Virus record (IMG/VR): IMGVR_UViG_3300042429_000429
Location: 1-30,914 of that record
Length of the DNA: 30,914 nucleotides
Reading direction: 5' to 3' (one strand)
Source of the DNA: a virus
Position numbers and translations under genes: made by a program. Under the pieces are notes generated by a model, which saw nothing but the letters and a program-made list of their open reading frames with translations, was not told where the DNA came from and searched no databases. This document shows, piece after piece, positions 1 through 30,914 of the stretch. Each line of letters begins with the position of its first letter. Position 1 is the first letter of the stretch.

Positions 1-53
1 CTGAAGATCTTAAAACACTCACCCGTCAAGAACTCCTTGACCTTTTGGAATAA
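1..53 (+). CDS. C-terminal end of an upstream gene (partial)
   Basis: An open frame enters from the left edge (first full codon at 3) and ends at TAA 51-53. The visible residues are EDLKTLTRQELLDLLE, a short acidic, leucine-rich helix of the sort that often closes small phage proteins. The next gene starts 3 nt after the stop, so this is probably part of the same co-directional operon. Too little is visible to assign a function. Confidence 0.55.
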   Translation, partial: EDLKTLTRQELLDLLE

Positions 54-56
54 ACT

Positions 57-299
57 ATGCTGTTTAACTTTGCTACTAAAGACGACATTGAACACGCGTT
101 CGCAGAACTACGTATTGGCATTAGCCGACTTGAAGAAGAGTTAAAGACACTTCAAAGGGATTACTGCGGTCAATATCTAAGAAACATGGAGTTGCAGGAT
201 AAAAATATTCGAAGCGTCCAACACCTCGAAGACCGTATTCTCGACTTAGAGAATCCAAAGCCGAAGAAAAAGAAGTCAGCCGCTAAAGCGAAGAAGTGA
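57..299 (+). CDS. Small coiled-coil protein with a lysine-rich tail
   Basis: This is an 80-residue protein that I do not recognise. Residues ~8-65 form a highly charged, heptad-like helix (repeated Leu/Ile with Glu/Lys), probably a coiled coil. The last ~13 residues are almost all Lys, Ala, Pro and Ser, a basic tail that could contact nucleic acid. The ATG lies 3 nt after the preceding stop, with a weak TTGGAA upstream. The stop codon TGA (297-299) overlaps the GTG of the next small gene. It lies in a run of small genes just before the large terminase, where a small terminase or packaging accessory protein can occur. It is short for a small terminase and lacks an obvious DNA-binding helix-turn-helix, so that role is not claimed. 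Confidence 0.7.
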   Translation: MLFNFATKDDIEHAFAELRIGISRLEEELKTLQRDYCGQYLRNMELQDKNIRSVQHLEDRILDLENPKPKKKKSAAKAKK

Positions 300-475
300 A
301 CTTCAACGACACATGCCAATGGCGGGACAAGAACCCTTATGCCTTTAAGGTGCAGTGCTCCTATCCCGCCGTGTACGTGAAGTTTCCCGTGTCGGAACAC
401 ACGGCACGGTGCTTTCGTTGGCTTCGTGAACGCAAACCCGCACACCTACCGGAAGCACCGTGGAACTTAAAATAA
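296..475 (+). CDS. Small hypothetical protein (GTG start, coupled)
   Basis: This 59-residue frame starts at GTG 296, which overlaps the TGA of the previous gene (GTGA). It ends at TAA 473-475. It contains three cysteines (in DTCQW, VQCSY and ARCFR) and a basic, aromatic C-terminal half (CFRWLRERKP). There is no strong Shine-Dalgarno sequence, so translation probably depends on coupling to the upstream stop. The same GTGA junction recurs at many certain gene boundaries in this window, which is the main reason to call it. The function is unknown. Confidence 0.6.
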   Translation: MNFNDTCQWRDKNPYAFKVQCSYPAVYVKFPVSEHTARCFRWLRERKPAHLPEAPWNLK

Positions 476-564
476 AGACATGCTATTACTGCGGATCACT
501 GTCAGTAATGCACGTATTCAAAACTCCCGTTTGCGCCATGTGCGCGTTTAAGTTGTTTAAATGA
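460..564 (+). CDS. Micro-ORF with CxxC-x13-CxxC zinc-knuckle pattern
   Basis: This is a 34-residue frame from GTG 460 to TGA 562-564. It overlaps the previous gene by 16 nt and shares ATGA with the next gene at 561. The protein has Cys8-x2-Cys11, then Cys25-x2-Cys28, the spacing of a minimal four-cysteine zinc site, with a Lys-rich remainder. A GGAAG sequence at 451-455 lies close upstream of the GTG. It is very short, so the call rests on the tight overlaps at both ends and the regular cysteine pattern. Isolated zinc knuckles of this size occur in phages, but none is identified here by homology. Confidence 0.45.
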   Translation: MELKIKTCYYCGSLSVMHVFKTPVCAMCAFKLFK

Positions 565-755
565 CTACCCTATTTTTAAACCATGTTCAAATGCAGCCCG
601 TCAACGGGTACAATAAAATATCCGCAAATATCTTCAACAAAGAACTAAATCTCTTTAGCTCGTTTTCAATAAAAGCTGAAAACGATGTGTCATTAACTAA
701 GCCGGAGTGGATTGATGCACTGCGTAAAATCATCGAGGACTTAGAAAGAAAATGA
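561..755 (+). CDS. Small hypothetical protein
   Basis: This is a 64-residue protein that I do not recognise. The N-terminal half looks beta-like and Asn/Phe-rich. The C-terminal ~20 residues form a charged amphipathic helix (WIDALRKIIEDLERK). Its ATG overlaps the preceding TGA (ATGA at 561-564), and its own TGA overlaps the next ATG (752-755). It is therefore embedded in a coupled chain of tiny genes leading to the terminase. Base composition is AT-richer than the structural genes downstream. Confidence 0.65.
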   Translation: MTTLFLNHVQMQPVNGYNKISANIFNKELNLFSSFSIKAENDVSLTKPEWIDALRKIIEDLERK

Positions 756-916
756 GTAACTGTCCATACGAGGTGCTTGCGCGCACTATGGAAAAATATG
801 CGGAAATGTCAGAGGCCGAGAAACTGCAATACCAGCACGTAGTTCGATATGCGGCAGCCGCTATTGTTCTTCCTCACACGCACCACGATACCGTAAAAGG
901 ATGGGTCACCGCGTGA
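752..916 (+). CDS. Small hypothetical protein preceding terminase
   Basis: This is a 54-residue frame starting at ATG 752, which overlaps the previous TGA. It has a GAGGA at 735-739 some 12 nt upstream. It ends at TGA 914-916, which overlaps the probable GTG start of the terminase at 913 (GTGA). The sequence is helical and charged (ARTMEKYAEMSEAEKLQYQH), then an Ala-rich stretch and a His-rich end (LPHTHHD). I do not recognise it. Its overlap with the terminase argues that the two are co-translated. Confidence 0.6.
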   Translation: MSNCPYEVLARTMEKYAEMSEAEKLQYQHVVRYAAAAIVLPHTHHDTVKGWVTA

Positions 917-2433
917 GTAAGCACATTAAGTCTGAACTTGCACGGCGGGAGCTGGCGCGACGCGAACTCTTGCCGTACATCTGCTATATGAAGCCCGATT
1001 ATAAAGTCGGTTGGTTTCATAAGCAGCTATCTGAAATTATGGATGCTTTTGTGGAAGCGGTGAACCGTAAAGGATCGCCACGCATTATATTATCCGTTGC
1101 GCCTCGCGTAGGTAAATCAACCGCCGTATCCGAGTACTTGCCGACGTATATCCTTGGCAAGAATCCCAAGGCGGAAATCGTAGCAGCTACCTACAACCAG
1201 GATCTCGCTAACAGCTTTGGTCGCAAAGTCCGCGACATTCTACAGAATCCACAATACCTGGATTTGTTTAACGTTGAACTCGATACGCAAGCGCAGTCCG
1301 TTAGCTACGTTCGTTTAAGTAAAGGCGGTAGCTACTACGCGGTAGGCGCTGGTGGTTCGCTCACGGGGCGCGGTGCAGACGTTATGATCATCGACGACCC
1401 CGTTAAAGATCGCGAAGCGGCAGACTCTCCCGTTGAATCGGAAAAGCTGTGGGAGTGGTATTCATCCACGGCCCGCACACGTATGTTGCCCGGTGGCGGC
1501 ATTATTATTGTGATGACTCGCTGGGCTACTGACGATCTAGCCGGACGGCTCATTGATCAAGCTAACCGCGATCCAGATGCAGACCAATGGAAGATCGTGA
1601 ACTTCCCCGCCCTTGCTGAACAAGACGAAGATTTTCGCAAAAAAGGCGAAGCACTACACCCCGAACGGTACGACCGCGATGCCTACCTGCGATTAAAAGC
1701 CTCCATTCAACCCCGAGATTGGGCCTCGCTCTATTGCGGTAAGCCCTACGTAGAGGGTGGTAATTTCTTCTCGCAAGACACGGTAAGGTACTACAAGGAC
1801 AAGCCCGCAGAGCTGACATGGTTGATTGGCGTGGACTACGCAACGTCGGCTTCTAAGAAATCAGACAAGAGCGCCATTGTACCAATGGGTGTTGATTACG
1901 AAGGAAACGTTTATATCGGGGAGGACTTCTTCTACGATAACGTCGACCCCTGGGACGCCGTAGTTCGTACCATCGCCCTTGCCAAGAAGTACGAGGCACG
2001 CGACCTTGCAGGCGAATCTGGACCCATTCAGAACACTATGGGGCCTATCTTTTCCCGTGTGCAAGAAGAGCAGCATTGGTATGTGACCGTCTCCAAGAAC
2101 GTACGTCGATCTTCCAAGGCCGTGGCGTCTCTTGGCATGAAGGCGCTGATGTTCAACGGTAAGCTCCATTTCCCCGATACGCCACGCATGCGTAACGAAA
2201 TCATACCCGAGCTACTGGCATTCGACCCCAAGGTTGACCGTGGCGGCGACGATTTCATCGACGGAATAGTCAATGGATGTTTACTCATTGAATCCATCGG
2301 ACGCCCCCTCCCACCCGCACCACCACCCCCAAAATGGCGTACAGACCCAGGAGCGGTCTACGGGGCGGACGTGTTCAAAAAGAAAAAGGGCGGGTCTGCA
2401 ACCATCCCCGGATTACGGAGTAATAAATGGTGA
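913..2433 (+). CDS. terL: Phage terminase, large subunit
   Basis: This is the packaging motor. It docks on the portal, hydrolyses ATP to pump DNA into the prohead, and cuts the concatemer. Numbering from the upstream ATG at 901, the Walker A-like loop is at ~66-74 (VAPRVGKST), Walker B at ~161-167 (VMIIDDP) and the coupling motif III at ~204-216 (VMTRWATDDLAGR). The RNase H-like nuclease domain begins near 308, with metal-ligand candidates Asp312, Glu372 and the Asp450/451/454 cluster. Length and motif order fit the family with the terminase_6C-type nuclease. I prefer GTG 913. It overlaps the preceding TGA as GTGA and leaves AAAGGA (896-901) upstream, whereas ATG 901 would sit directly on that Shine-Dalgarno sequence. 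A proline run (PLPPAPPPPKW) lies near the C-terminus. No small terminase subunit is recognisable in the window; it may lie upstream. Confidence 0.96.
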   Translation: MSKHIKSELARRELARRELLPYICYMKPDYKVGWFHKQLSEIMDAFVEAVNRKGSPRIILSVAPRVGKSTAVSEYLPTYILGKNPKAEIVAATYNQDLANSFGRKVRDILQNPQYLDLFNVELDTQAQSVSYVRLSKGGSYYAVGAGGSLTGRGADVMIIDDPVKDREAADSPVESEKLWEWYSSTARTRMLPGGGIIIVMTRWATDDLAGRLIDQANRDPDADQWKIVNFPALAEQDEDFRKKGEALHPERYDRDAYLRLKASIQPRDWASLYCGKPYVEGGNFFSQDTVRYYKDKPAELTWLIGVDYATSASKKSDKSAIVPMGVDYEGNVYIGEDFFYDNVDPWDAVVRTIALAKKYEARDLAGESGPIQNTMGPIFSRVQEEQHWYVTVSKNVRRSSKAVASLGMKALMFNGKLHFPDTPRMRNEIIPELLAFDPKVDRGGDDFIDGIVNGCLLIESIGRPLPPAPPPPKWRTDPGAVYGADVFKKKKGGSATIPGLRSNKW

Positions 2434-2440
2434 GTGACAC

Positions 2441-2503
2441 GGTAACGTAGACACCCACTAAGCTGTAGTAGCGGATTTTTTTCTGCTATATAGTCACGTT
2501 ACC
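2441..2503 (+). promoter_or_regulatory. Nested inverted repeats in the leader after terL
   Basis: The 91-nt non-coding gap between terL and the next gene is structured. The outer arms GGTAACGT(A)GAC (2441-2452) and GTCACGTTACC (2493-2503) pair over 11 bp with one bulged A. Inside, TAGCGGA (2469-2475) pairs with TCTGCTA (2482-2488), including one G-U pair, around a six-T loop. The T-run is in the loop, not after the stem, so this does not look like an ordinary intrinsic terminator. It could be a 5' leader that protects or regulates the mRNA of the strongly codon-biased gene that follows. The role is inferred. Confidence 0.5.
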
Positions 2504-2524
2504 CCCTAACCCTAGGTTTACACC

Positions 2525-3115
2525 ATGGCCCTCAATGCTCCTGTGCCCAATCTGGTCACTACCATTCCCCTCTTTTCGGCTGCTGCCCCTGTCTGGTCGC
2601 GCCGTATCAACGGTATCGTCGCCGGTCAGCCGACGGCTGCTAACTCAACCGGTGCCGCTACCCTGTACGGCGTCTGGCACCCCGGCACGCAGAATGCCGC
2701 GCGCGTGTTCCGTTTTCCCGGCGACGGTAGCACCGTTGCGTTCACCCTGCCTACCGCCGCAACCGGCGTTACCTACCCGACTACCGCTGCCGCGTCGTTG
2801 ACCGTGATCAACTACCTTGAAGCGATTGCGATGACCTTCGCTCCTCAGTTCGCCCTTAACGCTGTCGTTCGTCAGCGCATGGGTTCGGATGCTACTCCGA
2901 CCGGTACGCAGTGGAAGATCAACGGAACGACCGTTACCTTTGGTACCGCCCCCGTTGCTGGTCAGACCGTTGAGATTCTGATCCCTGATCCGGCTACCAT
3001 CGCCCAGCTCCCTGGCGCGGCGCTCACCGCCAATACGCAGGTTCTGATCACTCCTCGTGATTTCAGCACTGCTGGCGTTGCTGCTGTGGTCCTGAGCACT
3101 GTTGGCTCGCGGTAA
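2525..3115 (+). CDS. Putative virion protein (decoration/fibre-like)
   Basis: This is a 196-residue, Ala/Thr/Val-rich, almost wholly beta-predicted protein with very few charged residues. Residues ~62-75 read RFPGDGSTVAFTLP, like the GDGST-F-LP module common in phage tail-fibre and virion surface proteins. A later WKINGTTVTFGTAPVAGQ stretch continues that module. Codon choice (ACC, GGC/GGT, CTG, CGT) resembles that of the major capsid gene, which suggests abundant expression. It follows the structured leader at 2441-2503. The stop TAA is followed after one codon by the GTG of the next gene in the same frame. I take it to be a structural surface or fibre-base protein; a capsid decoration role is possible but unproved. 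Confidence 0.65.
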   Translation: MALNAPVPNLVTTIPLFSAAAPVWSRRINGIVAGQPTAANSTGAATLYGVWHPGTQNAARVFRFPGDGSTVAFTLPTAATGVTYPTTAAASLTVINYLEAIAMTFAPQFALNAVVRQRMGSDATPTGTQWKINGTTVTFGTAPVAGQTVEILIPDPATIAQLPGAALTANTQVLITPRDFSTAGVAAVVLSTVGSR

Positions 3116-3118
3116 TTC

Positions 3119-3661
3119 GTGAACGACGCTCGCTTTCAGCAAACGGCCCACGGCTTTACAAAGCTTACGGCGGTACGCTCGGAAGCGGGCGCATGGCGAC
3201 GTTGCGTGGCGGGGGAAGCCCCGCACGCAATCGTTGCTCGTGTCATGGGTCTCGACACGTTTTCTATTGTTACCAATGGCGAACTTGACGGACTCGACTC
3301 CCTCACCGCAGGTGCTACCTATGGCGTCGGAACCAACGGTGATCTCCAAGTAGGGCTTTCCCCTACCGTTGCTCGCGTAGTTCGCAGTACCGCAATCCTT
3401 GTCGATCTCAGTATCGCAACCGCCTCAAACGCTTCCGATTTGTCGGCTATCAATGCGGCAATCGCTGCTCTACAAACCGCTATAGCGCAAACGGTCATCG
3501 TTGCTGGAGGGCCTACCGGCTCAGCAAACACGGTACCGGTCATTACGTATGACGCTAAAGGTAGGTTGACGGAGGTCACTACCGCTACTATAACGGCCTC
3601 GTCTATTGGAGCCGTGTCCTCTGCACAGGCTCGTCAATATGCTTGGAGCGTGGCGTCATGA
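3119..3661 (+). CDS. Fibre-like virion protein (GTG start)
   Basis: This is a 180-residue protein from GTG 3119, three bases after the previous stop and in the same frame, with no good Shine-Dalgarno sequence. Translation may therefore rely on re-initiation or readthrough. Residues ~45-100 form a beta-rich domain (SIVTNGELDGL, GVGTNGDLQVGLSPTVARVV). A helical neck with an INAAIAALQTAIAQ heptad pattern follows. The C-terminal portion, with VITYDAKGRLTEVTTATIT, carries the DAKGR-T motif typical of phage fibre shafts. It overlaps the next fibre gene by ATGA at 3658-3661. Likely a short fibre or fibre adaptor. Confidence 0.65.
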   Translation: MNDARFQQTAHGFTKLTAVRSEAGAWRRCVAGEAPHAIVARVMGLDTFSIVTNGELDGLDSLTAGATYGVGTNGDLQVGLSPTVARVVRSTAILVDLSIATASNASDLSAINAAIAALQTAIAQTVIVAGGPTGSANTVPVITYDAKGRLTEVTTATITASSIGAVSSAQARQYAWSVAS

Positions 3662-5193
3662 TGATTCTTTCGGGCACTAAGACCCTGACCGCATCGTTAG
3701 CTGCTGCACCCGCAACCACGCAGCCGACTTTTGTTGTCGCGTACGCTGAAGTGAACGCGACACAGGTTACCGAAGACACCAACGAAGTCACTGCTACCGG
3801 AACCACTCCCGTAACGGTGCTTTCCTTCCCCGCCGCAGGCTTTCGCCGCGTCATCAAGAGCTTATTTGTAACCAATTTGGACACGGTACCTACCACGGTA
3901 ACGGTGTTTATTAACGGATTTCCTGCCGGAAAAGCTACTATTGGGTCCGGTTTGAGCGTTGATCTGGCTTCTTCCACGGCTATCCCTGTTTCGCAAGGTC
4001 AAGTCGCTACCGCCACCCTGATGGGTAACAACAGCGGGGTGAGTAATCTACCGTTCGCGTTGTCGGCTACCGCGTCGCTCACGTTACTCGGTATTCCCGG
4101 ACTGCAAACGTCGGGCATCACCGGAAACTTGACACTTTCCAAGACGGGAACTACGGCTCGCACCCAAACCGCCCGCGACGCCAGCGGGAACCTGTGCTTG
4201 GATACGGTTGACAACAATTTTGCCACTATTCAGACGATTGACTTGAGCAGCGGTACCCTCCCGGCGATGGTAAACCCAGCTGCCACCAGTCTGCGAATTG
4301 CTGACGGTCGCGTTCAAGAATTTATCTCGTTTGCAAATACCGGGCAACTGCGCATCGCCAGATGTGCCGATGGCACGCGAGCCGTGCCGACTGCGGTGCC
4401 TAATGGTCGCGGTTTCATCGTCGATCAAGTCAACGGCTACGATGGGTCGGCATGGGTCATCGGTCCCAACGTCTATGGGGTGTTTGCCGATGGCCTTTGG
4501 ACTGCCACTAATCGCGGTACATACACGGCCTTTAGTGGCATTCCCAACGGAAGCACAACGGGCGCCGAATGTATGCGCTTACAAAACGGCTGCCAAACCC
4601 TCGGCGGAATCGCAGCAGTATCAGGCAACGGCCTCATTCAGCTCGCCAGCGGCACGACTAAGGCGAATGGGATTGCGTTTGGCGATTGGATCGTCCACCG
4701 CGTTGGCGCTACCGATTTTAATTTTTCTCCTGCTGCCGCCACTGACGGTTATGTCAGAGTGGTCAGAAGCAGCGGCGAAACGCTGGCGCTTGGGGCGGCA
4801 AGTGGCGTATGCGTAGTTCGGGCAGCTTCTGCGCACCCCCTATGGATTGGGGCGAATGGTGGAACCGCCATCACCATCGACACGTCGCAAGGCGTCACCA
4901 CCGCAGCAGCAAACTACGTCAAGGTTCGTTCGGTCGCAGCCTCAGCTGGAACGACTACACTCAATGGGACCGACGACACCGCAATCCTAACTGGTGCGGC
5001 AATCCACACGTTCACGCTCCCTGCGGCAGCGAACGGTCGGCGCTTATTCATCAAGAACCGTTCGAGTCTTGCGCTGACCGTGAATCGCGCCGGGGCGGAC
5101 ACCATTGATGGATTGACCACTATCGCCGTGGCTACCGGAACCGCAAAAATCCTCATCGCTAACGGCACCGATTGGTGTGTTTGGAACGCATAA
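3658..5193 (+). CDS. Tail fibre / receptor-binding protein
   Basis: This is a 511-residue protein. I start it at ATG 3658, which overlaps the previous TGA (ATGA) and has GGAG at 3645-3648. An upstream TTG at 3643 is in frame but less likely. An N-terminal beta domain (~1-140) includes RRVIKSLFVTN and TVTVFINGFPAG. It is followed by repeated glycine- and Asn-rich beta segments (NLTLSKTG, RDASGNLCLDT, GANGGTAITIDTSQGV). The last ~60 residues match the common phage fibre tip pattern: LPAAANGRRLFIKN, then ADTIDG and a closing ILIANGTDWCVWNA. Such proteins bind cell-surface polysaccharide or protein receptors. No enzymatic motif is visible. It is directly followed at 5194 by a small gene in the usual position of a fibre chaperone. 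Confidence 0.8.
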   Translation: MMILSGTKTLTASLAAAPATTQPTFVVAYAEVNATQVTEDTNEVTATGTTPVTVLSFPAAGFRRVIKSLFVTNLDTVPTTVTVFINGFPAGKATIGSGLSVDLASSTAIPVSQGQVATATLMGNNSGVSNLPFALSATASLTLLGIPGLQTSGITGNLTLSKTGTTARTQTARDASGNLCLDTVDNNFATIQTIDLSSGTLPAMVNPAATSLRIADGRVQEFISFANTGQLRIARCADGTRAVPTAVPNGRGFIVDQVNGYDGSAWVIGPNVYGVFADGLWTATNRGTYTAFSGIPNGSTTGAECMRLQNGCQTLGGIAAVSGNGLIQLASGTTKANGIAFGDWIVHRVGATDFNFSPAAATDGYVRVVRSSGETLALGAASGVCVVRAASAHPLWIGANGGTAITIDTSQGVTTAAANYVKVRSVAASAGTTTLNGTDDTAILTGAAIHTFTLPAAANGRRLFIKNRSSLALTVNRAGADTIDGLTTIAVATGTAKILIANGTDWCVWNA

Positions 5194-5577
5194 ATGATTA
5201 CCGACCTCATTAGCTTACAAGACGCCATTGCGTTAGCGCAATCGGTTCCTGACTACTACAACGAGGACGGCGCAAAACGGCAAGCCGAGGCGATCGAGAT
5301 TGTCCGGATTCGCGCCCCTATTGCCGATGTCGGAGAGACGCAGGCCAGCGATTCTTGGCGGATTCAGATCCCCCGTACAAAGCTATGGTCGCTTCCGAAT
5401 GGTGACAAGATAAGCCAAGGCATGGCAAGCCACACCAATAAGCTAGAGCAGGTCTACACGCAGAGCGTCGTTATTAACGACGTGCGTATCCCCGTGATCC
5501 TAGCACAGGCGATTCTTGGCGCGTATTTCGTTGCCCTTGAAAAAGGCGAAATCATTCCTACTGCGGTGGAATCGTGA
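5194..5577 (+). CDS. Hypothetical protein after tail fibre
   Basis: This is a 127-residue protein abutting the fibre stop (TAA then ATG), with GGAA about 9 nt upstream. It mixes helical and beta segments: an N-terminal helix (SLQDAIALAQSV), a central Arg-rich strand region (IVRIRAPIADVG, SWRIQIPRTKLW) and a C-terminal helix (ILAQAILGAYFVALEKGE). I do not recognise a family. Its position immediately downstream of a receptor-binding protein is where fibre-assembly chaperones are commonly found, so that is a candidate role from context only. Confidence 0.65.
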   Translation: MITDLISLQDAIALAQSVPDYYNEDGAKRQAEAIEIVRIRAPIADVGETQASDSWRIQIPRTKLWSLPNGDKISQGMASHTNKLEQVYTQSVVINDVRIPVILAQAILGAYFVALEKGEIIPTAVES

Positions 5578-5813
5578 AGATATTAGCGTATTTGACTCGC
5601 GTTGGCTCTGCTTCAAGCCAGCTTGCAAACGTCATTTTCCTTGGCGGAACTCCAAATGAGTCCATTAGCGGGAGAAGCTATCGTCGGCAATGGTGGATTC
5701 GTCGCCCTATTGACGCTGTGTTAGGACGCAATCATTGCAAAAATTCGTACGTGCAGGACGCTGTAGACGCGGTAGATTACCTCTATGAGTATAGTTACCA
5801 TGACGCCGTTTGA
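5574..5813 (+). CDS. Small conserved phage protein near lysis genes
   Basis: This is a 79-residue protein from GTG 5574, overlapping the previous TGA (GTGA). The pattern SQLANVIFLGGTPNESISGR, then SYRRQWWIRRPIDAVLG and NHCKNSY, resembles a small phage family that I recall as 'N-x-x-x-GG-x-P-(D/N)-E-(S/T)-hydrophobic-S-x-R-(A/S)-(Y/W)'. That family is usually found beside lysis genes. The biochemical role of the family is not known to me. The N-terminal ~25 residues are moderately hydrophobic, so membrane association is possible. It overlaps the next small gene by 14 nt. Confidence 0.7.
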   Translation: MKILAYLTRVGSASSQLANVIFLGGTPNESISGRSYRRQWWIRRPIDAVLGRNHCKNSYVQDAVDAVDYLYEYSYHDAV

Positions 5814-5949
5814 AGCCCTGGGCATTTTAGACCAAGCTGCAAGCATGGCTCCTGGGAACAGGCGTGATCATCTCACCATTCAACAAGCCGTGGAAGAGCT
5901 CAGACGGTTTATTGTCGAAAACAAGAAAGAAGAAGACGGCCATGGCTGA
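5800..5949 (+). CDS. Small helical protein
   Basis: This is a 49-residue frame starting at ATG 5800; an in-frame ATG at 5785 would give 54 residues. It ends at TGA 5947-5949. It overlaps the gene before by 14 nt and the next by 8 nt. The sequence is a single helical unit (FEALGILDQAASMAPGNRRD, then IQQAVEELRRFIVENKKEED). It resembles the short 'AL-x-x-L-x-x-A-x-x-x-AP-x-x-R-x-(D/E)H-x-x-x-Q-x-AV-x-x-L' proteins that lie in phage lysis regions. No catalytic motif is visible. Confidence 0.6.
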   Translation: MTPFEALGILDQAASMAPGNRRDHLTIQQAVEELRRFIVENKKEEDGHG

Positions 5950-6295
5950 CACGATCATTTCAACAGAAGTCGTCATTGCCGGATTTGTTGCACTTGGTGG
6001 CGCTATCGTGTGGCTTGCCCATAAGTGGGACGCAGGCAACACGCGCTGCGAAGAGCGTAGCAATATGCTGCATCGTGAACTCGGAAGCCTTCGCGATTGG
6101 ACGCAATCCAAAATGCTCGAGGCGTTACAGGAAAACACCAAGGCGCTTCGCCGGCTTAAATACGAAGTTCGCGACTTAGATCCGTCGGACGCCGTCCATA
6201 ACGAGACTGAATCGGATCTGGTCCCGGTGGTTGTTGAGATGCCAGAACGGCGCAATCGCGGATCTATCTCGGGGCAAGTGAGAAAAGTACAGTGA
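5942..6295 (+). CDS. Single-pass membrane protein (holin or i-spanin-like candidate)
   Basis: This is a 117-residue protein starting at ATG 5942. A longer reading starts upstream without support from ribosome-binding sequence. One N-terminal transmembrane segment spans ~9-29 (VVIAGFVALGGAIVWLAHKW). It is followed by a Cys (NTRCEER) and a long amphipathic helix (~35-77, HRELGSLRDWTQ, MLEALQENTKALRRL), then a disordered, Arg-ending tail. One N-terminal membrane anchor plus a coiled coil fits either a one-pass holin-like protein or an inner-membrane spanin. The TGA overlaps the GTG of the lipoprotein gene at 6292. It belongs to the lysis block by context; the exact role is undecided. Confidence 0.6.
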   Translation: MADTIISTEVVIAGFVALGGAIVWLAHKWDAGNTRCEERSNMLHRELGSLRDWTQSKMLEALQENTKALRRLKYEVRDLDPSDAVHNETESDLVPVVVEMPERRNRGSISGQVRKVQ

Positions 6296-6762
6296 AAATC
6301 ATACTGCTTTTGCTATCGTTGCTTGCTACGGGCTGCGCATCGCGAGGCACGGCAAACGGAACTCGGCATATTGTAGAAAGAAAGCAGACCGCTGTTGTCA
6401 TTCCAGCTACGGTAGAAGCACCTGCTCAAATAGTCCCACTAATCGAAACGACCGAAACGTGGGAGGATACCGAATCGCGCTACGAAGAGATCGCAGGCCC
6501 CGATCTTAAACAGATCGCGCCTGCTGTTGCGGCGCTGTCGTCCGCTGCGGCAACTGGTGTCACCGGAGGAACGGGGCTACTTGCTGTTTTTACCACCGTG
6601 GCAACCGGGCTATTGGCATACGGAGCGCGAGAAGTCCTGGCGCGAAAAGACCAGAATAAGCAAGCCGCAGACGCGCAGCAGCGTATTGACTACCTCAAGC
6701 AGCAGCGAGACGAAGCCGCAGCACGCGCCGAAGCGTACGCCTTGAAGCTACCGCCATCTTAA
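6292..6762 (+). CDS. Lipobox protein with internal TM segment (unimolecular spanin candidate)
   Basis: This is a 156-residue protein from GTG 6292, overlapping the preceding TGA (GTGA). It begins with a lipoprotein signal (MKIILLLLSLLATGC). The lipidated residue would be Cys15, followed by Ala-Ser rather than Asp, which favours outer-membrane sorting. Residues ~16-80 form a short periplasmic domain. Residues ~84-110 are hydrophobic (GLLAVFTTVATGLLAYGA), with basic residues immediately after (REVLARKDQNK). A coiled tail follows (QQRIDYLKQQRDEAAARAEA). An outer-membrane lipid anchor plus an inner-membrane TM in one chain is the topology of unimolecular spanins such as phage T1 gp11. The 46-residue cytoplasmic tail is longer than expected. 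It could instead be the lipoprotein partner of the preceding gene. Confidence 0.6.
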   Translation: MKIILLLLSLLATGCASRGTANGTRHIVERKQTAVVIPATVEAPAQIVPLIETTETWEDTESRYEEIAGPDLKQIAPAVAALSSAAATGVTGGTGLLAVFTTVATGLLAYGAREVLARKDQNKQAADAQQRIDYLKQQRDEAAARAEAYALKLPPS

Positions 6763-6780
6763 GCTTGCAAGCGAACGTTC
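6763..6780. repeat. Two abutting palindromes in an intergenic gap
   Basis: GCTTGCAAGC (6763-6772) and GAACGTTC (6773-6780) are perfect palindromes standing back to back in the 37-nt gap before the gene at 6800. They could form small hairpins or be a protein-binding site. No T-tract follows, and I see no convincing -35/-10 pair. Short palindromes can occur by chance. Confidence 0.3.
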
Positions 6781-6799
6781 ACTTATTAGGCTGCGGGCT

Positions 6800-7096
6800 A
6801 TGCTTGAAGCCTCTTCTATCGGCGGCCGTACTCTTGTCTGGAAACTACCTGCTGGCGTAGCTGGCAAAGCCGTCGACCTCGGCAGCACGAAAGGCTGGTC
6901 GATTCAGATCGACGGCGATTTGGGCGGTGGCGCCGTAGTGCTGGAAGCGTCGAATAACGGCACTCGGTTCTACCCGGTAGATACTTTTGTTGTTCCTGGC
7001 TTGTACACCCCAGAAGATGACTTTTGCTGGTACCGGATTGAGTTCAAAGACGCTGCGGAAAACGCGGCTATCGAAGCCACCATCTACACGTATTGA
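6800..7096 (+). CDS. Small beta-sandwich-like virion protein
   Basis: This is a 98-residue protein dominated by beta strands. The central GSTKGWSIQIDGDLGGG, VVLEASNNGTRFYPVDT section resembles a frequent phage protein pattern, in which 'V-x-V-x-G-x-x-GG-x-V-x-L-x-x-SNDGT-x-F' precedes a receptor or baseplate component. It ends in IEATIYTY. It starts at ATG 6800, with AGG nine bases upstream. Its closest analogue in this window, by size and beta character, is the 88-residue protein at 11102. Probably a minor structural component; no catalytic residues are evident. Confidence 0.6.
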   Translation: MLEASSIGGRTLVWKLPAGVAGKAVDLGSTKGWSIQIDGDLGGGAVVLEASNNGTRFYPVDTFVVPGLYTPEDDFCWYRIEFKDAAENAAIEATIYTY

Positions 7097-7099
7097 GCC

Positions 7100-7576
7100 A
7101 TGAGTAACCTTACCGCTGCCGCATCTGAAATCCGTAAAATCAGCAAGGCTTTTGCTGGTCTGGCTGAACTAGGCGCGGCTATTGACGCCGCGTTGCGGGC
7201 AGAGATGGCGGTAACGCTGGCTGAAAAGCAGCTTGACGAGCTTAACAAGAAGATTGCCAAAGCTCAAGCTCAGCACGAAGTGGACGAAACAGCTTTTGCC
7301 AAGCACTACGCGGACTTGCAGAAGAATGCCTTCAATGCGGAAGAGGAGGCCAAGAACGAATTGGCCAAGATTAAAGCAGACGGCGCTGAGGCTTTGAAAA
7401 AGGCTAAGGACAAGCTGGCTGATATTAAAGAAGCTACCGACGCAGCTGTTAAAGCCTACGAGAATAAAACTTCGGCGGCCGAAAAGCTGTTGAAGGAAAA
7501 GGAAGATGCAGTTGCTGTAGCGGATAAGAAGTTGTCCGACATCAACGCGGCTATTGCTGCCATTGCTGGCCGCTAA
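7100..7576 (+). CDS. Long coiled-coil protein
   Basis: This is a 158-residue, almost continuous amphipathic helix, rich in Ala, Lys, Glu and Asp with no Cys or Trp. From residue ~38 onward, heptads run through LAEKQLDELNKKIAKAQAQ, EEEAKNELAKIKADG, KKAKDKLADIKEATDAAVK and KLLKEKEDAVAVADKKLSDI. A short Ala/Gly-rich end (INAAIAAIAG) follows. It could be a trimeric or dimeric rod that links virion parts or a helper for the adjacent giant fibre. I do not recognise a family. It lies 3 nt after the previous stop and 17 nt before the fibre gene. Confidence 0.7.
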   Translation: MSNLTAAASEIRKISKAFAGLAELGAAIDAALRAEMAVTLAEKQLDELNKKIAKAQAQHEVDETAFAKHYADLQKNAFNAEEEAKNELAKIKADGAEALKKAKDKLADIKEATDAAVKAYENKTSAAEKLLKEKEDAVAVADKKLSDINAAIAAIAGR

Positions 7577-7593
7577 CGCCCGTAGGATGATGC

Positions 7594-10500
7594 ATGGCTA
7601 CTCTCGTCTCGACAACGTCCGGAAATTGGTCAACCGCAGGTAATTGGACGGTAGCTAATACTGGCGTTGTGTCCGGCGCGGCCCCCACGTTGGCCGATGA
7701 AATTGCCATTCCATCGTCACGAACAGTGACCGCGAGTGGCTACACGGCCAACGCGGCAGCTATCGGGGCGTCCACTTTTGTTGTTGCTGCGGGTACTGGA
7801 ATTATTCCTAACGGTGCGGTTGTTTTTATTACTGGCACGACCGGCATGTATATGGTTCGTGGTGGCGGCATTAGCGCTCCAGGAAACACGCTAACCTTTT
7901 CACCTCCACTACGTACCGCCGTCACCGCGGGCTCTGCTATCCGGGTGTATGGTGGTACCGCCGGCTCCGTGATGACCGTAGACAACACGTCATGCGTGGG
8001 CGGTGGCGACGTGGTTGCTGCGGGTGGAGCCTTGTTGGCTGGAAAATTGCAATGGTCAAGAATTGCAGACTCGACCCTTACGCTGAGATCAAACCTTAAC
8101 CTTAATCTCGCCGATGCGGAATTGGATATGGGGACGGCGGCATCGCCTATACCCGCCGCCTACACGGCAATTCTGAAATACGATTCCGCAACTCCAACGA
8201 ACGGAAAATACGGACTTGCCAGCTCTGCCGGAAGCATAACGACTTCGAAGATCAGCGTTTACGGAGCTGCAAAAACAGGGTCTACGACGACAACCACGGC
8301 GATTACGGCCTCGGCAGTAAATCCCACGGTGCGCATAGCTGACGCCACCGGATGGGTTGTCGGCGACTATGTGCTATGCGCCTCGACGACTGCAAACACC
8401 CCTGCCAATATGGATTCTTTCGTTATCGCATCGTTGACGCTCGTTTCGGGTACGATCTACGATGTGGGCATGACAGGAACCTCGACGTTTGACCACGCGA
8501 GCGGCTGCCCCGTCATTAATTCGAGTCGTAATGTTCGGCCGGCTGAACCAATTAGCGCCACGTCGTCAGCGTTTTTTACCCTGTCACTCAATCAAGACGG
8601 CGTAGGCGCGGCAAACTCGATCGAAATCCGCAACGCTGAATTTGCCTACGGTGTTCAAGGCACAAGCGCTACGAGCCTAAGCGGGTTTAATATTTCCGGA
8701 CCCGTGGCATCCGTTAATACGCTATTTGTCGGCATTTCCGGGTGTTCGTTCACGACGCTCAGAAATGCGCAAACGGTCGGCGCAGGATTTAGTCCGACGT
8801 TTATGTATATGCAATCGGTTCCTATTTCTGATTGCGTATGGTCTACTAAGTCGACGACGCTGATATCATGCAACGTCCGGCAGGCGCCAATCGTCCTCAT
8901 GGAAAACTGCGTGTCCATTGGCGGTGGCCTGTGGGCAAGCATCTCATCTTCGCAGGGCTGTCAGGGTTTTACCGAAAACTTTTGCAAGCACTACTCGCAT
9001 TCGGCGGTGGTATACGATCCAATTGTAAATGTGGGTCGATTCATAAACGACACCGTTTTTGACAACTGCGGCAATATTGAAACCGGTAGAAGCGGATCTG
9101 CGACGGTGTATTCTCGATGCTCCTTTGGCATGGCGTACGGCGCTGTAGCTGGTTCTCGCCTAGTGACCAAACTTAGTACGCTGTCGTATGCCCCAGTAGA
9201 AGCGGTTGACTGCCTTTTCGGGTCCGCCTATACCGCATCAGATGATGTGTCTACGCCGACACTGATGCAAGCGTCAGACTACTGCCTGGTAACAAACCGC
9301 CAGGCGGACGTCACACAACACACGCTGACGAAATTTAACGGTATAACGAATCGCGATAACGCGACCGCCTACCGCAGTCCCTCAGCGGTCCAGCTAAGGC
9401 CAACCACGGCTAGCGTCGCGTTGACGAATACCGTAAACATCACGGCGGTAGCGGGAACTGCGCTTCGCGTGATCGGTTACCTCCGCTATGACAGCAATCT
9501 CACCGGGGCAACCCTGCCATCGGTCACGCTGAGTGGAGCCGGATCAACGCCGGCTACTTACACCCAAACAGGCGCGGCCAATGCATGGGAAAAGTTTGAC
9601 CTGACGGTAACGCCAGCGGCAAACGGAACCGTCACGCTCGTCACTACCGCAGTAAGCACCAGCGCAACGGCCAACGTGTGGCTTTCGGGTGTTTGTACCA
9701 GTCCCTGGGTGTCATCATCGCGTCACTACGGGTTTGTTCCCGTAGTTGGCATTGCAACGCAATCGGTCGATACGCAGATATCGGTGACGAACGAGTCGAC
9801 CGTAGCTGCATACACCACTCTTGAGACGCAAGCTAAGCTCTACGACCGGCTTGCTCTTTGGGGTTGCGACAACCCGTCGTCGGCAATCTTTTTTAGCCAA
9901 GCAGGCGGAACCTTAAACCTCGGCTCAAAAAACCTGATTGTTGACGCAACCGCCGCTAGTGTGCTAGTCGTATCTGGTAGCGATGTGACCATTAAGGCAA
10001 CGACCTTGACGGGCACTAGGATCGTTACGACCGGAACAATTAGCTTTGTTAACGGAGCTGCCCCCGCACCGTCGTTGGTGTATCAAGATGTCAGCGGCGT
10101 AAGCGCCCCGATTCTTGCACCAAACTTGATTAACGGCACTCGGGTGCGTATCTACAACGTCACCGACTCGGTGCAGTTGGCAAATGCTACCGCCGGAGCA
10201 AGCGGGTATGTTAGTCGTGTGATTTGGACGGCAGATAAAACGGTGCGTATGACCACCCGCTACGTCAGTGGCGTGTCGGCAAAGGCTAGAACTACCTCAA
10301 TCGGCGTTCTAACCTCGTCCGGTCTGACGTTCCTAGATACGCAGGCAGACGATGCGGCGTATGTCGCCAATGGTGTGGATGGCGCGTCATGCGACAGTTC
10401 CAGTGGCGGCGAGTTTACTGCCGACTATCCGAATATCCAAGTGGATATCAACGATACCGATAACACTACGTCTCTTGCGCGTATCTATGCTTGGCTGTGC

Positions 10501-10962
10501 TATCAAGAATCTACGTCAAGCGGCATAATCAACTTTTTTGGCGCAATGAGCGCAACGGACTCTGCCAACTACCTTATCGACGGAAGCATCGTTGATCTGG
10601 CATTTGATAATCGCAAAACCGCACTGCTCACGATTAACGGCGGATTTGTGCAAAAGCTGGGCGGTTCCCAAGGTCTGGTTGCGACCAGTACGGTCGGGGC
10701 GATCTATTTCGATAGCGGACGGGCGTACCTTGCTAACGCGGCAAATCTCCCTGCCGATTCAGCAACTGCGGTGTGGTCGTCCCTGCTTGAAGGATCTTTC
10801 TCCGCTGCCGACATTATGCGGATCAATGCGGCGGTCGCTGCTGGTAAAACGAGCGGACAACCAACAGCGCCGGTGTTCCGTGACCTGAACGATACGGTTA
10901 ATCGCATTGTCGGTACGGTTGACACCAACGGCAATCGCACGGCGGTGACGGTGACGCCGTGA
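7594..10962 (+). CDS. Giant tail fibre/spike with beta-helix and CBM-like regions
   Basis: This is a 1122-residue receptor-binding candidate. The start ATG 7594 has AGGA at 7584-7587. The N-terminus (TTSGNWSTAGNWTVANTG) is a Ser/Thr/Gly-rich module seen at the base of secreted and phage adhesins. From ~340 to 510 short strands with Asn and Cys ladders (SIEIRNAEFAYGVQ, ISGCSFTTLRN, MENCVSIGGG, FINDTVFDNCG, VYSRCSFG) suggest a right-handed parallel beta-helix. Residues ~600-710 (LRVIGYLRYDS, WEKFDLTVTPAANGTVTLV) look like a jelly-roll, carbohydrate-binding-module-like fold. The C-terminus closes with VFRDLNDTVNRIVGTVDTNG. No depolymerase catalytic motif is certain by eye, but beta-helix spikes often degrade capsule. 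Its TGA overlaps the next GTG at 10959. Confidence 0.82.
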   Translation: MATLVSTTSGNWSTAGNWTVANTGVVSGAAPTLADEIAIPSSRTVTASGYTANAAAIGASTFVVAAGTGIIPNGAVVFITGTTGMYMVRGGGISAPGNTLTFSPPLRTAVTAGSAIRVYGGTAGSVMTVDNTSCVGGGDVVAAGGALLAGKLQWSRIADSTLTLRSNLNLNLADAELDMGTAASPIPAAYTAILKYDSATPTNGKYGLASSAGSITTSKISVYGAAKTGSTTTTTAITASAVNPTVRIADATGWVVGDYVLCASTTANTPANMDSFVIASLTLVSGTIYDVGMTGTSTFDHASGCPVINSSRNVRPAEPISATSSAFFTLSLNQDGVGAANSIEIRNAEFAYGVQGTSATSLSGFNISGPVASVNTLFVGISGCSFTTLRNAQTVGAGFSPTFMYMQSVPISDCVWSTKSTTLISCNVRQAPIVLMENCVSIGGGLWASISSSQGCQGFTENFCKHYSHSAVVYDPIVNVGRFINDTVFDNCGNIETGRSGSATVYSRCSFGMAYGAVAGSRLVTKLSTLSYAPVEAVDCLFGSAYTASDDVSTPTLMQASDYCLVTNRQADVTQHTLTKFNGITNRDNATAYRSPSAVQLRPTTASVALTNTVNITAVAGTALRVIGYLRYDSNLTGATLPSVTLSGAGSTPATYTQTGAANAWEKFDLTVTPAANGTVTLVTTAVSTSATANVWLSGVCTSPWVSSSRHYGFVPVVGIATQSVDTQISVTNESTVAAYTTLETQAKLYDRLALWGCDNPSSAIFFSQAGGTLNLGSKNLIVDATAASVLVVSGSDVTIKATTLTGTRIVTTGTISFVNGAAPAPSLVYQDVSGVSAPILAPNLINGTRVRIYNVTDSVQLANATAGASGYVSRVIWTADKTVRMTTRYVSGVSAKARTTSIGVLTSSGLTFLDTQADDAAYVANGVDGASCDSSSGGEFTADYPNIQVDINDTDNTTSLARIYAWLCYQESTSSGIINFFGAMSATDSANYLIDGSIVDLAFDNRKTALLTINGGFVQKLGGSQGLVATSTVGAIYFDSGRAYLANAANLPADSATAVWSSLLEGSFSAADIMRINAAVAAGKTSGQPTAPVFRDLNDTVNRIVGTVDTNGNRTAVTVTP

Positions 10963-11105
10963 GCTGGTCGGCTAATTGGAATAGCAACTGGGTAGCTAAC
11001 TGGCTGGGAAACGCCAATTACAATCCCATAGCTGGCGGTTCGGGGTACTTGCCTCGTATCCGTAGCGGGCTTGGATTCTTTCGTCACAGGTGGCCACGCG
11101 CATGA
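10959..11105 (+). CDS. Trp/Asn-rich small protein
   Basis: This is a 48-residue frame from GTG 10959 to TGA 11103-11105. It overlaps the giant fibre's stop (GTGA) and shares ATGA with the next gene. The N-terminal part is strikingly repetitive: SANWNSNWVANWLGNANYNP, with a Trp every 4-5 residues alternating with Asn. The second half is Gly/Arg-rich (SGLGFFRHRWPRA). Short W-rich proteins of this style occur between phage structural genes, and I know of no assigned function. Both overlaps and the non-random composition support a real gene. Confidence 0.6.
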   Translation: MSWSANWNSNWVANWLGNANYNPIAGGSGYLPRIRSGLGFFRHRWPRA

Positions 11106-11368
11106 GCACGACAACTAAAATCAAAGTCAGCACCCTTGCGCTGTCGGCAACTCCCGCCCGTTTACCAGATTCGGGCATGTTTGTCGTTGAAGCTCGCATG
11201 CAGGGTTCCGCAGCGTGGCAGCTAACCGACAACAGCCAGATTGCCTATTGGGATGTCCCACTAAGTACGGTTGAGTTCGTTCCAGTGCAGCAGATTGAGC
11301 AATACGTCTGGGTCAAGGGATCTGGCACGTTGACGATCGTTTACATTGGCGTAGAAAGACTACCATGA
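11102..11368 (+). CDS. Small beta-rich protein upstream of portal
   Basis: This is an 88-residue protein. I choose ATG 11102, which overlaps the preceding TGA, over GTG 11090. Its own TGA overlaps the portal ATG (11365). The sequence alternates strands (IKVSTLALSATPARLPDSG, FVVEARMQGSAAWQLTDNS) and ends VWVKGSGTLTIVYIGVERLP. This is a compact beta-sandwich pattern with no charged active-site cluster. Its position just before the portal suggests a minor virion protein. I do not recognise a named family. Confidence 0.65.
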   Translation: MSTTTKIKVSTLALSATPARLPDSGMFVVEARMQGSAAWQLTDNSQIAYWDVPLSTVEFVPVQQIEQYVWVKGSGTLTIVYIGVERLP

Positions 11369-13500
11369 ATCCATCTATTGAAGCCGCACAGATGGACCCG
11401 GCTATTCCTGAAGTTGCGGAAGTGGTTGAACTTGTTGCTGAGAAGACCCCAGAGGCATCGGCCTCGGAGCGGGCGCTCATCACGGAGTTCAACGAACTTG
11501 TTAAAACCCCGCAGTTCCTACGCGATGCTTTCGAGCAGATGCAGGAAGATCGCGCCTACGTTGCCGAAGAACTGATCGGGTCCAAGGACCAAGACACGGT
11601 TATCGTCAATCAAGTTCTCAAGAATCAGCAGACGGTAGTTGCCAACCTCGGCTTAGACGATCCTAAAGCCTCGTGCAAAGTGCTGCCCCAGGCGGGCGGC
11701 CTTGTTGATCCGTCGATGACGGCAATGTCCGAGACCATGGAATTGTTCCTCAATCGGATGATCACGCAGACGCGACTTCCTGAATTGATGGAAGGCGCTG
11801 CACAAGACGCGCAGACTAACGGCATTGCGTGGTTGAAGGTGTCCGTACAGGAAGACTTCCTAAAAGATCCCGTTGGTCAGAACCGTTTCAATGATCAGCA
11901 GGAAAACGTCGCTGAGTACTTGCGCCTCCAGGAAGCCAAGGCCGCTGGCGACTTTAACGACGACAGCGCCGATGCACAGAAGCTGAAAGACTTGGACCAT
12001 ACCCTCAAGGTGTGGATGGCGGATCGCATCATTGCGCAGCCGCCCATGATTCCGCAGACCGTCATGGACCCCATGACCGGCATGCCTACTGAGCAGATGG
12101 TGCCAGATCCGACTGATCCGCGTACCGTGCGCAAGACCGCGATCATCGATGGCGAAGAGCTAGATTTGCTGGGGTGCCCCGAGCTTGAACGGTATCTCGG
12201 CTTTAGCGTCGATCAGTTGCTGCCGGAAGATGTGCGCTGGGATTGGTCCATTAAGCGCCCAGAGGAGCTCCGTCGCGGCGCTTGGATGGCGTATCGCGTC
12301 TATCTGTCAAAGGAAGATATTGCGGCTAAGTTCGCCCTAGAGCAGGACGAGTACAAGTCCATCACGGTTTACACGACGGACGGCAAGAAGACCGAACGTC
12401 GTTGGGGCATTCTCGGACCGGATGAACGTACGGACATTGAAGCCCAGCAGATCAATGATCGCTGTGCCGTCTGGACGTTGGAGCACCGCGTTATGGGGCG
12501 TCGCTACGTGTGGGTGGACGGCGTCAGTCGTTTCCTCGCTAGCGAAGTGTTCCAGGCCGTTGGATCAAATCCGTTCAGCCTGTTCCCCGTGTACTTCAAT
12601 CGCGTATCCGGTCGGGCTTTGCCGCTTTCGGACGTGCGTTTGCAGCGTGATCTTCAAAACGAGTACAACCTACTTCGCACGCACGATCGCCAGGGTCGGC
12701 GCGCTAGCTACCCGTGGGTCGCCCTTGCTGCCGGTGCTGCGGATCAAGCCGATATTGACGCCATCGAAGGCCGTGCGCCGTTCCAAGCCGTCATGCTCAA
12801 GAAAGCGGACGACGTTAACAAGTACATGAAGGAGATGAATGGAGCGCCCTACAACCAGGGGCTCTACGATACCTCCAAGGTAGTTGCTGACATGCAGATG
12901 GTGGCCAACGTGCCATTGACGGGCATGGGCGTGCAGGGCGAAGGCAAAGTTGCTACGGATCTGACCTTGGCGAACCAGGGCATGCAGAAGGCCAATTCAC
13001 GGCGTCAGGCACAGCTTAATCGCACGTTCTCTGACCTGCTGGAATGGATGGGGCAGGTTGCCGTTAAGGTGTTCCCCGCGGATAACATCAAGGCGATGTG
13101 CGGCATGCAGTCGGTGTGGCTTGCACTATCGGCGGAGCAGTTGTCGGTTAATTTCCAGATTGAAATCCAAGGCGCCGTTTCGGGACCGCCGGATTTTGCG
13201 GGAAAAATGCAGTTTTGGACGGCTTTCCCTGATATCATCATGAAGCTGCAAAGCGTCCCCGGCATCAATGTCGGAAACGTGATGGCTAAAGTCATGGCCC
13301 TTGGCGGTATCTCCGAAGACATCCGCAATTTCTGGAATCCGATGATGGCGCAACCAGGGGGAATGCCTAATGCGCCAGCCCCTGGCGGCGACCCCAATGC
13401 ACAAGGACCGCGTGGTCAAGAGGGCGGAGCGCCCCCTATGCAGGGCGTTCCTTCACCTGAAAAGCTTCCCAACAACCCGGGCAATCGCCTCGGTCAATAA
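11365..13500 (+). CDS. Portal protein (P22-like)
   Basis: This is the 711-residue dodecameric portal, through which DNA enters and leaves the capsid and on which the terminase and tail assemble. Length, a helical acidic N-terminus (~1-90), the NQVLKNQQTVVANLG segment (~82-96) and the RPEELRRGAWMAYRVYLSKE segment (298-317) fit P22-like podovirus portals. So does the long wing/stem region with RLQRDLQNEYNLLRTHDRQG (~425-444). The C-terminus (661-711) is an unusual Pro/Gly/Gln/Asn-rich tail (MAQPGGMPNAPAPGG, GPRGQEGGAPPMQGVPSPEK) that would be flexible. The gene is tightly coupled to the previous one (ATGA) and followed by the scaffold and capsid genes, the expected head-gene order. Confidence is high for portal and moderate for subfamily. 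Confidence 0.92.
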   Translation: MNPSIEAAQMDPAIPEVAEVVELVAEKTPEASASERALITEFNELVKTPQFLRDAFEQMQEDRAYVAEELIGSKDQDTVIVNQVLKNQQTVVANLGLDDPKASCKVLPQAGGLVDPSMTAMSETMELFLNRMITQTRLPELMEGAAQDAQTNGIAWLKVSVQEDFLKDPVGQNRFNDQQENVAEYLRLQEAKAAGDFNDDSADAQKLKDLDHTLKVWMADRIIAQPPMIPQTVMDPMTGMPTEQMVPDPTDPRTVRKTAIIDGEELDLLGCPELERYLGFSVDQLLPEDVRWDWSIKRPEELRRGAWMAYRVYLSKEDIAAKFALEQDEYKSITVYTTDGKKTERRWGILGPDERTDIEAQQINDRCAVWTLEHRVMGRRYVWVDGVSRFLASEVFQAVGSNPFSLFPVYFNRVSGRALPLSDVRLQRDLQNEYNLLRTHDRQGRRASYPWVALAAGAADQADIDAIEGRAPFQAVMLKKADDVNKYMKEMNGAPYNQGLYDTSKVVADMQMVANVPLTGMGVQGEGKVATDLTLANQGMQKANSRRQAQLNRTFSDLLEWMGQVAVKVFPADNIKAMCGMQSVWLALSAEQLSVNFQIEIQGAVSGPPDFAGKMQFWTAFPDIIMKLQSVPGINVGNVMAKVMALGGISEDIRNFWNPMMAQPGGMPNAPAPGGDPNAQGPRGQEGGAPPMQGVPSPEKLPNNPGNRLGQ

Positions 13501-13515
13501 ACCCTTGCAGGAGCA

Positions 13516-14601
13516 ATGCAAGCCGCTATGAATACAGAACAGATCACCCCTGACGGGGAAGTGGACGTTAACGATCAAGCCGCCCCTACGTCCCAGGGTG
13601 AGGAAAGCACGAAGCCGGAAATCGGCAACGACGCTATTGATACCGCCGAACATTCGCGGGAATCCCTCATCCAGTCGCTAATTCAGAAGCCTGTTGAAGA
13701 AAAGGCGGAAGAAGAAGTTTCCGAAGAGGTTTCCGAAGACGACGATGACGAAGAGCCGGAAGGCGACTCGGCACCTGTCTCGAAGAAGTCGGACGACGAT
13801 GAGCCTAAGTCGCTTGTTGGTGCTGACCTTGCTGCTGATAAGCGGCTTGGTGAACGTACCAAGAAGACGATTGACGAGCTGCGAAAAGCTGCCGCCTTTG
13901 GCGACGTGATTACGCAGATGCTCACCAAAAACAAGATCAGCCCAGAAGAGTTCGCCAATTGGACGGCTCTCGCGGCGCAGGTCAAGAATGGTGACAAAGA
14001 GGCTATCGGTACCTTGATTGCAACGGCTAAGGCGTTCGGCTGGAAAGAGTCGGCCCCGGTAGAAGCCCCCAAGGTCAAATCAGTAGACGATGTTGCGAAG
14101 GAAATCTACGACGCGGAGTTCGCTTCCGAAGTAGACGATCTTCAGATCGGTGAGCAGGTCGCCCGAAAGCAATCACGCCGGTTGGCGGAATTGCAAATCA
14201 AGGCCGAGAGACCCGCCCCCGAACCCGAAAAAATCCAGCCTCGCGCACCACAAGACCAGCAACGGCACGACCCTATCCGGGAAGCTGCTATTGCGGAGGT
14301 AGTGCGTTTGGAAAAAGAGTACGAGGCGAAGATTCCCAATTTCGCCAAGATCGCCACTGCGGTCAACGAACGTCTTAGCCAAGCCAGTCGCACTAGTAAC
14401 CCTCTCATGTGGACTGCGGTTTATCAGGACATTGTGCGCGATGAAGTCCGTAAGGCGTCGCCCGTGACCGAGAGAAAACCAATCAAGCCGGTAGCTGGGA
14501 CTCAGGTCCGTTCTAGCTCCGCACCCGCTCCTAAGCCAGTCGAGATAGATTCCCGAGCACAGCTCATTCGGGACATCGCGGCTGGGAAGTTCGTTCGCTA
14601 A
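13516..14601 (+). CDS. Capsid scaffolding protein candidate
   Basis: This is a 361-residue protein between portal and major capsid, the classic scaffold position. Residues ~60-100 are extremely acidic (EEKAEEEVSEEVSEDDDDEE). The middle and C-terminal parts are helical and charged, with a Pro-rich linker (~230-250) and a basic end (AGKFVR). Podovirus scaffolds share this acidic, helical, low-complexity character and a basic C-terminal coat-binding helix. Two starts are possible. ATG 13516 lies only 2 nt after AGGAG (13509-13513), while ATG 13528 lies 14 nt after it. Neither spacing is ideal and the choice remains open. No protease motif is visible. Confidence 0.8.
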   Translation: MQAAMNTEQITPDGEVDVNDQAAPTSQGEESTKPEIGNDAIDTAEHSRESLIQSLIQKPVEEKAEEEVSEEVSEDDDDEEPEGDSAPVSKKSDDDEPKSLVGADLAADKRLGERTKKTIDELRKAAAFGDVITQMLTKNKISPEEFANWTALAAQVKNGDKEAIGTLIATAKAFGWKESAPVEAPKVKSVDDVAKEIYDAEFASEVDDLQIGEQVARKQSRRLAELQIKAERPAPEPEKIQPRAPQDQQRHDPIREAAIAEVVRLEKEYEAKIPNFAKIATAVNERLSQASRTSNPLMWTAVYQDIVRDEVRKASPVTERKPIKPVAGTQVRSSSAPAPKPVEIDSRAQLIRDIAAGKFVR

Positions 14602-14620
14602 ACCCGACCCTTGCCCATAT

Positions 14621-14640
14621 CGGCGGGGTCAAACCCGCCG
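14621..14640 (+). promoter_or_regulatory. Strong hairpin in the major capsid leader
   Basis: CGGCGGG (14621-14627) pairs perfectly with CCCGCCG (14634-14640) around a 6-nt loop, in the 60-nt gap between scaffold and major capsid gene. There is no T-tract, so it is not a simple terminator. The hairpin ends 9 nt before the Shine-Dalgarno sequence AAGGA at 14650-14654. A stabilising or RNase-processing role for an abundant transcript is plausible but inferred. Confidence 0.55.
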
Positions 14641-14661
14641 CTATGCGGTAAGGATCGTCTC

Positions 14662-15798
14662 GTGACTACCTTCACTCCCGAAGCTCTTCAATCCATCGCC
14701 TACGCCGCCTACCCTGGCGTGCTCAACCGTAAGAAACAGATCAAGGCTGATCGCAAAGCGATGCCTTGGTTTAACCTGCTGGAAAAGCTGGAAGGCTCGG
14801 CCCCTGTTGCCGGTGTCTCGGCTGCCGGTATCAACGGCCCTATCCTCAAGTACCAGCTCACCGCTGAATTCGACCTGCAAGGCTTTGAGCGTCGTGACGT
14901 TCTCGGCTTCACTGAGTCGCCAATTGAACTCGAAACGCAGTTCCAGTGGGCCAATCTGCACATGGGCCAAGAGTTCGTCCACGAGGACATCGAAGCCGCT
15001 TGCGGTCTGACCATCGTTCCTAATCAGTCCCGCAGCACCAAGATCGGCAAGGTTGATTCTGAGTCTCAGGCGCAGGTGCTTGTTGATTACTGGATGGCCA
15101 AGCTCGAAGCGATGGACGACAAGTTTGATATCGCCTTTGATCAGATGCTCCTGTCCGACAACTCGGCTAATCCTAAGCTCGCCCAGGGCTTGGATGCGTA
15201 CCTGCCGTTCCCGGCTGCTACCGGCTTCGTCACCACCGGCTCTATCGGTACCAAGCTCCGCGCGTCCAGCTCGGTTCTCCAGCACTACGCTGAAATCGGC
15301 TTGACCTACGGCGCTGCTGGCACCCTGCGTGCTGGTCTCACCCGTGCTCGTCGTCAGGCTAACCTGTCGCTTCGCGGCATGGAAATGGGCACCGATGGCG
15401 TTGACTTCATCATGGCCGGTGCTGGCGCTATCGACCGTTACGTTAATTACTGCACCACGAACAACATCCAGTTCACGACCACGCTGGCCGATAAGAAGCG
15501 TATGGCCGACATCGGCTTCCCCGATACCGGCGTCAGCTTTGAAGGCACCCCGATTATCCACAACCCGACCTTTGAGGTTCTGGATACCCTGCTCGCCCCA
15601 GCCGCTGCGTGGACTCGCCGCATGTACATGCTGAATACCAAGACGTGGCAGCTCTCGTACGCCCCGGCCAAGAAGAAGGTTATGAGCTTCCCGCCCGATG
15701 CTGGCGACGTTCGCGTCACCCGTATCTCGCTCGACAGCAAGGCCGTCTTGCTGCCGAAGGCTCCGAACGCGAACGCCGTTATTCTTTTGGCGTCTTGA
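14662..15798 (+). CDS. Major capsid protein
   Basis: This is the shell protein, 378 residues from GTG 14662. That start has a good AAGGA (14650-14654) 7 nt upstream; an upstream in-frame TTG at 14611 would place the leader hairpin inside the gene and is rejected. The N-terminus (TTFTPEALQSIAYAAYPGVL, MPWFNLLEKLEG) is a helical N-arm. A long alpha/beta core follows, with YWMAKLEAMDDKFDIAFDQM (~148-167 of the shortened protein). The C-terminal half has GTPIIHNPTFEVLDTL, and the protein ends with strands (VRVTRISLDSKAVLLP). This layout fits the HK97 coat fold found in podoviruses. Codon use is strongly biased toward C/T-ending optimal codons, as expected for the most abundant virion protein. Scaffold gene upstream, terminator downstream. 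Confidence 0.88.
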   Translation: MTTFTPEALQSIAYAAYPGVLNRKKQIKADRKAMPWFNLLEKLEGSAPVAGVSAAGINGPILKYQLTAEFDLQGFERRDVLGFTESPIELETQFQWANLHMGQEFVHEDIEAACGLTIVPNQSRSTKIGKVDSESQAQVLVDYWMAKLEAMDDKFDIAFDQMLLSDNSANPKLAQGLDAYLPFPAATGFVTTGSIGTKLRASSSVLQHYAEIGLTYGAAGTLRAGLTRARRQANLSLRGMEMGTDGVDFIMAGAGAIDRYVNYCTTNNIQFTTTLADKKRMADIGFPDTGVSFEGTPIIHNPTFEVLDTLLAPAAAWTRRMYMLNTKTWQLSYAPAKKKVMSFPPDAGDVRVTRISLDSKAVLLPKAPNANAVILLAS

Positions 15799-15835
15799 TC
15801 CGTAAAAAACCGTACGTCGTTGCTCCCGACAGGTT

Positions 15836-15870
15836 CTCCCTCGTGGCTTGCCACGGGGGAGTTTGTTTGT
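15836..15870 (+). terminator. Intrinsic terminator after major capsid gene
   Basis: CTCCCTCGTGG (15836-15846) pairs with CCACGGGGGAG (15851-15861) over 11 bp (one G-U) around a CTTG loop. It is followed by TTTGTTTGT (15862-15870). This is a canonical rho-independent terminator, placed where T7-like phages also terminate partially behind the capsid gene. It would lower expression of the tail genes relative to the coat. Confidence 0.85.
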
Positions 15871-15896
15871 AGCGTGACACGCGGAGCAAACCCTTT

Positions 15897-16457
15897 ATGG
15901 ATATCCCTAATTCCCTTATCACCATTCGATGCCATAGCGGCATGGGCTACGGCCCGTTGATTTACCCGTCGTACGTTTCTAACGTGTTGCGTCGTGTATT
16001 CAGTGGTCGCTTGGAACCAACCGCAGCAGGCAACGGCGTTGACGTACAGCCGTATCCTGAAGATGGTGATCCGTCTATGCGCTACCGTGATGTCAGCAGC
16101 GTTGAGCAAGAAATCGGATGGCTTCGCAAGGTTTACAAGGGCGAGAACGGCATGTACCATGTCGATGCCGTGTGGAATCCTGAGAGCCTGAAGAAAGAAT
16201 TTGAACGTTTGCTGGTGGCGGAACACGATCGCTTGCGTCAACAGGCTAAGCCTCGCGCTCAGGTGGCGGCTAATCCGACCTTCCTTGCATTCGGTCTTAC
16301 CGAAGATCAAGCCCGCGCTTTGCAAGCTGCCGGATTCGTGGATCGCGCTTCCTGCGTCGGTCAGAGTCTTGTGGATCTCGCCAGTGTGCCTACCATCACT
16401 ATTGACGTTGCCGGTCGCTTGTCAGCGGCTGAAGTCAAGGTCGAAGCCAAGAAGTAA
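15897..16457 (+). CDS. Hypothetical protein between capsid and adaptor (HhH-like C-terminus)
   Basis: This is a 186-residue protein with ATG 15897 and GGAG at 15883-15886. The N-terminal ~70 residues contain a short beta module (ITIRCHSGMGYGPLIYPSYV). A charged helix follows (VWNPESLKKEFERLLVAEHD). The last ~60 residues (LTEDQARALQAAGFVDRASC, VDLASVPTITIDVAGRLSAA) resemble a single helix-hairpin-helix unit, as in small head-completion or DNA-contacting proteins. I cannot name the family. Its place immediately after the coat terminator and 2 nt before the adaptor suggests a head-tail interface protein. Confidence 0.65.
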   Translation: MDIPNSLITIRCHSGMGYGPLIYPSYVSNVLRRVFSGRLEPTAAGNGVDVQPYPEDGDPSMRYRDVSSVEQEIGWLRKVYKGENGMYHVDAVWNPESLKKEFERLLVAEHDRLRQQAKPRAQVAANPTFLAFGLTEDQARALQAAGFVDRASCVGQSLVDLASVPTITIDVAGRLSAAEVKVEAKK

Positions 16458-16459
16458 CC

Positions 16460-17161
16460 ATGCCCGAAGCACTCGCACCTACGCTTGTTGAACTACGCAA
16501 CTCCGTGTTGGTGCGAGGTGGCTACTCGGTCTCGGGCGGGCAGGCGGCTGACGCCTATCCGCTCGTTGACGAGTTGCTGCGAAAAGCACAGCGTGAATTG
16601 CACCTTGAAGCGCCGTGGCTAACGCAACGCACGCGGGCAACGTACAGCCTGATTACGGACCAAGCAGTCTACGACACGCCAGACGATGCATTGATGTCTC
16701 GGCTTGGGCGCATTGCCGTCATCAATGACTCAGGGAATGAGTTCGACCTTACCGCCTATCATGGCGCACAGTTGCGGAATATTACCAAGACAAGCGGCAT
16801 GCCGTACGCTTATGAGATTGTGGATCGGGCCTTGCGCCTGTACCCGGCTCCGACAGCTACGTGGGTAACGCTGGTTATTGAGTACTACCAGAATCCGGCT
16901 AGTTTGCTGTCCGAAACGGATCGCACTAACGTTGATCCTGAAGCATTGATTCAGCGTGCAGCGTATCTGTTGAAGCGCCACACGGGCCTCGGCGGTGATT
17001 ACAAGGCCGACATGGTCGACCACATGCGCTACCTGCAACGCACTTCGCAAGAGCAGGGCGAGATTCGCGCTATCAGCATGCGCGGATATGTTCCGGTGGT
17101 GTACGATAACTTGCGCCTACGTGGCTCGCGCTACTGGCGTACTGATTGGAATCCTTGGTAA
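16460..17161 (+). CDS. Head-to-tail adaptor protein
   Basis: This is a 233-residue protein in the position of P22 gp4 / T7 gp11, the ring that binds under the portal. The N-terminus (LRNSVLVRGGYSVSGG, AYPLVDELLRKAQRELHLEA) is a helical bundle. A beta region follows (YSLITDQAVYDTPDDALM, RALRLYPAPTATWVTLVIEY). A second helical part (NVDPEALIQRAAYLLKRHTG) leads to an Arg/Trp-rich C-terminal extension (RLRGSRYWRTDWNPW) that could reach the hub. This arrangement fits podoviral adaptor proteins of the SU10/P22 type. Its stop overlaps the next ATG as TAATG (17159-17163). Confidence 0.78.
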   Translation: MPEALAPTLVELRNSVLVRGGYSVSGGQAADAYPLVDELLRKAQRELHLEAPWLTQRTRATYSLITDQAVYDTPDDALMSRLGRIAVINDSGNEFDLTAYHGAQLRNITKTSGMPYAYEIVDRALRLYPAPTATWVTLVIEYYQNPASLLSETDRTNVDPEALIQRAAYLLKRHTGLGGDYKADMVDHMRYLQRTSQEQGEIRAISMRGYVPVVYDNLRLRGSRYWRTDWNPW

Positions 17162-18609
17162 TGGGTGAACCTCCTGTCGTAACCGTAGGCGACTTTGTCG
17201 GCCTCGATCTTCGTCGCGGTGTCGATGCCAGCGCACCCAACTCGTTGCGCGAAGCGACGAATCTGGACTTGACCACGGGCGGCGGCTTGAGGTCGCGTGC
17301 GCAGTTACGGCCATTTGCCGTGCTGGATTCCACGAGTCTCGGCTTGTACGTCGCTAATGGGTTTTTGCGTACGGCGCTTCCTGTACCGGCTTCTGGCGTG
17401 TTTACCAATCCGCCTCCCGGCATGCGCTACGATTGGTTCAGCAATCGAGCGACTGGCGGCGATCTCGGTACGGCACTACGGCTGACGGCATCGCAAGTAT
17501 GGGACCGGGTTCCGTACGTTGTAATTGAGAAGTACCTTGATCCGGCAAACCCGGGCCTTGGCTTCCAGTACGAGCACCACTACATCCCCGAAGTATCGAC
17601 CTACAGCATTGCGGTGATTGGTAAGACGGCGGTCACGACCCCGTTCACGCCGGGGCCGTTCCTGTTCGCCATGGCGCGCAAGCTGATTTCACACGATCAA
17701 TCGACGAACGACGTATGGTATTCGTCATCGATCAATGGCCCGACCGATTGGAGCACCAGCGGCGATGCGGGGTATTTGCCAGTTACGCAGCATGTGAACG
17801 GCGACCCCGAGGTGCGCGGCTTCTCGTACTTTGGCAACAAGCTGGCGGTGTTCTTCCGCGATAACGTACAACTTTGGGGCTTCTTTACCGATCCCGCCGA
17901 TAACGAAGTTTCTGACATCATCGGCGGCGCGGGTACGGATCAAAGCGGATCGGTTGCCAACATGATGGGCGATTCGATCTACTTTGCACAAGGTGGCTTC
18001 CGTAGCCTAAGCGTGGCGGTGTCATCCGGCCAAGCCGAAGACGGCGACATAGGAGCCAACATCCAAGCAGAGACGGTGCTTATTGATCCGTCCACGGTTC
18101 AACTCGTGTCATTGTGGTCGTCTTCTCGTGCTCAGTACATGTGCGCGGTCGGTTCGGTTATGTACGTCATGACCAACTCGCGGCAGGCAAACGTAAAGGG
18201 TTGGACCAAGTACACGCTGCCGTTCACGATTACCCACATGGTTGAGTTCCGTGGTAAGGTCTACGTGCGCAGCGGCAACACGGTCTACGTGTTTGACAAT
18301 ACCTATTCAGGAGAAAGCGGCTATGCTTGGACGGCGCGATTCCCATACCTCTACGCGGGCGAACCAGGGCGTAAAAAGCAATGGATTGCCTATGAAACGC
18401 AGCAATCGGGAACACAGAACCTCACCATCTACCCGAACGTCCGGAACGAAGCGATAACCCATCCCGGTCCTACCGTGACGGGCAGCACCATCGGGATTAA
18501 CCACATCCCGCTGACCATCGTAGCCGACGCCATCAGTCCGAAGATGACTGGCACGCTGCCGTGGCAGATGGACGGGTTCAGCTTCCGTCTGCAAGTGGGC
18601 AATTCGTGA
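17161..18609 (+). CDS. Tail hub / nozzle (packaged-DNA stabilisation-like) protein
   Basis: This is a 482-residue protein starting at ATG 17161 by TAATG overlap; an in-frame TTG at 17146 is less likely. It is mostly beta strands in blade-like repeats (LFAMARKLISHDQSTNDVWY, DPEVRGFSYFGNKLAVFFRD, DSIYFAQGGFRSLSVAVSSG, SVMYVMTNSRQANVKGWTKY, GKVYVRSGNTVYVFDN), a beta-propeller-like pattern. Size, fold style and order after the adaptor match P22 gp10 or T7 gp12, which form the short tail and plug DNA. The TGA overlaps the next GTG (18606). Assignment rests on synteny and fold style rather than a diagnostic motif. Confidence 0.75.
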   Translation: MGEPPVVTVGDFVGLDLRRGVDASAPNSLREATNLDLTTGGGLRSRAQLRPFAVLDSTSLGLYVANGFLRTALPVPASGVFTNPPPGMRYDWFSNRATGGDLGTALRLTASQVWDRVPYVVIEKYLDPANPGLGFQYEHHYIPEVSTYSIAVIGKTAVTTPFTPGPFLFAMARKLISHDQSTNDVWYSSSINGPTDWSTSGDAGYLPVTQHVNGDPEVRGFSYFGNKLAVFFRDNVQLWGFFTDPADNEVSDIIGGAGTDQSGSVANMMGDSIYFAQGGFRSLSVAVSSGQAEDGDIGANIQAETVLIDPSTVQLVSLWSSSRAQYMCAVGSVMYVMTNSRQANVKGWTKYTLPFTITHMVEFRGKVYVRSGNTVYVFDNTYSGESGYAWTARFPYLYAGEPGRKKQWIAYETQQSGTQNLTIYPNVRNEAITHPGPTVTGSTIGINHIPLTIVADAISPKMTGTLPWQMDGFSFRLQVGNS

Positions 18610-19148
18610 CGGTCTCAAGAGATGCACGTGTTGGCCGGGGGTATATTTCCCGCCAAGGGGATACTGGCAGCATCATTTGGAGGTCCTGTCGTGATTCGCA
18701 AAATATCGGCAATGCTTCTAGTGCGGTGAATCTGACGACTGCCCCAGGACAGATTCTATTTTCACTCGGAACCTCTGTACGATGCGGGGGTGAGGCTTTG
18801 GTTGATCCTAATTGCTCTTGCTCGGGCGCTCCAGGGGTAACCATGAGTGGTGGAGTTGGAAGCCCCTGCGCCACTTTTTTCTCGGGATTCAAAGCCCTTG
18901 TTGGATTTGACAATCCAACTGCAAACACTTGTCGATGGCTCTACGGAGACACGAGTTTCAATATTGTGTACAACACCACAACGGAACTGTTCTCAATAGA
19001 GTTTTATTTTGATCCGGCATGCGTCATTAGCACGCTCAATATTGCATGTGTCGATGGACTCCTAACCGGTACGGTTGTGCTAACTATTTCTGCCAGCAAT
19101 GTCTTTGCTCCGTCCTGTGTCGGTCAAACCATAACGATTGCGGTATAA
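18606..19148 (+). CDS. Cys-rich protein, paralogue of 19775 gene
   Basis: This is a 180-residue protein from GTG 18606 (GTGA overlap). The N-terminus (SRDARVGRGYISRQGDTGS) is clearly related to the protein at 19775 (KRDERILDARYLSREGDTGT). Both continue with a PGQ-(I/L)-x-FS element and an LF-x-IE element near the C-terminus. It contains nine cysteines, unusual for a virion protein, in pairs such as NCSCSG. This suggests disulphides or a metal-binding site in a secreted or surface-exposed beta domain. I recognise no named family. With the next two genes it forms a small cassette between the tail hub and the collar fibre, a likely host-adhesion locus. Confidence 0.65.
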   Translation: MTVSRDARVGRGYISRQGDTGSIIWRSCRDSQNIGNASSAVNLTTAPGQILFSLGTSVRCGGEALVDPNCSCSGAPGVTMSGGVGSPCATFFSGFKALVGFDNPTANTCRWLYGDTSFNIVYNTTTELFSIEFYFDPACVISTLNIACVDGLLTGTVVLTISASNVFAPSCVGQTITIAV

Positions 19149-19151
19149 GCG

Positions 19152-19778
19152 ATGCCCACATACGCCTGGACCGTCTGCGACGACGGCAAACTCTACAAGA
19201 CCGACGGCACGACCATCAGTATGACGGTCGACATCAGGGCGACGGAACCCTGGCTCACCGCGACCAATCTGCTGATGGTGGCTCCCGGCCCGACGGGTAG
19301 CATTGTTGTACTGGACGGTAACGGCGTGGAGAGGTCCCGTCGCTGGGTCATGGACCGTGTAGAATGGGCCATCGGCGGCGCTTCTGGACGTATTTACTGC
19401 TTTGATGGCAAGGGCGAAGGTCGCGTTGTTACGGTGGCTACAAATGGACGCATTACGGTCGGGGAGCGATTCAACGCACCCGCTGTAGTCGATCCACTCA
19501 ATGCCGTCATCAGTGGCTCAAGTCTGTACATCGCATGCGAAAACCGCGACTACCTCGCCACGTTCAGCCTAACCGACCCCGATGTGCCGGTGTTCGTCTC
19601 GGCAGTACGATACGAAGCCGACACACTGACAAGCGTTGTTGACGCAACCACGGTAACGCGACTTGATAACAACGCTACGGCGCTGGGCGGTGACGTGACG
19701 CTGCCCTTGTTTGGCGGCATCGTAGTTGGCGCATCCAAATACTATCTGGCAGATGGCGCTATCGTGAGCGTGCCGTGA
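19152..19778 (+). CDS. Beta-propeller-like small protein
   Basis: This is a 208-residue protein that I do not recognise. It is nearly all beta: YAWTVCDDGKLYKTDGTTIS, then LLMVAPGPTGSIVVLDGNG, WAIGGASGRIYCFDGKGEG and SSLYIACENRDYLATFSLTD. These are blade-like repeats with Gly-x-Ile/Leu-Tyr turns. It resembles the blades of the adjacent tail hub protein, so it may be a derived or detached accessory piece. It lies between the two paralogues at 18606 and 19775. ATG 19152 follows the previous stop by 3 nt, and its TGA overlaps the GTG at 19775. Confidence 0.65.
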   Translation: MPTYAWTVCDDGKLYKTDGTTISMTVDIRATEPWLTATNLLMVAPGPTGSIVVLDGNGVERSRRWVMDRVEWAIGGASGRIYCFDGKGEGRVVTVATNGRITVGERFNAPAVVDPLNAVISGSSLYIACENRDYLATFSLTDPDVPVFVSAVRYEADTLTSVVDATTVTRLDNNATALGGDVTLPLFGGIVVGASKYYLADGAIVSVP

Positions 19779-20470
19779 TCATCAAACGTGATGAACGCAT
19801 CTTAGATGCTCGCTACTTGTCAAGAGAAGGAGACACGGGTACACGCTGGTGGTCGGCTATGCGTGGGCGGAATCGGCTGTCGGTGTTTAATGATGCCGTT
19901 GTATCAAGCGAAGTAGTTCTTGGTGGTAGGCCGGGGCAACTCGTTTTCAGCGGAGTAGGCGGCGATTCAGCTACGGGCGTGCGTGTTCCAGGGGACTCTC
20001 TTCCGGCTACCGGGGTTCGGGTAGTGTATGCGGGGTTTAGCGGCCCCATCGGCACGTACATCAACCGCACGTTTCCGACGCCTCCGTCGGGGACTACGGA
20101 CTCTGTTCGTATTGATGCAGCGTACCCCGCGTCTCTTTCGTGGGATTATACAGGGTTTTCTGGAGGCAGTCTAAACCACCCCACGCAAGTAACGACCGTT
20201 AATTACTACGGAGCAATTAATGGCGGCGGCAGTCTACAGGCGCTATCGGAAAACTGGCGGTGTAATCTGACGGCTCTTGGTGGAAGTCTATTTAAGATAG
20301 AGATACAGCCGTACCCTAATTCTGCACAATGGTCTTGGGGGCGAGCAGCGAGTTGCGCACTTGGGGGTACCGTTTCTGGCGGTTCGCGTACGATAACCCT
20401 GTCAACAAACGGCACAGATGAGGCATTTGTGAACGGCGGTACTTTTACGTTGGTTCCAACCTATTCATAG
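19775..20470 (+). CDS. Paralogue of 18606 gene (surface protein candidate)
   Basis: This is a 231-residue protein from GTG 19775 (GTGA overlap). It shares with the 18606 product the N-terminal RD-x-R...Y-(I/L)-SR-(Q/E)-GDTG core, the PGQ-x-x-FS step (RPGQLVFSG) and an LF-x-IE segment (SLFKIEI). The middle is longer and Gly/Ser/Thr-rich (TFPTPPSGTTDS, SWDYTGFSGGSLNHP), and only two cysteines remain. A WRCNL and a GGSRTITLSTNG close resemble the C-terminal strands of the partner. Duplication and divergence of a small adhesin is the simplest reading; the function is unknown. Confidence 0.65.
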   Translation: MIIKRDERILDARYLSREGDTGTRWWSAMRGRNRLSVFNDAVVSSEVVLGGRPGQLVFSGVGGDSATGVRVPGDSLPATGVRVVYAGFSGPIGTYINRTFPTPPSGTTDSVRIDAAYPASLSWDYTGFSGGSLNHPTQVTTVNYYGAINGGGSLQALSENWRCNLTALGGSLFKIEIQPYPNSAQWSWGRAASCALGGTVSGGSRTITLSTNGTDEAFVNGGTFTLVPTYS

Positions 20471-20510
20471 CTTGATCTATCAGTAAGTGAACGCACACTA
20501 ACGAAACGCC

Positions 20511-21899
20511 ATGCCCTACCCTCCCCGCCCCTCACGCCGGACGAGCTTCCAGCAGGCAGCCAATGCCGGTACCACTACGCCCTCCCCGTCCATGCTGGAC
20601 GCGGAGCACAACGACTTCGTTGAGCAGATCGACCAGCTCAACACTTTCGTGCGCGGCATCACGACCAGCACCGGTCAGCTTCGTAATCAGTCAGCAGCCA
20701 CAGCACAGGCTCTTGCGGGCGCTCAGCGTTTTGTCGCGACTGCGGGCCAGACGGTTTTCGTCACAACCATCGTCTACTCGGCCAGCTTTACCTCAACAAA
20801 CGTTGAAGTGTTCGACCGTGGCATCAAGATCGATTCGAATCTCGTTACCGTAGCTAACAACGCTGGGTTCCTGCAAGTAACGATTCCGGTTCAGAATGCC
20901 GGGCATGTTGTTTTTGTCGCTGCTTTTGAGTCTGGCGCTGGATTGCTGACGCGATTGGCAAACACCGGCTCCGGTGCTGATGGCGCAAACATGATCGGCA
21001 TTCAGGACACGGGCGCGCTGATCGCAGCTACCACGGTGGAAGGCGCACTGACAGAAGTTGTCACCAGCCTCAATACCTTGCTGTCGAATCTCGGTACGAT
21101 CAGCAATCTGTGGAAGCGTGACGGCACCAACGCGGCGTCGGCTAACATCCCGATGGGTGGGTTCAAGTTTACCGGCTTGGTAGACGGCTCGGCTTCTACG
21201 GATTCGGCTACCGTCGGTCAGGTGTCGGCCCTCAATTCGACCATCAGTAATCTTGGTAATACGTTCGTCCGTAAGGATGGAACGACCACGATGACCGGCA
21301 TTTTCAATGCTGGCAACTTCCGTGTCAGTAACGTTGCGGCTCCGACTACCGGGACGGACGCTACGAACAAGACGTACGTTGATGCTCAGTTGGGTAGTGC
21401 CGCGCCCTCCGGCCTAGTTTGCGCCTTTGGTGGTGCCGTAGCTCCTACAGGCTGGCTATTGTGCAATGGTGCTGCCGTGTCGCGTACCACCTACGCAACC
21501 TTGTTCGCGGTTGTCGGCACTACGTACGGAGCTGGCGATGGTACGACTACGTTTAATGTTCCTAATCTCCAAGGGCGCTTCCCTATCGGTGCTGGTAACG
21601 GCGCGCAGAAAAATGTCAGCGGTTCCGGTGTGCTTACGGGCGGCACTGCACTTACGCCTCGTACGGTAGGCCAGTTCGGCGGAGAAGAAGACCATATTCA
21701 AACCGTTGCAGAAATAGCGCCACATAAGCATGGATGGATTGACGGAGCTCCAACTCCCGGAGCTAGCGGAGCGGGATCAACAGGGGTAGAGTTTGGCGGA
21801 AGCTCGGCTTTTGCTATAAATACCGCAAGTGCTGGCCTAGGGACCGCATTTAACGTGACGCCTTCTTTCGTCGTCGTCTCCTACATCATCAAGACCTAG
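20511..21899 (+). CDS. Tail fibre with phage tail-collar domain
   Basis: This is a 462-residue protein. The N-terminal ~80 residues (PSRRTSFQQAANAG, LDAEHNDFVEQIDQLNTFVR) form a basic, then helical, tail-attachment region. A short beta domain follows (RFVATAGQTVFVTTIVYSAS). Shaft repeats include NLWKRDGTNAASANIPMGGF, FVRKDGTTTMTGIF and GTDATNKTYVDAQLG. Residues ~299-365 are a clear phage tail-collar module (GAVAPTGWLLCNGAAVSRTT, FNVPNLQGRFPIGAG). The tip (DHIQTVAEIAPHKHGWIDG, closing in FNVTPSFVVVSYIIKT) matches fibre tips in which His residues bind metal. This is likely a distinct receptor-binding protein from the two fibres upstream of the portal. Confidence 0.85.
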   Translation: MPYPPRPSRRTSFQQAANAGTTTPSPSMLDAEHNDFVEQIDQLNTFVRGITTSTGQLRNQSAATAQALAGAQRFVATAGQTVFVTTIVYSASFTSTNVEVFDRGIKIDSNLVTVANNAGFLQVTIPVQNAGHVVFVAAFESGAGLLTRLANTGSGADGANMIGIQDTGALIAATTVEGALTEVVTSLNTLLSNLGTISNLWKRDGTNAASANIPMGGFKFTGLVDGSASTDSATVGQVSALNSTISNLGNTFVRKDGTTTMTGIFNAGNFRVSNVAAPTTGTDATNKTYVDAQLGSAAPSGLVCAFGGAVAPTGWLLCNGAAVSRTTYATLFAVVGTTYGAGDGTTTFNVPNLQGRFPIGAGNGAQKNVSGSGVLTGGTALTPRTVGQFGGEEDHIQTVAEIAPHKHGWIDGAPTPGASGAGSTGVEFGGSSAFAINTASAGLGTAFNVTPSFVVVSYIIKT

Positions 21900-21910
21900 G
21901 GTATAGCACC

Positions 21911-22681
21911 ATGAAGTTAGGTAAAATTGCCGGTACTATAGCGGGCACTACAATAGCAGGAGCCGTTTTAAAACGAAACAAGGATGGGGGCGGCGGCACA
22001 GCATATGTTCCGGCGTATCGTGCGCAAGACGAGTACGGACAACTCTCACAACCAGAGCGGGATTGGTATACCAACCAAGAGCAAGGCGGTATGGCGCAGG
22101 GCGGTCCAGCTTGGTCGAAAGAGCAGTACAAGCTAGCTCAGGCTCAGTACAAAGATCAGCTTCAACGCGCGGAGCGCATCGGTCAGATCAATCAATGGGA
22201 ACAATCCCGCAATCCGTACTACGCTTCTTTGTATCAGCAGAAGAACCAAGCCGCACAGGCCAGCAATCAGCAGGCGTATGCCGATGCGGCTAAGCGCATG
22301 CAGCTTCAACACGCCGGGCGCGGAACTCGCGGAGGCTCGCAAGAGCAGTACAACACCGCTACGCTTGGCGCTGAAAAGGCGCTTCGTGACTCGCAAGCCG
22401 CGCAGCAGAACCAGAACTACGTGCAGGGTATTCGCCGTAACGATCAGTCGCAGGCGCAGTCGCTTCGCATGCAGCAGAACAACAACCCCTACACGAACGC
22501 CCTCGCTCAGAACATGGCCAACAGCGCCAACATCCAGGGCGGCGGGTACGCTAACAATGCCGCTCTTGAGCAGTCGCGCATGCAAGACGAACAGAGCTAT
22601 CAGAACAATATGAGCCAGCTCTACGGTCAGGCTATCGGTACTGGAATTGGTGCAGCGGCTAACTACTACGGAGGTGGCTAA
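21911..22681 (+). CDS. Gln-rich internal virion / DNA ejection protein
   Basis: This is a 256-residue protein in the position of P22 gp14/gp7. A short hydrophobic Gly/Ala/Thr N-terminus (KIAGTIAGTTIAGAVLKRNK) precedes a very Gln/Asn/Ala-rich body (KLAQAQYKDQLQRAERIGQI, QQKNQAAQASNQQAYADAAK). The C-terminus is glycine-zipper-like (GQAIGTGIGAAANYYGGG). Such low-complexity, membrane-active proteins are stored in the head and ejected into the host envelope ahead of the DNA. The stop overlaps the next ATG as TAATG (22679-22683). The ejection role is inferred from synteny and composition. Confidence 0.72.
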   Translation: MKLGKIAGTIAGTTIAGAVLKRNKDGGGGTAYVPAYRAQDEYGQLSQPERDWYTNQEQGGMAQGGPAWSKEQYKLAQAQYKDQLQRAERIGQINQWEQSRNPYYASLYQQKNQAAQASNQQAYADAAKRMQLQHAGRGTRGGSQEQYNTATLGAEKALRDSQAAQQNQNYVQGIRRNDQSQAQSLRMQQNNNPYTNALAQNMANSANIQGGGYANNAALEQSRMQDEQSYQNNMSQLYGQAIGTGIGAAANYYGGG

Positions 22682-23514
22682 TGGCTGATGAATACGGTGC
22701 AGCAGGCGCAGGTGCGGCCAGTGGAGCTGTAGCAGGCACAACGATCGCGCCGGGTGTTGGCACAGCTATAGGCGCTGTTGTCGGCGGTGCATCTGGATAC
22801 CTTGGTGGACTGGGCGCAAAGAAGCGGCGTAAAGCCCAGGCCGAAGCGCGGCGGAAATACCAAGCCGCCCTTGCGCAGTATCAGCAAAGGGAGCTTGCCC
22901 GTAACGCGCAACGTGAAGCGATGCTTATCCAGCAGAGCCAACAAGCGCACAATAACTTTCAGACCTACATGGGCCAAAAGCCCGGCGATCAGACCGCCGC
23001 TTTGCAGCAGGATGCCGCCAATCAATCGTCAGCGCTGTACGCAGCACAGGCGCCTACACCGGCGCTTGCGGGACCTCTTGCAGGGCAGTACCAGCAAGAA
23101 ATGAATCAGCGCGTAGGCGGTAACATCAACGCAATGGCGTTGAACTACTCGGCTGGTCAGCAAGACTTCGCAGGTGATGCGAACAATCGCAACTACGAGA
23201 TGGCGGACAGCGCCTTGAGCCGTGAGCGTAATCTGTTTGAGCAGCAGGCCGGTGTCGGATCTGCGTTGAGCAATCGCGATCGCGCTATCGCAGAAGCGAA
23301 CTACGGCAACGAGCGCGCCCGTGCTCAGAACGTCGGCAGCGAGCAGATGATGTACGGCGGATTCGCTAATAGCGCCTTACAGCTTGCCAACGCCTACGGT
23401 AGTGCGCAGCGTCAAGCAAACTTGCGTAAAGAAGCGTACGGCAATCCGGCTTTGACTCCTAATCAACAGTACCGTAACTCCGACATGTCGGGCTACGATA
23501 TGAGGTCCGCATGA
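22681..23514 (+). CDS. Glycine-zipper DNA ejection protein
   Basis: This is a 277-residue protein. Residues ~5-47 form a long Gly/Ala zipper membrane segment (GAGAASGAVAGTTIAPGVGT, AIGAVVGGASGYLGGLGAKK), followed by a basic cluster (KKRRKAQAEARRK). An amphipathic, Gln/Ala/Asn-rich helical body makes up the rest (QQRELARNAQREAM, IQQSQQAHNNFQTYM). This resembles P22 gp7/gp20-type ejection proteins that assemble a trans-envelope channel. It overlaps its neighbours by TAATG and ATGA, so three ejection genes are translationally coupled. Confidence 0.74.
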   Translation: MADEYGAAGAGAASGAVAGTTIAPGVGTAIGAVVGGASGYLGGLGAKKRRKAQAEARRKYQAALAQYQQRELARNAQREAMLIQQSQQAHNNFQTYMGQKPGDQTAALQQDAANQSSALYAAQAPTPALAGPLAGQYQQEMNQRVGGNINAMALNYSAGQQDFAGDANNRNYEMADSALSRERNLFEQQAGVGSALSNRDRAIAEANYGNERARAQNVGSEQMMYGGFANSALQLANAYGSAQRQANLRKEAYGNPALTPNQQYRNSDMSGYDMRSA

Positions 23515-24491
23515 ATCCTGAAGCCATTATGACCCCTGGCGGCATTGCCGACCAGCTCACTCGCGGCCTCTCTGGTCTTGGCCAGTCGTTCGCTCGTCGT
23601 GAAGAGTTACGCTATCAGGGCCAGCGTGATCGCATGGCGGATGATCGCTACACTGCCGAGATGGCCCTGCGTCAGCAGGCGCAGGAACGTGCTGATGCAC
23701 GGATGGCGCTTGAAGATCGCCGGTATGGCGAACAGCAGGCACGCCTTGGTCGCATGGATCAGTTGGCTCTTGAAGATCGGCAGCGAGCACAGGCGGATGC
23801 CGAGCGCAAACGTCGCGCTATGTACCCTGAAGACTACGTAAATAGTCCAGATCCTCAGCAATCGCGTTCAGCACAAGAGGCGCTACGTCGTCAAGAGTTT
23901 GACTACGCTACTAAAGGGTATGTATCTCCTGATCAAATGCAGACGTTACCCGGTGCTGATTTCCGTGCTCCGATGCAGCCGGGTCAGCGTCTTTTTGGAC
24001 CGGTTCCGGGGTCTGCGGCAGCGCAGGGCTTGGAAGCTCGTGATCAGAGTCGCAAACCAAACTACGGGCGTACGGAAGAGCAGCGTATCGCAGCTCAAGA
24101 AGCCGCGCGACGATTCCAAATGGAGCGCGATGCTACCCGAGCACGCGCAAATCGTATGGAACAGATTACGAAAGAAATCAATAACGCTAAAAAGGATAAA
24201 GAACAGCGTATCAAGGACGCTCTTTTAGCTGAAGGCATGACGCTCGGGGAGCAAGACGGCTGGCTTACTTCAAGGGATACCGCGCTTAAGAACATTGCAG
24301 CAGCTAGAAAAGCGCACGAAAGTGCGCCAGACCCGGCATTGCAGAAGCTCGAAACTGAGTTGGCGGTGCTTCAAGCAATGGGCGGAGCGGCAGGCGCACT
24401 TGGTGCCCCGAGTCAAGTGACCCCTTCCAATACTGGAAATATTGAAGACGATATCGACAACGGCGCACCGTTATTCAACCCCAAGCGTTAG
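23511..24491 (+). CDS. Helical internal virion / DNA ejection protein
   Basis: This is a 326-residue, strongly charged helical protein. Residues ~28-100 form a long Arg/Gln/Glu/Asp coiled coil with a recurring ALEDR(R/Q) element. Later segments (RTEEQRIAAQEAARRFQMER, ITKEINNAKKDKEQRIKDAL) are also coiled. The C-terminus is disordered (NIEDDIDNGAPLFNPKR). The gene occupies the P22 gp20-like slot between the zipper protein and the giant ejection protein. No membrane segment or enzyme motif is seen. ATG 23511 overlaps the previous TGA. Confidence 0.7.
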   Translation: MNPEAIMTPGGIADQLTRGLSGLGQSFARREELRYQGQRDRMADDRYTAEMALRQQAQERADARMALEDRRYGEQQARLGRMDQLALEDRQRAQADAERKRRAMYPEDYVNSPDPQQSRSAQEALRRQEFDYATKGYVSPDQMQTLPGADFRAPMQPGQRLFGPVPGSAAAQGLEARDQSRKPNYGRTEEQRIAAQEAARRFQMERDATRARANRMEQITKEINNAKKDKEQRIKDALLAEGMTLGEQDGWLTSRDTALKNIAAARKAHESAPDPALQKLETELAVLQAMGGAAGALGAPSQVTPSNTGNIEDDIDNGAPLFNPKR

Positions 24492-24499
24492 AGTTCTTC

Positions 24500-27400
24500 A
24501 TGCCTAATTACGATGAAATGGTTGACTACGTTACTCGCAAGTTCGAGGATCGCGGGCAAACCCCTGATCCCGCTGCGGTTATGCGCGTGTCGGCAAGGAT
24601 CATCAAAAAGCAGGGAGTGCAGGTTGATGCCAATCACATGGCGGGCCTCAGCGATGCGGCACGTCGTCGCTTAGCTGCACCTACGCAGAATGGAACCGCG
24701 CCGGGATCGTGGGAGCGAGTTAAAGAAGTCGCTGGAGAGTACGGCAGCGGTGTTGCGGATGCGCTTAATGTCGCAGGTAAAACAATCTCCCTTGGCTCAA
24801 CGGCGGCAGTTGGCGGCGTCGCTCTTCCATTCGTTAGCAATGAGACGGGTGCGCGCTGGTCCGATACGGTACGCCAGCAAGCCAGCGATCTAGGCGTAGC
24901 CCAAGAACGTGCGGGCGGCTTAAACTCAGCGGCTGGTGCGATGATGGCGGGGCCTCTTGCGCCCGCTGCTATACTAGGCGGAGTTGCGCAAAAAGGCGCG
25001 CAGATGCAAGAGCAGGGGCAGAACCCTACTGATTTGGCAAATCGCATCAATCTCGGCGGAACAGCCGCACTACAAACAGGCTTAACGGCAGCAGGTGCTG
25101 GCGTTGGCGCGGGTGCTGCACGTCTGGGTACGGTAGCGGGAGGAACGGCCTTTGGCTTACGCGGCGTTGCCGGACAAGCGGCACTCGCAGGCACGGGCGC
25201 GGCGGCTGGATTGGCGGCCACTGGCGCACAGGCAGGTCTCGACTACGCCACAGGCAACGAGCAGTTTGCCCCTGGTGCGGAAGATTACCTAGTGAACGCG
25301 GGCATGAATGCCGCAGTTCCGGCTATGGCTATGGCGCGCACGGGTGTTGCTGGCGCATTACGTGCGGCAGAAGGCAGACGCCAAGTCAACATGGATCAGC
25401 TCCTTGCCGCTAAGCAGGGGGATGCTGCATTGGCGGACGCTGCTGCAAATGATGCTGCTGTGAGTAAGCGTATCGACCTTGAAGATGCGCAACAGCAAGC
25501 CGTAGCAAAAGCACAAGAAGCGCTTTCAAATACGCCAGAAGTAGCTTCCGAACGCGCAAGAATAGATGCCGACATTCGCCAAGCGCAATACGAAGGCGTT
25601 GCGGGTGCTGTTGATAATACGTCCGTAGCTGATCGCATACTACGCGAGCGTATGGCGGCAGATCGAGAAGCATTCAACGCGGCTGATCAAGAGCAGTATG
25701 CTCGCGAGCAGGCGCAACAGGAAGCCGAAATAGCGCAGCGCGATGCGGAAGCGCGTCGCGATCTAGCCCCCGAGTATGCCCGAGACGCTGCACGTAAACT
25801 CGGTCTCAACGCTGACGATGTAGTGGCTCAAGCCCGTGCCGAGGCGGCATCGCAGCGCATGGGTGAAACCGTACGCGATCCGATTGCAGATCGCGTACGT
25901 TTCATGGCACGCGCCAACGAGGTTATGGGGGACTTTCCTACCGTTCCCGATAGGGCGACGGCTAAACCAGAAGGCCCGGTAGTAATACCTCGCATTGAAG
26001 ATATTCCTAAAGCGCGGGACATGCCGTCAACTACGCTAGAGGGGGCTGTAACCGCCCCTATCGGTGACCCGCTTGCTCAAGTTCGACGTGAGCAGCAGGC
26101 AAACCGCATGCGCAATGCTACAAACCGCGCTGGGGAAGAAGCTGCTGTTGCTTCGCGTGAGCAAGCGAAGGCCGCTCGTGAAGCCGTACGTTCCGCGTAT
26201 CAAGCAGAACGTTTGGATCGCCGTACTGCAACGCGCCTAATGGACGAATTGGGCGCTAAGAATCTTTCCGAAAAGCGGGCGGCTGAAATTCAAGCCGCGC
26301 ATGAGTACAGCGTTGAGAATCTTATCCCGCAACGTAATACGGCTGGCGATACCTACGAAGGCGCATACCCAACTCTTGAGGGCCAGACGGGAAAAGAGTT
26401 TGATACGGCAGCGGATACCGCTCCGGTACAGGAAGGAACGCCGGTTCAAGCGCCCGAGCCGCGCTATCTCGTAGAACCCGCCACTGGCAAAGCGCGCCTT
26501 GTCACCGATCGCATGACCGTAGATCCTAAGGAGACGGTCGCGTATTCCGATCTGACGCCAGAGCAGAAGAATCGTGTTGATGTAGCTGCCAAGAATCTGT
26601 CACGCCGGGTTGCAGGTCGTGACGTAACGCGCTCCGGCGCAGCTATTAATCCGGCTATTCCGCTTGTTGAAGGAATGCAGGCCCTAGGCAAGGGGGCTAA
26701 AGTCGTAGGTCGTTTAACTAAGCGCGGCGTCGGTCGGATAGTAGACAATGCGTCGGAGGCGCTGAGTGGAGATAGAACACATACGGGCCGCGCAGTGCGT
26801 ACCGTTATGGAAATGATTGGTGATGACTCCACAGATCGCCTTAAACGTAGTAGTTCGGCTCCCGTGCGCGATGCGGGCGACCGTATCAATCAAGCTATTG
26901 AAGAGTCGCATATTGCACAGCAGCGTATGCACAAAGCCATGGAGACAGCACGGACTGGCGCAGCTACCATGGACGCTAGTAAGGCCAAGGCACTTCACGA
27001 AGCCGATCAGCCTTCAAAGCCGATGGACCCTAAGCAGGAGTACGCTAACAGCCCTTGGAAGATGATGCTTGAAGGCAAGCTAGAGGTTCCTGAAAATCTC
27101 CAACAGTTTGTCGATGCTAAAGATCTAGCCAACCAATCTACTCGCGACGAAGCTCTCGCAGCAGGCGTACCGATTGGCAAAGGCACCGGAAAAAACGTGT
27201 TCATCCGTCACTTTACGGGAGACACGCACGGCATCCTGGCTAGCGGCTCTGATAGCGTCCTTGGATCTAAGTTTGTTCGCGCTATGTCCGAACTTAACGG
27301 CGTAGCGCCTGAGCAGATAAAGAAGGATTTCTTTGGATTAGATGCGCTCGGCAAGGGTGCAGGGGTGCGGCTCGACCCTATGGAAATAGGGCGCAAGTAC

Positions 27401-29029
27401 AAAGAGTTTCCATCACACTTGCGCGACGGCGACAACTACATCCGCCTGCTAGAAACAGACCCGTCACGTTACGTGCGCAGTACGTTCGAAGGCACTGCCC
27501 GGCGTATCGGATTCTATAAGGCGTTTGGCGGGGCTGTTGACGTTAGCGATTTGAGTAAATTGATGCCGCAACTGAACGGTGTGGCCGATGCACAAAAAGC
27601 TGCCGTAGTCCGCGCGATCAATGCGTACAACGGGTTTGGCGAGTTGCGATGGAATGCGGGTGATCGAGGCGCGGTTGAGGGTATTAACAACGCCAAGCGC
27701 GTTGTTGGCTCACTACTGACTAGCGCAACTGCTCCCGTGGACGTGTCGGAAGTAGTTAATATCGTTAACCACGTTCCACTGACCTACGCACTAGAGGGGC
27801 TTGCAAACGGTGCTGTTCGTAACAAGCGAGCAGTGGCTGAGGGAGGTCTTGATTCGGACGTTAAAAACCGCGTAGACTTACGCGGTGCTATGACTCAAGC
27901 TACCGGCAACTTTGCAGCAGGGGTTCAGCGCGCAGCCGGGCGTAATATCGTTAACCGCTATACGCACACGGTAGGCTACGAGGGTGGCCGTGCGTGGGCT
28001 AAGCATTTGCAAGAAGAGGGCGTAACTTTACTTGACGAAGGCTTTTTAACCATGAATCGGGTTTCGCCTGAAATGCAGGCGCGTTTTCGTGAAAAGCGTG
28101 CATCGGATACGGACGTTAAAGTCTTGGCGACTATGATCGCAGAGAACATGACCGGCGCTAAAAGGAACCTTGCACAAACCGCTCGCGGATCGCGTCTTGA
28201 AATAGTTAACACGATGGGGGCGCTCTTCCGTCGTTACGGTGAAAACCGCGTTCGCAATATGCTACGAACAATAGACGGAGCCAAGGCCATCATTGCTAAC
28301 GAAAAAGCACCTATGCGCGTACGCTTAGCGACCGCATCGGCTATGCTGGCTCAATCTGCCGCAGGTCTTGGCGTCAGCGCATCCGCCGCAACCGCCATCG
28401 GTACCGCGCTTACCTACGGCATATCCGCTTTGGGGATGTTTTGGGAAAGCAAAGAGTCAAACGTTCCTCTTTTGGCCAACGTCGTAGGCGGAGCTGTTCC
28501 CGGTAGCATGCTCAACTACATGAGTCGTGATTCCTCTAGCCCAGGCGTAGCGGTGGCATCGATGTTGTCGTGGCCCGTTATGGTCGGAAACTTAGTATAC
28601 ACGGCAGCAAGCAAAGGCGAACCGTCGCGTCTGTTCCCTGCGGCACGGCGTGTTAAGGAAGCATTGTCCAGCGATGATCGCGGCGGAAAACTAGCGCAGC
28701 AGATAATGTATAGCGCCGCTTCAAAGCTCTACGGAAGCCGTATGGGGGCAGCAGAACAATCAGACGATGCCAAAGCGCGTTCCGATTTTCGCAAGCGCCT
28801 ACTTGCAGGCGACGAAGACGGCGCACAAGCCGTCTTGAGTAGCTACCTACCTACGCTTAGCGAAGCCGACAAAAAGAAGTTCTTGAGGGGGCTTCCCTAC
28901 GTGAGTACTTTTGGTACTAAGCGCATGGCCGCAATCCTTGAAGCGATGCCGTTAAAGGCGCGTCGCTACATCATGCGCCATGATAGCGACGCTAAACGTA
29001 TTGTAGAACAATTCACACGTGAGGAGTGA
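24500..29029 (+). CDS. Giant internal virion / DNA ejection protein
   Basis: This is a 1509-residue protein, the last late gene, in the place of P22 gp16 or T7 gp16. Residues ~95-260 form an Ala/Gly-rich, membrane-compatible zone (AAVGGVALPF, LTAAGAGVGAGAARLG, AGLAATGAQAGLDYATGN). Residues ~295-480 form a charged coiled-coil region with QQ and RR runs. Around ~970-1020, ETDPSRYVRSTFEGTARRIG and FYKAFGG resemble helical domains of large phage ejection or polyvalent proteins. Residues ~1285-1370 contain further hydrophobic segments (AATAIGTALTYGISALGMFW, VASMLSWPVMVGNLVYTA). I see no SLT or other peptidoglycan-hydrolase catalytic motif by eye, unlike T7 gp16. The last 17 nt overlap the convergent resolvase gene. 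Confidence 0.78.
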   Translation: MPNYDEMVDYVTRKFEDRGQTPDPAAVMRVSARIIKKQGVQVDANHMAGLSDAARRRLAAPTQNGTAPGSWERVKEVAGEYGSGVADALNVAGKTISLGSTAAVGGVALPFVSNETGARWSDTVRQQASDLGVAQERAGGLNSAAGAMMAGPLAPAAILGGVAQKGAQMQEQGQNPTDLANRINLGGTAALQTGLTAAGAGVGAGAARLGTVAGGTAFGLRGVAGQAALAGTGAAAGLAATGAQAGLDYATGNEQFAPGAEDYLVNAGMNAAVPAMAMARTGVAGALRAAEGRRQVNMDQLLAAKQGDAALADAAANDAAVSKRIDLEDAQQQAVAKAQEALSNTPEVASERARIDADIRQAQYEGVAGAVDNTSVADRILRERMAADREAFNAADQEQYAREQAQQEAEIAQRDAEARRDLAPEYARDAARKLGLNADDVVAQARAEAASQRMGETVRDPIADRVRFMARANEVMGDFPTVPDRATAKPEGPVVIPRIEDIPKARDMPSTTLEGAVTAPIGDPLAQVRREQQANRMRNATNRAGEEAAVASREQAKAAREAVRSAYQAERLDRRTATRLMDELGAKNLSEKRAAEIQAAHEYSVENLIPQRNTAGDTYEGAYPTLEGQTGKEFDTAADTAPVQEGTPVQAPEPRYLVEPATGKARLVTDRMTVDPKETVAYSDLTPEQKNRVDVAAKNLSRRVAGRDVTRSGAAINPAIPLVEGMQALGKGAKVVGRLTKRGVGRIVDNASEALSGDRTHTGRAVRTVMEMIGDDSTDRLKRSSSAPVRDAGDRINQAIEESHIAQQRMHKAMETARTGAATMDASKAKALHEADQPSKPMDPKQEYANSPWKMMLEGKLEVPENLQQFVDAKDLANQSTRDEALAAGVPIGKGTGKNVFIRHFTGDTHGILASGSDSVLGSKFVRAMSELNGVAPEQIKKDFFGLDALGKGAGVRLDPMEIGRKYKEFPSHLRDGDNYIRLLETDPSRYVRSTFEGTARRIGFYKAFGGAVDVSDLSKLMPQLNGVADAQKAAVVRAINAYNGFGELRWNAGDRGAVEGINNAKRVVGSLLTSATAPVDVSEVVNIVNHVPLTYALEGLANGAVRNKRAVAEGGLDSDVKNRVDLRGAMTQATGNFAAGVQRAAGRNIVNRYTHTVGYEGGRAWAKHLQEEGVTLLDEGFLTMNRVSPEMQARFREKRASDTDVKVLATMIAENMTGAKRNLAQTARGSRLEIVNTMGALFRRYGENRVRNMLRTIDGAKAIIANEKAPMRVRLATASAMLAQSAAGLGVSASAATAIGTALTYGISALGMFWESKESNVPLLANVVGGAVPGSMLNYMSRDSSSPGVAVASMLSWPVMVGNLVYTAASKGEPSRLFPAARRVKEALSSDDRGGKLAQQIMYSAASKLYGSRMGAAEQSDDAKARSDFRKRLLAGDEDGAQAVLSSYLPTLSEADKKKFLRGLPYVSTFGTKRMAAILEAMPLKARRYIMRHDSDAKRIVEQFTREE

Positions 29030-29360
29030 TCTCAACGTAGGTCGCCAACGGGCCTACGTCGATACGGAAACTTCCTGACCGCACAAGCGAGTCGTTTGAT
29101 AACGCGCCTGCGTCTTGCAACGCATCAAAGATGGCCGCAATCGCGTTGTCCAGGTCCGGCTTGCACTTGCCGGTCGGCGTAGTCCACCGCACGTTAATAC
29201 CCACGGGTTCGTTCCATTGGTAATGTGGAACCGTAGATCGCCACATCGCCACGAACTTCTTGCGCCAGTCTTGGTAGCGTTTGGGCATGTACGTACCCCG
29301 TGCTGTGACACGGGGGCGAGCTTTAGCACAGGGTTCAAGACCGGGTAGTTGGATTTTCAT
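29013..29360 (-). CDS. rusA: RusA-family Holliday junction resolvase
   Basis: This is a 115-residue, metal-dependent homodimeric endonuclease that cuts Holliday junctions and other branched DNA during recombination, replication or packaging. The N-terminal PGLEPCAKARPRVTARGTYM block and the KPDLDNAIAAIFDALQDAG motif (67-85) are diagnostic. Asp69, Asp71 and Asp90 (in SNDSLV) correspond to the three essential aspartates of E. coli RusA (70, 72, 91). The conserved catalytic-associated Lys of that protein (Lys76) falls on Ala75 here by this alignment, an oddity. It is the last gene of the leftward replication operon. Its stop is inside the 3' end of the giant late gene. Confidence 0.9.
   Translation of the reverse strand: MKIQLPGLEPCAKARPRVTARGTYMPKRYQDWRKKFVAMWRSTVPHYQWNEPVGINVRWTTPTGKCKPDLDNAIAAIFDALQDAGALSNDSLVRSGSFRIDVGPLATYVEITPHV
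29035..29059. promoter_or_regulatory. Hairpin at the convergent operon junction
   Basis: ACGTAGGTC (29035-29043) pairs with GGCCTACGT (29051-29059) over nine base pairs (one G-U) around a seven-base loop. It lies 5 nt past the late-operon stop and inside the 3' end of rusA. Neither side has a T-tract, so ordinary intrinsic termination is not supported. It may slow transcription or protect 3' ends at the head-to-head junction. The role is inferred. Confidence 0.4.
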
Positions 29361-29392
29361 ATCTTTTCGTGTGTTTTAAGGAACATGATGTG

Positions 29393-29992
29393 CTACAAAA
29401 TATGTTTTTTTTTCTGAAACAGAAGACGTAGTCTTCTTTGTTGCTTTGACCTTGTGCCACTTTTTATTTCAATAGCCGCGCCACAGTATCCACAAGGTGT
29501 AGTTTCGGGGCAAGACGCTTCAAAAGCCCTTATCGCAGCAAATCGAACCGCATGCCCTGCGGCAGCGGAGCATTGGCGGCTGCATGTTTGTGGCACCCCT
29601 CGAACATAGCGGCTTCTCCGCAAAAGACCTATTTTAGTAGTGTCGTCTATCGTAATATCTTTACCGCACACGTGACAGGGTGTGTTTTCAGGAACGTCGG
29701 TAGTTTTTCTTTTGGCCAACATGCGTGCTCTGCTTACTTTTGATCTCTGTGCCGCACCGCACGCTTTAGAACAAGTCCAGTAGCCCGTTTTCCGGTATGC
29801 CTGTATTGCAGCCGACCCCTTTATAACTCCGCAGGCCTTACAGACTTCGCATTGCACTGATAAGGCGTGTGCCTCTATTTTCGCCTCTGAACTACATTCA
29901 GACGAGCAAAAAATGTTTCGTCCTCTACTGACAGGGGTGCCGCAAACAAGGCACAACGCGCATTCGTTAGGTAGTTGTTCGGTATCAGCCAT
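29393..29992 (-). CDS. Tandem zinc-knuckle protein (fourth module broken in frame)
   Basis: This is a 199-residue protein with tandem modules of the form CxxC(G)...CSxxC. Module 1 uses Cys14/17 with Cys29/33, module 2 Cys51/54 with 74/78, and module 3 Cys106/109 with 137/141. Module 4 begins at Cys167/170 but ends in RLRLLFQKKKHIL without a second pair. A one-base deletion or +1 shift in the A9 run (29405-29413) would instead read KKNIFCSTSCSLKH. That supplies the missing CSxxC with 28 residues of spacing (27 in module 3) and extends the protein to ~218 residues ending at 29335 inside rusA. Such modules are common in phage HNH or DNA-binding proteins; no HNH core is seen. It lies between DUF3310 and rusA, and a nucleic-acid-binding role is likely. 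Confidence 0.75.
   Translation of the reverse strand: MADTEQLPNECALCLVCGTPVSRGRNIFCSSECSSEAKIEAHALSVQCEVCKACGVIKGSAAIQAYRKTGYWTCSKACGAAQRSKVSRARMLAKRKTTDVPENTPCHVCGKDITIDDTTKIGLLRRSRYVRGVPQTCSRQCSAAAGHAVRFAAIRAFEASCPETTPCGYCGAAIEIKSGTRSKQQRRLRLLFQKKKHIL
29405..29413 (-). other. A9 homopolymer, candidate slippage site
   Basis: Nine consecutive A's on the coding (-) strand encode three lysines at the end of the zinc-knuckle gene. Such runs are known sites for RNA-polymerase slippage, and they are also common places for mutational or sequencing indels. Loss of one A (equivalent to +1 frame) restores the fourth zinc module; the -1 frame does not (it soon stops). This makes it a specific candidate for recoding. 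Confidence 0.5.
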
Positions 29993-30251
29993 TTGTCTTC
30001 TCGCGTTTAGCGATTTCTCGTTGAATGTACCAGACGGCCTTTTTTAAGTCCTCAATCGCATTGTTCTTTAGATCAGCCCGCCACGCATATTTAATCGCGT
30101 TACCCAAATTGAAGCCCATGTGTTCCGTGATTTGAATGCACTCGATGCCGCTTGGGTGTGACGTGTAGTGCGGTGGGTGGTTGACGACATCGGGTAGATT
30201 TTTGCAATTACCCCCTGCCATAATCCATACAGGCATAGTGTTTTCACTCAT
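29985..30251 (-). CDS. DUF3310 family protein
   Basis: This is an 88-residue protein. I start it at ATG 30251, which has AAGGA with 8-9 nt spacing on the - strand; an upstream in-frame codon at 30296 overlaps the polymerase and lacks such a site. Residues ~22-45 (VVNHPPHYTSHPSGIECIQI) and the following LGNAIKYAWRADLKNN, IEDLKKAVWYIQREI are the characteristic DUF3310 pattern. This family is common next to phage replication genes and has been loosely called nucleotide-kinase-like. Its biochemical activity is not established. It starts 1 nt after the polymerase stop and overlaps the zinc-knuckle gene by 8 nt, so the three are co-expressed. Confidence 0.88.
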   Translation of the reverse strand: MSENTMPVWIMAGGNCKNLPDVVNHPPHYTSHPSGIECIQITEHMGFNLGNAIKYAWRADLKNNAIEDLKKAVWYIQREIAKREKTNG

Positions 30252-30252
30252 T

Positions 30253-30914
30253 TTATCCGTCCTTTTTGTAGCATTCAGCAACCCAACCAGCACCACTGAC
30301 AGGCAGACCTTCTGCCCATTCCGGAAGCTGGAGAATAATGCGTTGAAACTCGTCGAATCGTGAAGCGTCGGGCATCTCTGCTACGATCTCGTCGTAAATA
30401 CGAAGGATCACCTTAAACCCCGCCGCTTCCAGGTTGTTGCAAGCATAGCGTAGCAGGCAGCCAGAAGTACCCTGCACAATGTGGTTCGTAAGCACCCCGC
30501 CATGAGTGCTGATCTTGCGCCACACCTCACCGGGACCATCTTCGCGCATGTAGTGCAACTGGCGCTTTGGACCGTACTCAGGATGCACAACGGTCTCCAT
30601 GGTGGCATACGGGTAGGTGATCTTGCGACCAGAAACGAGACGACATTGCAGATGCAAGCCATCGAATCGGTACGCTGCTTTGCCTATGCTGTATACGGAA
30701 CCTGGATTGTCAACGGCCTTCTCTGCGGCCTTCTCGGTATTGTGCCAGAACGCCACGTTTTCACGGTGTGTTGCACGGTATCCGTCGATGATGAACTGTG
30801 CCTCTGCATCAGACAGAATTAGTCCGTAGGCGTCCTTTGCTTGTGTCTGAAGGGTTTTCCATCCGGTGCGGTACGCAGCAGCGAGCTTGCCTACCTTACC
30901 AAGCTGGCGTTGAT
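30253..30914 (-). CDS. DNA polymerase, family A (partial, C-terminal)
   Basis: This is the C-terminal 219 residues of the phage replicative polymerase; the frame remains open past 30756 to the right edge. The visible start QRQLGKVGKLAAAYRTGW is motif B (the O helix). Arg2, Lys6 and Tyr14 align with Arg754, Lys758 and Tyr766 of E. coli Pol I. Leu10 falls at Pol I position 762. Further on, NHIVQGTSGCLLRYA (Asn143, Gln147) matches the N-x-x-x-QG region. RIYDEIVAEMP (Asp174, Glu175) is motif C with Tyr in place of the usual His. The gene ends at TAA 30255-30253, just before DUF3310. The exonuclease domain, if present, lies outside the window. Confidence 0.93.
   Translation of the reverse strand, partial: QRQLGKVGKLAAAYRTGWKTLQTQAKDAYGLILSDAEAQFIIDGYRATHRENVAFWHNTEKAAEKAVDNPGSVYSIGKAAYRFDGLHLQCRLVSGRKITYPYATMETVVHPEYGPKRQLHYMREDGPGEVWRKISTHGGVLTNHIVQGTSGCLLRYACNNLEAAGFKVILRIYDEIVAEMPDASRFDEFQRIILQLPEWAEGLPVSGAGWVAECYKKDG

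Follow-up and report, generated by a model that had tools for sequence, protein, structure and literature searches.

A one-base A-tract difference as the very probable cause of truncation in a phage gene for tandem zinc modules

The window analyzed here, a stretch of 30,914 nucleotides of viral DNA from IMG/VR, carries on its minus strand a gene for a tandem zinc-module protein, located between a DUF3310 gene and a gene for a RusA-like Holliday junction resolvase (rusA). The modules of this protein follow the pattern CxxC...CSxxC. The annotated open reading frame (29992-29393) encodes 199 aa, has the C-terminus ...LLFQKKKHIL and stops at TAG at 29395-29393. The features of the locus are as follows.

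29985..30251, minus strand: upstream DUF3310 gene (Pfam DUF3310, E=9.8e-16), overlapping the start of the zinc gene by 8 nt
29393..29992, minus strand: tandem zinc-module gene, A9 allele, with three complete modules and half of module 4
29894..29953, minus strand: module 1, CLVCG...IFCSSEC (C14, C17, C29, C33)
29759..29851, minus strand: module 2, CEVC...TCSKAC (C48, C51, C74, C78)
29570..29677, minus strand: module 3, CHVCG...TCSRQC (C106, C109, C137, C141)
29483..29494, minus strand: first half of module 4, CGYC (C167, C170), in the annotated frame
29405..29413, minus strand: run of nine A (A9), which is A8 in the close relatives L004 and L005
29335..29404, minus strand: +1-frame tail ending in TGA, corresponding to the C-terminus of the full-length protein in the A8 relatives and overlapping rusA by 26 nt
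29383..29397, minus strand: second half of module 4, CSTSC (C199, C203), in the +1 frame in the window and in frame in the A8 relatives
29013..29360, minus strand: downstream rusA-like Holliday junction resolvase gene (Pfam RusA, E=3.3e-15; PHROG 140)

Beyond the DUF3310 gene, the right end of the window contains the terminal portion of a DNA polymerase gene (30256-30756), with a match to the final section of PHROG 7766. On the other side of the locus, rusA and a plus-strand gene of 1509 aa (24500-29029) converge, their 3′ ends overlapping by 17 nt at 29013-29029.

The initial annotation had pointed out that the A9 run breaks the fourth module and that reading one base on completes it, and our re-reading of the gene agrees with this observation in every detail. 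The annotated frame indeed stops at KKKHIL, leaving the CxxC of module 4 without a partner. Skipping one base gives KKNIFCSTSCSLKHTKRYENPTTRS followed by TGA at 29337-29335, a reading that supplies the FCSTSC half of the module. The spacing between CxxC and CSxxC is then 28 residues in module 4 compared with 27 in module 3, and the extended gene overlaps rusA (ATG at 29360) by 26 nt, both as stated earlier. The A-tract is located near the 3′ end of the gene and is the only homopolymer of at least 8 in the window. Since 27 of 100 shuffles contained at least one run of nine A, the occurrence of such a run somewhere in the window is unremarkable per se. The chance of finding [FY]CSxxC in a random open downstream frame of equal length is about 1e-4, and that of any C[ST]xxC about 3e-3; these estimates are moot, however, because the A8 relatives encode the full module.

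In IMG/VR we found four close relatives of the zinc gene (L002-L005) and one distant homolog (L006), so that five close alleles, including that of the window, could be compared. The tract is A9 in the window, L002 and L003 and A8 in L004 and L005. In both A8 relatives the frame runs uninterrupted through QKKNIFCSTSCSLKHTKRYENPTTRS, giving a protein of 218 aa in total. Over 3.28 kb, the contig of L005 (L008) shares 99.7% identity with the window; the two are separated by 10 substitutions and a single gap, the A indel itself, which is also the sole difference across the zinc gene. Across the same gene, L004 differs from the window by the indel and one substitution; since the latter is silent, nothing but the indel alters the protein across the five close alleles. 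Where the L002 and L003 contigs (L009 and L010) overlap the window, over 5252 and 1629 bases, respectively, they match it base for base. Aligned with each other over 9.4 kb, they show 6 mismatches and a single gap, and both have A9; L009 extends 7.7 kb past the end of the window. A search of IMG/VR with a DNA pattern of variable tract length revealed no alleles beyond those of L002-L006, and IMG/VR searches with the other variant, the flanking genes and the C-terminus yielded no additional alleles of the zinc gene. Thus, both marks of a homopolymer-tract indel polymorphism are present: a length difference at the same site among close relatives, and an intact conserved protein encoded by the A8 form.

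The alignment of homologs called for by the initial annotation shows, besides A8 in two close relatives, that the CSxxC of module 4 is kept in the distant L006 without a slippery run. The L006 protein is only 39% identical, but it shares every one of the 16 CxxC/CSxxC cysteines with the A8 protein, its module 4 reads CKRCG...YCSKKC, there is no A-run at the site and all four modules are in one frame. Judged by these sequences, the fourth module is real, and the 199-aa reading frame conceals it. This 39% identical version occupies the same position between flanks that are about 90% identical, and its stop codon overlaps the rusA start as ATGA. In other relatives of the phage (L014-L017, just before 4001), a different gene precedes rusA; its C-terminus is a single module, CAFCG or CACCG followed by FCTSEC or FCTTEC, likewise with an ATGA overlap with rusA.

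As to the nature of the protein, no confident match was found in Pfam, PHROGs, NCBIfam or PDB sequences, no significant protein relative in the annotated phage collection, and no relative in 84,980 bacterial and archaeal genomes. None of the known zinc-finger or treble-clef Pfam families scored above the curated cut-off. Below it, the A8 protein matched DUF2116, a probable treble clef (13.4 bits vs. a cut-off of 26.8), and the L006 protein matched DUF7573 (18.8 bits vs. 30.2). The structural model is of low confidence (pLDDT 58), but its hairpin-then-helix units would suit treble-clef modules; a Foldseek search of PDB with this model gave no significant structural match. Taken together, the family looks like a set of tandem treble-clef-type zinc modules. 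We infer from the cysteine pattern that the modules would bind zinc, and both the motif and the neighbors (DUF3310, rusA, DNA polymerase) suggest that the protein probably binds nucleic acids. It belongs to a small protein family absent from the libraries searched, whereas the kind of variation that it displays is already known.

The tract length also changes how the zinc gene meets its neighbor: with A9 it ends 32 nt ahead of the rusA start, whereas with A8 the two genes overlap. From this arrangement it is reasonable to infer that tract length might affect rusA translation. The surroundings of the gene have a history of their own. From 30014 to 29326, only one substitution and the A indel separate the window from L004, whereas rusA has 19 differences in 348 bases and the DUF3310 gene 30 substitutions in 259 (Fisher p=7e-15). 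A nearly identical zinc gene between clearly diverged neighbors (about 5-12%) points to a probable recent block exchange of the gene between the window phage and L004, with edges near the ends of the zinc gene. Relative to the window, L004 and L005 have about 290 bases inserted between the end of the DNA polymerase gene and DUF3310.

It is very probable that the A9 of the window is a natural one-base tract-length allele, which arose by a replication slip and truncates a four-module protein. The support for this reading is that near-identical relatives differ as A8 and A9, that A8 gives an intact frame, and that module 4 is retained in the distant L006. In the proposed scenario, the gene between DUF3310 and rusA would originally have had a tract of eight A and encoded the 218-aa protein with four tandem CxxC...CSxxC modules. 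In this phage A8 would have become A9, most likely through slipped-strand mispairing during replication, shifting the frame within module 4 so that the product ends at 199 aa without its last two zinc ligands. A8 would then be the ancestral length and A9 might weaken or otherwise alter the zinc protein. The main argument for the direction from A8 to A9 is the intact module, as there are only five close alleles and the three A9 contigs represent nearly one strain. The populations behind the A9 contigs may also be A8/A9 mixtures. In the Listeria inlA gene, a poly-A tract varies at a frequency about 1000 times that of the average point mutation (PMC2831843), so that a one-base tract change such as the one proposed here is to be expected.

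The initial annotation had offered a choice between an indel in the homopolymer and a programmed frameshift making two protein forms. The former is upheld by the division of close relatives into A8 (L004, L005) and A9 (window, L002, L003), whereas the latter does not fit with four modules in one frame in the A8 relatives and L006. Slippage at the A-run, either ribosomal or transcriptional, that deliberately yields a three-module short form and a four-module long form is therefore improbable, although it has precedents. Runs of nine A are slippage-prone in many bacteria; the A9 of Thermus dnaX is exploited to make a short form accounting for about half of the product (PMC1088944), and Citrobacter tssM1 has an A11 run and requires both forms (PMC4256274). 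Moreover, in the A8 phages one A added to the transcript would yield the short form. However, making the full form from A9 requires a +1 or −2 shift, or a tract with one A fewer or two more. Insertion of a single A, which is the most frequent error of transcription in A runs (PMC5574713), leads from A9 into the third frame, where TYFVAHHVP is followed by a stop. The usual −1 frameshift of the ribosome ends in the same way and was rejected for this reason. RNA structure downstream of the run is unremarkable (z=−0.24), the A8 relatives produce the full protein without any shift, and L006 does so in the absence of a run; a shift-prone run is thus not conserved as a need of the full product. Given the general proneness of nine-A runs to slippage, A9 might still yield a certain amount of full-length protein, or A8 of the short form, and low-level leakage at either tract length, including rescue by transcript slippage, might accompany the tract-length allele. 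A search for a phage-type RNA polymerase gave no match, and the control likewise gave none.

Indel errors are common in homopolymers, and on these general grounds A9 could be ascribed to sequencing or assembly. Yet A9 is found again in contigs from distinct metagenome records, which are not identical at other positions, and in the aligned stretches of L005 and the window there is no gap other than the A indel. The presence of A9 in non-identical assemblies (L009 and L010) makes a one-off error unlikely, and we consider an erroneous A9 highly improbable, even if a systematic error at the A-run may be involved. The tract might, on the other hand, be a contingency locus, in which A8/A9 switching during replication would reversibly toggle module 4. 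This is a stronger form of the indel explanation rather than one that excludes it, and it agrees with the finding of both tract lengths in nearly identical phages, with the tract being the window's only long homopolymer and with the indel being the only change that affects the protein. However, one polymorphism among five alleles, with the A9 contigs so closely related, cannot show reversibility. The sole-difference indel is consistent with a higher mutation rate in the tract than elsewhere in the gene, yet it may represent a single event. In addition, poly-A tracts in prokaryotic genes are overrepresented at the 5′ end (PMC2831843), unlike the tract here, which is close to the 3′ end. A contingency locus is thus unlikely, if worth keeping in mind, and a little more doubtful still is a reversible switch that would both add or remove module 4 and alter translational coupling to rusA, with each population mixing the two forms.

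Overall, what appears to be a C-terminal truncation of a phage gene is best read as a natural tract-length allele. A one-base change in a homopolymer is an unexceptional mutation; should the tract switch or leak, however, the gene would provide a simple phage case of a homopolymer varying a probable nucleic-acid-binding protein. Among known systems, the zinc regions of phage HNH endonucleases bear a weak similarity to the protein (PHROG 15471, E=0.021; crAssphage intron-encoded HNH endonuclease, E=0.2), but these matches are non-significant and no HNH domain was found in the protein; with no Pfam HNH match, an assignment as an HNH endonuclease is not supported. Thermus dnaX and Citrobacter tssM1, with runs of A9-A11 (PMC1088944, PMC4256274), resemble the A9 allele in having an A run by a premature stop and the remainder in another frame. 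They differ in that the relatives studied here have A8 and need no slippage, that A9 would need one A fewer or two more, and that the present case is known from sequence alone. The poly-A variants of Listeria inlA (PMC2831843) are similar in that a one-base change in a short A run divides full from truncated protein among close relatives. Here, by contrast, the gene is that of a phage, the tract is near the 3′ end, the loss is confined to half of the final module of four and reversibility is putative.
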